This document shows, piece after piece, positions 1 to 51,383 of a DNA stretch of 51,383 nt. Each line of letters starts with the position of its first letter. Positions within the stretch are counted from its first letter, which is position 1. The notes beneath the pieces were generated by a model, which saw nothing but the letters and a program-made list of their open reading frames with translations, did not search any database and was not told where the DNA came from. The DNA lies in assembly GCA_017519205.1 (NCBI GenBank), contig JAFWSW010000102.1, positions 1 through 51,383 of the forward strand, read 5' to 3'. Made by a program: the position numbers and the translations under genes. The stretch comes from Clostridiales bacterium. Lineage in GTDB: Bacteria; Bacillota; Clostridia; Saccharofermentanales; Saccharofermentanaceae.

Positions 1-572
1 AGATTCTTTCCGTCTTTCCATTGCCCATATCGATGTCGATGATCTCATATCCATTCTCTTTAGCTGACTTATCGATATCAAATGGTGTAGGGACCGGAGT
101 AGGTGTATTTGTCGGAACCGCCGTGCTTGTAGGGGCAGGTGTTGCCGTTGGCTTTGGTGGTGTAGTTGGAACAGGTGTTGGAGTAGCCGTCTGTGTTGGT
201 GTAGGCGTCTCTGTCGCTTTTGGTGCCGAAGTCGGTTTTGGCGCTTCCGCTGTCGTGGTCGCAACCGGTTCTGGTGCGGTCTCAGAAGAAGTCGTCACTT
301 CTCCAGTCGTCTCTGAGGTCTCTTGAGATGTCGTAGATTCGACTGTTTCTGTATCGGATTGAACCGTGTCGTCTGGCTTCGTAATATTTCCTTCTATCTG
401 GGATTCACCTGCATCTTGTGCTGGAATCGTTTCATCGATCGGCTCTGCTGATTCTGATGTAATCTCGTTATCGTTTTTCCCGATTTCTGTATCACTCTGA
501 TTCTTGCATCCAACGATTCCGAGGATCACAGCCAGGATCAGAACAGTAGCCATAAGCTTTCTGTGTCTCATA
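1..572 (-). CDS. Lipoprotein with Pro/Thr-rich linker (3' end outside window)
   Basis: About 190 codons are visible; the gene runs off the left edge, so its C-terminal domain is unseen. The N-terminus (MRHRKLMATVLILAVILG) is a basic, then hydrophobic signal peptide followed by a lipobox IVGC, so the mature protein should be lipidated on Cys22 and anchored outside the membrane. Next comes an acidic Ser/Thr/Glu-rich stretch, then a long TPTPTQTATP-type linker (roughly residues 110-160), a typical flexible spacer of clostridial surface proteins. The last visible residues (DIDKSAKENGYEIIDIDMG) seem to begin a folded domain. The start is set by AGGAGG placed 8 bases upstream. The function cannot be assigned without the missing part. 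Confidence 0.85.
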
Positions 573-604
573 CTGTGTCCTCCTATGATCTTCGAAACTT
601 AGTT

Positions 605-632
605 CGAGTACTTGTTACCTCAAATGTACTCG
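605..632. repeat. Inverted repeat between lipoprotein and spoVG-like gene
   Basis: CGAGTAC (605-611) and GTACTCG (626-632) are perfect 7-base arms around a 14-base spacer, 33 bases upstream of the lipoprotein start and 37 bases after the spoVG-like stop. No T-tract follows on either strand, so an operator or leader hairpin is as likely as a terminator. Confidence 0.35.
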
Positions 633-668
633 CATTTTCATCTCTTGTCCATAGGGGACCCTTCGAAA

Positions 669-1112
669 TCACATAGTCTGTCCCATTATTGGTACTGAGT
701 CGGGTTCCGATGGCTCATCGGTCAATGAAAAAGGGAGCGTTCCATCCTCTTCCAGAAGAGGCGGCGGTGTCATGGGAGCGTTTTGTCCCGAGTTATTCCC
801 TTTATACTGCTGTGAAAGCACTTGTGCCTGATTGTATGCGTCCATGACTGACTTTACGATAGCCTGTCTGAACGCTGCATTTGTGGGATGAGCTACTTCG
901 AAATACTTCGTCTCCCCTTTTCTTTCTGATGCTCTCTGCGGCATTGATACGAAAAGCCCTTTCGGGCCTTCTACAACGCTCAAGCCATGTACGGCAAAAC
1001 AGTTTCCGATCGTGATTGTCGCTGCAGCTTTCTTCGACATATTAGGATCATTGTTCATCCAAGTGATCTTTGCTGTGACTTCCGGTGTGTTCATCTGGTT
1101 ATTCTCGTTCAT
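669..1112 (-). CDS. SpoVG-like protein with extended C-terminus
   Basis: The first ~95 residues match the SpoVG family of small nucleic-acid-binding regulators (septation and sporulation): a beta-strand with an ATITIGNCFAVHGLSVVEG-type core, then GLFVSMPQR, then EVAHPTNAAFRQ and the helix IVKSVMDAYNQA. SpoVG is normally 85-100 residues; this protein has 147, with an added low-complexity acidic/proline tail (NAPMTPPPLLEEDGTLPF onward). A strong AGGAGG precedes the ATG. It is the last gene of a four-gene leftward cluster with YodL-DUF3846, AbrB-like and DUF6075-like genes, a context seen on integrative elements rather than around chromosomal spoVG (usually near glmU or purR). A mobile-element paralogue is therefore more likely than the housekeeping copy; this is inference. 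Confidence 0.8.
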   Translation of the reverse strand: MNENNQMNTPEVTAKITWMNNDPNMSKKAAATITIGNCFAVHGLSVVEGPKGLFVSMPQRASERKGETKYFEVAHPTNAAFRQAIVKSVMDAYNQAQVLSQQYKGNNSGQNAPMTPPPLLEEDGTLPFSLTDEPSEPDSVPIMGQTM

Positions 1113-1131
1113 AGTTTTGTCCTCCTGTTTC

Positions 1132-1794
1132 TTAAACCATAGTGATCATGGAAAACCCGACATCTGCGTCTGTTTCTTCCTGGCTGATATCCGGGGCTTC
1201 CTTATACTTATCCATGTACTTCTTGACTTCTTCATCTGTAAGGGATCGGCATCCATCCTCGGTCAATCCGACAACAAAGAAGTTTCCGGCAATAATGCCG
1301 CCGCCATCGAGATACCTGTTTCCTTCTTTACACTTGATCTTCGCTTCTTCGTCTCCGACCAGTGCCGTTTCATCCGGGTTATAGATAAACTCAATATATC
1401 CGCCTACCGCCTGCTGTTTGGCAGCAAGTGTATCCGGGATCTCCGCAACATGCGGTTCTTCATGTGGTTCCACGAAAAGAACTCGGATATTGTCACTGCT
1501 GTTTACCAAGGATTCATCGAAATCAATCGTTCTGAATCCCTTGATATCGCAGTAGAATGCGCCATAGTCTGTAACAACTACATCCGATACAGTCATGGCA
1601 TTCCCGAAGTACAGTGGATGCGGATCGACGGAATTGAACAAAGAAAAAGCACCCTCAAGGTGCTTCACATCGGCTTCGGCATCAAATACCTTCTTGTAGA
1701 TTCTCGGGTCGACCTCGTCGATTTCCTTAAAACTCCTACACTTCACTCTGAGATCGTCCTTACTGGGATCGATCTGGTAGATCTTCATCCTCAC
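1132..1794 (-). CDS. YodL-like / DUF3846 two-domain protein
   Basis: Residues ~1-95 resemble the YodL domain (YQI at the start, a central HPLYFGNAMTVSDVVV segment). Residues ~115-185 resemble DUF3846 (AAKQQAVGGYIEFIYN, then GGGIIAGNFFVVGL). Both domains have unknown function and occur together mainly in accessory proteins of Gram-positive conjugative elements. The start is a GTG: GGGAGGTGAT lies at ideal distance from it, while the ATG six bases further in would be too far. The GTG overlaps the stop of the upstream AbrB-like gene by four bases (GTGA), so translation is probably coupled. A single AAAAGCAC motif lies inside at 1645. Confidence 0.75.
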   Translation of the reverse strand: MRMKIYQIDPSKDDLRVKCRSFKEIDEVDPRIYKKVFDAEADVKHLEGAFSLFNSVDPHPLYFGNAMTVSDVVVTDYGAFYCDIKGFRTIDFDESLVNSSDNIRVLFVEPHEEPHVAEIPDTLAAKQQAVGGYIEFIYNPDETALVGDEEAKIKCKEGNRYLDGGGIIAGNFFVVGLTEDGCRSLTDEEVKKYMDKYKEAPDISQEETDADVGFSMITMV

Positions 1795-2081
1795 TTGGAA
1801 TCACCTCCCAATCCAAGAATGTTTTCCAGTACGAAAAGAACTTTTCCCAGATCAATGTCAGCCTTCCCAGACAGGATCCAGACCATGATGTCCTCATCTG
1901 CCGGTTCTTTCTTATCGTTACAGTAGTCACAGATCTTCTCTTTCTCGATGATGATTCCGTTACCGTCAGGAGTTTTCTTAAAAGAAATGAAGTCTCCGTC
2001 CTTGATCTTCAAAGCACGTCTCATGCTCCACGGAATAGTTGTTCTACCTTCAATACCGATCTGCTTAATAATCTTACTCAT
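1791..2081 (-). CDS. AbrB/SpoVT-family DNA-binding protein
   Basis: A 96-residue protein whose first ~50 residues form a swapped-hairpin AbrB/MazE domain (GIEGRTTIPWSMRRALKIKDG, split here by the Thr-Thr-Ile-Pro hallmark, then DFISFKKTPDGNGIII). A CxxC pair (CDYC, about residue 53) opens the C-terminal part, as in AbrB-like proteins of mobile elements, and may bind metal. It probably acts as a dimeric transcription regulator, perhaps of its own cluster. GAGGT lies 9 bases before the ATG. The stop overlaps the GTG of the YodL-DUF3846 gene. Confidence 0.8.
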   Translation of the reverse strand: MSKIIKQIGIEGRTTIPWSMRRALKIKDGDFISFKKTPDGNGIIIEKEKICDYCNDKKEPADEDIMVWILSGKADIDLGKVLFVLENILGLGGDSK

Positions 2082-2144
2082 ATGTCTTTACCTCGTTTTT
2101 GAAAATGTTTGAAAAAGTGGTTATTATTTCTGGAAAGTGCGTAA

Positions 2145-2525
2145 TTACGCATATTCCGGCTCGATTCTCTCAAGTTCTGCGCCTTCAAATCCGAATCTTA
2201 GGAAGAGGATCGCTTCAAAAATCAGAGAGAATGCCTCGTTTGGAATCGTTTCCGGATCAGCCAGATCTCTCAAGATCACGGCATCCGAAAAGTGATAGAT
2301 ATCGTATGCAGCATTGAAAAGAGCCTGTTCCGTGACTGTCTGGGGTTCAAAAGCGCAAAGATCCATATCCAGTTCCGAAAAACCGATACACTTCTTCACT
2401 TCCTTCCAGATTCCCTTCTTCGCTGTCAGGAGATAACATGCCGCAACCTCATCACGGTTATCCGTATCAATCAACGCACAAGCTTCTCTGAATCTCTTCT
2501 CATGCTTCTCACTAATAAATCTCAT
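2145..2525 (-). CDS. Hypothetical protein, DUF6075-like
   Basis: A 126-residue, acidic, helical protein opening with FISEKHEKRFREA, which resembles the start of DUF6075 proteins (FLSEEHEKRF...), a family of unknown function found on Gram-positive phages and conjugative elements. No catalytic motif is seen. The start has a textbook AGGAGG and is the first gene of the leftward cluster. The family assignment is from memory of the N-terminal pattern only and is tentative. Confidence 0.6.
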   Translation of the reverse strand: MRFISEKHEKRFREACALIDTDNRDEVAACYLLTAKKGIWKEVKKCIGFSELDMDLCAFEPQTVTEQALFNAAYDIYHFSDAVILRDLADPETIPNEAFSLIFEAILFLRFGFEGAELERIEPEYA

Positions 2526-2575
2526 ATGAAAAAACCTCCTAAAGGACTGTTAAATATATATGTATATAAAAGAAA

Positions 2576-2618
2576 ACCACCTTATTCGTTTGAATAAACA
2601 ACAACTGAATAAGGTGGT
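2576..2618 (-). terminator. 12-bp stem-loop, likely leftward terminator
   Basis: ACCACCTTATTC (2576-2587) and GAATAAGGTGGT (2607-2618) are perfect complements with a 19-base loop. Read leftward, the stem is followed by TTTCTTTTATATA, so it fits an intrinsic terminator insulating the accessory cluster from the tRNA side. The loop carries a second GAATAA (2592-2597) that can pair with TTATTC (2582-2587), giving an alternative smaller hairpin. Confidence 0.55.
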
Positions 2619-2721
2619 AAGAAGGTGACAAAATGAAAAACGCGTGCGTTCGACTCACTCCTAATTGGAAAACCGGGAAAATATATCTACAAAATCGCTA
2701 TGTTGCCGGACAAAAGATAAA

Positions 2722-2748
2722 GGACCGAAAACGTCCTGTTTTCAGTCC
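2722..2748 (-). terminator. Rho-independent terminator of tRNA-Ser
   Basis: Arms 2722-2732 and 2738-2748 pair over 11 positions (one G-U) around a 5-base loop. Read leftward the stem is followed by TTTATCTTTT. It lies 36 bases beyond the tRNA 3' end and so ends its transcript. Confidence 0.8.
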
Positions 2749-2783
2749 TTTTCTTAACATATATCGAATAGATACATGTATCA

Positions 2784-2876
2784 TGGCGGAGAAGGAGGGA
2801 GTCGAACCCTCGCGCGGCTGTTACACCACCTAAAGCTTTAGCAAAGCCTCCCCTTCGGCCTCTTGGGTACTTCTCC
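2784..2876 (-). tRNA. tRNA-Ser (anticodon GCU)
   Basis: A 93-base gene read leftward. Acceptor arms GGAGAAG (2870-2876) and CTTCTCC (2788-2794) pair fully. The anticodon loop TTGCTAA carries GCT, reading AGC/AGU serine codons. A long variable arm, as in class II tRNA-Ser, and a T-arm with GGTTCGACTCC are present, and the 3' CCA is encoded (2784-2786). It is a possible attachment site for the accessory genes to its left. Confidence 0.97.
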
Positions 2877-2914
2877 ATGCCGAAGTCATTTGCTTCTATT
2901 GAAGCGCAGAAGTT

Positions 2915-2923
2915 ATTCTACCA
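2915..2923 (-). promoter_or_regulatory. Extended -10 promoter of tRNA-Ser
   Basis: Read leftward, TGGTAGAAT gives a TGn-extended -10 (TAGAAT) about 39 bases before the mature tRNA 5' end. The -35 (TGGCAA, 17-base spacer) is poor, consistent with an extended -10 promoter. Confidence 0.45.
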
Positions 2924-2995
2924 TAGATACCGTGACTTTGCCACTCTTTTTTTCAGTAGCGGCTTCAGATGCCAGTATAACGGTGCTTTCCCGCC

Positions 2996-4777
2996 TCAGC
3001 TGGCGTTGCGGAGGCGCCGTTCTTCCTGCATTTTCTTCTTATGCTCTTTGATGCCTTTTCTTCCCTGACCGATTCCTTCAGGTACAGGGGTTTCATCGAT
3101 CTCGATGTACTTCTCGTTATGGAAACGGCGGCTCATTTCCGGATCGAGGTGGAAATAGTCATCGATCTCCTGATCCGAGATATCCGGTGCAAACTTCCTT
3201 CTTCTCAGGCTTCCGAAGCGCTTTTTGTTGTACTCTTTCCAGAGGATCAGGGCGAGAAGTTCGATCAGGGTGGCGACGAACAGGATAAAGAAGAAACGCT
3301 CGGTCTGGCGGACCTTGTTGAGATCATAAAAGAGGAATTCCTTCACCGGACGATTCATCTTGTCGCAGATAATGCCGTAGATCATGTAGACGAAATACAC
3401 GAGCATATAGATCCAAGCTACAAGTGTCAGGATCACTCCGATGACCTTTTTCCAGGTCTTCTGCTTATTCTCATGCTCGATGTGGGATTCGTGGTTCATT
3501 TCATAATCGGAAACTTCCTGAGAGACCACGTTTGCCTGGCCGCTCTCTTCTTTCTGGGACTGGGTAATGCCCCGGTCCGGACTCTTCCAGGTCGCCAATT
3601 TCTTTCGAGGAAGGATGGTCTTAAACAGTGCACCGAGTGTGATGAACACGTTGATGTACCAGTACACGATCGGATACCAGATCACGCTCCATGTACTTTT
3701 GAGGATATTCTTGTCGTACTTGGATTCAAGAAACATTGCAACTACGAACTGGAACAGACAGACGAACGACAGGAACTGGCTTTTCCATATCAGTTCAGTA
3801 TATATGTGTTCGCCGCGGATCTCCGATGTAACCAGAAGGACCGTCAGGATCAGCCAGCATACGGACCAGAAGAAAGAGGCAACCTGCTCCAGATAGATCG
3901 GTGTCATTCTTCTTCTTCGCCAGCTCTTAAAGATATCCCAGTGACGGAACACGACTTCGAGTCCGCCCTCGGCCCAGCGTTTTCGCTGACGCCACAGTCC
4001 CTTGATCGTCTCCGGAACCAGCATCCAGCAGAGGGCTCTTGGTTCATATCGTACATCCCAGAAATTCTTCTCCAGTTTCCATGTGACTGCGATGTCCTCG
4101 GTCATCATGTCGCGGTCCCAGAAACCACAGTCCAGAAGTGCTCTTTTTCTATACGCCACACATACACCGGAAACGGTCATGACCTTGCCGAGGACGCGCT
4201 GTGTGCGCTTGATTAGGCTGATGATACTTGCATATTCGCAGAGCTGGATCCTTCCGAGAAGAGATCCTCTGTTCCGGACGCGGGGGTTTCCGGTCACGGC
4301 TCCGACACGCTCGCCGTTATGCTTGTTTACGAAATGGGAGACCATGTAGGTCAGCGCATCTTTATCAAGATATGAATCCGCATCGACTCCGACCAGGATC
4401 TCTCCCTTGGAAGCAATGAGTCCGAGGTAAAGCGCATTCGCCTTACCGCAGTTTTTCTTCAGATCAACGACACGTACCATGTCGTACTTCTCGGAAAGAG
4501 CCTTCATGACCCGCGCTGTATCATCGGAGCTTCCATCGTTGATCAGGATGATCTCATATGCGGGATAGTTCAGTTTTGTCATCTGTTCGACAACAGGAAT
4601 CAGCACGGCACCTTCGTTATGTGCAGGCATAAGAATAGAGACGAATGGTGTTCTCTCCAGTTTGAGAGAACACTTTCGCTCATTGGAATGATAAAAGATC
4701 AGGGAACCAAGTACCCACATCATGGCCATGATCGCCGGGTACCAAAAAACAAATTCCACCATCCAGCCCAAATACAT
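2996..4777 (-). CDS. Membrane glycosyltransferase 2, PgaC-PgaD-like fusion
   Basis: A processive GT2 synthase of 593 residues. One membrane segment (~5-28) is followed by the catalytic domain (~44-275): SILMPAHNEG, INDGSSDD, the VDADS DxD-type motif, MTED, and the QRKRW motif that binds the growing chain. Three more membrane segments (~290-410) follow. After a polar linker (~415-460) come two extra membrane helices and a tail with WKEYNKKRF, then FAPDISDQEIDDYFHLD, which resembles PgaD, normally a separate subunit. In E. coli, PgaC and PgaD together bind c-di-GMP and make poly-beta-1,6-GlcNAc. The product here is inferred to be PNAG-like; hyaluronan- or cellulose-type glycans are not excluded. 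A structured leader with a terminator precedes the gene. Confidence 0.85.
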   Translation of the reverse strand: MYLGWMVEFVFWYPAIMAMMWVLGSLIFYHSNERKCSLKLERTPFVSILMPAHNEGAVLIPVVEQMTKLNYPAYEIILINDGSSDDTARVMKALSEKYDMVRVVDLKKNCGKANALYLGLIASKGEILVGVDADSYLDKDALTYMVSHFVNKHNGERVGAVTGNPRVRNRGSLLGRIQLCEYASIISLIKRTQRVLGKVMTVSGVCVAYRKRALLDCGFWDRDMMTEDIAVTWKLEKNFWDVRYEPRALCWMLVPETIKGLWRQRKRWAEGGLEVVFRHWDIFKSWRRRRMTPIYLEQVASFFWSVCWLILTVLLVTSEIRGEHIYTELIWKSQFLSFVCLFQFVVAMFLESKYDKNILKSTWSVIWYPIVYWYINVFITLGALFKTILPRKKLATWKSPDRGITQSQKEESGQANVVSQEVSDYEMNHESHIEHENKQKTWKKVIGVILTLVAWIYMLVYFVYMIYGIICDKMNRPVKEFLFYDLNKVRQTERFFFILFVATLIELLALILWKEYNKKRFGSLRRRKFAPDISDQEIDDYFHLDPEMSRRFHNEKYIEIDETPVPEGIGQGRKGIKEHKKKMQEERRLRNAS

Positions 4778-4851
4778 TCTTGTGCCTGTCCCTCGCTGCT
4801 AATACTAAGATGTCTGATTGATTCTGTCGTTTCTGAGATGTCATGAATGCC

Positions 4852-4904
4852 AAAATAGGGGCATTTGTTATCGTCTGCGTAAATATATCAGACACAAACG
4901 CCCC
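4852..4904 (-). terminator. Intrinsic terminator in the leader of the PgaCD-like gene
   Basis: Read leftward, GGGGCGTTTGT (4904-4894) pairs with ACAAATGCCCC (4868-4858) over 11 positions with one G-U; inside it GTCTG (4893-4889) pairs with CAGAC (4877-4873). TATTTT follows. It lies 215-90 bases upstream of the glycosyltransferase start, so it is either the rmuC terminator or, more interestingly, an attenuator for the downstream gene. Its left arm also carries GTTTGT, complementary to ACAAAC (4975-4970) in the preceding aptamer-like region. Confidence 0.75.
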
Positions 4905-4989
4905 CGGTCAACCGACAAATTCTACATATTTTCAAGGGTTTTCTGGCTTTTGTCCCCATGATTTCACCAGTTTGTTCCCGGTCAAACCG
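4905..4989 (-). promoter_or_regulatory. Candidate riboswitch-like leader, c-di-GMP-I-like blocks
   Basis: Read leftward, this stretch shows in order ACAAACT, GGTGAAATCA, GGGGACAAAAGCC, a short A-rich segment, and GTCGGTTGACCG. These correspond in order and spacing (~71 bases) to blocks of the GEMM-I c-di-GMP aptamer (GCAAACC, a GAAA-loop hairpin, GGGACGCAAAGCC, GCCGGGUUACCG). The match is imperfect: the third block lacks one base of the conserved GACGCAAAGC, and the GAAA loop pairs only weakly. CGGTTTGACCG and CGGTTGACCG flank the region. A terminator follows at once. The structured, terminator-linked leader is seen; the ligand class is inference. Confidence 0.35.
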
Positions 4990-4992
4990 CGA

Positions 4993-6345
4993 CTATGTAC
5001 CATCCGAAAGGAAGAGACCCTCATCAAGTTCCGTGATGTTCCGAAGCGCACGGTTGACCGCATTCGTACGTGTGGTCTGAAGCACATCGAGGTTGTTCGT
5101 CGCGGATTCCAGGCTCTTTCTGACTTTCACGAGAGCTTCCTCGTATTTCCCGAATTCCTTCTTCACGGCGCCCAGCGTGCGCTCGATCTCGTGGGACTTC
5201 TTCTCGATCGCCAGCGCCTGGAAGTAGTTCGTCACGGTACTTAGAATCGCCATGAGCGTATACGGGCCGGCTACGGTAACGTGCAGCTGGTTCAGCTCTT
5301 CTAGCAGGTCGAGATTAACGATCTCGGAATACATGCCCTCAAATGGAACGAAGAGGATCGCATACGGGGTCGTATCCGGTACACTGATATACTTCTCGGC
5401 GATGGTCTTCGCGTCTTCACGGATCGCGACGCCGAATTCCTTTTTCGCTCTTGTTATCGCATCTTTCTCCCCGGAATCGTATGCCTGTAACAGTGTTTCA
5501 TATCTATCCAGATGGCACTTGGAGTCGATCGGAAGATAGAAGAAACCGTTTCCTTCTCTGGTCGGCATCTTGATGGCGATCTCGACATGATCGGAAGAAC
5601 CCGGCTTGGTCGGGACCTCGACATCATACTGCTGAGGAGTAAGAACATCGGCAATGATCTGCTTGAGCTGGACCTCTCCGAGGATGCCTCGTGTCTTGAC
5701 ACCATTCAGTGTCTTCTCGAGACTTCCCACCTGATTGGAGATACCCTTCAGCTCTCCCATCGTCTTCTGAAGTTCCGTCATCTGCGTAAGTACGCCCTTG
5801 AAGCTTTTCTCAAACTGTTCGTTTAGCGTCTTATCCAGCTTCTCATTTACCGTTTCACGGATCTTCTCAATCTGCTGGTTATTCTCATTACGCATCCTCG
5901 TAAAGTCTTCATGGAAGGTCTCCGTCAACTTCGAAAGGCGTGTCTCCATAGACTTGTGAAGTGTATCCATACCACTGGTCAGGATCTTTGTGTTTCCTTC
6001 GAGAAGTGCGGTGTTTCTCTCCTTATCCGTCTTCAGAACAGCCACGATACTGTTATTCATCGTGTCGAATTTCTGGGCATACAGACGGTTACTGAGGGTG
6101 TTCATCTCCTCGTTATGACGTCTCGTAGTTTCCTGCTGGTCGTTCTCCACACGGGTCAGCGTCTCTTCCATAGAAGAGATCCGCTGGTCGATGACCTTAC
6201 TTAACTGATCCTGCATCCGCGACGGATCATCGCTCTGACGGGACGCGAGAATATGTACTCCCGCGTATGTCCGCAGAAGAAGAAATGCCGCGATCAGAAC
6301 CACTACGAGCACTATAGAGCTTAGGATCAATACTGCAATCTCCAT
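4993..6345 (-). CDS. rmuC: RmuC-family protein
   Basis: A 450-residue protein: an N-terminal membrane segment (~4-26, IAVLILSSIVLVVVLIAAFL), a long coiled coil (~45-180), and the RmuC domain with GILGEVQLKQIIADVLTP, FYLPIDSKCHLD, PDTTPYAILFVPFEGMY and TLMAILSTVTNYF. RmuC has a nuclease-like fold and limits inversions between short inverted repeats in E. coli. I chose the ATG at 6345 because GAAGGAGG lies 6-7 bases upstream and it leads directly into the membrane segment; a longer reading adds 26 unconvincing residues. Confidence 0.9.
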   Translation of the reverse strand: MEIAVLILSSIVLVVVLIAAFLLLRTYAGVHILASRQSDDPSRMQDQLSKVIDQRISSMEETLTRVENDQQETTRRHNEEMNTLSNRLYAQKFDTMNNSIVAVLKTDKERNTALLEGNTKILTSGMDTLHKSMETRLSKLTETFHEDFTRMRNENNQQIEKIRETVNEKLDKTLNEQFEKSFKGVLTQMTELQKTMGELKGISNQVGSLEKTLNGVKTRGILGEVQLKQIIADVLTPQQYDVEVPTKPGSSDHVEIAIKMPTREGNGFFYLPIDSKCHLDRYETLLQAYDSGEKDAITRAKKEFGVAIREDAKTIAEKYISVPDTTPYAILFVPFEGMYSEIVNLDLLEELNQLHVTVAGPYTLMAILSTVTNYFQALAIEKKSHEIERTLGAVKKEFGKYEEALVKVRKSLESATNNLDVLQTTRTNAVNRALRNITELDEGLFLSDGT

Positions 6346-6537
6346 GATTTCCTCCTTCGTCAGGCCTCCCGGTGATTGTGTCAGTGAAATCCGCGTGCAG
6401 TAAATTTTGGAAGCTGCAAGCACACAACACCGGAAAGCCCGCTTCGGTTTTTACAGCTTGAATGATATCAGCCGAACTGTCCAATTATTCGGACTGCAAG
6501 ATGGAGAAAGTAAAAAAGTCGTATTCGGAGTGATTAC

Positions 6538-7221
6538 TCAGTAAACGAAAAGATAGATCCCGAACCACTGTGCAGCAGCGCCAAGGAGCACGAAAATATG
6601 CCAGGTGAAGTGCATGCCGGTATTCTTCTTCGCCTTCGAGAACGGAATCATTCCGATCGTATAGAAGATACCTCCGGCGAGGATCATGATAAACATCCAC
6701 AGGTCATTTTTCACCATGCCGGGAACAAACAGAAGTCCGCTCCAGCCGATAATGAAATAAAGCGCCATGTGCATCGGCTGAAACCGTGCAGGCCCGAAAA
6801 TACTGATGAATGTTATGCCTGTAATGATGAGCGCCCACTGGATACAGAACATGACAAGTCCCTTGGTGTCTCCCCAGTACACGAGGCATAAGGGGGCAAA
6901 AGTACCGCCGATCAGAAGGTAGATCGAACAGTAGTCGAACCTCCGCCAGAGCTTCTTGACGAAGAGGCCGCTTTTCCAAGAATGATACAGGCAGCTCATC
7001 GTAAAGAGAAGGATCAGACAGATGCCGTAAAAACAGGAGGCGAGTACTTTTAGCGAAGTATCGGATTTCAGGAGCATCAGGACAAAAGCCACGATCGAAA
7101 GGAGTGCACCGATTCCATGCGTGATTGCATTTCCGACCTCTTCCAGTGTCGTGAGCTTCGGAGGCTCGTTCTTCTTCGAGATTTCTTCTTTCGTCAGACG
7201 CCTGATCTTCGGGAATCCCAT
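6538..7221 (-). CDS. Hemolysin III / PAQR-family membrane protein
   Basis: A 227-residue protein with seven predicted membrane segments, as in the HlyIII/TrhA/YqfA branch of the PAQR family. Motifs are LEEVGNAITHGIGA at the start of the membrane domain, SCLYHSW in TM2-3, FDYCSIYLLIGGTFAP and HFTWHIFVLLGA in the last segment. The histidines of LYH and HxxxH are the expected metal ligands. The usual LDH is FDY here, a change of one conserved position. Despite the name, these are membrane-homeostasis or zinc-hydrolase-like proteins and hemolysis should not be assumed. AGAAGGAT precedes the ATG. Confidence 0.9.
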   Translation of the reverse strand: MGFPKIRRLTKEEISKKNEPPKLTTLEEVGNAITHGIGALLSIVAFVLMLLKSDTSLKVLASCFYGICLILLFTMSCLYHSWKSGLFVKKLWRRFDYCSIYLLIGGTFAPLCLVYWGDTKGLVMFCIQWALIITGITFISIFGPARFQPMHMALYFIIGWSGLLFVPGMVKNDLWMFIMILAGGIFYTIGMIPFSKAKKNTGMHFTWHIFVLLGAAAQWFGIYLFVY

Positions 7222-7278
7222 TTTATCCTTCTTTCACACAATAGTTCTATTTGAGCAGTAAACTCTCTATTTCAAGTA

Positions 7279-7307
7279 TTGAGAGAAACTCCCTACTATG
7301 ATAATAT
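7279..7307 (+). promoter_or_regulatory. Candidate promoter of the first LacI-GGDEF gene
   Basis: TTGAGA (7279-7284), a 17-base spacer and TAATAT (7302-7307), followed 28 bases later by the ATG with AGAGGTAG as ribosome binding site. CTCTC/GAGAG arms (7264-7284) overlap the -35 and could form an operator. Confidence 0.45.
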
Positions 7308-7334
7308 TTTTTTGTATAAAGAGGTAGTTTTCTT

Positions 7335-9167
7335 ATGAAGATTTGTGCATTCATCGGTGATATGTATCGAGACTATTCGTCAGGAATCATTCTGTCGATT
7401 CAGAAATGCGCCATCGAACGCGGTCATGTGGTAGATGTTTTCGGTAACTGTTCGGTGCCGAGTGAGAACTCTCTGCATGCCACCGGACTGAAAAAGATCC
7501 TCTCACTTCCCAATTACTCAGATTATGACGGCATTATCCTTTGTCTGGATACACTGCATCATGGCGGTCTCGATTACGAACTTCTCGAGAACCTCACGTC
7601 CACTACGGACCTTCCGCCGGTCATCGGTATCCGTGCAGAGGAGCCGGGCTTCTATGCAATCGTCCCGGATAACCGTCAGATCATGTATGAGATCACGAAA
7701 CACATCATCGAAAAGGTCGGCTGCGATGACATCGGATTCGTTACCGGACGAGATGATCTGAAGGATTCCCACGAACGTCTGGACGGCTTTAAGGACGCGA
7801 TGAAGGAAGCCGGATATACAGTGTCTGAAGACCGGATCTTCCATGGAAACTACTGGACTAATCAGGGACCTGAGACAGCAGACTTCTTTACGAAAGAAGA
7901 CGGTACTCTGCCCAAAGCGATCATCTGCTCCAACGACTATATGGCAGTAGCCCTGATCGATGAACTTATTTTACGCGGTTACTCCATTCCGAGAGATACT
8001 CTGATCACAGGCGTTGATAACATGGATGCTTCCAGTGTTCATGTGCCTTCCGTCACCACCTCGGATATTCCGGAAGACACCCTCGGAAGGACAGCGATCG
8101 ATTGTCTGGAAAAGATCCATAAAGGCGAGGATGTACCTCTGCGTACTACTGTACCGGGCCGCCTGATCCCCCGTGAGAGTTCCGGAGAATCCATGACTGA
8201 CCGCGACATCGAAGAGATGCACCGTAAACTGGATGCCCTGCAGCGGAACTACTATGACAAGACACGTGCCTTTGTTCTCATCAGTTCCGATTATGAGGAT
8301 GTTCTTTCTTTCGAAGCATGTACCAACTATACACTTAAGAGCCTGCAGAGCTACGGACTTTTCAATCAGATCCTGCTCTGTAAATACTGTGAGAATGACC
8401 GCCAGCTGATCGGTTATTGCCGGAATGATAAATGCTTCAATTCCGATATTCATTTCCCGAACGATCAGGTGTACCCTTCTGAGTTTGCCTCAAAAGATCC
8501 GTCGCTTTCCATCTTCCTGCCGGTCTTCTATAGGAGTGATGTTTACGGATATGCTGTTTTCCGTCTGCACTCCGATGTGAAATATATTCTGGACGAAAAA
8601 CTGGAGTTTACTCTGGTCCTTCTCGGTCAGACGATCAACCGTCTGCGCCTTTACGATAAGCTGTTCGAAGCCAGCAACATCATGGACCTTTACATCAAAG
8701 ATGCGCTGACCGGTCTTCTGAACCGCAGAGGTTTCGAGCAGGGCATCGTCAATTATTTCACCGATGGAAAGATCGCAGAAGATAAGAAGATCGCCGTGGC
8801 CAGCATCGACATGGATGGCCTGAAATATATTAACGATAACCTCGGTCATGCCGCCGGCGATGAAGCACTCAAAGGCATCGCCCACTGTCTGGAATCTGTA
8901 CTGAACGAGGGTGAGATCGCAGCCAGAATGGGCGGCGATGAATTTGCTGCAGTTCTGGTTTTGAATAATCCGGCCCGTCTCGGACAGTTCATCCGAAGCT
9001 TCCGTAATGCAATCGATGATGCCAACAGCAAAAACCGTGCAGAGTATAATCTCAGTGCGAGTGTCGGCACCTGCGAAGTCGCAGACTGGGATTCCCTGAT
9101 GGAATGCATGAACAAAGCAGATAAGATCATGTACATCGATAAAAAGACCAAGAAACACCGCAAATAA
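7335..9167 (+). CDS. LacI-type sensor/GGDEF diguanylate cyclase
   Basis: A 610-residue soluble protein without membrane segment. Residues ~1-290 have the periplasmic-binding-protein-1 fold of LacI/PurR regulators (CSNDYMAVALIDELILRGYSIP, split here after RG, then GVDNMDASSVHVPSVTT) but no helix-turn-helix. Residues ~300-450 form a linker or GAF-like region. The C-terminus is a GGDEF domain starting at DALTGLLNRRGF with GGDEF intact near residue 535 and the IDMDGLKYINDN metal/substrate motif. It should make c-di-GMP in response to a cytosolic small molecule, perhaps a sugar. The position of the inhibitory RxxD site holds NEGE, so product inhibition is unlikely. It is transcribed divergently from the hemolysin III gene. 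A second protein of this design lies at 47981. Confidence 0.9.
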   Translation: MKICAFIGDMYRDYSSGIILSIQKCAIERGHVVDVFGNCSVPSENSLHATGLKKILSLPNYSDYDGIILCLDTLHHGGLDYELLENLTSTTDLPPVIGIRAEEPGFYAIVPDNRQIMYEITKHIIEKVGCDDIGFVTGRDDLKDSHERLDGFKDAMKEAGYTVSEDRIFHGNYWTNQGPETADFFTKEDGTLPKAIICSNDYMAVALIDELILRGYSIPRDTLITGVDNMDASSVHVPSVTTSDIPEDTLGRTAIDCLEKIHKGEDVPLRTTVPGRLIPRESSGESMTDRDIEEMHRKLDALQRNYYDKTRAFVLISSDYEDVLSFEACTNYTLKSLQSYGLFNQILLCKYCENDRQLIGYCRNDKCFNSDIHFPNDQVYPSEFASKDPSLSIFLPVFYRSDVYGYAVFRLHSDVKYILDEKLEFTLVLLGQTINRLRLYDKLFEASNIMDLYIKDALTGLLNRRGFEQGIVNYFTDGKIAEDKKIAVASIDMDGLKYINDNLGHAAGDEALKGIAHCLESVLNEGEIAARMGGDEFAAVLVLNNPARLGQFIRSFRNAIDDANSKNRAEYNLSASVGTCEVADWDSLMECMNKADKIMYIDKKTKKHRK

Positions 9168-9204
9168 GATACAGGTGCTTTTGCCAAAGAATAATCGACA
9201 CCAA

Positions 9205-9237
9205 AAAGAGCGTCTTCCATTACGGGAGACGCTCTTT
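9205..9237. terminator. Bidirectional terminator
   Basis: AAAGAGCGTCT (9205-9215) and AGACGCTCTTT (9227-9237) pair perfectly around an 11-base loop. It sits between two converging genes; the leftward T-run (TTTTTGG) is the stronger, serving the MerR gene, and rightward CTCTTTGC serves the cyclase. Confidence 0.85.
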
Positions 9238-9256
9238 GCATAAGGTTATATAGGGT

Positions 9257-10435
9257 TTAGAGGGAGCAGTGTAAGAAAGTTCCGTCCATGCAGACGATCA
9301 CTTCGCCGTCCTTGCTGATCTTCTCGGCAAAATAAGCCTTGATCTTCTCCTGGTATTTACAGAAGAATTTCTCCTGGCCGGGGAAGCACTCCTTCATGCG
9401 GTCAACAAGTTCCTTTGCATCGTCATAGCGAAAAGAACTCGGGAGAGTAACTTCTTCGACTTTACCGAAATACTTTCCAACCATGGCACGGAAATCATCG
9501 CGTTCGCCTTCTTTTTCGGTGATCTTTTCCTCGATGAAAGGAGCATCGATGCCGAGTTCTTTCATGGCCGCTTCGAAGAACAGATACCATCTCGGAACAC
9601 TGCGTCCGTTGATGGAGAAGATACCGTCTTTTGCAAGAACCTTGGAAGCTTTTTCCACGAGCGCTTCTGTATCCTTCAGTTCGTCATCGATATAGTGGGC
9701 AATGATAGAAGTGTAGTCCTTCTCCTTCTCGATCTTCTCCCATGCTGCATCCTTCTCCAGATCCTCGAAGATCAGATCGATCGAGACACCTGCCGGCAGA
9801 TCTATACCGTTCTCTTTAACGAACTCTGCGAAGTCTTCCGCCCAGCTTCCGGGGATATCGTATCCGAAGATCTTTGTTCCCTCCGGAATGTCCTTCCAGT
9901 TGTTTCTCCAGATTTTGGAATAGCCGCAGCCGAGGTCCAGGACCTTCTCGTCTTTTTTGAAGTTCATGGATTTAAATACGGTGACATACCAGTCCTGACC
10001 GGGGACAGTGTGCTGAAGTGCGATCCAGTGTCCTCTGTCGGCTTCCTGATCGAGTGTTACGCTCTGTACGATACCGGCTACATCGTCCCAGTCCAGATCA
10101 CCTTCCTGCGCCTGTGTCCTGCTGATCGCATCGATCGTCATGTCGATCCTGTAGCGCTTCTCTTCCATGGATTTCTTCTGGAGTTCGAGAGCTTCCTTAA
10201 TGTCCTTTGCATCACCGGCAAGGATATTATCGCGGATTTCTTCGAGGGAAAAACCGATCTGCTTGAGAGCAACGATCTTCTCCAGTACCTGAAGTGCCGC
10301 CTTGTCATACAGACGGTAATTTCCTTCAGAATAATCAGTGGGTTTTAAGAGTCCTTTTTCGTCATAAAGGCGGACCGCTTTCTGAGACACACCTGCCTTT
10401 TTCGCAATCTCGCCCGAAGTCATTTTCTTGTCCAT
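9257..10435 (-). CDS. MerR-family regulator fused to a SAM methyltransferase-like domain
   Basis: A 392-residue protein. Residues ~1-70 are a MerR winged helix (TSGEIAKKAGVSQKAVRLYD, then GLLKPTDYSEGNYRLY), followed by a coiled-coil dimerisation helix (~75-115). Residues ~150-390 look like a class I methyltransferase: VLDLGCGYSKIW is motif I, and GYDIPG follows as the acidic loop region. In MerR proteins the C-terminal domain usually senses the inducer, so the domain may act as enzyme or as SAM/substrate sensor. The ATG at 10435 is chosen because AAGGAGG lies 8 bases upstream; longer readings add residues without a ribosome binding site. It is followed by a strong terminator, so it is probably a single-gene unit. 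Confidence 0.85.
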   Translation of the reverse strand: MDKKMTSGEIAKKAGVSQKAVRLYDEKGLLKPTDYSEGNYRLYDKAALQVLEKIVALKQIGFSLEEIRDNILAGDAKDIKEALELQKKSMEEKRYRIDMTIDAISRTQAQEGDLDWDDVAGIVQSVTLDQEADRGHWIALQHTVPGQDWYVTVFKSMNFKKDEKVLDLGCGYSKIWRNNWKDIPEGTKIFGYDIPGSWAEDFAEFVKENGIDLPAGVSIDLIFEDLEKDAAWEKIEKEKDYTSIIAHYIDDELKDTEALVEKASKVLAKDGIFSINGRSVPRWYLFFEAAMKELGIDAPFIEEKITEKEGERDDFRAMVGKYFGKVEEVTLPSSFRYDDAKELVDRMKECFPGQEKFFCKYQEKIKAYFAEKISKDGEVIVCMDGTFLHCSL

Positions 10436-10543
10436 TTTTCGGACCTCCTTCATCTTTGATGATCCCACTTTAATGGGTGCCCTAAGGGAAGAGTCAAGGG
10501 GGTTTTTGAAAAAAGTTTTCGGACTTTTTGAGCCTTATATTCC

Positions 10544-11458
10544 TTACTTAAGATCGTTGATATAATCGCATGCACGGATCGCTGCATAAGCTCCGTCGGA
10601 GCAGGCTGTCGTGACCTGACGTAGCGTCTTCTGGCAGCAGTCGCCTGCAACAAAGAGACCCGGGGTCTTCGTGTTTACGATATTCTCAGGAACGAAATAT
10701 CCTCTGTTGTCGAGGTCCGCATATTCGGCAAAAGCACCGTTATCCGGGATAAGTCCTACAGCAAGGAATACACCGTCGCACTTCGCAACCTTCTGCTGTC
10801 CGGCTTCTTCATAGACGACACCGGTGAGAGAACCGTCTTCCGCTGTCTCATATGCGAGTACTTTCGTGCTGACATGTGCTTCGACCTTCCCGCTCGGAAG
10901 TACCTGATCCTGCAGTTTCTGATCCGCAGTAAAGACCGGCATATCCTGAAGGATGATGAGCTTGCTGACGATGCCGACGAGCATCGCAGACTCAACGAAT
11001 GCGGAGTTACCGCCGCCGACCATAACAACAGTCTTGTCTCTGTAGAATTCTCCATCACATACGGCACAGAAACTGATGGAAGATCCGATCAGATTCTCCT
11101 CACCCGGAAGTCCGAGTGTTCTGTGTGTGGTGCCTGTTGCGAGGATAACTGTTTTTCCTTCGTACTTGCTTCCGTCTTCGGTAGATACGATGAAACCATC
11201 GGAGTTCTTCTCGACTCCGGTCACGTTCTCCATCGCTACTTCCGCGCCCTGGCCCATAGCCTGCTCGAGGAGCTTGTCGCCGAATTCATCGCCGCTGATA
11301 GACTCGAATCCGGGGATGTTCTCTACCTTCGGGGAATTGACGATCTGTCCGCCGAAAACCGACTTCTCGATCACCAGTACTGTCTTAAGATTTCTTCTTC
11401 CGTAAATAGCGGCGGTGAGACCCGCAGGTCCCCCGCCGACTATGATGATATCGTACAT
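10544..11458 (-). CDS. trxB: Thioredoxin-disulfide reductase
   Basis: A 304-residue NADPH/FAD enzyme of normal family length. Seen are the FAD motif IIVGGGPAGLTAAIYGRR, the redox pair CAVC followed by DG (~residues 132-136; CATC is more usual), the NADPH-binding GGGNSAFVESA, and the C-terminal FVAGDC. It reduces thioredoxin-like proteins with NADPH. It starts only 3 bases after the nrdD stop, so the two form an operon. The likely partner is the glutaredoxin-like domain fused to NrdD, which would make TrxB the electron donor to anaerobic ribonucleotide reductase. That pairing is inferred from context. Confidence 0.93.
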   Translation of the reverse strand: MYDIIIVGGGPAGLTAAIYGRRNLKTVLVIEKSVFGGQIVNSPKVENIPGFESISGDEFGDKLLEQAMGQGAEVAMENVTGVEKNSDGFIVSTEDGSKYEGKTVILATGTTHRTLGLPGEENLIGSSISFCAVCDGEFYRDKTVVMVGGGNSAFVESAMLVGIVSKLIILQDMPVFTADQKLQDQVLPSGKVEAHVSTKVLAYETAEDGSLTGVVYEEAGQQKVAKCDGVFLAVGLIPDNGAFAEYADLDNRGYFVPENIVNTKTPGLFVAGDCCQKTLRQVTTACSDGAYAAIRACDYINDLK

Positions 11459-11461
11459 TCT

Positions 11462-13900
11462 TTATACTCCTGTGGAAACTGAGGAATGAGCCTTCAGCCA
11501 TTCAGATGCTGCACTGTCACCAACATATCTTGTTCCGTCCGGATCGATGATGGTCGGTGTCTGCTGGATGTTCATTTCTCTTGCTACATCCATATTCTCA
11601 GAGCAGTTCACTACATCGAAGTCTACCTTGGAGAGTCTGAACTTCTGCTCCGCACCCTTGCACTTCGGGCAGTGATCTTTTACATACATGACCGGCTTGC
11701 CGGAAGATGCAGCTTCGCTCTTCTCTTCTACCACATTCAGCGGCTCGCTTACAGCACCTACTGCGTCGAGTGTAGCATCCGATGCACAGCATCCGCCCAT
11801 TACATGGATCGGGCCGTTATGTGTCAGATGGCTGTTGCCGATGTTGTATTCTTTTCTGTCGTTATACTCCTGTGCCTTACCATCGTTCCAGTTCTGGATC
11901 GGACGATAGTAACCGGTGATACGGCTGTATACTTCAGTCTTCTCTCCGCAGTCCGGGCAAACGAATACTTCGCCTGTGATGTATCCGTGATTCTTACATA
12001 CGGAATATGTCGGAGACATCGTGTAGTACGGGAGTCTGTAGTTCTCAGCGATCTTTCTGACGAGAGTTGCCGCAGACTTCCAGTCTGGAAGCTTCTCACC
12101 GAGGAATGCGTGGAATACGGTACCGGATGTGTACAGTGTCTGCAGGTTATCCTGAACATCCAAAGCGGAGAAGATATCCTCCGTATATCCTACCGGCAGG
12201 TGGGAAGAGTTGGTGTAGTAAGGTGTACCGTTCTCGTTCGCGGTAACGATCTCCGGGAACTGCTCCTTATCGTGCTTTGCGAAACGATAAGTTGTGGACT
12301 CGGCAGGTGTTGCCTCGAGGTTATAAAGGTCACCGTACTTCTCCTGATAGTCGGAGAGCTTTTCTCTCATGTGATTGAGGACCTTTGCTGCAAACTCCTG
12401 TGTCTCCTTATGAGTAAGATCTCTGTGGAGCCACTTCGCATTCAGACCGACTTCGTTCATACCGATCAGACCGATGGTGGAGAAGTGATTGTCGAATGTT
12501 CCGAGGTATCTCTTCGTGTAAGGATAAAGTCCTGTATCGAGGAGCTTCGTGATAACGGTTCTCTTTGTCTTGAGGGATCTTGCGGAGATGTCCATCAGAC
12601 GGTCGAGTCTGCTGAAGAAATCTGCTTCATCCGCTGCAAGATATGCAATACGCGGGAGGTTGATCGTAACAACACCGACAGAACCTGTGGACTCACCGGA
12701 TCCGAAGAATCCGCCGGACTTCTTTCTGAGTTCACGAAGGTCGAGTCTTAAGCGGCAGCACATGGATCTTACATCGCTCGGCTCCATGTCGGAGTTGATG
12801 TAGTTGGAGAAGTAAGGTGTGCCGTACTTCGCTGTCATCTCGAAGAGGAGCTTGTTGTTCTCTGTCTCGTCCCAGTTAAAGTCTCTGGTGATGGAATATG
12901 TCGGGATCGGGTACTGGAATCCGCGGCCGTTGGCATCGCCCTCGATCATGATCTCGATGAAGGCCTTGTTGACCATATCCATTTCCTTCTGGCACTCACC
13001 ATAGGTGAAGTCGACCTGCTTGCCGCCAACCCAGCACTTCTCTTCGATCATGTCTCTCGGAACTGTCCAGTCGAGAGTGATGTTGGTGAACGGAGACTGT
13101 GTGCCCCATCTGGAAGGTGTGTTTACACCGAAGATGAAGGACTGGATGCACTGCTTAACTTCTTTCTGGGAAAGATTATCGATCTTAACGAAAGGTGCAA
13201 GATATGTATCGAAAGAGGAGAATGCCTGCGCACCGGCCCACTCGTTCTGCATGATACCTAAGAAGTTGACCATCTGGTTGCAGAGTGTGGAGAGATGTCC
13301 TGCCGGAGAAGATGTAATCTTACCGGTAACGCCGCCCAGTCCTTCCTGGATGAGCTGCTTCAGGGACCATCCTGCGCAGTAACCTGTCAGCATCGAGAGG
13401 TCATGGATGTGGATCGCTGCACTTCTGTGTGCTTCTGCGATCTCTTCATCGTAGATCTCGGAGAGCCAGTAGTTCGCTGTGATCGCGCCGGAGTTAGAAA
13501 GGATGAGTCCGCCGACGCTGTAGGTAACGGTGGAATTCTCTTTAACACGCCAGTCGTTGATCTTCAGGTAGTTATCAACGATGTCTCTGTAGTTGAGCAT
13601 CGTGTTTCTAACGTTACGGATCTTCTCACGCTGCTTTCTGTAAAGGATGTAAGCCTTTGCAACGTCAGAATAACCTGCTTCGGACAGGATCTTCTCGACG
13701 CTGTCCTGAATATCTTCTACGGAGATCACGTCATTTTTGATCTTCGCTTCAAAATCACTTGTGACACGCAGTGCCAGCATGTCGATCACACTCGGGTGAT
13801 ACTGCTTGTTGCAGGCAACAAATGCCTTCTCAATAGCTGCACTGATCTTCGCTACATTAAAATCTACTACTACTCCATCTCTCTTTGATACCCGATACAT
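11462..13900 (-). CDS. nrdD: Anaerobic ribonucleoside-triphosphate reductase with fused glutaredoxin domain
   Basis: A class III ribonucleotide reductase of 812 residues. An N-terminal ATP-cone (~1-90, YRVSKRDGVVVDFNVAKI) precedes the catalytic barrel. Near residue 645 are the structural zinc site CKNHGYITGEVFVCPDCG and the glycyl-radical motif (SRITGYYRP, followed by NWNDGKAQEYNDR). After a linker (~700-735), a glutaredoxin/thioredoxin-like domain follows with active site CPKC and the cis-proline segment QQTPTIIDPDG. Some class III enzymes use a redoxin rather than formate; fusion to a redoxin and an adjacent trxB support that type here. The ATG at 13900 is chosen for its GGAGG; an upstream reading adds 6 residues without one. 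Two NrdR boxes lie upstream. Confidence 0.94.
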   Translation of the reverse strand: MYRVSKRDGVVVDFNVAKISAAIEKAFVACNKQYHPSVIDMLALRVTSDFEAKIKNDVISVEDIQDSVEKILSEAGYSDVAKAYILYRKQREKIRNVRNTMLNYRDIVDNYLKINDWRVKENSTVTYSVGGLILSNSGAITANYWLSEIYDEEIAEAHRSAAIHIHDLSMLTGYCAGWSLKQLIQEGLGGVTGKITSSPAGHLSTLCNQMVNFLGIMQNEWAGAQAFSSFDTYLAPFVKIDNLSQKEVKQCIQSFIFGVNTPSRWGTQSPFTNITLDWTVPRDMIEEKCWVGGKQVDFTYGECQKEMDMVNKAFIEIMIEGDANGRGFQYPIPTYSITRDFNWDETENNKLLFEMTAKYGTPYFSNYINSDMEPSDVRSMCCRLRLDLRELRKKSGGFFGSGESTGSVGVVTINLPRIAYLAADEADFFSRLDRLMDISARSLKTKRTVITKLLDTGLYPYTKRYLGTFDNHFSTIGLIGMNEVGLNAKWLHRDLTHKETQEFAAKVLNHMREKLSDYQEKYGDLYNLEATPAESTTYRFAKHDKEQFPEIVTANENGTPYYTNSSHLPVGYTEDIFSALDVQDNLQTLYTSGTVFHAFLGEKLPDWKSAATLVRKIAENYRLPYYTMSPTYSVCKNHGYITGEVFVCPDCGEKTEVYSRITGYYRPIQNWNDGKAQEYNDRKEYNIGNSHLTHNGPIHVMGGCCASDATLDAVGAVSEPLNVVEEKSEAASSGKPVMYVKDHCPKCKGAEQKFRLSKVDFDVVNCSENMDVAREMNIQQTPTIIDPDGTRYVGDSAASEWLKAHSSVSTGV

Positions 13901-13979
13901 ATAACTCCGCTCCTCCAAATTTCGATTTGTGACGAGGTCTTATTGACCATATCGCCCACCCCTAACGGCTGATATATAA

Positions 13980-14007
13980 ATGCTATCACTACGGGCAAAA
14001 AAGTCAA
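13980..14007 (-). promoter_or_regulatory. Promoter of nrdD-trxB
   Basis: Read leftward: TTGACT (14007-14002), 16-base spacer, TAGCAT (13985-13980). The -35 lies inside the proximal NrdR box, so bound NrdR would block polymerase. The distance to the nrdD start is about 80 bases. Confidence 0.5.
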
Positions 14008-14049
14008 TATCTTGTGAGTGAGAAATTACCCAAACACAAGATATTGTAT
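14002..14049. promoter_or_regulatory. Pair of NrdR boxes
   Basis: ACACAAGATATTGTAT (14034-14049) matches the NrdR consensus ACACWATATATWGTGT at 14 of 16 positions. AGTCAATATCTTGTGA (14002-14017) is a second, inverted copy with about 12 of 16. Their centres are 32 bases apart, three helical turns, the typical spacing for cooperative NrdR binding upstream of ribonucleotide reductase genes. The pair overlaps the nrdD -35, consistent with ATP/dATP-dependent repression. Confidence 0.8.
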
Positions 14050-14081
14050 ATTACGTTTTCATTACGTATTTGATTTTTTGA

Positions 14082-14771
14082 TCAGATCCCGCGCAAAGCC
14101 GCTTCTTTTACACTCGGTTTTACGATTTCCAGGAAGGTATCCATCTGTTCTTTAGAACATGCTTCCAATCCGGAATATTTTACTGTCTCTCTGTCCACAA
14201 ATTCCTGTATGAAATACCGCTCGGCACCACAGATCCACTCCCCGATCCTCTTCATGGACTCTTCATCATGGAACTGTTTCAGCACAGTCGTGCGGAATTC
14301 GTACGGTACTTTTCCGGAAAGAAGGAACTCCACGCTTTCTTTTACTCTGGTTATATCGAAATCGGGAATCCCGATAGTAATTCCGTATTTTTCCGGGCTG
14401 TTTTTGATATCCATCGCCACATAGTCCACAAGACCTGCCCCGACAATATCTTTCAGCCGGTCCGGATGATTGCCGTTCGTATCCAGCTTGATCTTAAAGC
14501 CCATTTCACGGATCTTTGCCATGACTTCGGGCAGTTCTTTCCGAAGAAGAGGCTCGCCGCCGGTGAAGACCACGCCGTCCAGAAGACCCTTTCTCTTACC
14601 GAGAAACTCATAGAGCCCGTTCTCATCCATCTCTTCCGGAGCATTCATATCCAGGAGCTCGGAGTTGTGGCAGAAGGGGCAGCGCATGTCGCAGCCGCCC
14701 AGAAAAACCGTGCAGGCCACCTGTCCCGGGAAGTCCAGAAGTGTCATTTTCATCAGTCCGTGTATCTTCAT
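14082..14771 (-). CDS. nrdG: Anaerobic ribonucleotide reductase activase, radical SAM
   Basis: A 229-residue radical-SAM enzyme with the cluster motif CDMRCPFC (CxxxCxxC), upstream FLGG, and GGEPLLR for SAM binding. It installs the glycyl radical on NrdD. The length and the LMKMTLLDFPGQVACTVFLG opening fit the NrdG2/PflA-like type rather than the ~155-residue E. coli NrdG. GAAGGTGC precedes the ATG. It lies upstream of nrdD in the same direction, but the 181-base gap with its own promoter and NrdR boxes suggests nrdD is also transcribed separately. Confidence 0.9.
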   Translation of the reverse strand: MKIHGLMKMTLLDFPGQVACTVFLGGCDMRCPFCHNSELLDMNAPEEMDENGLYEFLGKRKGLLDGVVFTGGEPLLRKELPEVMAKIREMGFKIKLDTNGNHPDRLKDIVGAGLVDYVAMDIKNSPEKYGITIGIPDFDITRVKESVEFLLSGKVPYEFRTTVLKQFHDEESMKRIGEWICGAERYFIQEFVDRETVKYSGLEACSKEQMDTFLEIVKPSVKEAALRGI

Positions 14772-14850
14772 TTGAGCACCTTCTTCGATAATTTACGGTA
14801 TATTTTATCATATTTGCCTAAAAACAAGCACCAAAAAGATACTTTGATTA

Positions 14851-14878
14851 TTGAAATTGCCTGTCAGCCGTGTATAAT
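14851..14878 (+). promoter_or_regulatory. Promoter of the coiled-coil protein gene
   Basis: TTGAAA (14851-14856), 16-base spacer, TATAAT (14873-14878) with a TG just before the -10. Near-consensus sigma-A promoter, 46 bases before the ATG at 14925. Confidence 0.75.
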
Positions 14879-14924
14879 AATTAGTAAGTTATTTTTATTA
14901 TCTAGGGAGCAAGGGTGATTTATT

Positions 14925-16349
14925 ATGGCAGGTTTTTTCGATGCTTTAACAGGCAAAGACAATAAGTTCAACCGTCCGGCGGTCGAACTTTCCGGCGCAG
15001 GCGGAAATCTCAACAATATGGTTGATATGCAGCGTCCGGAGAAGCCGCTTAAGAAAGGTTATGACGCAGCGGAAATGAAGGGCGGCGGATCTCTGGCAGA
15101 TCTTCAGAGAGAGCGTGCTGCTGCTGCAAAAGCTCAGATCGAGTATAGAAAAGCGATGGAAGAGTCCAGAAAATCGAAGGGCGCTTCTGATGAGACCGAT
15201 AAAAAGGGAACATCGAGCATTACTCCTATCGAGCCGTATCCGGAGATGGCACCTCGCGGCCGTGCTGCTCTCAACCAGTCGAGCGGACGTCCGGGATCCA
15301 TCACACGTAACAGTGATACAGTCACAAGACCGGCAGCTCCGGCTGCAAGAACTGCGGCTCCGTCAGTAAGACCGGCTGCATCTTCGTTAAGACCGGCGGC
15401 CAGACCTGTTGCAAGACCGGTAGCATCCACATCGGATACAGCTTCCGAAGCACCGGCAAGATCCTTCAACAGAAACAAATCCGCAGCTACTATTGCTGCT
15501 GAGAAAGCAGAGCTGGAACTGAACCAGGCTAAATCCCGTGAGAGCAAGGCCGTTCAGGAAGCCACCGATGCACAGGCTAAGGCTGAGGAAGCAAGACAGG
15601 CTGTTGCGAAGTCCGGTGAAGTTCTCGAGGCTGCTGTTAAGGCCGAGACAGAAGCTGCTACCGCTGCCAAGACCGCAGAAGACGAGTACATCGCCGCTAT
15701 GGAAGCAGCGAAGGAAGCACAGGCTGCTGCAAACGAAGCTGAGCAGGTCGCCCGCGCTGCCATGAAGAAAGCAAATGAAGCTGTCCGCTTCGCTTCCCAG
15801 AAGAAGACGGAACAGGATGCGAAGTTCACCGCAAGAAAGGCCCGCGAAGAGGCTAGAAAAGCTGCAGAAGAGTCCGAGCAGGAAGCTAAGATCGCTGCAG
15901 ATCATGCGGAAGAACTCGTAAAGAGCACAGAGAAGAAGGCTGAGGAAGCCAAGGAAGCTACGAAGAAAGCTGAAGAACTCTTCGAGATCGCAAATAAGAA
16001 GAAGGTCGAAGAGGATGAGCGCATCGCAGCTGAGAAGGCAGAAGAGACCGCGAAGATCGCTGCCGCTAAGGCAAGAGAGAAAGCGGAAGCTGCTGCTAAG
16101 AGAGCTGAGGAAGCTCTGGCCGCTGCAAGAAAGGCCGAAGAAGAGGCAAAAGCTGCTGCTGCAGCTGCTGAAGAAGAAGCAAGGAAGCTCGAAGAGCTTG
16201 CTAAGAGCAATGCGAAGTACGCTTCTGCTTCTACTGAACCTGAATCCACCGAGACTGCGGAAGCAACACCGGAAGTTACGGAAGCTGCTGACGCTGCCGA
16301 GGCAGAGGTTGCAGAAGTTGCTGAGGTTGCCGAAGTCGCTGAAGCATAA
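14925..16349 (+). CDS. Ala/Glu/Lys-rich coiled-coil protein of unknown function
   Basis: A 474-residue soluble protein not matched to a known family. Residues 1-85 are mixed (MAGFFDALTGKDNKFNRPAV). Residues ~85-185 form a disordered Ser/Pro/Ala/Arg region with repeated R-P-A-A units. Residues ~185-435 are an almost unbroken helix rich in Ala, Glu and Lys with repeats such as AEEAKEA and KAEEA, predicted as a long coiled coil. The C-terminus is acidic with four EVAEVA-type repeats. No signal peptide or membrane segment is present. It has a near-consensus promoter and a strong terminator, so it is probably a single-gene, well-expressed unit. A structural or scaffolding role is only a guess; the divergent neighbour is nrdG. 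Confidence 0.85.
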   Translation: MAGFFDALTGKDNKFNRPAVELSGAGGNLNNMVDMQRPEKPLKKGYDAAEMKGGGSLADLQRERAAAAKAQIEYRKAMEESRKSKGASDETDKKGTSSITPIEPYPEMAPRGRAALNQSSGRPGSITRNSDTVTRPAAPAARTAAPSVRPAASSLRPAARPVARPVASTSDTASEAPARSFNRNKSAATIAAEKAELELNQAKSRESKAVQEATDAQAKAEEARQAVAKSGEVLEAAVKAETEAATAAKTAEDEYIAAMEAAKEAQAAANEAEQVARAAMKKANEAVRFASQKKTEQDAKFTARKAREEARKAAEESEQEAKIAADHAEELVKSTEKKAEEAKEATKKAEELFEIANKKKVEEDERIAAEKAEETAKIAAAKAREKAEAAAKRAEEALAAARKAEEEAKAAAAAAEEEARKLEELAKSNAKYASASTEPESTETAEATPEVTEAADAAEAEVAEVAEVAEVAEA

Positions 16350-16386
16350 TAACGATTCTTTCAGGATCGTCTATCAATCGCCATCT

Positions 16387-16420
16387 AAAAAAGAAGCGCT
16401 TTCGTAAGCGCTTCTTTTTT
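16387..16420. terminator. Bidirectional terminator
   Basis: AAGAAGCGCTT (16391-16401) and AAGCGCTTCTT (16406-16416) pair perfectly around TCGT, flanked by A-run and T-run. It serves the coiled-coil gene and the converging GNAT gene. Confidence 0.95.
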
Positions 16421-16422
16421 GT

Positions 16423-16890
16423 TCAATCCAATGTCTGGCACTCGATGGTCTTCATCATCTCGCAGAATCCGTTCCTCTCATAGAAGCGTATCCCGTCCAC
16501 ATTTCCCGGGAAGACCTGCGTGCGGATGAAATCCACGCCGTGTTCTTTTCCATAGTCCTTCGCGGCGCGGACCAGCTTCGTACCGATGCCGCCGTTTCTC
16601 TTATCCTCGCGGACGCAGAGGTCCTGCATATAGACCACCGTCTGGGGCTTGAGGCAGGAGACCTTCTTCTGCGGGATGATCATGACATGCACGAATCCGA
16701 TCACTTCATCATCTTCCACTGCAACCAGGATATCCTGTGTCTCACTGTCGAAGATATTCTGAAAGAAAGAATCGTCCCTCATGCCGATCACAAAGTGTTC
16801 CGGCTGATACCGTACTCCGTCCTCCTCCAGCGCAAGATAGAGTTTTCTAAGCGCAGGAAGATCGCTCATCGTAGCTTTTCGAATAATCAT
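16423..16890 (-). CDS. GNAT-family N-acetyltransferase
   Basis: A 155-residue single-domain GNAT. The N-terminal IIRKATMSDLPALRKLY, the central strand VVYMQDLCVRED and the acetyl-CoA loop RNGGIGTKLVRAA (the R/QxxGxG/A motif) are clear, as is the C-terminal FYERNGF. It transfers an acetyl group from acetyl-CoA to an amine; the substrate is unknown. GAGAGGAG precedes the ATG. It is the last gene of a leftward group after the AAA ATPase. Confidence 0.9.
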   Translation of the reverse strand: MIIRKATMSDLPALRKLYLALEEDGVRYQPEHFVIGMRDDSFFQNIFDSETQDILVAVEDDEVIGFVHVMIIPQKKVSCLKPQTVVYMQDLCVREDKRNGGIGTKLVRAAKDYGKEHGVDFIRTQVFPGNVDGIRFYERNGFCEMMKTIECQTLD

Positions 16891-16917
16891 ATACGCACTC
16901 CTCTCTTTTTGTTTCCG

Positions 16918-17733
16918 TTATTCAAACTCCGCGTCGTGCTTTCTGAAAAACTCGCGGAAGTATCTGACGTTTTCCAGTTCGGTCCAGTTCGCGATCCGGT
17001 AGTCTCTTGAATCCAGATCATAGATCTTCGCCTGAAGTGTCCCCAGCATAAACGGAGAATGTGTGGCGATCACCAGCTGGCAGCCGAGAAGACGGGCCAT
17101 GTCATTCAGTTTCTCTGCCAGCACCACCTGATTATCCGGTGACAGTGATACCTCCGGCTCATCTAAAAGATACAGCGCATCCGGGCGGATAAAATCATCG
17201 AAGTACTGAAGCGAGGTCTCCCCGTTCGAGTACTTCTCCTGCGAAAACTGCGCGCCCTCGCGCAGCTTCCAGCCCTCTTTAGATGCAAGGAAATCCTGCG
17301 CCTCACTGACACTCATGCCATCCTTCAGAAGATCAAGGAGCATTCCCTCGTGCAGGACCGGCTTCTGCTGGATCTTCTTGATCTCATACAGAATATCCTC
17401 GCTCTTGAGATATCTGCTGTCGGAAGGGATCGACCGGATCGTTCTTCCGAACTCATCCTCTCCCATACTGACCGAGCACTCCTTCGCATAATTCCCGCAG
17501 TAATCCTCATTCCCGTAAGTATTCGGGGTCGCATATTCTTTTCCCTTCACGGCAAGCTTATTCGCCATCAGGTTCAGAAGCGTAGACTTGCCGGAACCAT
17601 TACTGCCGTACAGTACCGTGATCCGGTCAAATACAAACTGCATCCCTTCTCTTCCGCGGAAAACATGATACGGATAGATATTGGGGCAAGCAAGTTTCCT
17701 GCTGCTTAATGTGAAACTCTGAAGATAGATCAT
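16918..17733 (-). CDS. AAA/ABC-type ATPase, OLD/RecF-like
   Basis: A 271-residue ATPase with Walker A GSNGSGKST (~residue 44), a signature-like YSNGE, Walker B with LYLLDEPEVSLSP, and an H-loop ATHSPF. This order is that of stand-alone ABC-type ATPases of the AAA_21/AAA_23 groups, predicted cytosolic and without membrane partner. The function is unknown; relatives occur both as housekeeping proteins and in defence modules, but no nuclease or other defence partner is seen here. It starts 2 bases after the stop of the deacetylase gene without a clear ribosome binding site, so translation is probably coupled. Confidence 0.8.
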   Translation of the reverse strand: MIYLQSFTLSSRKLACPNIYPYHVFRGREGMQFVFDRITVLYGSNGSGKSTLLNLMANKLAVKGKEYATPNTYGNEDYCGNYAKECSVSMGEDEFGRTIRSIPSDSRYLKSEDILYEIKKIQQKPVLHEGMLLDLLKDGMSVSEAQDFLASKEGWKLREGAQFSQEKYSNGETSLQYFDDFIRPDALYLLDEPEVSLSPDNQVVLAEKLNDMARLLGCQLVIATHSPFMLGTLQAKIYDLDSRDYRIANWTELENVRYFREFFRKHDAEFE

Positions 17734-17735
17734 AA

Positions 17736-18452
17736 TCAGGCGGACCAGCCGGCCGGGAAGAACTCCGGCGCATCGAAGACGAAGCCGTTATCGAGAAGAA
17801 GGTCGATCAGGGTACGGTAATACTCCGGCACCATCGCTTCGGTTTCATCGTGTGCGTGGATGATGATCAGGTGGCTTCCGTCTTCATCAGTAAGCAGGGA
17901 TTTGCCCAGCTCCGGATTTACCTGCGTGGTGCGGGCCAGGATGTTTTCCATCGTGACACCCGAGCCCGGACGGATCTCGTATTCACCAAAATCGAATGTC
18001 CAGAAGGTATCGATGTCTTTATCCAGTCCCATGTCTTTCCAGATGGCATACGGGATCTGGGTGTCCTTCACTTTATTGAAACCATGCTCGCGGAAATACT
18101 TCTGCAGCGCATCTTTATTTGCTCCGCCCTTATCACCGTACGGGAAACGGAACGGGCGGTATTTTCTTTCCACACCTGCATCCTGATAGAGCTTATCGAG
18201 GATCTTCTCATTCTTCTCGATCTCTTCGATCGCTTCTTCCATGGTGAGCTTCGAAAAGAACGGATGGGAGTAACTGTGGTTACCGACGATAATGCCTTTT
18301 TTCAGAGCATAGATCGCATTCTCGTAGTTCTCCTCCACCAGCTTTCCCCAGGCGAACATGATCGCCGGGATCTTCTTCTCACAGAGATAATCCACGATGG
18401 CGCGAGTGTTTTTCGAAGCAATATCATCAATGGTCAGAACAGCATGTTTCAT
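17736..18452 (-). CDS. Polysaccharide deacetylase (NodB-like), cytosolic
   Basis: A 238-residue protein with the NodB fold: TIDD (variant of TFDD, catalytic base and metal Asp), GNHSYSHP with both metal histidines, RFPYG, and a late IIHAHDE. No signal peptide is present, so it acts in the cytosol or on a small soluble substrate rather than directly on wall glycans. Members of this group include chitooligosaccharide and peptidoglycan deacetylases. A strong AGGAGG precedes the ATG. It is probably co-transcribed with the downstream ATPase gene. Confidence 0.85.
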   Translation of the reverse strand: MKHAVLTIDDIASKNTRAIVDYLCEKKIPAIMFAWGKLVEENYENAIYALKKGIIVGNHSYSHPFFSKLTMEEAIEEIEKNEKILDKLYQDAGVERKYRPFRFPYGDKGGANKDALQKYFREHGFNKVKDTQIPYAIWKDMGLDKDIDTFWTFDFGEYEIRPGSGVTMENILARTTQVNPELGKSLLTDEDGSHLIIIHAHDETEAMVPEYYRTLIDLLLDNGFVFDAPEFFPAGWSA

Positions 18453-18501
18453 ATAGACCTCCTGCTAAGAAGCAAAGAATAACACTATCATCGTACCATA
18501 C

Positions 18502-19446
18502 TCAAAGGAAAGTCAGAAGAAGCGACATCACCGGTATGGTAAAGATGCAAAGAAGCGTGGAAAGGAGGATGCAGTTGGCAGAGAGCTTCTGCTCTTTTCC
18601 GTGGATCTCCGCCATGTTCAGGATAACGGAGGCACAGGGTACTGCACCTAAGATAAAAAGGCTTGCCTTGAAGGAATACGGCATCGGGAGAACAATTGCG
18701 ACCGCGCATGCCAGAAGCGGAAAGACGATGAGTTTTCCGATGCAGATGAAGTACACGAAGGGCTCGGAAACGAGGTCTTTGATCTTGATGGTCGAAAGAC
18801 GGATGCCGAGGATCAGCATGCATACCGGAGTCGTCATCTTCCCCATCAGGTCGATCGCGTTGACGCAGGTATCCGGAATATACTCGCGGGCACCGATGAC
18901 ATACAGCACGAGCGCCACAAGAAGAGAGAGTACTGCCGGGTTGATGGTCGCCGACTTAAGCGAGATGTATTTCTTCTCCTGTGTCAGACAGTACACGGCA
19001 GCAGTGAAGACGAGGATATTCATCGAGATCACAAAGATCGACGAATAGCAGGCTACCTCCGGATGATCCGGGAGGAGTGCTTTTATAAGAGGCATACCGA
19101 AGAAACCGCAGTTGCCGAGAGTCGAACCGATGGCGAGCATGCGGTATTTGTTGATGTGGAATTTCTTTCGGAAAATGAAAAACAACGTCAGCAGAAACGC
19201 CACTTCAAAGGCAAACGACACCAGGAAGAAAAGACCCATGTTCTTCATATTCTCGGAAGAATACTCCATCGACAGGAACGAGGAGACGATCATGCAGGGC
19301 GAGCATACGTAGATCAGGACCGCCGACATCGTAGAAAGATGTCCGGCCACAGCCTTCTTCGCTTTCCCCAGAAGGTAGCCCGGGAACATATACATCAGCG
19401 CGACAAATACGCTTAAGAATGCGACTTTAAATGCAACCATATCCAT
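18502..19446 (-). CDS. AEC-family (auxin efflux carrier-like) transporter
   Basis: A 314-residue membrane protein with about ten helices in two five-helix halves, as in the AEC/PIN fold. Family hallmarks are STLGNCGFFGMPLIKALLP in the first half and TTPVCMLILGIRLS in the second, both broken helices around the substrate path. Bacterial AEC proteins export organic acids such as malate; the substrate here is unknown. The ATG overlaps the stop of the methyltransferase gene (TGATG), indicating translational coupling. One AAAAGCAC motif lies at 19077, where it imposes an ATA isoleucine codon. Confidence 0.87.
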   Translation of the reverse strand: MDMVAFKVAFLSVFVALMYMFPGYLLGKAKKAVAGHLSTMSAVLIYVCSPCMIVSSFLSMEYSSENMKNMGLFFLVSFAFEVAFLLTLFFIFRKKFHINKYRMLAIGSTLGNCGFFGMPLIKALLPDHPEVACYSSIFVISMNILVFTAAVYCLTQEKKYISLKSATINPAVLSLLVALVLYVIGAREYIPDTCVNAIDLMGKMTTPVCMLILGIRLSTIKIKDLVSEPFVYFICIGKLIVFPLLACAVAIVLPMPYSFKASLFILGAVPCASVILNMAEIHGKEQKLSANCILLSTLLCIFTIPVMSLLLTFL

Positions 19447-20024
19447 CAGCGGCGGGACTTCTTTCCTCCGGAGGCGTACTTATCCGATCGTTTCTGGGAT
19501 TCGAAGATGAAATACCCGTCTTCCTCGTAGATCTTTACTCCTCCGAAAATCGAGATCAGCTTGTTCTTATACCAGTCTTTCCTTTTCGTGACCATGAACA
19601 TCTTTCCGCCGATTGATAGACGGTTGAAGCCTTTCTCGATGAAGGTCTTGGCCACCTTGAAATCCGTATGGTACGGCGGGTTACTGAGGATCAGGTCGAA
19701 GCCGCTGCCGGGGACATTGGTAAGTGCGTCACCGACGACGAAGACCGCCCCTTCAAATCCGTTCCTCTTCATGTTTTTCTCCGCGGTGGAGACTGCAAGC
19801 GGATCGACGTCCGTCAGAACGATATTCTTCGGATCGACACCGGATGCTGCCGCGATCAGGGACACGATCCCCGTGCCGCAGCCAAGATCGAGAACTTTGT
19901 TTTCCGCTTCAAAAGAAACGTGCTTCAGCATGGCCAGCGTTCCCTTGTCCGCCTCCTTCGGGGAGAACAGGGACCCTTCGGTCATGACTTCCAGTTCTTT
20001 TCCGTTGTATGTGATCGTGTACAT
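19446..20024 (-). CDS. Class I SAM methyltransferase, RsmC/MTS-like
   Basis: A 192-residue methyltransferase. Motif I is VLDLGCGTGIVSL, the acidic end of strand 2 is LTDVDPLAV, and motif IV is NPPYHTD, the NPPY signature of enzymes that methylate the exocyclic amine of adenine or guanine. The size and sequence match the small methyltransferase (MTS) proteins related to the C-terminal half of RsmC, which modifies 16S rRNA guanine; the exact target is not certain. The Lys/Arg-rich tail (GGKKSRR) suits RNA binding. GAGGACG precedes the ATG. Confidence 0.87.
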   Translation of the reverse strand: MYTITYNGKELEVMTEGSLFSPKEADKGTLAMLKHVSFEAENKVLDLGCGTGIVSLIAAASGVDPKNIVLTDVDPLAVSTAEKNMKRNGFEGAVFVVGDALTNVPGSGFDLILSNPPYHTDFKVAKTFIEKGFNRLSIGGKMFMVTKRKDWYKNKLISIFGGVKIYEEDGYFIFESQKRSDKYASGGKKSRR

Positions 20025-20056
20025 GCATCGTCCTCTTTAGGAGGAACTGTTATTTC

Positions 20057-20605
20057 TTATCGCTCCGTCCGCTGTATAGAATACCACGAAGCGTCGCAAA
20101 TACCAGTATTATTTCTGTCGGATGCGCGGAGAGTTCCCTCGAACTTCATGCCGCAGTGTGTCATGACCATGCCCGAATGCGGATTTTTCGGGTCGTGATA
20201 ACTTCGAATCGAGTTCACTTCCACCGTATCAAAGAAGAAGTCCATGACCGCCTGGAGCGCCTCGGACATGATGCCCTGATGCCACCATCTTCTTCCGAGA
20301 CAGTACCCGACCGTGACCGATTCCGTATCGTTATTCGGCAGACCGTGGATCGTCCCGACCGGTTCCTCGCCAAGTGCTTTTAGCGTAATAGTCCAGTGAT
20401 AGTAATCATCCTTTTCATAAAGAGGAATCCAGGTCGAGAGCACATGTTTAGATACGTCCACACTCGTATGCGTCGGCCAGGTCAGGAACTTCGTGACCTC
20501 AGGATCGGACGCCCAGTTGTCAAACATCGCTTCCGCGTCTGATTCCACGAATCTTCGAAGGATCAGTCTTTCGGTCTCCAGTGTTTTTGTACCGCAGTGT
20601 TTCAT
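20057..20605 (-). CDS. GNAT acetyltransferase, RimJ/RimL-like
   Basis: A 182-residue protein with ETERLILRRFVESDAEAMFD at the start, as in RimJ/RimL-type enzymes. Also seen are VTVGYCLGRRWWHQGIMSEAL (split after RR), the acetyl-CoA loop, and a late HDPKNPHSGMVMTHCGM. It probably acetylates an N-terminal amine of a protein or a small amine. I use the ATG at 20605 because GGGAGGAT lies upstream; a longer reading adds 13 residues lacking a binding site. The C-terminus is short and may fold with a partner subunit. Confidence 0.88.
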   Translation of the reverse strand: MKHCGTKTLETERLILRRFVESDAEAMFDNWASDPEVTKFLTWPTHTSVDVSKHVLSTWIPLYEKDDYYHWTITLKALGEEPVGTIHGLPNNDTESVTVGYCLGRRWWHQGIMSEALQAVMDFFFDTVEVNSIRSYHDPKNPHSGMVMTHCGMKFEGTLRASDRNNTGICDASWYSIQRTER

Positions 20606-20653
20606 CTCGTATCCTCCCTTTCCTCTATTCATCTCGAAAAGCACCCGTCCCGA

Positions 20654-21916
20654 TCAGAACAGTTCATCCAGAAATATGTAGTACCTGATTCTCTCCCAGT
20701 CGGGCTCGATCCCGAGCTTCTCGAATAGCATTTCCGGATGGAAATCCTCGTATACTTTCCCGCCGTATGTGCCATCGAAGTTATGCTTGAGGCTCCTGTA
20801 GCACATGGCGATATCTTCCCACTTATCCGCGATACCGGCATTTCCCAGATCGATCAGACCACTGAGTTTTCCGTTCTCGATAAAGACATTCGGCAGGCAG
20901 TAATCGCCGTGGGACAGCACCGGCTCATAGGACGGTTTATTGTCGAAGAGCCATTGGAGCAGCTCCTCCGGATCCTTGAATCCGCCTTCGCCGAAGGTCT
21001 CCGGTTCGACGTCCTCCAAATCGTACAGGTGTTTCTCCACACGCTCTTTCGCTTTCAGCAGTTCGCCGTCAAGACCCATGTCCCGCGGGCAGTCCGAGAT
21101 GTCGATACTCCAGAGAAGTTTCAATGTGTCCGAAAGGATCGTGACCATCTCCTCCGGATGCTCCAGATAGTATTTGCTGCAGGACATCTCTCCCCGGACT
21201 TTACTCATGAGGAGATACTGTTTTTCTCCGTCTTCTTCAAAAGCGAGGATCTCCGGTACCGGCACCTTCCCGGACAGCCAGCGTGCCATCTGTACCGTCT
21301 CCTTTTCTTCCATCCCGAGCGGCATGACTTTCAGAACGTAATCGTCAAAGAGCATGACCGTTGAACCGGACTTGCCGGTAACGTCTAATGTAAAAGACTT
21401 TCCGGACACCTTTTCACGGATCTGACCCGGAAGACGGTCGATCAGAAGCTCGGACAGCGCCATATATTCACGAAGATACATACCGCGGCGCATCTCGTCC
21501 GTGCCGTCATATTCCTGATGCCTGGAAAAGATTTGGTAGATCTCTCCGACCGGCATCCATCTCGGCTCCATACCGACCTCGATCTCGCGGTCAGTCAGTG
21601 CCCTTTCCATCTCGCCGGTCACTTCTCCGAAAAAGTAGAGATTGAGCCATTTACAGTCTTCGTAGTATTCGTCGATCTGAAGGACACAGGAAGACGGGCG
21701 GATCAGGACACCGCACTCCTCCGAGACTTCCCGGATCACGCATTCCTCATCGCTCTCGTTTTCCTCGAGCCCGCCGCCCGGCAGCATCCACTGATCCGTC
21801 TTCGACTCATAGGACATGAGTATTTTCTCGTCCTTGATGATGACCGCACGGCAGCCGGTCCGGGTACTCGTCCAGTTCCCGAAATAATTCTCGCCTATAA
21901 TATCCAGTTTCTGCAT
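20654..21916 (-). CDS. Nudix hydrolase fused to APH(3')-like phosphotransferase
   Basis: A 420-residue two-enzyme protein. Residues ~18-150 are a Nudix domain with the box GGGLEENESDEECVIREV, then SEECGVL, intact. Residues ~165-420 align with aminoglycoside 3'-phosphotransferase type III: VPEILAFEEDGEKQYLLMSK, SIDISDCP, the catalytic loop SHGDYCLPNVF (HGD with N five residues on), GLIDLGNAGIADKWEDIAMC with the metal Asp, and a C-terminus GIEPDWERIRYYIFLDELF nearly identical in pattern to APH(3')-III. Whether it modifies an antibiotic or a metabolite is unknown. AAGGA lies 9 bases before the ATG. Confidence 0.88.
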   Translation of the reverse strand: MQKLDIIGENYFGNWTSTRTGCRAVIIKDEKILMSYESKTDQWMLPGGGLEENESDEECVIREVSEECGVLIRPSSCVLQIDEYYEDCKWLNLYFFGEVTGEMERALTDREIEVGMEPRWMPVGEIYQIFSRHQEYDGTDEMRRGMYLREYMALSELLIDRLPGQIREKVSGKSFTLDVTGKSGSTVMLFDDYVLKVMPLGMEEKETVQMARWLSGKVPVPEILAFEEDGEKQYLLMSKVRGEMSCSKYYLEHPEEMVTILSDTLKLLWSIDISDCPRDMGLDGELLKAKERVEKHLYDLEDVEPETFGEGGFKDPEELLQWLFDNKPSYEPVLSHGDYCLPNVFIENGKLSGLIDLGNAGIADKWEDIAMCYRSLKHNFDGTYGGKVYEDFHPEMLFEKLGIEPDWERIRYYIFLDELF

Positions 21917-21919
21917 CAA

Positions 21920-23227
21920 TTAATTCCTTTCCACCCGAAGGACCAGACAACCGTGCGCCGGGATCTCCGTCCCGGATATCTCTTTTCTGCTCGAAAAGCA
22001 CCTGCCCGTCCATAATTCGGTGAGAGTCTCACCCTTTTCGTCCGGCGCATCTCCCGGGTTTTCATCCTCCCAGGCCACACATCGCGGATCCTCCGTGAAA
22101 TTAAACAGTGTTACATAGTAGTATTTCTCATTGCCCGAAACGCCTGTCCACACGGCTTCTTCGTCATTCTGCCGGATCATCTCCGCGACGAACTTCGGTT
22201 CTCTCATCGCAAGGATCTCTTTATTCGTCAGAAGGCTCACCGTCTGTTCATCCATCGCGGGAAGCTCGGAGCCGATCATGAGCGGGGAGCCGAAAAGGCA
22301 CCACAAACTCAGCATCGTTTTCTGTTCTTCAAAGGTAAAATGCGTCGGACGGATCTCTCCGAAGCCCTTGCCCAGCATGCCGACCGGAAGCATGTCACAG
22401 TCCGGGAAGCACCCCGGTGCGACCTTCCCCTGCCAAGTCCGGCAGCGGTCAAACATATCGCGAAGCGCCTCCCAGTGATCCCAGAAATCATCCGTAATGC
22501 GCCACATATTCGCATATTCCGCATAGTGCTCCGCCTCATCGATCAGAGCCGGTCCCGGAGAGAGCGATAGCACGATCGGCCGTCCCGTTTTCTCGATCGC
22601 CCGATGCAGCATCTCCACTTCGTGCCGTGCCGAGTAGGGATCGTGCGGATACATGTTCGTGTTACAGATATCGTCGCACTTGATGAAGTCCACGCCCCAG
22701 GAGGCATAGAGCTCCAGGATCGAATCGTAATAGCGCTGGCCGGCTTCGGTGTTCCGTACCCCGTACATATCCGGGTTCCATTTACTGATGGAAGAAGGAT
22801 CGGCGATCTCGTCCGCCGTCACGGATGTGCCCTTTACCGTACCGTGAAGGTGCGCCGCCAGACGCGGAATACCGCGCATGATATGGATGCCGAATTTCAG
22901 TCCTTTTGCATGAACATAGTCCGCCAGATGCTTGAATCCGGAACCGTCCGCGGAAGACGGGAATCTTTCCGGATCCGGAAGGAAACGGGAATACTCATCC
23001 ATCTCCATTTTCGAAAACGGAATATACTGGAATTCATCCCTTCTTGAACCCGCACCGTGGGCATACCACTGGATATCGACAACCACGTATTCCCACCCGT
23101 AAGAAAGAAGGTGCTCGGAAAGATAATCTGCATTTCGTTTCACGTCTTCTTCCGTGACGGTCGTATCGTAGTAATCGTAGCTGTTCCAGCCCATCGGGGG
23201 CATGGGACAAAAGTCGTTCTTATTCAT
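21920..23227 (-). CDS. Glycoside hydrolase family 27 (alpha-galactosidase-like)
   Basis: A 435-residue GH27-type enzyme. It opens with PPMGWNSYDYYD, has FIKCDDICN (the nucleophile Asp follows K-C) and RITDDFWDHW (acid/base Asp in the R-x-x-x-D pattern), and ends in a beta-sandwich. GH27 enzymes remove alpha-galactose, alpha-GalNAc or beta-L-arabinopyranose; the substrate is not decided. No signal peptide is present, so it works on imported oligosaccharides. I start at the ATG at 23227, just before the conserved domain; an upstream TTG at 23263 is also possible. The Nudix-APH gene follows directly. Confidence 0.88.
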   Translation of the reverse strand: MNKNDFCPMPPMGWNSYDYYDTTVTEEDVKRNADYLSEHLLSYGWEYVVVDIQWYAHGAGSRRDEFQYIPFSKMEMDEYSRFLPDPERFPSSADGSGFKHLADYVHAKGLKFGIHIMRGIPRLAAHLHGTVKGTSVTADEIADPSSISKWNPDMYGVRNTEAGQRYYDSILELYASWGVDFIKCDDICNTNMYPHDPYSARHEVEMLHRAIEKTGRPIVLSLSPGPALIDEAEHYAEYANMWRITDDFWDHWEALRDMFDRCRTWQGKVAPGCFPDCDMLPVGMLGKGFGEIRPTHFTFEEQKTMLSLWCLFGSPLMIGSELPAMDEQTVSLLTNKEILAMREPKFVAEMIRQNDEEAVWTGVSGNEKYYYVTLFNFTEDPRCVAWEDENPGDAPDEKGETLTELWTGRCFSSRKEISGTEIPAHGCLVLRVERN

Positions 23228-23276
23228 GGATTTTCCGGTTCTCTTTCTTTCAACGCGCGACAAGCGCGGCGATGAA

Positions 23277-24038
23277 TCATTCTAATTCCAGGGACCCGCC
23301 GTCTTCACAGATCTTCTCGATCTTCCCGTCCCGGATCATGTAGGCTTCTCCGTAGAGTGTCTGCTTTCCATCCTCGATAACGACATACGATCCGTCGTTG
23401 ATCGCCAGGATCTCATGGGTAAAGCTGTCCGGGAAAGTAACGTCTTCGATCATGCGAAGTCCGTCGATCATCTCATCGCGTAGAGTCGAAAAATGCGGGA
23501 AGATATTGAGGCTGGTGATCCCCAGTCCGGAGAGCCATCTTTTGAAGTTCGGATCGACCGCTTCTCCCGGGAGTTCCGGTCCGGCATAGACCGTATCCGC
23601 ACAGTTCATGGACCCTGCGCTCCAGGCAAGGAGAAGTCCGCTGAAGTTTCCGAGCTTTTCACGAAGCGCGATCGACTCGAAGAATTCATTCTGCGACGGC
23701 ACATGTCCGCCCATGAGGATGATGACATCAGTCTGGCTGACCTTCTCGACAAGCCTCGGATTTCTATCGTCACACATCGCGATCGATGTGACCGGAAGTC
23801 CGCTCATCGGCAGGGCTTCACGGAAACAGCTGAGCATCGAATCATTCTTGTCATGGTCATACGGATTGGCGCAGATCATGAGCACACTGGCGCCGGTTCC
23901 AAGTCCGGCATATTCTTTCTCCGGCCAGAAAGCCCGGATCGTATCGAGGCAGTTATTCGCATTGGACAGCGGACCGGGGATCCTCGCATCGCCCACTTTT
24001 TCAGCACCGCCCATCCAGCTTGTCAGAATCGCTTTCAT
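23277..24038 (-). CDS. Peptidase S51-like (class I glutamine amidotransferase fold) protein
   Basis: A 253-residue protein with the nucleophile elbow AWSAGSMNCAD (G/W-x-S-A-G), preceded by IILMGGHVPSQNEFF, as in dipeptidase E/cyanophycinase-like S51 serine peptidases, which cleave Asp-containing dipeptides. A late NIFPHFS supplies a histidine. The remote family placement is good, but the substrate is unknown. GGAGGAT precedes the ATG. It may form an operon with the GH27 gene (50-base gap). Confidence 0.82.
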   Translation of the reverse strand: MKAILTSWMGGAEKVGDARIPGPLSNANNCLDTIRAFWPEKEYAGLGTGASVLMICANPYDHDKNDSMLSCFREALPMSGLPVTSIAMCDDRNPRLVEKVSQTDVIILMGGHVPSQNEFFESIALREKLGNFSGLLLAWSAGSMNCADTVYAGPELPGEAVDPNFKRWLSGLGITSLNIFPHFSTLRDEMIDGLRMIEDVTFPDSFTHEILAINDGSYVVIEDGKQTLYGEAYMIRDGKIEKICEDGGSLELE

Positions 24039-24080
24039 GTCGCATCCTCCTTCTCTTTATTCACGTTCTCTGCGTGAGAT

Positions 24081-24767
24081 TTACTGATCACATAAGAAGC
24101 CGCCGCACGGGAACTGGTACAGTATCGCTTCTATGCCAAAAGCACTTACCTTCTTTCCTTCCGCAGTTCCGTTCTGGATCTTCTTCGCGGCATCGAGAAG
24201 CTGCGGGATCGCTTCCGGTTTCTGCGGGAAATCCCCGTGCATCGGATACACTTCATCGAAGGTTCCTTCGTATTCTTTCAGGTGCATCATGCTCATGATG
24301 TACAGCCCGAGATTTCTGTATTTTCCGAACATGAAAATATGTCCGTTCTGGATCGAATCGCCGCCGATCAGGACGCGGTTCTTTTCATCAAGGATCGCGA
24401 TGCTTCCCGGTGTGTGTCCAGGGATGTCGATGATCCGCAGAGGTCTGTCGCCGAGGTCGATAACATCTCCTTCCACGACAGGAACGAGTTTCCCTTTTCC
24501 GTTATTTGCGCGGTAGTTCTCCTCTTCCTCCGGACTCATATATACTTTGTCAAAAGCACCGTTACCGGCAATGTGATCCGGATCTCCGTGGGTGTTGATG
24601 AGAATGAGTGGAAGATCGGTAAGGTCCTCCGCGATCTCTCTTGCATTTTTCGTATTCATGCCGGTATCGATAAGCGCAGCTTTCTTACTTCCGCACAGAA
24701 GAAGGAAACGGACGCCGCCGTCCTCGATACGCCAGGTGGTCTCATTGATCTTGATTGCATTTCCCAT
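24081..24767 (-). CDS. Metallo-beta-lactamase-fold hydrolase
   Basis: A 228-residue MBL-fold protein with THGDPDHIAG (HxHxDH variant, with Gly in place of the first histidine's neighbour: H-G-D-P-D-H), IPGHTPGSIAIL for the third ligand, GGDS for the bridging Asp and MHGDF for the last histidine. The first histidine pair reads HGDPDH rather than HxHxDH, so one zinc ligand is changed to Asp. It probably hydrolyses a thioester or phosphodiester. The ATG at 24767 has GAGGAG upstream and overlaps the end of the preceding GNAT gene by 26 bases. Confidence 0.85.
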   Translation of the reverse strand: MGNAIKINETTWRIEDGGVRFLLLCGSKKAALIDTGMNTKNAREIAEDLTDLPLILINTHGDPDHIAGNGAFDKVYMSPEEEENYRANNGKGKLVPVVEGDVIDLGDRPLRIIDIPGHTPGSIAILDEKNRVLIGGDSIQNGHIFMFGKYRNLGLYIMSMMHLKEYEGTFDEVYPMHGDFPQKPEAIPQLLDAAKKIQNGTAEGKKVSAFGIEAILYQFPCGGFLCDQ

Positions 24768-25275
24768 TTGCGTACTCCTCTTTAGTGATCTCCATCTCAA
24801 TAACGTTCTGCGGTTCTTTCTTTACGATCTCCACATCGTGGAACCCGACTTTCTTATAGCACGCATGTGCGCGGTCGTTATGCTCGAAAACACCGATCGT
24901 GACCTTATCCACTTTCAGGATCTCGAATGCATATTTCATGCCGAGAGTAAGCATCTTTGTTCCGTAGCCCTTACCGCGGATCGTGCTGTCGACAACGACC
25001 CATCCGAAACGGAGGATCTTATTGTCTCCATTTAAGTATCTCATAATAAAGTGTCCAACGACACCATTTTCATCATCAAATGCGATCCACGGATAAAAAT
25101 TGTCTTTTTCTTCGCAGAGTCCGTTCTTATTTCTGTACATATCGGCGATCGTCGCAGCATCGATCGGATACTCTCCGAAAAGCTCTCCGCCCCAGATCGT
25201 AAATACCTCTTTATCCTGAACCCACTGTGCAATCTTCTCGCTGTCTGCTTCTTTATACTGTCTTAATCTCAACAT
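24742..25275 (-). CDS. GNAT-family acetyltransferase
   Basis: A 177-residue RimJ/RimL-related GNAT: LRLRQYKEADSEKIAQWV at the start, then FGWVVVDSTIRGKGYGTKML carrying the acetyl-CoA RGKGYG loop, and ACYKKVGFHDVE near the end. The substrate is unknown. GAGGT lies before the ATG. The 3' end overlaps the next gene (MBL-fold hydrolase) by 26 bases, indicating a tight operon. Confidence 0.88.
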   Translation of the reverse strand: MLRLRQYKEADSEKIAQWVQDKEVFTIWGGELFGEYPIDAATIADMYRNKNGLCEEKDNFYPWIAFDDENGVVGHFIMRYLNGDNKILRFGWVVVDSTIRGKGYGTKMLTLGMKYAFEILKVDKVTIGVFEHNDRAHACYKKVGFHDVEIVKKEPQNVIEMEITKEEYANGKCNQDQ

Positions 25276-25289
25276 GTTCCTACCTCTTC

Positions 25290-25937
25290 TTATCGAAGCT
25301 TTTTCTCTTTGAAACGGTTCGGCGTCGGCTTTCCATGTCCGTAATAAATCGTCCGCTCACCGAGATTTTTGATCCGCTCCGCACTCTTCATCAGTGCAGC
25401 GGGATCATTATAGAGATGACCGGTCGCAGGAGAGATCCAGTTATCCAGCGCATCTCCGACCAGAAGACTTTTTCCTTCCACATCCACGCCGATCGATCCG
25501 TCTGTATGACCCGGAAGTTCTATGATCTTCGCATCGATACCGTATTCCGAAAGATCATCGCCTTCCTTGATAAAGAATGTCTTTTCCGGCTTTACGACCT
25601 TCGTGTTCCGAAGGACTTTCAGGGACATCTGAAGGACGACTTTTCCCACGATCCCATATGACTTTAACGGCTGTGAATCAAAGCTGTCGAAGATCTTTTC
25701 ATCCGCTTCGTGAAAAGCAACGGGAACGTTAAAGTGAGCTGCGAGCTTCGCCGCATTCTCTGCGTGATCGAAGTGCGGATGGGTCAGCACGATCAGCTTC
25801 AGATTCACCTTGCTGCACTCTTCCAGAACTTTGTCATAGCTTTCGCCGCTGGCAGTATCCACCAGGATCGCGGAGTCCCCGCTTCTTACAAGATAGCAAT
25901 TATCTGTTTTCCCTTTGATCCACTTTACTTCGTGCAT
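25290..25937 (-). CDS. Metallo-beta-lactamase-fold hydrolase
   Basis: A 215-residue MBL-fold protein with complete metal motifs: THPHFDHAEN (HxHxDH), LPGHTDGSIGV, VGDALD and YYGHGKP. It resembles the broad glyoxalase-II-like group, so a thioester or lactone hydrolase is likely. Unlike its neighbour at 24081 it keeps all histidines of the first motif. GAGGAT precedes the ATG. Confidence 0.87.
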   Translation of the reverse strand: MHEVKWIKGKTDNCYLVRSGDSAILVDTASGESYDKVLEECSKVNLKLIVLTHPHFDHAENAAKLAAHFNVPVAFHEADEKIFDSFDSQPLKSYGIVGKVVLQMSLKVLRNTKVVKPEKTFFIKEGDDLSEYGIDAKIIELPGHTDGSIGVDVEGKSLLVGDALDNWISPATGHLYNDPAALMKSAERIKNLGERTIYYGHGKPTPNRFKEKKLR

Positions 25938-25956
25938 ACATTATCCTCTTCTTTCC

Positions 25957-26412
25957 TTACAGCAGTACCTGTGTCACGAGCTTCAGATTCGGTTTTGTGT
26001 CCTTTATGGCGATTTGGAAATCATCTTCGTAGACCAGCTCGCCCGGCATCTCATCCGTCTCTGTCAGATACAGTCTGACACCGTATTTTTTACACATATC
26101 GCGGTAGAAAGTCATCTGCTTCCAGATGTTATTTCCCTCTTCGCCGTTTTTGAACCATGTGGTCGCGTGATCCGGATTTCCCTGATCATAAAACGGCGGG
26201 ACCGGAAGCACTTCCTCGAAGTACTCTCTGTTCTTCCAGTATTCCTTCTCTTCCTCTTCCGTGAGTATCTTTTTATCTACCAGATTCCATACTGTGGTAA
26301 AGATACCTCTGGGCTGCTGCGTGATATACGCAATATCCGCCGTGTGGACCCGGTAATAACGCATTGTTGGAGCCGGACCTAACTCATCAAAATCTTTTCT
26401 GTTTTGTTCCAT
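25957..26412 (-). CDS. Hypothetical protein
   Basis: A 151-residue soluble protein, not recognised. It is rich in aromatic and charged residues (TMRYYRVHTADIAYITQQPRG, split after QQ, then KEYWKNREYFEEVLPVPPFYD) and has no signal peptide or membrane segment. A clear AAGGAG precedes the ATG. It lies between a methyltransferase-HAD fusion and an MBL-fold hydrolase in the same direction, with short gaps, so it is probably part of that operon. Confidence 0.75.
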   Translation of the reverse strand: MEQNRKDFDELGPAPTMRYYRVHTADIAYITQQPRGIFTTVWNLVDKKILTEEEEKEYWKNREYFEEVLPVPPFYDQGNPDHATTWFKNGEEGNNIWKQMTFYRDMCKKYGVRLYLTETDEMPGELVYEDDFQIAIKDTKPNLKLVTQVLL

Positions 26413-26423
26413 GCTTCTTCTCC

Positions 26424-27893
26424 TTAAAGAATATACTTCTCGACGATCCTTGCGACGCCGTCTTCTTCGTTTGTTGCCGTGACCTGATCCGCGACTTTCT
26501 TCACTTCCTCGATGGCATTTCCCATGGCGATGCCCAGACCGATATTGCTTATGCTTTCCACATCATCGTGATCGTCTCCGAAATACATCGCTTCCGATTT
26601 ATCGATGCCTTCCTTTTCCAGAACTAATTGTACGCCATTCCACTTCTTTGCAGAAGTACTCATGATCTGGTAAAGCCACCCTTCCGCCACGGTGAAGTAG
26701 GCCGATTCCTCCAATCCTTCTTTTCGGATCGCCTCTTTGATTCGATCCGGAATAGAAGACGTATCACAGAGCCCCTCCTGCGGGACCTTTACTGTGTCCA
26801 GCTGATGCTCTTTTCCGGCAAGGAGGATCTTGTAGAGATCGCATGTATCCAGAAGCGAGACGAGGTCACTGACCGCCGGCGTATCCCATTCCGGGATCTC
26901 GATATTTCCGAAGATACCTTCGCTGGTCTCGAGCACCACGATCAGGTCATCGTGTCTGACGATTTTCGACAGCAAGGACCGCGCATTTTCTTTGGAAAAA
27001 CCGTTACTTATGATACGGTCGCCCAGTTTGATCCGCGCACCGTTTAAAGTAATCAGGGCATCGGCCTCGGTGAACTCCTTGTACATCGCGGAGATTGCCC
27101 GCTCGGGCCTGGCCGATGCGACCGCCCAGATCCCGCCGTTTTTACGGAAAGCACGGATCGCTTCCATCGTCCGGTCCGATATCGACTTATCTTTCCGCAG
27201 CACGGTTCCGTCCAGATCAGTAAAGACCGCGCGCATCTTCCGCGAATCTTTCTTCAGGTCCGCCAGCGCGTCGCCTCGCTCAAAATCCAGCCGGACAAGT
27301 GCTTTTCCATTCGGAAGATCCTTCACATCTTTCAGAATCAGGCTGTACCCGATTTCTTTCATCGCCTCCGTCAATGCGGTTTCCTCCATCTGATGATGTA
27401 CAGTATCGAGCCCATCAAAGGCATGGAGATAAGGCGAATCGGAGACCCAGTTTTTCGTGTCGGTATTGATCTGGATCACACAGGACACATACTGCGGAGA
27501 GACCTTTTTCACCGCCTTTTGAAAAGCACTGTACCCGATATATTCGATGAGAAGATTGGCGATGAGAAGTTCCGTGCAGGGAAGCTTCTCCGCCTCTTCG
27601 ATCAGATCGATCCTCTCACACTGAAGAGTATCTCCGAGCTCACTATATCTTTCGGAAACCGCCTTCAGATATTCCTCGTTGATGTCGATACCAAACACCT
27701 TCGAAAACTTCTCCGGATCAACATGCTCCAGTCCGTTTCCGCCGGCCACACCGAGGACCATGGCAGTCTTCACGGGATACTCGCCGAACTGTTTTTTCAT
27801 TATGGCATTCATCGCCTGAAGCTGCTTGACGGAGTCCAGGCTCATGTGGCTTTCGTAATCTTGAAGTGAGATTTCTTCCCAGGGATTATTCAT
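26424..27893 (-). CDS. SAM methyltransferase-HAD phosphatase fusion
   Basis: A 489-residue protein. Residues ~1-210 form a class I methyltransferase (MVLGVAGGNGLEHVDP as motif I, FGIDINEEYL). Residues ~222-489 form a Cof-type HAD phosphatase: FTDLDGTVLRKDKSIS with the nucleophile Asp, VASARPERAI, and GDDHDDVESISNIGLGIAMG with the metal Asps. Both catalytic cores look intact. The HAD half alone is a typical YidA/Cof sugar-phosphate phosphatase length. The ATG at 27893 has GAGGTG upstream; a GTG three codons earlier overlaps that site and is less likely. Confidence 0.87.
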   Translation of the reverse strand: MNNPWEEISLQDYESHMSLDSVKQLQAMNAIMKKQFGEYPVKTAMVLGVAGGNGLEHVDPEKFSKVFGIDINEEYLKAVSERYSELGDTLQCERIDLIEEAEKLPCTELLIANLLIEYIGYSAFQKAVKKVSPQYVSCVIQINTDTKNWVSDSPYLHAFDGLDTVHHQMEETALTEAMKEIGYSLILKDVKDLPNGKALVRLDFERGDALADLKKDSRKMRAVFTDLDGTVLRKDKSISDRTMEAIRAFRKNGGIWAVASARPERAISAMYKEFTEADALITLNGARIKLGDRIISNGFSKENARSLLSKIVRHDDLIVVLETSEGIFGNIEIPEWDTPAVSDLVSLLDTCDLYKILLAGKEHQLDTVKVPQEGLCDTSSIPDRIKEAIRKEGLEESAYFTVAEGWLYQIMSTSAKKWNGVQLVLEKEGIDKSEAMYFGDDHDDVESISNIGLGIAMGNAIEEVKKVADQVTATNEEDGVARIVEKYIL

Positions 27894-27908
27894 GCGCTGC
27901 ACCTCATT

Positions 27909-28376
27909 TCAGATAAACATTTCCATGTATCTTCTGTAGGTCTCAAAACCCGCCGCTTCGTAGAAAGCGAGAGCTCCTTCGTTAAACTCCCACATGTTGA
28001 GTTCGATACGATGATATCCCTTTTCTTTTGCGTATTTCTTGATGAAATCGATAAGCGCCGTGGCGACCCCTTCTCTTCTGTGATGCTCGTCGACACAGAA
28101 CTCGTCGATGTCGAGGAAATCACGGACATACATGAAGGGATTCTCGGGCTTATAGATGTGATGTACGATCGCAAACCCGCAGAGCTCGCCGTCCTTATCG
28201 GCGACAACAATGTCCTGCTCGGGATCCTGCCAGATGTAATAGATAAAGTTTTGCAGTTCCTCACTGAAACCCGGCTTAAACACCTCCGGCTTTCCCTCGA
28301 CATGTACGTCGTTGACCTGTTTTCTCATCTCATTGATCCTGATGAGTTCGTCTTCTCTTGCAAAACGGATATCCAT
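27909..28376 (-). CDS. GNAT-family acetyltransferase
   Basis: A 155-residue GNAT: DIRFAREDELIRINEMRKQV at the start, IDEFCVDEHHRREGVATALI with the acetyl-CoA R-R-E-G-V-A loop, and NEGALAFYEAAGF near the end. Substrate unknown. The ATG at 28376 is chosen for AGGTG at proper distance. The gap to the methyltransferase-HAD gene is 15 bases, so the two are co-transcribed. Confidence 0.88.
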   Translation of the reverse strand: MDIRFAREDELIRINEMRKQVNDVHVEGKPEVFKPGFSEELQNFIYYIWQDPEQDIVVADKDGELCGFAIVHHIYKPENPFMYVRDFLDIDEFCVDEHHRREGVATALIDFIKKYAKEKGYHRIELNMWEFNEGALAFYEAAGFETYRRYMEMFI

Positions 28377-28498
28377 TTTATACACCTGCCTTTTTAGTAG
28401 TAATTCCTAAGATTGTAACGTACTTGCCGATGGATGCACAGTTACCAAAGGTATAAACTCAAGGCATTTCTTTTTCTGTTTTCAACGTGATTTTACGT

Positions 28499-29176
28499 CT
28501 AATCAGATTCCAAGTCTCGATTCTCGTTTCCATGAGAATTATTATACCATTTTCCGGCTTTTGAATTCAGGAACGAAAGCAGACATGCGATTCCGAAGGT
28601 GATGAGGATGATGCCGGCAAAGATAAGAATGGCTACTCCCCAGCCCCAGCGAAGGAAGAAATAGAAATCGTTATTGTGAGGATATCTTCCGCCTGTTCCG
28701 TTGATCAGGATATTCAGTATATATCCGAACCCGTAAACCACCGTCAGCATGGTGCATACGATCTTCCACTTCATCTTCTTCGGTGCGTCCGAGATGAGAA
28801 TGTAGTCGATCATGCAGATGAGCGGAACGATCAGGTGAAAATACAGGTTGGCACGTTTATACATGCGCCAGTATCCGTAAACGGGTCCCAGGAAAAGCGC
28901 CACTACGGCGAAGGTCAGTCCCGTCGCCGTCGCGGACATGAACTTCAGGACTTTCGTTGCTTTTCCCTGATAGAAAAGCGCAATCAGGGCAACGATTCCG
29001 GCAAAGAGATTCGACTGCACGGTGAAGTAGCGGAGGCACATGATGCCCCGCATCTGAAACTCCATCCAGGCACTCCGGTAGGTCATGGTCATGTACATAC
29101 CGATCGATACCAGGATCACGAGCACGATATTCGTCACGATCTGACGTATTTTCGTTATGCTGTTATCTCTACTCAT
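28499..29176 (-). CDS. Pr6Pr-like membrane protein
   Basis: A 225-residue protein with about six membrane segments. RYFTVQSNLFAGIVALIALF, LYFHLIVPLICMIDYILI and FYFFLRWGWGVAILI match the pattern of Pr6Pr-family (androgen-induced-1-like) membrane proteins, whose bacterial members are uncharacterised; human AIG1 relatives hydrolyse fatty-acid esters. The Thr of YFTVQSN and His of FHLIVP are positions of the eukaryotic Thr/His catalytic pair, but equivalence is inference. The binding site before the ATG is weak. Confidence 0.72.
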   Translation of the reverse strand: MSRDNSITKIRQIVTNIVLVILVSIGMYMTMTYRSAWMEFQMRGIMCLRYFTVQSNLFAGIVALIALFYQGKATKVLKFMSATATGLTFAVVALFLGPVYGYWRMYKRANLYFHLIVPLICMIDYILISDAPKKMKWKIVCTMLTVVYGFGYILNILINGTGGRYPHNNDFYFFLRWGWGVAILIFAGIILITFGIACLLSFLNSKAGKWYNNSHGNENRDLESD

Positions 29177-29276
29177 ACAAGTATCTTATCACGCATCGAA
29201 GCGGAATGAATTAAAGTCAGCAGAACCCTCTCCCTCATAGGTAAAGTATAGTGCATGCTTACCGGATCCGATTTTT

Positions 29277-30026
29277 TCATACGCCGGTCTCTCCTTCGAA
29301 AAAGCCCTTCAGGGCTTCGGCCATCTCATCAAGATGCTTCGTGAAGCAGTGGTCATCGCCATGGATCGGAACCAGTTCCGCATTCTCATAGAGGGCAAGT
29401 GCTTTTTCCGCAAATTCGAAAGGAACGGTCTCATCGGCATCGCCGTGGATAATGAATACTTTGCCCTTATATCTTTCGATCTCGTCCTCGACATGGATGG
29501 TCTGCGCCACACGGACATAGTCACCGGAGAGCACCACTCCCCAGTTTTCCAAAGTCTCCGGGATATGCTCCGGATCGAAGTTCATGCCGAGAAGACTTCC
29601 TTCTCTGGCTCCGTCCGGGATCATCCAGGCAGGAGACAGCGGAATGATCGCCTTAAAGTCATCCGGGAACATGCCGCCGATCAGCATCGTCAGAAGACCG
29701 CCCTGCGAGTGTCCGCAGAAATAAAGGTCGGTGACGAAGTCGAGTGTTTTTGCATAGTTTACAGCAGCGATCGCATTGGTCACCCACTTATAGAGCGTGT
29801 GATTCCTGAACTCGCCGTCAGATCCGCCGTGGCCGTACATCTCCACACGAAGGACAGAAATACCGCATTCATTTATCGCTTTCTGCGCCGCGACGATATG
29901 GTCTTCTTCCATATGTCCCGTAAAACCGTGCACCAGGATACAGAGCGGGCTCTTTCCCTCTTCATTTACCTGATCCAGCTTCGCATGGAGCTTAATTCCG
30001 TCGCAGTCGATATAGAATTCCTTCAT
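29277..30026 (-). CDS. Alpha/beta hydrolase, feruloyl-esterase-like
   Basis: A 249-residue alpha/beta hydrolase with oxyanion segment LVHGFTGHMEEDHI, nucleophile elbow CGHSQGGLL, an acid in HGDADETVP and a late histidine in IHGDDHCF. The order and the GHxxEDHI pattern fit the cinnamoyl-ester hydrolases of rumen bacteria (Est1E type), which release ferulic acid from plant walls; no signal peptide is present, so it acts on imported esters. The ATG at 30026 has GGGAGG upstream; a longer reading adds 23 unconvincing residues. Confidence 0.87.
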   Translation of the reverse strand: MKEFYIDCDGIKLHAKLDQVNEEGKSPLCILVHGFTGHMEEDHIVAAQKAINECGISVLRVEMYGHGGSDGEFRNHTLYKWVTNAIAAVNYAKTLDFVTDLYFCGHSQGGLLTMLIGGMFPDDFKAIIPLSPAWMIPDGAREGSLLGMNFDPEHIPETLENWGVVLSGDYVRVAQTIHVEDEIERYKGKVFIIHGDADETVPFEFAEKALALYENAELVPIHGDDHCFTKHLDEMAEALKGFFEGETGV

Positions 30027-30315
30027 GGGTCGTTCCTCCCCGTCGTCCTTGAGATGTATTATCTTCATTTTATTTTGCCGGGCAGGGAGAAGCAATTATT
30101 TTACTTTCGAAAAGTATCAATTTTCTGCGAACTTTTCCATGACCTCCGGAAGATCTTTTCATAAATATCCTCCATCAGCAGCTATTTCGGAAGTTGCCTT
30201 TGTTTGAGGAACGTTATATCTGAGGAACGACCGACAAAAAAACAGGAAATTGTGTTAAGATTTATAACAATAACGCAATGCAGAATAAAAAAGCACGATA
30301 AATGGAGCAAACTAC

Positions 30316-30969
30316 ATGTTTTACAGCAGATATCCGTCTTCACTTCTTAATATTCTTCGGGATTATCAGTTAGATAACAGTCCTGTTTTCCAAAGGGCTG
30401 TAAGAAATACCGTTGACCACTCGATGGACGACCTCGTCTCGAAGCCGTCTCTTCCGACGATCAAGGATCCGTCCTACATCCAGCTGGTCCGTATCGCCCT
30501 CTGCTACTACATCGCCAAGGCCGACCAGGTCAAGCCCGATGAGCAGGAGAAGATCGATCAGATGTGTGAGGAACTTCTCAACGACCCGGAAATGAATCCG
30601 GATTACCGGTATGAGCTCCGCATGATCCTCGCAGATAAGGGAACAAGCTTCAATAACGTAAGAAGATACTTGAACCGTATCGAGGCCAAGGAGCTCGAGA
30701 ACTTCTGGAAGGATGTCATGGCGATGGCTGAGATGTCCGGCGAGATCACGGATAATGAGCGAAAAGCACTGCTCGTGTACGAGAGCTATGTCAAAGAACG
30801 TATGGACATGGAGAAGATGCCGGATGTACGACCCGTGACCGGAAAGCCCAGAGTCGTCTCCCTGACATGTAAGCGCTGCAGCGCCGTCCTCGAGGTCAAT
30901 GCGAATCTCACGACCGCCTTCTGCCCGTACTGCGGCACGAAGCACATCATCTATCAGGAAAATAAGTGA
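30316..30969 (+). CDS. TerB-like protein with C-terminal zinc ribbon
   Basis: A 217-residue protein. Residues ~45-165 are helical and resemble the TerB/tellurite-resistance-like domain (IALCYYIAKADQVKPDEQEK, with acidic residues that may bind metal). Residues ~185-215 form a zinc ribbon, CKRC then CPYC, 24 residues apart. Function unknown; TerB domains occur in stress and envelope-associated proteins. GGAG lies before the ATG. An AAAAGCAC motif occurs both 27 bases upstream (30289) and inside (30762), the latter using CGA for arginine. Confidence 0.72.
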   Translation: MFYSRYPSSLLNILRDYQLDNSPVFQRAVRNTVDHSMDDLVSKPSLPTIKDPSYIQLVRIALCYYIAKADQVKPDEQEKIDQMCEELLNDPEMNPDYRYELRMILADKGTSFNNVRRYLNRIEAKELENFWKDVMAMAEMSGEITDNERKALLVYESYVKERMDMEKMPDVRPVTGKPRVVSLTCKRCSAVLEVNANLTTAFCPYCGTKHIIYQENK

Positions 30970-30979
30970 TCGACCTTGG

Positions 30980-31008
30980 TTGACACCTCTTCTTTTCGGG
31001 AGTATCAT
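30980..31008 (+). promoter_or_regulatory. Promoter of the Met-rich micropeptide gene
   Basis: TTGACA (30980-30985), exactly 17 bases, TATCAT (31003-31008): a consensus -35 and a five-of-six -10, starting 11 bases after the TerB-like stop and 29 bases before the micropeptide ATG. Confidence 0.8.
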
Positions 31009-31036
31009 CAACTAAACTTCAAAGGAGGCTGTATTC

Positions 31037-31123
31037 ATGCGTTTTAATATGATGCTCATGATGGATATGTACATGATGATGTGTGACATAAAGTCATATG
31101 GCATTGAACGCGCGCAAAAATAA
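31037..31123 (+). CDS. Met-rich micropeptide, 28 residues
   Basis: A short open frame with its own consensus promoter, AAAGGAGG 8 bases before the ATG, and a strong terminator 31 bases after the TAA. The product has 28 residues, nine of them methionine and one cysteine, clustered in the first sixteen (MRFNMMLMMDMYMMMC), then a charged tail ending GIERAQK. The Met-rich amphipathic start could sit at a membrane or bind copper(I) by thioethers, but no family is recognised. The complete expression signals around so short a frame make it more credible than a chance ORF. Alternatively the transcript is a small RNA. Confidence 0.65.
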   Translation: MRFNMMLMMDMYMMMCDIKSYGIERAQK

Positions 31124-31153
31124 CAGTCATTTAAAACGTAAAGCGAAACATTC

Positions 31154-31190
31154 AAGGCCATTTATCCAGTGATAGATGGCCTTTTTGTTT
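31154..31190 (+). terminator. Rho-independent terminator of the micropeptide unit
   Basis: AAGGCCATTTATC (31154-31166) pairs with GATAGATGGCCTT (31171-31183) over 13 positions with one G-U, loop CAGT, then TTTTT. It separates the micropeptide transcript from the GNAT gene that follows. Confidence 0.92.
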
Positions 31191-31210
31191 CAGTAAAAAA
31201 GGAGGACACC

Positions 31211-31678
31211 ATGGTTATCAGAAGATTTAAGGAAGAACAGGCAAAAGAAGTATCGGATCTCATCAGAACGACGATCCGGATCTCAAATACGAAGGACTAT
31301 CCTCTGGAACTCATGGAACAGCTGATCGAGTCGGAAACACCGGAGCATGTGATCGAGCGGGCAAGCTGGACGCACTTCTATGTGGCTCAGGACGAAGGCC
31401 GTATCGTCGGCTGCGGCGCCATCGGTCCCTACTGGGGAAAAGAAGACGAGAGCAGCCTCTTTACGATCTTCGTGCTTCCCGAGTATCAGGGAAAAGGCGT
31501 CGGAAGATCGATCATCGAAACACTCGAAACCGACATCTTCTTCCTTCGCGCCAGAAGGATCGAGATCCCGGCCTCGATCACGGGGGTACCTTTCTACCTC
31601 AAAATGGGATACCATTATAAGGACGGAATAACCACACCGGATGACGAACATCTGATCAGACTGGAAAAGACCCGATGA
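31211..31678 (+). CDS. GNAT-family acetyltransferase
   Basis: A 155-residue GNAT: VIRRFKEEQAKEVSDLIRTT at the start, LFTIFVLPEYQGKGVGRSII with the Q-G-K-G-V-G acetyl-CoA loop, and VPFYLKMGYHY near the end. Substrate unknown. GGAGGACACC precedes the ATG at 31211, which is preferred over an upstream start that would lie inside the terminator. Its stop overlaps the region of the next gene's ribosome binding site, so the two are co-transcribed. Confidence 0.9.
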   Translation: MVIRRFKEEQAKEVSDLIRTTIRISNTKDYPLELMEQLIESETPEHVIERASWTHFYVAQDEGRIVGCGAIGPYWGKEDESSLFTIFVLPEYQGKGVGRSIIETLETDIFFLRARRIEIPASITGVPFYLKMGYHYKDGITTPDDEHLIRLEKTR

Positions 31679-31695
31679 CGAAGAAGGAGGATACT

Positions 31696-32394
31696 ATGAG
31701 CATCTTCAGGAAAAAATCAACTCTGTACCTGGTTGCCGGCGTGCTTATTTTCTTCTGCATTTTCCTGCAGGTAAGATACATGCTTTTCGCAACTGAACCG
31801 GAAGGAAAAATACTGACGGAAAAGTTCATTCATCAGATCTGTATCCGTTACGGGTTTAAGTCATTAAGATATGCTTTCTTCGGCGCCACGCTCCTGTGGT
31901 GTGCAGGTCTGGCTTTCTTTCATTTTCGGGACTATCTTCCGGACAAGATCAGCGGGGCCTACTATGCATGCTTTATTCTGGCTGTCCCGGTATTGATCAT
32001 TTTCTCGGTGATCGCAGCTCCGAACCTCTCTGCAAGACCCCATCTGGAAGAAGCGACCGTTCTTAACAAAGACACCCATTTCGTAAACAATTCGAATACG
32101 AAAAGCTTGAAAAATCACCTCCTCTTATCCAATGGAAAGGATATAAAAGTTTCATCCTCGGAATATGCTATGGTGAAGGAAGGAGACATTCTCCTTCTCA
32201 TCATGAACGATGATCATGTCGTTACATTCTATCGTTCCGACGAGTATATACCGGCAGAGGATGTGGAAGTCATAAGAAACGATGATCTGGAGGCGATCAA
32301 AAAAGCCGAAGAAGATTATTTGCCGATCAACGGCGAGACCCTCCCTTCGGAATATTCCGGATCGGATGTTACCTGGTGGACAGCAGTTACATAA
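31696..32394 (+). CDS. Hypothetical membrane protein
   Basis: A 232-residue protein, not recognised. Three hydrophobic segments are visible in the first half (~10-30 LYLVAGVLIFFCIFLQVRYM; ~56-76; ~88-110), then a soluble, acidic C-terminal domain (~115-232) with DGDILLLIM-type strands (KEGDILLLIMNDDHVVTFY) ending in VTWWTAVT. AAGGAGGAT precedes the ATG. It lies 17 bases after the GNAT stop and 15 bases before the PAS gene, so the three form an operon. Confidence 0.75.
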   Translation: MSIFRKKSTLYLVAGVLIFFCIFLQVRYMLFATEPEGKILTEKFIHQICIRYGFKSLRYAFFGATLLWCAGLAFFHFRDYLPDKISGAYYACFILAVPVLIIFSVIAAPNLSARPHLEEATVLNKDTHFVNNSNTKSLKNHLLLSNGKDIKVSSSEYAMVKEGDILLLIMNDDHVVTFYRSDEYIPAEDVEVIRNDDLEAIKKAEEDYLPINGETLPSEYSGSDVTWWTAVT

Positions 32395-32409
32395 TGATTG
32401 GAGAATAAC

Positions 32410-32784
32410 ATGGCTGACTTAAATGAGATCTACAAGAGTGTACTGGATGCCGACAGAGCGGCAGTTGTGATCTGTGACCTTGAGCATACGATCGTATATA
32501 TGAATCAGGCGGCGGTCGAGCGCTATGAAAAATGGGGCGGAAAAGCTCTTCTCGGAAAGAGCCTGATGAACTGCCACAACAAGAAATCCGGAGAGATGAT
32601 CGAGAAAGTGATCGCCTGGTTCTCCTCTTCCAAAGACAACAATCTCGTGTACACATTCTATAACGAAAAGGAAAACAAGGACGTGTACATGGTCGCACTT
32701 AGAAACGATGCCGGAGACCTGATCGGATACTACGAAAAACACGAGTACCGTAACCGCGAAACCATGAAGATGTATGACATCTGA
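32410..32784 (+). CDS. Single-domain PAS protein
   Basis: A 124-residue PAS-fold protein: VVICDLEHTIVYMNQAAVER, GKSLMNCHNKKSGEMIEKVI, then NKDVYMVALRNDAGDLIGYY. The NCHNxKS motif is typical of small clostridial PAS proteins and of the PAS half of DUF438 proteins, which bind haem or another cofactor; ligand unknown. No output domain is attached, so it must act through a partner. GGAGA precedes the ATG. Confidence 0.8.
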   Translation: MADLNEIYKSVLDADRAAVVICDLEHTIVYMNQAAVERYEKWGGKALLGKSLMNCHNKKSGEMIEKVIAWFSSSKDNNLVYTFYNEKENKDVYMVALRNDAGDLIGYYEKHEYRNRETMKMYDI

Positions 32785-32822
32785 GATTATACCAGCGGGT
32801 TCTCGGATTCTGCCTTCCGTGG

Positions 32823-32831
32823 TGCTATACT
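32823..32831 (+). promoter_or_regulatory. Extended -10 promoter of the MFS unit
   Basis: TGCTATACT: a TGn-extended -10 (TATACT, 32826-32831) with no good -35, 44 bases before the leader peptide start. Transcription would begin near 32838 and include the leader peptide and hairpins. Confidence 0.5.
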
Positions 32832-32874
32832 TCAAAATAGAAAAGTACGTATGAATACGAGGAGGTATTCAAAA

Positions 32875-32913
32875 ATGGTACGCTGCGAAGCAGACGCTCC
32901 ATGCAGAGCTTGA
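32875..32913 (+). CDS. Leader peptide of the MFS efflux gene, 12 residues
   Basis: ATG to TGA encodes MVRCEADAPCRA. GAGGAGG lies 9 bases upstream, one of the strongest binding sites in the window for so short a frame. The 3' end of the frame (32903-32915) is one arm of an alternative RNA stem, so a ribosome on it would decide which downstream hairpin forms. An in-frame ATG at 32851 could lengthen it to 20 residues but has no binding site. Translation and inducer are inferred. Confidence 0.5.
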   Translation: MVRCEADAPCRA

Positions 32914-32986
32914 GGAACTGTATGGAGGATAAATAGATCCTCAGGCTTTGCTCTTTCAATGAACACTAATTGAAATTGGAGCAAAG
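32903..32986 (+). promoter_or_regulatory. Candidate translational attenuator of the MFS gene
   Basis: Two mutually exclusive stems. Stem A:B pairs 32903-32915 (end of the leader frame) with 32939-32951 over 13 positions, two of them G-U. Stem B:C pairs CTTTGCTC (32946-32953) with GAGCAAAG (32979-32986) and TTTCAAT (32954-32960) with ATTGAAA (32969-32975). Stem B:C buries the GGAG (32978-32981) that serves the MFS start at 32990. No T-run follows, so control is of translation. A ribosome finishing the leader would cover arm A and favour the closed form; one stalled early would leave A free to open the site. Confidence 0.6.
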
Positions 32987-32989
32987 AAA

Positions 32990-34270
32990 ATGAATAAAAA
33001 AAACGAATTACGGGATTTCTATATACTCTGGTCCACCCAGAGCCTGTCACAGCTGGGAAGTGCCATAACGGCGTTCGCCCTGACACTGTGGCTTTACGAT
33101 GAAACGGGATCCACGCTTGGTACTGCCGCACTTCAGATATGCACCTATGCACCTTATGTGCTGATGAGCATCTTCGCCGGCGCACTCACGGATAAGTTCA
33201 ATAAGAAAAAGACCATGCTGGTCTGTGACCTTCTGGCCGCACTCACCACGGTTACTGTTTTCGTGCTTTATAAGACGGACACACTTTGTATCTGGCATCT
33301 GTATGCGGTCAATGCCGTCTCGGGTCTCATGAACACCGTGCAGCAGCCCGCCTCGGAAGTCGCGGATACTATGCTGGTCCCGAAGAAATACTATCAGAAA
33401 ACAAGCAGTCTTCAGTCGCTGACAAGATCTCTGATCTCGATCGGAAATCCGATCATCGCCACAGCCATCTACGAACTTGCCGGACTTGACGCGGCCGTCG
33501 CCGTGGACCTTTTTACGTTCGCGATCGCTTTTATCGCACTGGCAATGTTTATCCGTATTCCGGAGATCCCGGACAAGGAAGATACGGAAGGAAGTGTATT
33601 AAAGCTTGCTAAAGAAGGCCTTTCTTATCTGAAAGGAACACCCATGATCCTTTACGTGATCCTCTTCATGGCAGGAGTCAACTTTATTGCATCTGCTTTT
33701 GACGCAGCGATCATCGGATTGATCCTTCCGAATCCACGAGGTGGAAAATTCGTGCTGAGTATCGTCACCGCATTCTCGGGGATCGCGATGGTCGTCGGAA
33801 GCCTGCTGGCTGCAAACATGAAGAAGCCACGGGACCGCGTAAGAGTGATCTACCTGTCGATGCTCTTCTCTCTTTCCACCGAGAATTTCCTTCTCGCGTT
33901 CTCGAGAAGTCCGATCGTCTGGTGCTTCGCGCAGTTCATCGGATGGGTATTCGTACCGGTCATGGCGGCCAATCAGAATGTCACCATGAAGAGCACGATC
34001 CCTCCGAAACTTCAGGGACGTGTATATGCATGCAGAAACACACTTCAGTTTTTTACTATCCCGCTCGGACTTCTCTTCGGCGGATTCATGGTCGATGAAG
34101 TATGCGAGCCTCTAATGCGAAGAAGTAACGGGACGATGCAGGTGCTTTTCGGAACGGGAAAAGGATCCGGCGCCGCGCTCGTGATGTTCATCTTAGGCGT
34201 CATGGGAACGGTAATGTGTCTCATCTTCGGACACAAATTAAAGAAGTATCACTACACTGACGAATCGTAA
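32990..34270 (+). CDS. MFS efflux transporter, Mef-like group
   Basis: A 426-residue MFS protein with about twelve membrane segments. The order ILWSTQSLSQLGSAITAFAL, LTDKFNKKKTMLVCD (the MFS loop 2-3 motif) and VQQPASEVADTMLVP, LQSLTRSLISIGNPI follows the MFS_3 drug-exporter branch that includes Mef macrolide pumps and EntS; PPKLQGRVYACRNTL is the second-half counterpart. The substrate is unknown. Its ribosome binding site lies in a hairpin behind a short leader peptide, the kind of control known for antibiotic efflux and rRNA methylase genes. A bidirectional terminator follows. Confidence 0.85.
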   Translation: MNKKNELRDFYILWSTQSLSQLGSAITAFALTLWLYDETGSTLGTAALQICTYAPYVLMSIFAGALTDKFNKKKTMLVCDLLAALTTVTVFVLYKTDTLCIWHLYAVNAVSGLMNTVQQPASEVADTMLVPKKYYQKTSSLQSLTRSLISIGNPIIATAIYELAGLDAAVAVDLFTFAIAFIALAMFIRIPEIPDKEDTEGSVLKLAKEGLSYLKGTPMILYVILFMAGVNFIASAFDAAIIGLILPNPRGGKFVLSIVTAFSGIAMVVGSLLAANMKKPRDRVRVIYLSMLFSLSTENFLLAFSRSPIVWCFAQFIGWVFVPVMAANQNVTMKSTIPPKLQGRVYACRNTLQFFTIPLGLLFGGFMVDEVCEPLMRRSNGTMQVLFGTGKGSGAALVMFILGVMGTVMCLIFGHKLKKYHYTDES

Positions 34271-34278
34271 AGAAAAAA

Positions 34279-34317
34279 CGGGCCCACTGCTAATTAAGCA
34301 GCGGGCCCGAAGTTTTT
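34279..34317. terminator. Bidirectional terminator
   Basis: CGGGCCC (34279-34285) and CTGCT pair with AGCAG and GGGCCCG (34303-34309) with one A-C mismatch, loop AATTA. T-runs follow on both sides (34313-34317; leftward TTTTTT). It ends the MFS gene and the converging GNAT gene. Confidence 0.9.
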
Positions 34318-34329
34318 CGATTCTCTTAA

Positions 34330-34845
34330 TCAGGCTTTCCAGACGCTCTTGGCGATCTCGTAAACGCCTTCGTGATAGGAATCCATTCCCGTAAAGAAAA
34401 GCTCAAATCCGCACTTCTCAAGGACTCTTCCGGAGGCTTTATTCTCCAGAAGGCGGATGCCGTATACCTCAGTGACGCCGGCACGCTTCGCCATGACCGG
34501 AAGGAAAGCAGTGACTGCTTCTGTCGCATAGCCATTCCCGGTATATGCTTTTGCCACGTGATAGCCGATCTCCCACTTGCCGCCGTCGATCGGGACGAAC
34601 TGGACGTATCCGATGTTCTTTTCTTCGTCTTTCGTGATCAGGGCGTAGACCTGCGGACCTTCCATATTCCCATACTGGGACATCAGGAATTCGATCGTTT
34701 CCTTCGCATCCTCGAGTGTCTCGAAGACCTCATCCGGCACGAATTTTCTGACATCTTCGTCCAGCGAATTCTTGTGAACATCCATCGCCATGTCCATGGT
34801 CATTTCCGTTATTTTCAATCTGTCTGTTTCTAATAAAATACTCAT
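34330..34845 (-). CDS. GNAT acetyltransferase, RimJ/RimL-like
   Basis: A 171-residue protein opening LLETDRLKITEMTMDMAMDV, with WEIGYHVAKAYTGNGYATEA carrying the acetyl-CoA T-G-N-G-Y-A loop and LENKASGRVLEKCGF near the end. Substrate unknown. The ATG at 34845 follows AGAAAGG; a longer reading would add 21 residues that overlap the upstream gene. It starts 13 bases after the stop of the hypothetical gene at 34859. Confidence 0.9.
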   Translation of the reverse strand: MSILLETDRLKITEMTMDMAMDVHKNSLDEDVRKFVPDEVFETLEDAKETIEFLMSQYGNMEGPQVYALITKDEEKNIGYVQFVPIDGGKWEIGYHVAKAYTGNGYATEAVTAFLPVMAKRAGVTEVYGIRLLENKASGRVLEKCGFELFFTGMDSYHEGVYEIAKSVWKA

Positions 34846-34858
34846 TTCAAAACCTTTC

Positions 34859-35497
34859 TTACTTGACGTGCCAGACCTCGCCGTTCGGCATGATCTGCAT
34901 GTCTCCATTTACTTTTTCTAAGATCTCTCCAGTCTTTACATCCCGCACTACGGTCTCCACACGGTAATCCGGGTCTTCGTACCAGGTGCTGAAAAACAGC
35001 TTGTTTTCATCGCGGAAAAAGTAGCTCTCTTTCTCGTCCGTTTCGATCGTTTTTCTCTCCGGCCAGATCAGCTCCAGCGTGCCGTTATTCGGCTGACGTG
35101 TGAGCGTCAGCGGATGCTCGGAGAGCTTCAGATTATAGCAGTCTGTAACGGATGAAAGATCGATCGTCTCCAGTTCTTTAAGCGAGCGGTCAGAACAGTC
35201 GAACTGCCGGATCACGATTCTCTTTTCAGCAAATTTTACCTCGAGAAAAGAGATCTTCCCGTCGTGATAGACCGGCTCTCCGATCGATATATTTTCCTGT
35301 GGAACAAGCGGAGCGATCACTTCTCCGTCCGGATAGTGAACAAGGAAGAAATGACTTCCGAGAAGCGTCCTTCCTGTCTCGTAGATCTCCTGTGCCTCAT
35401 AGAGGTCGCCGCCGGCATAGTCCAGCGCGTAGTACCATTCCGATGTGCCTTCCAGGGCACGAAGATAAGTTAGTCCGTGAATATCCAGCTCTTTCAT
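34859..35497 (-). CDS. Hypothetical protein, beta-rich
   Basis: A 212-residue soluble protein, not recognised. It has alternating hydrophobic/charged strands (GSHFFLVHYPDGEVIAPLVP; KISFLEVKFAEKRIVIRQF) suggesting a beta-sandwich or propeller-like repeat. No signal peptide. AGGAG precedes the ATG. Located between malY and a GNAT gene, all leftward. Confidence 0.75.
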   Translation of the reverse strand: MKELDIHGLTYLRALEGTSEWYYALDYAGGDLYEAQEIYETGRTLLGSHFFLVHYPDGEVIAPLVPQENISIGEPVYHDGKISFLEVKFAEKRIVIRQFDCSDRSLKELETIDLSSVTDCYNLKLSEHPLTLTRQPNNGTLELIWPERKTIETDEKESYFFRDENKLFFSTWYEDPDYRVETVVRDVKTGEILEKVNGDMQIMPNGEVWHVK

Positions 35498-35574
35498 TTT
35501 CCTACTCCTATATCGCTATCCGAGCATATTATAGCATCCCGGCAGGCTCGAAGGAGATACTGCTGGTATAGAGC

Positions 35575-36741
35575 TCAGAGTGAATAAATACCCTTTTCCA
35601 GACGCGAAAGACCGTCTTCCAGAAGAGATCTCGGGCAGGCGAGATTCACGCGTACGAAGGTGTTTCCGTTGCCGCCGAAGGCGACTCCGGAGTTAAGCAT
35701 CAGTTTCGCATTCTTCTCGAGAAGATCCACCAGTTCATCGCTGTCTTTCGTAACAGAAGTACAGTCGACCCACATGAGATAGGTCGCATCCGAGGGGATG
35801 GTCTTGAGCTGCGGAATATGTTCGCGGATATATTCTTCCGCGATCCTTCTGTTTTCCCATACGTATTCACGAAGAGCGTCGATCCATTCTCCGCCTTCTT
35901 GGGTAAAAGCACTCTCCACGGCAACCACGCTGAAGCAGTTTCCTTCTCCGACCTCGTCCGTGTTGATGCCACGCCACATCTTATAGCGCAGATTGCTGTC
36001 CGGTACGACGATGGCGGCGGTCTGGATCCCCGCGATGTTAAAGGCCTTCGTCGGAGCGATACAGGTCACGCTGATCTTCTTATTGATCTCGGATACCGAA
36101 GCAAACGGGATATACTCTTTTCCGGGTGCGACAAGGTCACAGTGGATCTCATCGGAGATGACGATGACATTGTTCTCATAGCAGAGCTGTCCGATCTTCT
36201 GAAGTGTCTCTTTATCCCAGATATTGCCCGAAGGGTTCTGCGGATTACAGAGGATCATGAGCGAGGTCTGCGGATCTTGAAGCTTCGCCTCGAGGTCCTC
36301 CCAGTCGATACTGTAGGATACCGTTTCCGGATCGTATACGAGTTTGTTTTCCAGTACGATGCGTCCGTTATTCAGGATGCAGTTAAAGAATACAGGATAT
36401 ACCGGCGTCTGGATCACGACTTTCTCGCCGGGTGTCGTCAGTTTTCTTACCGCCGATGAGATCGCCGGGATAACACCGGTAACGAACTCGAGCCAGTCCT
36501 TATCGATCTCGAAGTGATGTCTTTCCTTCCACCAATAGGCGTAGGCATCACACCAGCCGTCACCGAGGATCGAGTAGCCGAAGATCCCGTGGGCAGCGCG
36601 CTTCTGAAGCGCTTCTTTTACAGACGGGCAGGTCTCAAAATCCATGTCCGCGACCCACATCGGGAGCATGGCATCTCCGTTCTTCCACTTATAGCTTCCA
36701 GTGCCGGAGCGGTCGATCACCTTATCGAAATCGTAGTTCAT
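35575..36741 (-). CDS. MalY/PatB-type aminotransferase (cystathionine beta-lyase)
   Basis: A 388-residue fold-type I PLP enzyme. Motifs are DMLPMWVADMDFE-like LPMWVADMDFETCPSVKEAL, NPQNPSGNIW, VISDEIHCDL, and APTKAFNIAG holding the PLP lysine; RVNLACPRSLLEDGL carries the substrate-carboxylate Arg. This is the MalY/PatB subgroup, which cleaves cystathionine or cysteine to ammonia, pyruvate and a thiol. Its start lies 1 base after the DUF3737 stop with the binding site inside that gene's end, so the two are translationally linked. Confidence 0.92.
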   Translation of the reverse strand: MNYDFDKVIDRSGTGSYKWKNGDAMLPMWVADMDFETCPSVKEALQKRAAHGIFGYSILGDGWCDAYAYWWKERHHFEIDKDWLEFVTGVIPAISSAVRKLTTPGEKVVIQTPVYPVFFNCILNNGRIVLENKLVYDPETVSYSIDWEDLEAKLQDPQTSLMILCNPQNPSGNIWDKETLQKIGQLCYENNVIVISDEIHCDLVAPGKEYIPFASVSEINKKISVTCIAPTKAFNIAGIQTAAIVVPDSNLRYKMWRGINTDEVGEGNCFSVVAVESAFTQEGGEWIDALREYVWENRRIAEEYIREHIPQLKTIPSDATYLMWVDCTSVTKDSDELVDLLEKNAKLMLNSGVAFGGNGNTFVRVNLACPRSLLEDGLSRLEKGIYSL

Positions 36742-36742
36742 C

Positions 36743-37582
36743 TTATTCTTCCGTTTCTATCTTAGTAGCCGACGTATCTACGCGGTCCTTTTCCATTATA
36801 AGCTCTCCGATGCTTCCCGCACATATCTTTCCGGAAGAAGGATTCTTCACGCTGTCGATGTGGCCTTCGATCGTCGCATCGACTTCGGAATATTCGAAAG
36901 ACAGAGTCGTGTTGATCAGTTTACAGTTCTTCATGACGAGGCCCTGGATGTAGCACATGCCCTGCAGGCTCTCGATCGTGCAGTTCTCGAGCACGATATT
37001 GTTCGAATTCCAGCCGAAATACTCGCCGCTGATATACGAATCCTTCACGATAACATTGTTACAATTCCAGAAGGCATCCTTCGTGCTCAGCCTGGAATTA
37101 CTGATCTCCAGGTTCTCACAGCCGTCAAAACCGTAGTTGCCGTTAAGCTCCAGATGGTCGATCTTCATGTTCCGGCTGTTCATGGCCAGATAATCGCCAT
37201 TTGCCTTCACATTTTCCATTGTTACGTCACTGCAGGACCAAAGTGTCTCCTGTGCATTCGTGAAGTTGACGTTCTTAAGGACGATCCCGGAACTCCTTCT
37301 GAATGTCTTCGGCGCGATGACCTCGACATTCTCCATCGTAAGGTCCGATGTGTACCAGATGCCGGCGCGCGCCATCTCATAGAGTGTGCAGCCGGAAAGC
37401 TTCACGTGACTGGAATACCAGATCGGGTACTTCCACTTAAAAGATGTATTGATCAGTTCGATATTACTGCTGTGCTTGAGCGGCGACTCTCCGTTCTCGA
37501 AGACCGCGTCCTCGATGCGGAGGTCCTTTGCGAAAAAGAGTGCTCTCTCGCCTTCGTAGTGACCGTTTTTCAGCGTCTCCAT
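36743..37582 (-). CDS. DUF3737 family protein (right-handed beta-helix)
   Basis: A 279-residue protein of repeated ~20-residue rungs (SNIELINTSFKWKYPIWYSS; NNIVLENCTIESLQGMCYI), typical of a right-handed parallel beta-helix. It opens METLKNGHYEGERALFFA, matching DUF3737, a family of unknown function often found beside aminotransferase genes in Gram-positives. It directly precedes malY. No signal peptide. AAGGA lies rather far (12 bases) from the ATG. Confidence 0.88.
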   Translation of the reverse strand: METLKNGHYEGERALFFAKDLRIEDAVFENGESPLKHSSNIELINTSFKWKYPIWYSSHVKLSGCTLYEMARAGIWYTSDLTMENVEVIAPKTFRRSSGIVLKNVNFTNAQETLWSCSDVTMENVKANGDYLAMNSRNMKIDHLELNGNYGFDGCENLEISNSRLSTKDAFWNCNNVIVKDSYISGEYFGWNSNNIVLENCTIESLQGMCYIQGLVMKNCKLINTTLSFEYSEVDATIEGHIDSVKNPSSGKICAGSIGELIMEKDRVDTSATKIETEE

Positions 37583-37723
37583 ATATTGTCGTTTTCCTTT
37601 CTAAGGGCACCTAGATCGGATACCCTGACATGGCTGTCCATACTCACAATTCATTCTATCATACTATTCTACCATCCCGGTCTTCGCAAATCTTTCAATA
37701 ACCTGTCGGAATAGTGCAGTTTC

Positions 37724-38134
37724 TTATGATGTTTCCGCTGTCCGGATGGTATACGTGAAATCGATCGGGATCTTCTCCCCGTCGGTAAATACGAGCATCT
37801 TATGGTAGCTGTCGATCGTACGGAGATTCCCCTCCTTTTCTTCGTATCGGCCGCCTTCTTTTCTCTCATCCGGGATAAAGTACAGCACATGGATCCACGG
37901 GCGTTCCGGGAGTCTTCCCGACAGCTCCGAAAGCTTCTCATTCAGATCCCGTATCTCTTCTTCCGACATCTCACGTCTTCTCTCCGTAAGACGCGCCGTC
38001 TCCGCCACCGCTCCGTCGTATCCGACAAGCGCGGCAAATGGCGAGAACTGCGCCGCCCGGTCATGGATCGACATGGGCGGAAGGTCAGGATACTGCGGTC
38101 TTTTCAGATGTTTTATATCGTCATAGTTGCTCAT
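37724..38134 (-). CDS. YolD-like protein
   Basis: A 136-residue protein: RPQYPDLPPMSIHDRAAQFS and PFAALVGYDGAV are the YolD-like signature, followed by a C-terminal beta-rich part ending IPIDFTYTIRTAETS. YolD-like proteins regularly accompany UvrX-type Y-family polymerases; the role is unknown, presumably in SOS translesion synthesis. Its ATG overlaps the polymerase stop (ATGA), so it is translationally coupled to the frameshifted gene upstream. Confidence 0.88.
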   Translation of the reverse strand: MSNYDDIKHLKRPQYPDLPPMSIHDRAAQFSPFAALVGYDGAVAETARLTERRREMSEEEIRDLNEKLSELSGRLPERPWIHVLYFIPDERKEGGRYEEKEGNLRTIDSYHKMLVFTDGEKIPIDFTYTIRTAETS

Positions 38135-39626
38135 GCCTTATGCCCGCCGATCTGATTATTCCGCTCCATCGCGGTGCCGCCCTGGGAAAGATTCTTGACC
38201 TTTACCACGGCATTCTTTCCAAATTTCTTCTTGATCTCCACCATCGCTTCCTGAAGCGCTCTCTCCTTCTCGTCCTTCTCTTCGTTTTTCTCTGATTCCG
38301 CACGCGTCTCCTCCGCGAGGTCAAAGAGGCTCATCTGCCGGTACTGCCTGTTCTCCGGCACGCACCCTTTCCGGTATACGTTACATGCGGCGATCCCGAT
38401 CCTTCGGGAAAAACATGTCTTATCGTAGATCTCCTCGAAAAGCACCATCGCCGCTTCCGTGATTCTCCTCGTGGATGCGGTATGTCCGTCGAGATTCTTC
38501 GATCCGTGGGCGTGCTTCGGAACGATCCTTCCATAAAAATCCGCCTTCACTTCTCCCTGATAGTTGCCGGTATCAAGACTCGCCTTATCGTAACCGATCG
38601 TCAGCACGATCTGGTCGGTCACAAGGCCTTTCTCCACAAGATCCAGAGACAGCACATCCGCCATCTCCCACACGATCAGCTTCGTCGTCTCATAGTCGGT
38701 CGGCTCCTTCAGGACCTGTCCCGTGGAGATGCTATTATTCTTCGGCTGATAGTTCTTCACGTCCGCGATCGTCGTCGGCTCGATCCCCCACGCATGGTCG
38801 ATCAGAAGCTCCGCATTCTTCCCGAGCACCTGGTAAAGAAGACCGATCGTTTTTCTGTCCAGCGAGCACCGGGCGATGTCCCCCATTGTCCGTAATCCGA
38901 GCTTCTCGATCCTCGCTGCGATTCCTCGTCCGACACGCCAGAAATCCGTCAGCGGACGGTGATCCCAGAGGGATTCCTTATACGTCTCTTCGGTAAGCTC
39001 CGCGACACGCACGCCGTCCTTATCCGCCGGGATATGCTTCGCTTCGATATCCATCGCGACCTTACATAGAAACATGTTCGGACCGATCCCGGCCGTCGCC
39101 GTGATTCCCGTACTCTCCAGTACATCCCGGATCAGCATGCGGGCGAAGTCATGCGCACTGCAGTCGTATGTCTTAAGATATCCTGTAGCATCGATAAATA
39201 CTTCATCTACGGAATATGCGAAGATATCCTCCGGAGCGACATACTTCAGATAGATGCCGTAGATCCCCGCGCTCACCTCCATATATCTGGCCATCTGCGG
39301 AGGCGCGATGATAAAGTCCACGGCCAGGACGGGTCCGCCTTCAGCTCGTGGTCGAACCAGCTCTTGCCGGTGAGTGCTTTTGCCGGAGAATTCCATTTCC
39401 TTGCGTTATTGACTTCTTCGACTCTCTGCAGGACTTCAAACAGCCTCGCACGGCCGGGAATATCGTAACTCTTCAGCGACGGGGAAACGGCCAGGCAGAT
39501 GGTCTTTTCCGTCCTCGTCGGATCCGCCACCACCAGATTCGTCGTAAGCGGGTCGAGGCCTCTCTCGACGCACTCCACGCTGGCATAGAAAGACTTCAGA
39601 TCGATCGCGATATACGTTCTCTCCAT
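38131..39626 (-). pseudogene. Y-family DNA polymerase (UvrX/ImpB-like), frameshifted
   Basis: Two overlapping frames together make one ~498-residue polymerase. The first runs from the ATG at 39626 (YIAIDLKSFYASVECVERGL; TEKTICLAVSPSLK) and leaves frame near 39327, ending at 39273. The second carries on with LAVDFIIAPPQMARYME, the catalytic YSVDEVFIDATGYL, the helix-hairpin-helix/thumb and the little-finger domain. The expected junction KADPS-LAVDF requires one more C at CCGTCC-TGG, so a single base is missing. It could be a real mutation, an assembly error, or (least likely, no slippery heptamer) recoding. All catalytic residues remain in one or other frame. YolD follows. Confidence 0.85.
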
Positions 39627-39647
39627 GCCGACACCACCCTTCCTGAC

Positions 39648-39693
39648 CAAACATATTTTCTATATTATAGCACAGTTTTGGAATGTTTGTTCG
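39648..39693 (-). promoter_or_regulatory. Candidate LexA operators and promoter of the polymerase-yolD unit
   Basis: CAAACATATTTTCT (39648-39661) matches the Gram-positive LexA box CGAACATATGTTCG at 11 of 14 positions; GGAATGTTTGTTCG (39680-39693) matches at 10. Their centres are 32 bases apart, and between them lies a TGn-extended -10 read leftward (TATAAT, 39669-39664). The layout fits SOS control of a translesion polymerase. Neither box is perfect. Confidence 0.45.
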
Positions 39694-39745
39694 TTTTTTT
39701 CTTATATTTTTTCCGGGATGTTCCCCCGCCTTACCCGTTTCCGGG

Positions 39746-40831
39746 TCAGAGGAGATTGTACTGCATGAAGTTACCGTTATGCTTAAAGCCGTATGCCGTA
39801 TAGAGCTTCACGCCCATGTCGGATGCCGTGATCTGCACCATGCTGCAGCCGTATGCTCTCGCCTCTTCCACAACGCGGTGCAGAAGCTCTCTCGCGATGC
39901 CCTGACGGCGGTAGTACGGAGATGTGAACATGCTCGTTAGAATACCGATCTTTCCGTTCGGGCAGCGGAAGTGCGGCGGTCTCTCAACAAACGACATACC
40001 GCTCGTACCGATCACTTCATCGCCCTCGAGGGCGATCCATGCCACGAACGTGCCGTCCGCCATATGGCGGTGATAGTAGTCGAGAAGCGCCGGCCCGATG
40101 TCGGTCTCCTCCTGTGCGCCCTCTTCACGGAGCTGCTTTAAACGCATGCTGATATAGACCGGAAGTTCCTCTTCCGTCAGTTTCTTGTAGGAGATGTCGA
40201 GACGTGCGCACTGGATCATCGGATCATCCTGAAGCTCGAGACGGATCTCCGGAACATCGACACCCATAGAAAGAAGATTCGTTCTCGCCGTCTTCAGGAA
40301 AAGCTCTGCGTTTTCCGAAGAGATCTCTGCGGTGCACTTTTCTTTTGATTCCGGATCTTTCGTATTGATGCCGATCTTCTTAAGGACGTCTTTTAATTCA
40401 GCATCGTTCTCCAGCGCCTCCAGAACGGATCTCAGCTGGAAGTAGCCGTAGATCATGACGTTATTGATCTGCTCGGTATTCCAGATCCTCTCATAGAATT
40501 TCACGAAGGTCTCTCCCTCCGGAACCGGAGACGGCACCTGACTTAGGATCATATCGAGTCTTTCCTTCAGTTCGGAGAGGCGCTCGTCGTCGCCCATGTA
40601 GCGGTAGTAGGCAACTGCCAGAGAATTGACATACATCTCCTCGGCGACCTTCGACATGACGGCATTTTGCTTCTCAACGATACAGTGTCCCATCTCGTGA
40701 ACGAGGTTATACCAGTGGAAATAAAGGTCGAAGAAATACTGGATATTCTCCGGTCCGAAAAGCCCGATATATCCCTGCTTCTGCTCCTCTGTTCCTGTTT
40801 CGAATCTACCCGACACGATCACATACTTCAT
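39746..40831 (-). CDS. HExxH peptidase-like domain fused to GNAT acetyltransferase
   Basis: A 361-residue protein. Residues ~1-130 hold LVHEMGHCIVEKQNAVMSKV and, further on, EEMYVNSLAVAYYR: a HExxH helix with a possible third Glu ligand, as in gluzincin metallopeptidases, without the rest of a known peptidase. Residues ~195-361 are a GNAT domain (TSMFTSPYYRRQGIARELLH with the R-R-Q-G-I-A loop, KLYTAYGFKHNG). The two-domain order is unusual and the substrate unknown. The ATG overlaps the stop of the PHP gene upstream (ATGA). Confidence 0.8.
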   Translation of the reverse strand: MKYVIVSGRFETGTEEQKQGYIGLFGPENIQYFFDLYFHWYNLVHEMGHCIVEKQNAVMSKVAEEMYVNSLAVAYYRYMGDDERLSELKERLDMILSQVPSPVPEGETFVKFYERIWNTEQINNVMIYGYFQLRSVLEALENDAELKDVLKKIGINTKDPESKEKCTAEISSENAELFLKTARTNLLSMGVDVPEIRLELQDDPMIQCARLDISYKKLTEEELPVYISMRLKQLREEGAQEETDIGPALLDYYHRHMADGTFVAWIALEGDEVIGTSGMSFVERPPHFRCPNGKIGILTSMFTSPYYRRQGIARELLHRVVEEARAYGCSMVQITASDMGVKLYTAYGFKHNGNFMQYNLL

Positions 40832-41619
40832 ACTTCCAAGTCTCCTTCTAAATCGTAAGTCATCTCTTCTATTTTATCACCGACATCCTCCGGACAGTGC
40901 GCATCCGAAGACGTAATGATCGGCACATTATACTTCTTCAAAGTGCGGATCAGTTCCGCACTCATTCCCAGCTCCGCCGTATCCGGACATCGGCGGTGGG
41001 CACCACTGTTCTGGTCGGCATACATATCCGCCGAGGCGAGTGCTTTTGCCAGGGACTCGTAAAAAGGCGTCAGCGGAAAAGACGGCGTATGGCCGAACAT
41101 CTTGAGCTGGTCCGGATGTCCGATCCCGTCGAAAAGTCCGCTTTCCGCAAGCGATACGGAATCCTCGAAACACCTTACATACGCGGCATCCACTTCGACG
41201 CCCTCCCACAGTTCCGCATTATGATCGAAGGCGAAGTCGCCGATATAGTGCATGCTTCCGATGGTAAAATCGAGGCCCAGATCTTTTGTGTGTTTGTAGA
41301 TGAAGTCTTCACTTCCGCGAAGATAACAGATCTCCAGGCCGAACCTGATCGTCACGGGATACGTCCTGCTTCTGACCTGATCGATAAGAGCGAGATATTC
41401 ACCCAGATCCTTGTGGCCGGCTTTTCTCGAAAACCAGTTCTTCACGAATTCATTATGTGCACAGATCGAGTCGTACATAGGAGAGAACTCCGGGAACATG
41501 TAGTTATGCTCGAGAAGACGGATCTCGGAAAGATTCATCTTCACGGCCTGCTCCACGAAGCAGTCGATCCACTCCGGCGTATACGGGCCTTTCTCAATAT
41601 GAATATGTCCGTCGATCAT
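40828..41619 (-). CDS. PHP-domain phosphatase (histidinol-phosphatase-like)
   Basis: A 263-residue PHP protein: DGHIHIEKG with two metal ligands at the N-terminus, LLEHNYMFPEFSP, GLEICYLRGSED, GSMHYIG, DGIGHPDQLKMFG and the late TSSDAHCPEDVG. This is the HisK-type histidinol-phosphatase pattern, but no his genes are near, so another phosphoester may be the substrate. The ATG at 41619 follows GAGGAC; earlier starts lie inside the preceding gene's end. Confidence 0.87.
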   Translation of the reverse strand: MIDGHIHIEKGPYTPEWIDCFVEQAVKMNLSEIRLLEHNYMFPEFSPMYDSICAHNEFVKNWFSRKAGHKDLGEYLALIDQVRSRTYPVTIRFGLEICYLRGSEDFIYKHTKDLGLDFTIGSMHYIGDFAFDHNAELWEGVEVDAAYVRCFEDSVSLAESGLFDGIGHPDQLKMFGHTPSFPLTPFYESLAKALASADMYADQNSGAHRRCPDTAELGMSAELIRTLKKYNVPIITSSDAHCPEDVGDKIEEMTYDLEGDLEV

Positions 41620-41636
41620 AGTAGTCCTCTTCTTTT

Positions 41637-42785
41637 TCAGATGATCTGGAGAAGGTCGGAGATCCGGTCGATCACGTAGTCCGCTCCCGCATCTACCAGT
41701 ATATCCCGTTTCGCGTTCCCGTAGGAGACACCGCAAGTATAAGCGCCCGCATTTTTGCCCATGAGGATATCCATCGGCATGTCCCCGATGACCATGGTCT
41801 GATCCTTTTCGATCCCCAGATCTTTCATCGTTTTCAGGACCGGTTCCGGATCGGGCTTCAGATTTTTCGTATCTTCCTGCGCGAGGATATAGGAGAAGAA
41901 TCCGTCGATGTTTTTCCGCTCAAGAAAACTCATCAGGGATCTTCTGTTTCTCGCTGTCGCGATCGTGCAGATGATCCCTCTTTCTTTCAGCTTCGAAAGA
42001 GTCTCCTCCACGCCCGGGAATAGCTCCGGCGCCGTCTTCTCGATCGTCTCATCGAAGATCCTTCTGTAATGAAGGACGCACTGATCGGCAACCTCCTCCG
42101 CAAGGTCCGGATACATCATCAGGAAACCCTTCTTCGCGGAATACCCGATGGTCGCGGCGCACGCCTCTTCGTCCAGAACAGGAAGTCCCATGATCCGCAT
42201 GGTCTCCTGCTTGGCGAAAACGATCGGCGTTCTCGTATCCATCAGCGTGCCGTCAAAGTCGAAGATCGCCAGTTTGAACTCCGGCTTTCTTCTCATGATC
42301 ATGTTCGTTCTGTCCCATTTTTCGTCCTTATATGCAAAAGCACCGGGCGTCGTGTTTCTTTCCGTAAACCCTGCTTTTTCATAGCATCTTCTGGCGCGGG
42401 GATTACTGGAAAAAACATTCAGATGGACTGCTTCCGCATGCGTCTTTTCAAAGGCATATCCGGAAGCGAGCCTCAACATCTCCTGCGCAGTTCCTTTTCC
42501 TCTCTGCTCGGGATCGACGACGATGAACTTCAGCAAGCCTTCTTTCGTTTCTTCGTTCTTTCCATAAAGGAAAAATCCGACGATCCGGCCGCTCTCATCT
42601 ACCGCGGCAAAAGCCGTGTCGCCCTCTTCACTCTGTCTTTTCAGAAAGCCCTCGAAATCTTCTCTGTTCATGGGAAACGCGATGCGGTTTGCACTCCACA
42701 TCACGTGTGTCTTCTCATCCGTGATCCAGTTCCTGATCCTCTCAAAATCCGTATCTATATCAAATGTTCTCAGTTTCAAAAACAT
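41637..42785 (-). CDS. GNAT acetyltransferase-HAD phosphatase fusion
   Basis: A 382-residue protein. Residues ~1-165 form a GNAT (LKFIVVDPEQRGKGTAQEML with the R-G-K-G-T-A loop, RARRCYEKAGF). Residues ~170-382 form a HAD phosphatase of the phosphoglycolate-phosphatase type: IFDFDGTLMDTRTPIV, CTIATARNRRSLM, NLKPDPEPVL and VIGDMPMDILMG. All four HAD motifs are present. The neighbouring genes (PHP phosphatase, APH-like kinase) read the same way with short gaps. Confidence 0.88.
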   Translation of the reverse strand: MFLKLRTFDIDTDFERIRNWITDEKTHVMWSANRIAFPMNREDFEGFLKRQSEEGDTAFAAVDESGRIVGFFLYGKNEETKEGLLKFIVVDPEQRGKGTAQEMLRLASGYAFEKTHAEAVHLNVFSSNPRARRCYEKAGFTERNTTPGAFAYKDEKWDRTNMIMRRKPEFKLAIFDFDGTLMDTRTPIVFAKQETMRIMGLPVLDEEACAATIGYSAKKGFLMMYPDLAEEVADQCVLHYRRIFDETIEKTAPELFPGVEETLSKLKERGIICTIATARNRRSLMSFLERKNIDGFFSYILAQEDTKNLKPDPEPVLKTMKDLGIEKDQTMVIGDMPMDILMGKNAGAYTCGVSYGNAKRDILVDAGADYVIDRISDLLQII

Positions 42786-42795
42786 GTCCTCTCTT

Positions 42796-43557
42796 TCACT
42801 CGATTTTTCTCATGATGGCGCATGCTTTTACCGCATCGTTAAAATCTTCTTCCGACACACCGGATGCCCACATCTGCGGAAGGATGAATTCCTTATATGC
42901 AGCAAGGCCTTCCTGCGAATATTCATCGAAGATCACGTATGTTCTTGCGTAGTCGAAGACGGCCGGTGCAATACGAGCATTCATCCAGTCGATAATCGTA
43001 AATCCGAGATCACCCGCATTCTCCGATGTTTCTTTGGATTCGTCTTTGCCCGCTTTCTCTTCTGCCATCGGTTTCTCCGTTTCCTTCGGCGGCACCATGA
43101 TGTTCAGAAAATGCATGTCCAGATGGCACACACAGTTTCTCATTTTAGAGGACAATCTCTCCACGATTGGAAGAACGACCGCCCGGTCCTCGTCGCTTAA
43201 TCCCATGCCGGCCGTGTAGATAAGAGGCGGCATATCGATGCCGGATGCGTCCTTTTCGTGTACGAAAGAAAACGCTTTTGCAAGGATCGTGAAAAGCTCG
43301 ACAGCGCCTTCGTTGATGCGCTTCTCAAGTGTTTCTCCCTCGACAAGATCCATCTTCACGATATGTACGTCATCGGTGTCGTAATACTTTACCGGGCTGA
43401 GTCCGGCGCCGTTTACCGCCTGCTGCTGTTTCTTCTCAAACCCGATCCATTCCGCCGGATATTCGGGACGGTAGATCTTATAGGCATAGCCGTAATACAG
43501 CAGGACGTCCGCCTGCGCACCACGCCCGATCACTTTTTCTGTTCCATCGAAATTCAT
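42796..43557 (-). CDS. APH/choline-kinase-like phosphotransferase
   Basis: A 253-residue kinase-like protein: IGRGAQADVLLYYGYAYKIY (glycine loop and lysine), VKMDLVEGE, CHLDMHFLNIMV (HxDxxxxN catalytic loop) and FTIIDWMNARIAPAVFDYAR with the metal Asp. The pattern fits the TIGR02172-like phosphotransferases of Gram-positives. Between the catalytic loop and the metal Asp is a ~28-residue Lys/Glu-rich insert (PPKETEKPMAEEKAGKDESK) that looks disordered. Substrate unknown. Confidence 0.82.
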   Translation of the reverse strand: MNFDGTEKVIGRGAQADVLLYYGYAYKIYRPEYPAEWIGFEKKQQQAVNGAGLSPVKYYDTDDVHIVKMDLVEGETLEKRINEGAVELFTILAKAFSFVHEKDASGIDMPPLIYTAGMGLSDEDRAVVLPIVERLSSKMRNCVCHLDMHFLNIMVPPKETEKPMAEEKAGKDESKETSENAGDLGFTIIDWMNARIAPAVFDYARTYVIFDEYSQEGLAAYKEFILPQMWASGVSEEDFNDAVKACAIMRKIE

Positions 43558-43599
43558 GTATTCTTCTTTCCGCGCACCCGAAGGAACGGGATGCGCCGC

Positions 43600-44655
43600 T
43601 TACTTCAGGATCTTCTTCAGATGCTCATCTGTGGTAAGGAGCTTCTTCGCCAGATCCCTGTACTTTTTCTCATGCAGATAAGTATGGCGGAAAGGCTTTA
43701 TATGCGGTGCCATATCGATCGCATCCTTGAAGTCTTTTACCTTCAGATCCAGTGTCTCGCAGTACTCCCAGAAACCGGTCTTCGTGAAGACGGTATCGAT
43801 CCTCTGCCAGCGGTGATCGCAGATCTTACACATGATGTATGTCGCGATACCGACCTGGATACCATGCAGCTGCGGATGCTCCAGAAGCTGGTCGAGCGCA
43901 TGGGAGATAAGGTGCTCACTTCCGCTCGTCGGCGCACTCGATCCGGCGATCTCATTCGCCACACCGCTCATCGCCAGAGAGTCGAGCAGTTCCTTTAAGA
44001 AGAGATCTTCGTTAATGGATTCAAATGGTGTACGTACGAAAGAGTTTACCGCCTTCTTTGCGATCATGAATGCGAAGTCATTGACCTCGTCGTAGCCCTT
44101 ATCTTCTTCGTGCTGCCAGTCGTATGTCGAGGAGATCTTCGCGACCATATCGCCGACACCGGAATAGAGGAATCTGACCGGCGCACTCTTGATGACATCC
44201 GTATCGACCAGGATACCGTATGCCATTTTCGCGGGCAGTGATTTCCTGTGTCCGTTCACGATCAGGGATGCGGAAGAACTCGAGAATCCGTCCGAAGAAG
44301 AACTCGTCGGCACACTGATGAACGGGATGCGGAGAATGTATCCGATATACTTCGCTGCATCGATGACCTTGCCGCCGCCCATGCCGATGATCGCCTGTGT
44401 CTTGTTCGGGATCTGAAATGCCAGGTCCGTAATATCTTTAAAGTCTACCGTATCCATCTCCTGATGGTGCAGTACTTCCACGCCCGCCTTCTCAAAAGAC
44501 TTGAAAACGGTATCGCCGAACATCGAGGTCAGTCCGTTTCCGAAAAGGAGCGTAACCTGTGTGATACCCTCATCCTTCAGGTAGTCACCGATGTGTGCAG
44601 TCACACCTTTTTCGATCTTCAGTATTACGGGAATAGCAATCTCTTCTTTGGACAT
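43600..44655 (-). CDS. Glycerol-1-phosphate dehydrogenase, AraM/EgsA-like
   Basis: A 351-residue member of the iron-alcohol-dehydrogenase/G1PDH superfamily: IGMGGGKVIDAAKYIGYIL for NAD(P), PTSSSSDGFSSSSASLIV with the metal Asp, and GSEHLISHALDQLL with a metal His pair (HxxxH). The signature is that of G1P dehydrogenases, which reduce DHAP to glycerol-1-phosphate; Bacillus AraM is the best known bacterial example. Why this organism would need G1P is open. GAGAGGAAG precedes the ATG. Confidence 0.88.
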   Translation of the reverse strand: MSKEEIAIPVILKIEKGVTAHIGDYLKDEGITQVTLLFGNGLTSMFGDTVFKSFEKAGVEVLHHQEMDTVDFKDITDLAFQIPNKTQAIIGMGGGKVIDAAKYIGYILRIPFISVPTSSSSDGFSSSSASLIVNGHRKSLPAKMAYGILVDTDVIKSAPVRFLYSGVGDMVAKISSTYDWQHEEDKGYDEVNDFAFMIAKKAVNSFVRTPFESINEDLFLKELLDSLAMSGVANEIAGSSAPTSGSEHLISHALDQLLEHPQLHGIQVGIATYIMCKICDHRWQRIDTVFTKTGFWEYCETLDLKVKDFKDAIDMAPHIKPFRHTYLHEKKYRDLAKKLLTTDEHLKKILK

Positions 44656-44732
44656 GATATCTTCCTCTCTTTCACTTTCAGTTTTATCTTTTCCGGAGTA
44701 GTCTTCCTATCTTCTTTCGCGTCGGTTTCCGG

Positions 44733-45395
44733 TCATCCGATGACCTTCGGAACAACTTTGATCAACTCTTCAAAACTGTCGATCCCAGGCACCTCTGCGT
44801 CGATGGTTCCGAATCCGTATTTCGCATGGATGAACGGGAGCCCCGCCTTCGTCGTCGCTTCGTAATCGCTCTGGATATCTCCCACATAGCATGCGTCCGT
44901 GAGTTTGTTCCGATCCGCCAGAAGACGAATGTTTTCGTCCTTCTGCAGAAGGTTATTTCCATAGCACTCGATGTCCTCGACAAGGTCTTCTTTCGTACCA
45001 TAGGAGATCCCGAAGTAACCGAGGAATGCCTCGATATATCCCGCCTGACAGTTGCTGACGATGTAGATGTGATAGCCCTTCTTCTTCAGCTTCGTCCACG
45101 TCTCGATGACACCGTCATAAAGCATGCCGCCGTTCTCACGGAGATACTCGACCTCATATGTTTCGCAGGCGTGCCGGAGCTTATCTCTCTCGGGTCCTTT
45201 TTTCGTATACGAGAAGAGTATGTCCGCGATCACGTCCATCGGTTTTCCCATGACGCCCTGGATGTCTTCCTTCGTAACGATCCTGTCTTTATATCCTGCT
45301 TCCTGCACCTTCACGGTCCAGGATTTCGCGACGTTTTCCGCCGAATCCCAGACGGTGCCGTCCATATCGAAAATGATGCCTTTTTTCTTTCTCAT
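44733..45395 (-). CDS. HAD-superfamily hydrolase
   Basis: A 220-residue HAD protein: IIFDMDGTVWDSAENVAKSW with the nucleophile Asp, YIVSNCQAGYIE with the Ser/Asn motif II, a lysine in LLQKDENI and CYVGDIQSDYEATTKAG with the metal Asps. The cap is helical (phosphoglycolate-phosphatase class). Its ATG overlaps the flavin reductase stop (ATGA), so translation is coupled. Substrate not determined. Confidence 0.9.
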   Translation of the reverse strand: MRKKKGIIFDMDGTVWDSAENVAKSWTVKVQEAGYKDRIVTKEDIQGVMGKPMDVIADILFSYTKKGPERDKLRHACETYEVEYLRENGGMLYDGVIETWTKLKKKGYHIYIVSNCQAGYIEAFLGYFGISYGTKEDLVEDIECYGNNLLQKDENIRLLADRNKLTDACYVGDIQSDYEATTKAGLPFIHAKYGFGTIDAEVPGIDSFEELIKVVPKVIG

Positions 45396-45955
45396 AGTTT
45401 TTTCATGGGTTCACCCCATCCTCCAAGATCTTTGCCATTGTATGCGTAATAGTGCTTGCAGGTCGTCTTGACCGGAGCGATCTCGCTTAGCTTCTTCGCC
45501 GCACTTTTTTCCTCATCGGTAAGCGACTCCTCCTGAAGAACATTGCGGATCTTACAGAGCATGATATCGCCGTCTTTTTTCTGGATGAAATCGGTGACCT
45601 CCAGTTCGAAGATCACAGGTGACGCCTCGAGGACCGGCACATCCAGCACCTGTCCTTTGCCCACTTCCAGATTCAGTTTTTCCTGGTCAAAACCGCTGTG
45701 ATTTCCGAGATAATCTGCCGCCGGAAGAAGCTCCTCCGTGACCAGACATGCGGAGAAGACCTCCGTTCTCCGGATATTCGTTTTCGTGGGTTTCTCGCCG
45801 CCGATGCAGCACATCACGCCCATCTCACCATCCCAGATATAGCTGAACCAGCAGAAGAGTCCGAAATCGGGATTCCCCTCCTCATCGTATGTTCCATACA
45901 GGAAAAGCGTCTGCGGACAATAATCATTCGTGGGGGATAAACTAACTTTCGCCAT
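45392..45955 (-). CDS. Flavin reductase-like (flavoredoxin) protein
   Basis: A 187-residue protein of the FMN-binding split-barrel flavin reductase group: PTNDYCPQTLFLYGTYD, FSYIWDGEMGVMCCIGGEKP, KTNIRRTEVFSACLVTEEL, and a C-terminal LVxxDIILCKI-like DGDIMLCKI. Such proteins carry electrons or reduce free flavin in anaerobes. The ATG at 45955 has a perfect AAGGAGG upstream; an earlier start has none. Confidence 0.85.
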   Translation of the reverse strand: MAKVSLSPTNDYCPQTLFLYGTYDEEGNPDFGLFCWFSYIWDGEMGVMCCIGGEKPTKTNIRRTEVFSACLVTEELLPAADYLGNHSGFDQEKLNLEVGKGQVLDVPVLEASPVIFELEVTDFIQKKDGDIMLCKIRNVLQEESLTDEEKSAAKKLSEIAPVKTTCKHYYAYNGKDLGGWGEPMKKL

Positions 45956-46054
45956 ATCAAAACCCTCCTTTAAGCGGTCGGTTTCAGTATACCATTGAGC
46001 CCTCGGCGCATACAAGAAACCTGTTGTTTATACCCGCCCGATCATACGAAATCC

Positions 46055-46098
46055 CGAAAAAATATGACTGGAACAACATTTCTGCGTTCCAGTCATAT
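46055..46098 (-). terminator. Rho-independent terminator downstream of herA-like gene
   Basis: ATATGACTGGAAC (46062-46074) and GTTCCAGTCATAT (46086-46098) pair perfectly over 13 positions; TTTTTT follows leftward (46061-46055). It ends the leftward ATPase transcript. Confidence 0.92.
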
Positions 46099-46116
46099 GT
46101 GAAGTCTTGTTTGCTT

Positions 46117-46153
46117 CGAGAAGCTCCCGCCTCTCAGCGAGAAGCACCCGCCT
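46117..46153. repeat. Short imperfect tandem repeat
   Basis: CGAGAAGCTCCCGCCT (46117-46132) and CGAGAAGCACCCGCCT (46138-46153) differ at one base, with a 21-base period, lying between the ATPase stop and its terminator. Probably a local duplication. Confidence 0.6.
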
Positions 46154-47757
46154 TACAGCAGCGGTGTGTCGTTGTACTGCTTTCTGTCGCTCTTCTTTAC
46201 ACGTACAAACATGTTGTGCAGGAGATTGACCGAGGTGAGGATCATCTCGCCCTGATTGAGCTTTCTGATGTGCTTCAGAGAGTAATCGTCGAGGTGGCTC
46301 TGTACCGTCTTGATCTCGTCGTTTTCCATGAGACGGTGGATCAGCATCGTACCGACCTGACCGAAGAGGACCGGAGATACGTCCTTCGGGTTCTGTGTTG
46401 TCAGGTAAAGGAAGATACCCTTTCTTCTACCTTCTCTCGCGATGAGTGTCAGGCCGCCGTAGAAGTCCTTATCGGAGTATCTGGACTTGGAATATCTGTG
46501 TACCTCATCGATGAAGAATACGAACGGGCAGATGCCGTCGAGGGACATGATGAAGTTACTTACGAGGTCGACGACCATGCCGCCGATACCTTCTGCCGCA
46601 CCGAGTGCCGAGGTATCGATATAGAGGCTGACGTTCGGCTGATATACGAACTCTTCGATCGTGTCGAGGAGGTTATACATCTGCGGGTCATCTGAGAAGA
46701 ATGTCAGGAATCGGGTGTTCGTCATCTGATACTGGATCTTCTGAACGAGGGAAGCATTTGCGTTTGCCTTCAGAACGTCGTAACGGTATCTGAAGTTGTA
46801 GTCGTTATCTCTGTCCGGCTCGCAGACGGATTCCGCCTGGATCTGCTCCGGGAGAAGCTCGATATTGAACTCGATGTCCTGGTTGGTAACGGATGCGAGA
46901 TTCTCCTGGACCTCGTCAATGTTCGCACCGACCTTGTAGTAGTAGGAATCGTCGCCGATCTTCTTCATGAAGCGGAGAGATGTGATCGCCTGGGAAAGCA
47001 CCGCGCCCTGGCTGCTGTTCTCCGTCTCGAAAAGTTTCTCCCACTGATCCATGGTGAGCTTACCTGGGGAGATCGTTGTATCGACACCCAGTGTGAGCTT
47101 CGTGATCTCGTCGTTGGTGAAAGCATCTCTGTACTCACCTGTCGGGTCGATGATCAGTGCTTTTCGACCGGTGGTGATCAGCTTATCGAGGATGGACAGC
47201 GCCGTAGTGGACTTACCACTGTTTGTTGCGCCGATGCACATCAGGTGACGGTTAAAGAGTGTACTCGGCTTGAGGGAGACACCTGCGCCGAGTCTGTTCA
47301 TATAAGAACCGAAAGCCGGAAGCTGTTCGTCCTTATCGTGATTCAGTTCGAGGGAGTTCATGAACAGCTCATAGACCTCATCGGTTGCCAGATAGACGCT
47401 GTCGGTGATGCCGAGTGTCTTAAAGCCGGCGAGCTGGAATCTGTCGGAATCAGAAGGCATCAGTGCGATCGTGTCGATGCAGATCTCGTGATACTCTTTC
47501 TTTGCGTCCTCTTCCGCGAAGCTCTTCTTCGAGCTTCTGTTCTCGTAAACCTCACCCAGGAACAGTCCCTCGGTCGAGTCAACGATAACGAAATAACTGA
47601 TGGTGTTCGGAAGGAAAGAGCTCTTGAACTTGCTTCTGTCATTCATCGCAGCGAGATTTTCGACCAGCGCGATGCTGTTGCTTCTGTATACCTGAGTTAC
47701 TTTTCCCAGATAGTATTCCTTGAGATCATAGCCTTCGTAAAGCGATTTTAAATTCAT
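46153..47757 (-). CDS. HerA/FtsK-like ATPase (DUF87-type)
   Basis: A 534-residue P-loop ATPase. An N-terminal beta-barrel-like region (~1-160) of HAS-barrel type precedes Walker A GATNSGKSTTALSIL (~residue 197), Walker B FVFFIDEVHRYSKS, and LIAREGRRKGIFLYLTTQNP with the sensor and arginine region; NQGEMILTSVN follows. This is the HerA order: a hexameric DNA translocase usually paired with nuclease NurA or, in defence loci, with SIR2 or other effectors. No nuclease is adjacent here. GGGAGG precedes the ATG. One AAAAGCAC motif at 47157 follows Walker A and uses CGA for arginine. Confidence 0.87.
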   Translation of the reverse strand: MNLKSLYEGYDLKEYYLGKVTQVYRSNSIALVENLAAMNDRSKFKSSFLPNTISYFVIVDSTEGLFLGEVYENRSSKKSFAEEDAKKEYHEICIDTIALMPSDSDRFQLAGFKTLGITDSVYLATDEVYELFMNSLELNHDKDEQLPAFGSYMNRLGAGVSLKPSTLFNRHLMCIGATNSGKSTTALSILDKLITTGRKALIIDPTGEYRDAFTNDEITKLTLGVDTTISPGKLTMDQWEKLFETENSSQGAVLSQAITSLRFMKKIGDDSYYYKVGANIDEVQENLASVTNQDIEFNIELLPEQIQAESVCEPDRDNDYNFRYRYDVLKANANASLVQKIQYQMTNTRFLTFFSDDPQMYNLLDTIEEFVYQPNVSLYIDTSALGAAEGIGGMVVDLVSNFIMSLDGICPFVFFIDEVHRYSKSRYSDKDFYGGLTLIAREGRRKGIFLYLTTQNPKDVSPVLFGQVGTMLIHRLMENDEIKTVQSHLDDYSLKHIRKLNQGEMILTSVNLLHNMFVRVKKSDRKQYNDTPLL

Positions 47758-47980
47758 TCATTTCCTCCCGTGATTTCTGTTTTCTTGAAGTCCGCATAGT
47801 ACCTAAGTGTATTATATGGGGCCAATACGAGCATTTGGTAACCATTATGTTAAGAAATCAGAAACCCTTATCTTTTTCATATCTTATAAACTATATCACA
47901 TATCATGAAGAATTTACAGAATGAACAATATTTCTACCCGCCTCATCATGTATTATTGAAACGTGGAAAGGGAATACATC

Positions 47981-49873
47981 ATGGGCAGACGGAAAAGATT
48001 TGCATTATTCGGGAGCAGCCTCACCAGTAGATTCAAGCGCAGTTTGTGCCGGGTCTTCAGCATTGCCGCGGAAGAATCCGATGTCGATCTTGTTATTTTC
48101 AACACCTACGGGAAGCTCGGCTCCACCAACGGGTTCAACGAAGATTACGAATCCGAGATCCTCGACTATTTCGATCTTGACCAGTTTGACGGCATCGTTT
48201 TCGACGCCGAAGGATATAATGTCGACGGCATGTCGGAGACGATCGAGAGGAAGCTCCGCGCCGTGAAGTGTCCCGTCATTTCCATCAGTAGTTATATCGA
48301 AGGCTTCTATAACATCCGGTTCGATGATTCCGGCGGACTCCGGAAGATGGTCGAGCACTTTATCGATCACCACCACTTTACGAAGATCGGTTACTTTTCC
48401 GGTATTCCGGGACATCCGGATGCCGTTTCCCGTTTGAACGAATTCCATTCCATCATGGAAGAACGCGGTCTGCCGCGGGACGGTGCAGGCATATTTGAAG
48501 GCGACTTCTGGTTCGGAAAAGGCATGGATGCGGCGCACTTCTTCCTGTCCCTTCCCGAGCGTCCGGAAGCGATCGTCTGCGCCAACGATTTTATGGCTAT
48601 CTCCCTGATCAATTCCTTCCGCCAGCTCGGCATCAAAGTCCCGCAGGATATCGCGGTCTCCGGATATGACGGAACGATCGAGGGCCAGGAGTATCTCCCG
48701 ATTCTGTCAACAGTTACCCGTGAGCGTCTCGATATTGCTCGAAAAGCACTGCACCTCCTGATCGACATCTCCGACAATAAGGATGTCAGTGACTTTGATC
48801 TTAATGTCGCGCCTAAGCAGATCTATTCGCAGTCCTGCGGATGCGTTTCCGTGGACTACCAGCACATCATCGATCTGGTCGCTCAGTGTCACGATGACCA
48901 GAGGATCATCAGCGTAAATCTCTACGAATCCGAATCCGCGATGGTCAAGCTCAACCGAGCGGAGAACGTTCGGAAGATGGAATCTGTTTTTGCAGAAGAT
49001 GCCATCAATTTCGGAGATTACTCCTCTTTCTTCCTGATGGTGCATACCGATTCCGAAGGAAGACCCATGTACAACAGTAATTTCTCCTCTCCCTCCGGAA
49101 AATTCGCCCCTGTCATTTGGGTCGATAAAAACGATGAGTACACCAATTGCCCACACGTATTCGACCGGACCTCTTTCCTTCCGCAGGCAGGCTCCGGCAG
49201 AAGCCATGTCCAATATGTCATGAGCGTGCATTTCGCGGAAAAACTTTTCGGATACGCTGTCGTCGAGATGACAGGAAAAGATATCTTCACCGAATTCTAT
49301 AACGTTTGGCTTCACAATCTCGGCGTAACACTGAATACCCTCCAGAAGACTGACCGGATCAACAAGCTGATCTCGGAGCTCGAGGGCCTGAGCATCACGG
49401 ATATGCTGACCGGGCTTTATAACCGCCGTGGATTCGACGATAAATCCAGAAAGACGATTTCGGAATTCCACGAGTACATCACCGTCTGCACGATGGTCAT
49501 CGACATGGACGGCTTAAAGAGCATCAACGACAGATTCGGCCATCACGAAGGTGACCGTGCGATAAAAGCACTTGCCGACATGATCCGCCAGTGCTGTGAC
49601 TCCGGCGAGATCGCCGGCCGCGCAGGCGGAGACGAATTCTATATTTTCGCCCCGGATTATTCCGAGACCCGGCTGACCCGCTTTACCAACCGCCTGAATG
49701 AGATGGCCGCGGAATTCAATAAAGCAAACACCTGCGACTATCAGCTGGACTTCAGTTTCGGAGCATACCTTACCACTACCAATGCATCCGGAAGCATCGA
49801 AGAATTCCTGAAGATCAGCGACGCCCGCATGTACGAGCAGAAGATGGGTAAACCGGGCAGAAACTCCCTGTAA
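47981..49873 (+). CDS. LacI-type sensor/GGDEF diguanylate cyclase
   Basis: A 630-residue soluble protein of the same design as the one at 7335. Residues ~1-290 are a LacI/PurR-like ligand fold without DNA-binding domain (VCANDFMAISLINSFRQLGI, then DIAVSGYDGTIEGQEYLP); a Cys-containing linker (SQSCGCVSVDY) leads to ~170 residues of GAF-like or helical sensor. The GGDEF domain starts at DMLTGLYNRRGFDD with IDMDGLKSINDRFGHHEGD and an intact GGDEF. The inhibitory RxxD position reads DSGE. The ATG at 47981 follows GGAAAGGG; a GTG at 47963 has no binding site. It lies back to back with the HerA gene. Confidence 0.9.
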   Translation: MGRRKRFALFGSSLTSRFKRSLCRVFSIAAEESDVDLVIFNTYGKLGSTNGFNEDYESEILDYFDLDQFDGIVFDAEGYNVDGMSETIERKLRAVKCPVISISSYIEGFYNIRFDDSGGLRKMVEHFIDHHHFTKIGYFSGIPGHPDAVSRLNEFHSIMEERGLPRDGAGIFEGDFWFGKGMDAAHFFLSLPERPEAIVCANDFMAISLINSFRQLGIKVPQDIAVSGYDGTIEGQEYLPILSTVTRERLDIARKALHLLIDISDNKDVSDFDLNVAPKQIYSQSCGCVSVDYQHIIDLVAQCHDDQRIISVNLYESESAMVKLNRAENVRKMESVFAEDAINFGDYSSFFLMVHTDSEGRPMYNSNFSSPSGKFAPVIWVDKNDEYTNCPHVFDRTSFLPQAGSGRSHVQYVMSVHFAEKLFGYAVVEMTGKDIFTEFYNVWLHNLGVTLNTLQKTDRINKLISELEGLSITDMLTGLYNRRGFDDKSRKTISEFHEYITVCTMVIDMDGLKSINDRFGHHEGDRAIKALADMIRQCCDSGEIAGRAGGDEFYIFAPDYSETRLTRFTNRLNEMAAEFNKANTCDYQLDFSFGAYLTTTNASGSIEEFLKISDARMYEQKMGKPGRNSL

Positions 49874-49918
49874 AAAACACATACCGGGATCCCTACCTCT
49901 TTTTCTTTCGCCCATTAC

Positions 49919-49935
49919 CTATACTGAAAGTATAG
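49919..49935 (+). repeat. Perfect short palindrome after the second cyclase
   Basis: CTATACT-GAA-AGTATAG (49919-49935) followed by TTTTA. Either a weak terminator of the cyclase gene (46 bases downstream) or an operator for the XRE-TPR gene 127 bases on. Confidence 0.45.
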
Positions 49936-50061
49936 TTTTACCTACCCTAATTGTATTGGTAGTGTATTTTCATTTGATGTCGTTTCCTCTACAATAAAGA
50001 CAGTTGAAACTACACCGGAAGTGCAGGAAACAACCTGCAGCCGCAGGAAGAGGAGACATCT

Positions 50062-51132
50062 ATGAAAAACCGGTTCGCCACAAAATTCAGAGCTTTTCGT
50101 AAAGAAAGAGGCCTTACCCAGGAGAAGATCGCCGAGGTCTTCGATGTTACCGTCGGTGCCGTCCATAAGTGGGAAGCCGGGCTCTCGACACCGGACATCG
50201 GACTCCTCATGGAGATCGCGGACTTCTTCGACACATCGCTCGACACGCTGATGGGCTTCGATCTTCGCGACAACCGTGTAAGCGAGCTGGCTTCCCGTCT
50301 CCGCCACATGCTCGACACCAAGGACCTGACGGGCATGAAGGAAGCGGAGATGGCCCTCCTCAAGTATCCGCACAGCATCGAGATCGTTTACGAGAGTGCC
50401 TGCATGTATCTCGCCTTCGCGACGCTTTTTAAGGACAGCAGGAAATACTACTCCCGCTCAGCCGAGCTCTATAAGACCGCGATCCGGCTCCTGCCGCAGA
50501 ACACGAATCCGAAGATCAACGACACTCTCATTTACGGCGGACTCGCCAACGCCTACTTCGGGATGGGCGAGATCAACAAGAGCATCGAGATCCTGGAGAA
50601 CAGAAACGTCGGCGGCACCTTCAACTCGATCCTCGGGATCTCACTCGCGGGTATCGGCAGATATGACGATGCAGACATCTATCTTTCCTACAGCATGATC
50701 GACATGATCGGTAAGTCGATCAATCTTGTGACCGGAAAAGCGCTGATATATCTTCACGCAGGAAAGCTTCAGGAAGGAAAGGACATACTGCTCTTCGGAC
50801 TTCAGATGAACGAGAGTTTCCGAAGCGGTGACCATACGATCTTTCTTGATAAGATCGACTGCCTGTATCTTCCGGCGCTTGCCGGAATCGAGTTAAAACT
50901 CGGAAATAAGAAGGAGGCGCAGAAGTGCCTGAAGAAGGCCAGGGAGATGGCAGAGAAGTTCGATCGCGCGCCGGACTCCGATGCCGGAAACCTCCGCTTC
51001 TGCTCCATCAAGGAAAACTGCAATACATACGATACGACGGGCGACAAAACAGCGATCGAATGTATCGAGTACGTGCTGGATTTTCTGAAAGACAAAGAGC
51101 TCGACAAACTCTGGGAATCGACCATTAAGTAA
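50062..51132 (+). CDS. XRE-family regulator with C-terminal TPR-like repeats
   Basis: A 356-residue regulator. Residues ~5-62 are a Cro/CI helix-turn-helix (RAFRKERGLTQEKIAEVFDV, then TVGAVHKWEAGLSTPDIGLL). The rest is all helical with TPR-like pairs (YGGLANAYFGMGEINKSIEI; KKEAQKCLKKAREMAEKF). The order is that of peptide- or partner-sensing RRNPP-like regulators, but most close relatives in Clostridia are uncharacterised. It lies 55 bases upstream of an ABC transporter gene read the same way and probably controls it. GAGGAG precedes the ATG. Confidence 0.85.
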   Translation: MKNRFATKFRAFRKERGLTQEKIAEVFDVTVGAVHKWEAGLSTPDIGLLMEIADFFDTSLDTLMGFDLRDNRVSELASRLRHMLDTKDLTGMKEAEMALLKYPHSIEIVYESACMYLAFATLFKDSRKYYSRSAELYKTAIRLLPQNTNPKINDTLIYGGLANAYFGMGEINKSIEILENRNVGGTFNSILGISLAGIGRYDDADIYLSYSMIDMIGKSINLVTGKALIYLHAGKLQEGKDILLFGLQMNESFRSGDHTIFLDKIDCLYLPALAGIELKLGNKKEAQKCLKKAREMAEKFDRAPDSDAGNLRFCSIKENCNTYDTTGDKTAIECIEYVLDFLKDKELDKLWESTIK

Positions 51133-51137
51133 CGACA

Positions 51138-51159
51138 GCGGCGCAAAAAGGAGCGCCGC
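51138..51159 (+). promoter_or_regulatory. Intercistronic GC-rich hairpin
   Basis: GCGGCGC (51138-51144) and GCGCCGC (51153-51159) pair perfectly with loop AAAAAGGA. No T-run follows, so it is a processing or stability hairpin, or a leader element of the ABC transporter gene, rather than a terminator. Confidence 0.5.
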
Positions 51160-51187
51160 ACCATCCAAACAAACGAGGTAAACGAAT

Positions 51188-51383
51188 ATGAAAAACAGAT
51201 CCATTCGTGTGGAACTGGTATCCCGGTTCTACAGGAAAAACCACTGCGCCTTTTTTACAGCACTTTTCGGTGCCATCCTCTCCGGAACCACGGGATTGAT
51301 CGTCTCCTGGATCCTTAAAGAGATCATCGATATCCTCTCGGGACAGAGCTGCTTCACACTTCTTCAGATCCTCCTGGTCTGCG
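51188..51383 (+). CDS. ABC transporter, membrane domain (3' end outside window)
   Basis: Only the first 65 residues are visible: a basic N-terminus (KNRSIRVELVSRFYRKNHC), then TM1 (~20-45, FTALFGAILSGTTGLIVSWI) and the start of TM2 after KEIIDILSGQ. The spacing TM1-[LKEIIDIL]-TM2 is that of type IV ABC exporters with fused ATPase. GAGGT lies 9 bases before the ATG. The ATPase part lies beyond the edge. Confidence 0.75.
   Translation, partial: MKNRSIRVELVSRFYRKNHCAFFTALFGAILSGTTGLIVSWILKEIIDILSGQSCFTLLQILLVC

Follow-up and report, generated by a model that had tools for sequence, protein, structure and literature searches.

A methionine-rich short reading frame as a putative leader-peptide attenuator of a GNAT acetyltransferase operon in Saccharofermentanaceae

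Organization of the leader and the downstream operon

The window, i.e., the whole stretch of 51,383 nucleotides analyzed here, contains a compact leader unit on its plus strand, directly preceded by the stop of an upstream gene (30316-30969). A sigma-70-type promoter at 30980..31008, composed of TTGACA (30980-30985), a 17-nt spacer, and TATCAT (31003-31008), matches 11 of the 12 consensus bases. It is followed by the Shine-Dalgarno (SD) sequence AAAGGAGG (31021..31028), a short ORF (31037..31123), and an intrinsic terminator hairpin of 13 pairs with a loop of 4 and a subsequent T-run (31154..31183). The ORF starts with the ATG at 31037, comprises 28 codons (MRFNMMLMMDMYMMMCDIKSYGIERAQK), and ends with the stop at 31121-31123. 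Its product has nine methionines, including the start, and one cysteine; the Met/Cys-rich part covers codons 2-16 and every Met lies within residues 1-15. All of these elements, and the clustering of methionines early in the frame, had been described in the original prediction and were found in place.

The same prediction regarded the unit as self-contained, which proved wrong. A gene encoding a 155-aa acetyltransferase of the GNAT family (31211..31678, plus strand; Pfam Acetyltransf_7/1/10 and a GNAT fold in the PDB comparison) begins 27 nt beyond the terminator with its own SD at 31200-31205. A probable second operon gene (31696..32394, plus strand), a membrane protein as judged by eye, starts 17 nt past the GNAT stop; the Pfam scan from 31675 assigned no family to it. 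Because of these two closely spaced genes and the separate SD of the GNAT gene, we consider the unit as the leader of a GNAT operon and not as a free-standing gene. Further downstream on the same strand are located a small PAS-domain protein (32410-32784), which possibly belongs to the same operon, and an MFS transporter (32990-34270) resembling the Mef macrolide efflux proteins with an E-value of 2.6e-31, far under the curated cut-off. Elsewhere in the window, the 492-aa ORF at 26424-27902 on the minus strand resembles, as judged by eye, a fusion of a methyltransferase and a HAD-type hydrolase.

The promoter ranks first among five promoter-like sites between 30000 and 32500. The numbers of such sites in the region (5 versus 3.8 +/- 1.9 in shuffles) and of terminator-like sites (2 versus 1.9) are near the shuffle level, and therefore the case against a chance arrangement rests on conservation. 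The transcript at 31014-31192 folds better than its shuffles (z = -4.2).

Distribution and conservation of the leader

A blastn search with the region returned matches in four of 59 related genomes, and an exact pattern was found in 10 of 115 genomes of the family. In a genome collection, this pattern retrieved nine records, eight of them contigs already found and one (L022) new; the records are named as Saccharofermentans sp., Ruminococcaceae, Oscillospiraceae, and Clostridiales or Clostridia bacterium, and some of the names mention yak rumen, sheep duodenum, or red deer. With a covariance model, the complete element was detected in 16 of the 188 genomes from the order (E < 1e-16). The promoter, SD, short frame, and terminator are kept in these 16 genomes at near-constant spacing, which bears out the original view that so complete a set of signals is unlikely by chance. 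In 15 of 16 members, start and stop are 81 or 84 nt apart, and the distance from start to terminator end is 139-152 nt in all 16. Fifteen of the 16 leaders have a TTGAC box, recognized by eye, at comparable spacing from the ORF, L011 having no clear TTGACA, and the SD is kept in the alignment of members. The exception in ORF length is L034 (about 16-187, minus strand), located at a contig edge. It is a natural variant with a premature stop after codon 20 and an altered segment 2 (see below), and both of its alternative pairings are predicted to be weaker.

Eleven further genomes of the order, nine in the family and two in other families, gave weak covariance-model matches only. Inspection of the weak matches in all eleven, together with a second match in G067, revealed two apparently decayed copies (L040 and L043) and one leader-like unit of a different kind (L042); the remaining matches were chance similarities or other terminators. 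In L043 the leader is lost and part of the terminator persists ahead of the same GNAT gene, and L040 is a degenerate leader copy. The L042 unit (genome G137, contig C45, minus strand, about 1501-1653) consists of a 25-codon ORF with eight Thr codons (VNRLTVTTHTVTSTKFTKLGTFVLC), a terminator, and then a gene that appears by eye to be methyltransferase-like; it has no full-length relative in the 188 genomes.

No leader was identified outside the family in a class sample of 391 genomes (all six weak-match genomes outside the family were read), and no convincing one in a phylum sample of 398 genomes (six of 17 weak-match genomes were read); the weak matches inspected outside the family represented other terminators or chance similarity. 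Both searches used strict filters with 9-10 candidates scored per genome, and hence remote relatives may be missed. The plasmid and phage collections contained no match to the leader, and no viral contig had the strict pattern; two viral contigs with a looser pattern were judged to be chance matches since they have neither leader nor terminator anatomy. Of the genomes searched, all those with the putative attenuator belong to a single family of gut/rumen Clostridia.

Alternative RNA pairings and covariation

The stretch AUGGC-A-UUG within the ORF is complementary to CAA-G-GCCAU at the terminator left arm except for a single, constant A-G mismatch. Based on pairing and covariation, we define segment 2 (AUGGC-A-UUGAA, 31098..31108) as the 5' strand of a predicted antiterminator and segment 3 (UUCAA-G-GCCAU, 31151..31161) as its 3' strand. 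The latter overlaps the terminator left arm, and the terminator itself is formed by segments 3 and 4. In the alignment of 16 sequences, 93.2% of the 176 antiterminator cells are paired, three of the 11 pairs are changed on both sides, and the flanking pairs show compensatory changes between A-U, G-C, and U-A. The covariation score of 0.121 compares with 0.054 +/- 0.011 in shuffles, none of 500 being as high; kinship of the sequences can inflate such scores, and it is retained in the slid controls, in which 17-49% of the antiterminator cells are paired. Column 98 is unpaired in eight of 16 rows, and L034 breaks two pairs.

Next to segment 2, the hairpin P2 (UGUGAC-AUAAA-GUCAUA, 31082..31098) is kept paired in every one of the 16 members, partly through compensatory changes. 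For P2 and the terminator together, 100% of 304 cells are paired and eight cells have double changes; the slid controls for the antiterminator, P2, and terminator range from 17 to 55%. P2 and the antiterminator have only one column in common and so are not strictly exclusive. The sequences are related, falling into two main groups plus L004, L008, and L039, and the member counts are thus not independent.

The minimum-energy fold suggests that, when no ribosome is present, segment 1 (GAUGC, 31051..31055) may pair with GCAUU of segment 2. This pairing is weak in the studied leader and strong in the L005 group. At most one in 100 shuffles gave as good a 1:2 duplex for L005, L010, L011, L007, L030, L031, L032, and L004, and the duplex in the group of the studied leader (L014, L002, L022, L012, and L006) was no better than shuffles, with a fraction of 0.20-0.32 as good; the fractions for L039, L008, and L034 were 0.65, 0.96, and 1.0, respectively. 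When partners were swapped between members, own partners were not favored (-8.3 kcal/mol for own versus -9.8 kcal/mol for swapped).

Modeling of ribosome positions on the leader

We modeled the effect of a ribosome by masking the transcript to a point 15 nt downstream of the first nucleotide in the P-site codon and computing the pairing up to the end of the terminator left arm. The computed antiterminator probability without a ribosome is 0.00-0.04 in all 16 members. With a ribosome at codons 11-15 it rises to about 1.0 in 15 of 16, L034 staying at or below 0.5, and it falls to 0 in all 16 once the ribosome has reached codon 18. The antiterminator is thus predicted to form with the ribosome at about codons 2-16, hereafter the stall window. 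The stall window opens by codon 2-3 in 13 members and at about codon 8-9 in L008 and L004, where it is narrower (about codons 9-16) and coincides with the Cys codons of these two leaders.

The off state of the naked RNA was compared with shuffles of the upstream part in nine of the 16 members. Nucleotide shuffles had a mean naked-RNA antiterminator probability of 0.33-0.75, and a probability as low as the real one was reached by 0-31% of nucleotide shuffles and 0-13% of codon shuffles. Given this spread, the real leaders are better in the off state than typical shuffles but are not singly significant in every member.

Leader peptides and their methionine and cysteine codons

The leader ORF has 27 or 28 codons in 15 of 16 members. 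The N-terminal half of the peptides is variable, as in MRTNMMPMMYMYTIM..., MRKDTMSMMYMFMFM..., MFNYMTTMHMHELT..., MLNKMTTMCMCRTT..., and MRNNVTTKFACCECA..., and no conserved stall motif was seen in it. The C-terminal half is near-constant (YDxxSYGIxxA), although L039 deviates from it in places. The coding frame of 15 leaders is free of stops from codon 2 to about codon 15, whereas the two alternative frames contain 28 and 33 stops. In-frame ATG triplets outnumber those of the other frames (55 versus 15 and 0). For the two groups of leaders, pN/pS was 0.57 and 0.61 in the N-terminal part; the corresponding C-terminal values were 1.08 and 0.61. For these few sequences, this points to weak purifying selection on the peptide at most. 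The test named in the original prediction, RNA conservation against frame conservation, had a mixed outcome since both are kept, as expected for a leader-peptide attenuator.

Within the stall-window codons of 14 distinct intact peptides, 59 of 190 residues (31%) are Met or Cys (52 Met and 7 Cys), compared with seven of 182 in the rest of the same peptides and a background of 4.4% in eight ORFs of the window. The number of Met in these codons ranges from eight to zero across members. L004 has zero Met and three Cys there, and L008 has two of each. The enrichment of Met and Cys where stalling would switch the downstream gene on leads us to favor a sulfur amino-acid signal.

The GNAT genes and the gain and loss of leaders

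In all 15 leaders with available downstream sequence, out of 16 in total, the first gene past the leader encodes a GNAT and lies 19-39 nt after the terminator. Twelve of these genes are orthologues (GNAT1), one is a different type (GNAT2, in L007), and two are others (L004 and L008). The eleven other leader-borne GNAT1 proteins are 72-83% identical to the studied one, and the GNATs of L004 and L008 have 29-35% local identity to it. The L007 GNAT2 is 87.5% identical to the second gene of the L031 operon, suggesting that GNAT1 was probably lost in L007. In the Pfam check, the studied protein, six first genes, and one second gene all scored as GNAT above the cut-offs; the other first genes were assigned by their identity to the studied protein.

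GNAT1 occurs in 55 of 188 genomes, and most copies have no leader. Among 14 inspected GNAT1 loci, the studied locus has the leader, two (L074 and L083) have promoter or terminator remnants before the same GNAT gene, and eleven have none (for L075 the inspected stretch was shifted). One of the leaderless loci, L073, encodes a GNAT1 94% identical to the studied protein, yet has no leader. On a tree of 29 GNAT1 sequences, the presence of the leader requires five changes, at least three of them forced by well-supported branches. These comparisons show that, as far as sequences can tell, the leader can be gained or lost ahead of related genes. In some relatives, the GNAT1 domain forms the last part of a long fusion protein (12 frames over 850 aa; L093, L094, and L099 were read), and the long proteins in these three loci are presumably GGDEF/EAL-like signaling proteins.

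The function of the GNAT enzymes was approached by structure and family models. A PDB sequence search with the studied GNAT gave no match at 1e-4. Its AlphaFold model has a mean pLDDT of 81.8, and among the 50 fold matches listed are generic GNATs, including RimI-like enzymes, phosphinothricin and arsinothricin acetyltransferases, YncA, and PaiA. Since these matches are only 10-22% identical, no substrate name can be drawn from the fold. None of the GNATs considered here reaches the curated cut-off of the NCBIfam resistance models. To our knowledge, GNAT1 has no link to Met or Cys.

Proposed mechanism and alternative explanations

Taken together, the anatomy, conservation, covariation, constant GNAT partner, and coincidence of the predicted stall window with the Met/Cys stretch suggest that the short Met-rich frame encodes the leader peptide of a ribosome-mediated transcription attenuator of the GNAT operon (probability about 0.85, based on sequence comparison and modeling). 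We propose that the promoter drives a leader RNA encoding the 28-residue peptide and ending in the terminator ahead of the GNAT gene. Without translation of the leader, its ORF RNA would fold on itself, the terminator would form, and the operon would be off; likewise, a fast ribosome would cover segment 2 near the stop codon, leaving the terminator to form. A ribosome that is slow or stalled in the first 15 or so codons would leave segment 2 free to pair with the terminator left arm, resulting in read-through into the GNAT gene. We have nearly the same high confidence in this explanation as a whole. Most likely, then, the Met-rich frame is the sensor part of an on/off RNA switch rather than a working micropeptide, and we infer that the switch operates in cells.

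The identity of the signal is a more balanced question. A shortage of charged Met-tRNA or Cys-tRNA has in our estimate an even chance of being the signal; the trigger might be, for example, starvation for sulfur amino acids or a poison resembling methionine that might be acetylated by the GNAT. A broader and more tentative proposal is a movable attenuator that senses a shortage of charged Met-tRNA, with Cys codons substituting in some lineages, and switches on whichever GNAT follows, thus serving detoxifying or modifying enzymes and not amino-acid synthesis. In Firmicutes, control of methionine genes is usually attributed to riboswitches and T-boxes. Two SAM riboswitches and eight T-boxes were matched elsewhere in the studied genome (G000; contigs C67, C144, and eight others), so the organism probably has ordinary Met control as well. 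The same Rfam models do not match at the leader, and a SAM riboswitch or T-box at this position was rejected.

The same attenuator could instead respond to a ribosome-targeting antibiotic or to generally slow translation, with the GNAT as a resistance-type enzyme, a serious contender that we rate at roughly one-third. Many GNATs modify drugs, the leader is found on several unrelated GNATs, the model requires merely a stall anywhere in codons 2-16, and the downstream MFS gene is Mef-like, though far under the curated cut-off. Moreover, Firmicutes leader peptides of this kind sense antibiotics (PMC4191407, PMC6851288). However, an antibiotic signal leaves the 31% Met+Cys of the stall window unexplained, and it sits poorly with the missing stall motif, the failure of every GNAT here to exceed a resistance-family cut-off, and the lack of matches in plasmid and phage collections.

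The explanations in which the peptide or the RNA acts without ribosome-mediated attenuation appear much less probable. The original prediction was right in seeing a real unit with a coding short ORF, but the functions it offered, a membrane micropeptide, a copper ligand, or a stand-alone small RNA, are not supported. A micropeptide acting in trans in the membrane or in metal binding would fit the stop-free frame in 15 leaders and the N-terminal pN/pS of about 0.6; it is very improbable given the Met count varying from eight to zero in the stall-window codons, the C-terminal third of the ORF held by RNA pairing, and the constant link to GNAT genes. The Met pattern expected of a metal ligand is not conserved, L004 having three Cys and no Met in these codons. 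An independent small RNA of ~165 nt whose ORF is incidental is equally improbable: its structured RNA is indeed framed by a promoter and a terminator, but the in-frame coding signal, the antiterminator, and the GNAT gene within 19-39 nt in 15 of 15 cases speak against it, and the RNA matched no Rfam family at the gathering score (a relaxed scan gave a sub-threshold plant miRNA match only). Only slightly less remote is a riboswitch or protein-bound leader with an accidental ORF, in favor of which is the conserved hairpin P2 adjoining the antiterminator strand. Yet P2 is small and lies inside the coding frame, conservation extends to the SD, the start, and the length and stop position of the frame, and the window has no Rfam match at the gathering score.

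If the Met/Cys codons are indeed the sensor, the attenuator would tie the supply of sulfur amino acids, or poisons resembling methionine, to GNAT enzymes, and would offer a handle on what GNATs of uncharacterized substrate do.

Comparison with known attenuation systems

Cysteine-rich leader ORFs precede the cys operons of mycobacteria (PMC1262725; compare Canestrari 2020). Like the leader described here, these are short ORFs in which several codons for a sulfur amino acid follow one another ahead of the regulated gene; they differ in using Cys and not Met, in belonging to a cysteine synthesis operon and to a different phylum, and in that no terminator was found there (PMC1262725). The same study reports, for Actinobacteria, Cys-rich leaders without terminators before cys operons and no conserved RNA structure before methionine operons, and names the S-box as methionine gene control (PMC1262725). 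Histidine leader peptides have been reported in Firmicutes, in a paper whose text contains neither "GNAT" nor "acetyltransferase" (PMC2965389). Among open papers, we found no methionine-rich leader-peptide attenuator in print.

The tlrB (yxjB) gene of B. subtilis is likewise a modifying-enzyme gene preceded by a leader peptide and a terminator, but its peptide has nine residues with a macrolide stall motif, and the stalled ribosome itself blocks the terminator (PMC6851288). A closer parallel is bmrB/bmrCD of B. subtilis, whose attenuation was shown experimentally: it combines a short translated ORF, a terminator, an antiterminator, and an anti-antiterminator, and a slowed ribosome leads to read-through (PMC4191407). 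In contrast to our leader, bmrB has 53 codons with the terminator inside the ORF, it controls an ABC transporter, and the signal shown is antibiotics (PMC4191407). The attenuators of the trp/his type, amino-acid attenuators that have been modeled with the same logic, share the concentration of regulatory-type codons where stalling frees segment 2 (PMC1183508). Their regulatory codons correspond to the amino acid that the operon synthesizes, whereas here the regulated gene is a GNAT without a known role in Met or Cys synthesis. By analogy, the working principle of the proposed attenuator is that of bmrB/bmrCD and the trp/his attenuators, and what would set it apart is the Met/Cys-rich sensor, the GNAT target, and the repeated gain and loss before related genes.

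Follow-up and report, generated by a model that had tools for sequence, protein, structure and literature searches.

A probable leader-peptide translational attenuator with a putative MxxC sensor ahead of a Mef-like efflux pump gene in Clostridia

What controls the MFS efflux pump gene that lies in a 51,383-nt stretch of DNA from a Clostridiales bacterium (contig JAFWSW010000102.1; this whole stretch is called the window here), and what would switch it on? An initial annotation, made from the sequence alone, had noticed ahead of this gene a 12-residue reading frame with a strong ribosome binding site, followed by two competing stems, and had suggested that early stalling of a ribosome on the frame would open the pump gene. 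Comparison with relatives and folding calculations now make it very likely that the element is a translational attenuator, in which the Shine-Dalgarno (SD) sequence of the pump gene would be freed by a drug-stalled ribosome on the leader.

The frame and its SD are present, and both stems are real (Table 1). The 13-position stem described earlier (32903-32915 with 32939-32951) extends to 32903-32916 with 32938-32951, and the "8+7" stem said to hide the GGAG of the pump gene consists of an 8-bp core (32946-32953 with 32979-32986), which is conserved, and a 7-bp extension, the sequence of which is not. Since arms D and E have 32946-32951 in common, the C:D and E:F stems are mutually exclusive, just as had been proposed. 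The two-stem picture was nevertheless incomplete, as it had overlooked the arm pair A:B and the pairing of arm A with the pump SD, where GCTCC (32896-32900, the 5' end of arm A plus position 32896) is able to pair with GGAGC (32978-32982); both are central to the switch. The resulting layout, A:B / C:D / E:F, is an ermC-like set. The region 32823-33010 folds at -54.8 kcal/mol, compared with -31.5 +/- 3.6 for shuffled sequences (z -6.4; 0 of 200 shuffles). A consensus scan gave no promoter at the leader.

Table 1. Parts of the leader, the switch and the pump gene in the window.
Feature	Position	Strand	Remarks
Candidate extended -10 TGCTATACT	32823-32831	+	weak; read by eye; region common to the window and L002
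Leader Shine-Dalgarno GAGGAGG	32859-32865	+	sequence; a purine-rich SD stands ahead of nearly all family leaders
Leader peptide MVRCEADAPCRA	32875-32913 (ATG 32875, TGA 32911-32913)	+	12 codons
Arm A CTCCATGCAG	32897-32906	+	codons 8-11; partner arm B in 22/22 group-1 leaders; compensatory changes
Arm C GCAGAGCTTGAGGA	32903-32916	+	end of leader frame and stop; partner arm D
Arm B CTGTATGGAG	32918-32927	+	just 3' of leader stop; partner arm A
Arm D TCCTCAGGCTTTGC	32938-32951	+	overlaps arm E; partner arm C
Arm E CTTTGCTC	32946-32953	+	anti-SD; partner arm F
E:F extension hairpin TTTCAAT/ATTGAAA	32954-32975	+	32954-32960 with 32969-32975, 7 bp; seen in the window and L002
Pump SD GGAG	32978-32981	+	upstream of pump ATG 32990
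Arm F GAGCAAAG	32979-32986	+	partner arm E
MFS efflux pump gene	32990-34270	+	426 aa, Mef-like, TIGR00900 (H+ antiporter subfamily)
Intrinsic terminator-like stem, 3' of pump gene	34279-34309	.	minus-strand scan match, possibly two-way

The pump protein matches Pfam MFS_1 and MFS_3 as well as TIGR00900 (E 4e-55, 187.6 bits against a naming cut-off of 319.6) and Mef(A) (E 3e-31, 109 bits against an NCBIfam cut-off of 675). By sequence it is nearest to the Mef proteins, though far under their naming cut-offs. No relative of solved structure was found by sequence search. A PAS-domain protein and the pump lie between two GNAT acetyltransferase genes (31208-31678 and 34330-34908), of which the second is on the opposite strand, behind the terminator-like stem that it has in common with the pump gene.

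A search of a genome collection returned 23 loci with pump relatives of 63-89% identity, mainly in MAGs of rumen and gut origin with the labels Lachnospiraceae, Oscillospiraceae and others. The whole element was found in 21 of the 22 full-length pump relatives (those with a gene start in this first search); the sole exception (L018) has its pump gene directly behind another open frame. In an alignment of the near set (group 1) made by MAFFT and not fitted to any structure, A:B is paired in all 22 sequences, window included, C:D in 99% of cells with changes on both sides, and E:F in 99.4% of cells. Covariation within this set alone is modest because most pairs never vary, but where the leader changes its RNA partner changes too: Cys10 is replaced by Arg (TGC to CGC) with compensation in arm B (L014, L015 and L016), Ala12 by Val (GCT to GTT or GTC) with compensation in arm D (L008 and L023), and one leader (L010) ends in TAG with arm D altered to match. 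As these residue changes track their RNA partners, the C-terminal APCRA of the leader is largely RNA-driven.

Beyond the near set, a covariance model gave matches at E < 1e-21 in 24 of 115 genomes of the GTDB family of the window, and at class level the element precedes nearly all pump relatives of at least 50% identity with readable upstream DNA. Across an alignment of 66 leaders, 8 pairs of A:B and E:F are changed on both sides (3.7 in shuffles, 0/500), with 41 compensatory cells against 9.7 in shuffles (0/500), counts which lean towards the model structure to which the alignment was fitted and in which relatedness among the leaders is uncorrected. The true A:B and E:F register pairs at 96%, and slid controls at 30-56%. 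C:D was searched leader by leader, apart from this count; outside the near relatives its sequences are unrelated and still complementary (GGACGA/TCGTCC, GGGACG/TGTCCC, GATACGC/GCGTATC). Frame and pairings are thus both kept in relatives, with compensatory changes, and the covarying pairs A:B, C:D and E:F include mutually exclusive hairpins, one of them over the SD of the gene. Weak model matches at L060-L063, L070, L071, L074, L075 and L076 were judged chance, and so was L026, where the genome of the window matches the core with two mismatches. Searches of plasmid DNA with the leader gave no match, and a phage search gave none either; a protein search returned three plasmid pump relatives, of which the two near 50% identity have the leader.

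We then asked the folding model when the pump SD opens, by letting a ribosome footprint block the RNA codon by codon. In the ribosome-free window RNA the opening is 0.02; it is 0.30 with codon 4 in the P site (ribosome edge +16) and 0.36-0.38 with codon 5 (edge +15), and with codons 6-12 the SD is closed again, at about 0.05. In absolute terms the opening probabilities are modest (0.33 for the window). Over the 66 leaders the mean is 0.09 free, 0.41 stalled and 0.17 beyond 9 hidden nt, and in 50 of them the peak falls where 6-7 nt of arm A are hidden, which corresponds to a P site on codon 4 or 5. This closed-open-closed behaviour was seen in 14 of 22 real leaders and in 1 of 330 shuffled ones; L005, L030, L040 and L041 hardly open in the model. 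The earlier suggestion of early stalling agrees with the model, in which opening of the SD is confined to P-site positions around codons 4-5, so that a stall at a defined codon would be expected to free it and the switch geometry would predict the stall codon to +/- one codon. In the ribosome-free window RNA C:D is thermodynamically favoured, so repression would need the weaker A:SD pairing or co-transcriptional folding; the complementarity of GCTCC and GGAGC would account for an SD that remains closed even while C:D is formed and no ribosome is present.

These results suggest the following division of labour, in which the N-terminal MxxC would be the sensor and arms A-F the switch. With neither drug nor ribosome, the pump SD would be held by E:F, or by the GCTCC of arm A while C:D forms. 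Without drug, ribosomes that reach the leader stop would cover arms A and C, so E:F would form. A drug-bound ribosome would stall with its P site on codon 4 or 5, carrying the nascent chain M-x-[R/L]-Cys-..., and its leading edge would hide the first 6-7 nt of arm A. Neither A:B nor A:SD could then form; arm C, left free, would pair with D, E would be withdrawn from F, and the pump SD would open. We infer that stalling is drug-dependent and that the MFS protein exports the inducer.

The short leader frame appears to be translated, judging from its SD, synonymous changes and fixed spacing over 12 codons. Among 58 distinct leaders all but three have an ATG at the standard position, 21 nt 5' of arm A. 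One of the three (L108) has GTG at that position; the other two, with an N-terminal extension (L015) or a start one codon later (L092), keep the distance from Cys to arm A. At position 3, 48 of the 55 distinct ATG leaders have R or L, spelled by a variety of synonymous codons; at position 4, Cys is likewise found in 48 of 55 (TGC 41, TGT 7). The others have Ala (4 leaders, which belong to related pumps and so are not independent), Ser, Thr or Ile (1 each), and L084, outside this count, has Met. Codon 7 is unconstrained. Outside the arms the strongest conservation lies in the codon-4 peptide motif, its SD and the fixed spacing; in a subset of leaders codons 3-7 can fold as a small hairpin, which may be an additional sequence constraint there. 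The conserved part of the peptide is thus its N-terminal MxxC (M-x-[R/L]-Cys), which, to judge from these comparisons, probably acts as the sensor.

The same sensor is found on other arms. Leaders reading MKLCIVMAGIVSN..., MKRCIAMAGIVSN, MRRCIASADIVD and (GTG)KMCIVVTGIVE (that is, MK[LR]CI[VA]... besides the last two) stand before vat-like genes in four genomes, at L072, L073, L116 and L118, and were collected from model matches and a follow-up search. They have a two-arm attenuator layout in which arm A again begins at the second base of codon 8, with the spacing of the pump leaders, and has the beginning of the vat gene as its pairing partner (CTGGAATAGT/ACTATTCCAG at three loci, CCGATATAGTTG/CAACTATATCGG at L116). 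Three vat-like proteins (L072, L073 and L067) match the streptogramin A acetyltransferase model NF000311 at E ~1e-70 (235-237 bits, under the cut-off of 300); of these three loci, L072 and L073 have the MxxCI[A/V] sensor. In the upstream DNA read for vat relatives at or below 63% identity this sensor was absent. Some pumps (L069/L080, L081 and L079) likewise have a minimal two-arm version, in which arm B holds the SD and the D-E-F arms are missing. Because the arms vary among four-arm and two-arm versions, what is constant is the MxxC peptide and its spacing. A pattern search for an SD followed by MK(L)CI in 398 genomes of the phylum returned one match, a vat leader, against 3 in reversed controls, so this pattern alone is no useful probe.

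Conversely, the same switch carries other peptides, namely MKLTRWGIPL..., MVHTDRGISL... and MFFIFFKTLRLA.... The first two lie before the Mef-like pumps of L051-L059, which are weak covariance-model matches with the same anatomy (MKLTRWGIPLSADVKASCKV in L051-L055, MVHTDRGISLAADVMAPRKV in L056-L059), and a 35% pump relative (L103) has MFFIFFKTLRLASCRD on the same RNA switch. Two genomes (G098 and G107) each hold both the MxxC and the HTDRGIS type. In the simple model a clear opening window of this kind was mostly missing from the vat leaders and from the leaders with other peptides. Since one switch with different peptides precedes related pumps, sensor and switch appear to have recombined, and since the MxxC motif is found in front of an antibiotic-inactivating gene as well, it appears to be a drug sensor that can be reused and that has not been described before. 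The chances seem to us evenly balanced that MxxC[I/E/S][A/V] is an undescribed drug-dependent arrest motif, an interchangeable cassette whose recombination with the switch probably serves different drugs.

Which drug would be sensed? The most likely inducer would be a drug acting at the peptidyl-transferase centre (a phenicol, streptogramin A or a related class). If the stall comes at P-site codon 5, as predicted, the penultimate residue is residue 4. Chloramphenicol and linezolid stall best with a penultimate Ala and less well with Ser or Thr, and the available part of that source does not mention Cys in this role (PMC8987054). A penultimate residue 4 fits but does not prove such a drug. The same switch could respond instead to a macrolide, as do the RLR-type erm and mef leaders, a rival that concerns the inducer only; the pump is closest to Mef proteins, and R or L at position 3 is reminiscent of MRL(R) leaders. 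However, the +x+ (RLR) motif is missing in most leaders, the window's own included (it reads MVRC, with MxxC as family consensus), the conserved Cys4 lies outside that motif, and this sensor also stands before vat-like genes, a family whose target is streptogramin A. We therefore consider a macrolide possible but unlikely.

The initial annotation had also invoked mef genes, and mef(E)/mel, the nearest named pump family, is indeed regulated by transcriptional attenuation, by way of the leader MTASMRLR and a Rho-independent terminator (PMC4335068). Attenuation by a leader peptide holds here, as the conserved frame and pairing argue, but the mef-like transcriptional form of it does not, and control appears to be translational. 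An intrinsic terminator in E:F or another hairpin, of the mef(E)/mel or erm(K) kind, is very improbable: the sequence after E:F, AAAATGAATAAAAAA, has no U tract, a scan found no plus-strand terminator between 32700 and 33490, and the SD itself lies inside E:F in nearly all 66 leaders. Rho-dependent polarity may act in addition to the translational switch. A sensor of amino-acid starvation, in which the ribosome waits at the Cys (or Arg) codons and the substrate of the MFS protein is an amino acid or a compound related to cysteine, would suit Cys codons 4 and 10 and the open frame in front of the leaderless L018, which by eye resembles cysteine synthase. Yet replacement of Cys10 by Arg is accompanied by a change in its RNA partner, some leaders do without Cys4, a ribosome waiting for Cys4 would have its P site on codon 3, a position at which the modelled SD opens much less, and the same sensor serves vat-like drug acetyltransferases while the pump is Mef-like; we find this reading hard to credit and have rejected it together with the terminator. 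Least probable of all is a ligand-binding riboswitch or protein-bound RNA with an incidental frame, which would explain the strong and conserved RNA structure, but no Rfam model matches the leader element at gathering score, the peptide motif with its SD and spacing is what is best conserved outside the arms, arm sequences are replaced wholesale while the frame persists, and the two-arm versions (L069, L081 and the vat leaders) have hardly any space for an aptamer.

Translational attenuation is an already known class of mechanism. Closest in plan are the ermC-type attenuators of macrolide resistance methylases: they too have a short leader frame with its own SD and three alternative arm pairs. 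There, as proposed here, ribosome stalling uncovers the SD in front of the resistance gene (PMC4335068, PMC11264731). In contrast to them, the present element controls an MFS pump, its sensor MxxC is none of the known erm stalling peptides, the stall is predicted at codon 4-5, and arm A lies within the leader frame and can also pair with the pump SD. The drug-inducible mef(E)/mel (mega) likewise has a leader peptide before a related MFS pump, but differs in its terminator, peptide and RNA layout. The very short uORFs of cplR, vmlR and lsaA in Clostridia and Bacilli share early stalling and an anti-SD hairpin, with cplR partly translational (PMC10201436) and also equipped with a terminator; they read MR[I/M], MIN, MK[L/Q] and MAGN and control ABC-F proteins, whereas the present frame extends through the arms and Cys4 is conserved. 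In the toiL uORF of E. coli topAI, stalling by several drug classes opens an occluded ribosome-binding site (PMC12121999), in another organism, before another gene and with another peptide. Literature searches on the element and on the APCRA or MKLCI peptides, with subscription journals largely outside their reach, gave only unrelated papers or related attenuators. To judge from these comparisons, the sensor motif and its swapping are new.

If this reading is correct, these leaders make up a family of switches for inducible resistance that is widespread among Clostridia of gut and rumen, lies outside all Rfam models and controls pumps scoring below resistance-gene cut-offs. With different peptides on a shared RNA chassis, and the same peptide on more than one chassis, the family would offer a natural data set on which nascent peptides respond to which ribosome drugs.

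Two further observations were made along the way. The leader of a tet(M) gene on an Enterococcus plasmid (L113:399-485) reads MLCIPMVMHKN..., sharing MLCI with the pump leader MLCIAKAPCKV of L092, a weak lead that may be chance. Leader-like elements also stand at L067 and L068 before a gene for a protein of 87-88 aa (MKYINANEILPK...), which presumably resembles CD3324-type proteins; at L067 this gene is followed, in the same direction, by the vat-like gene.
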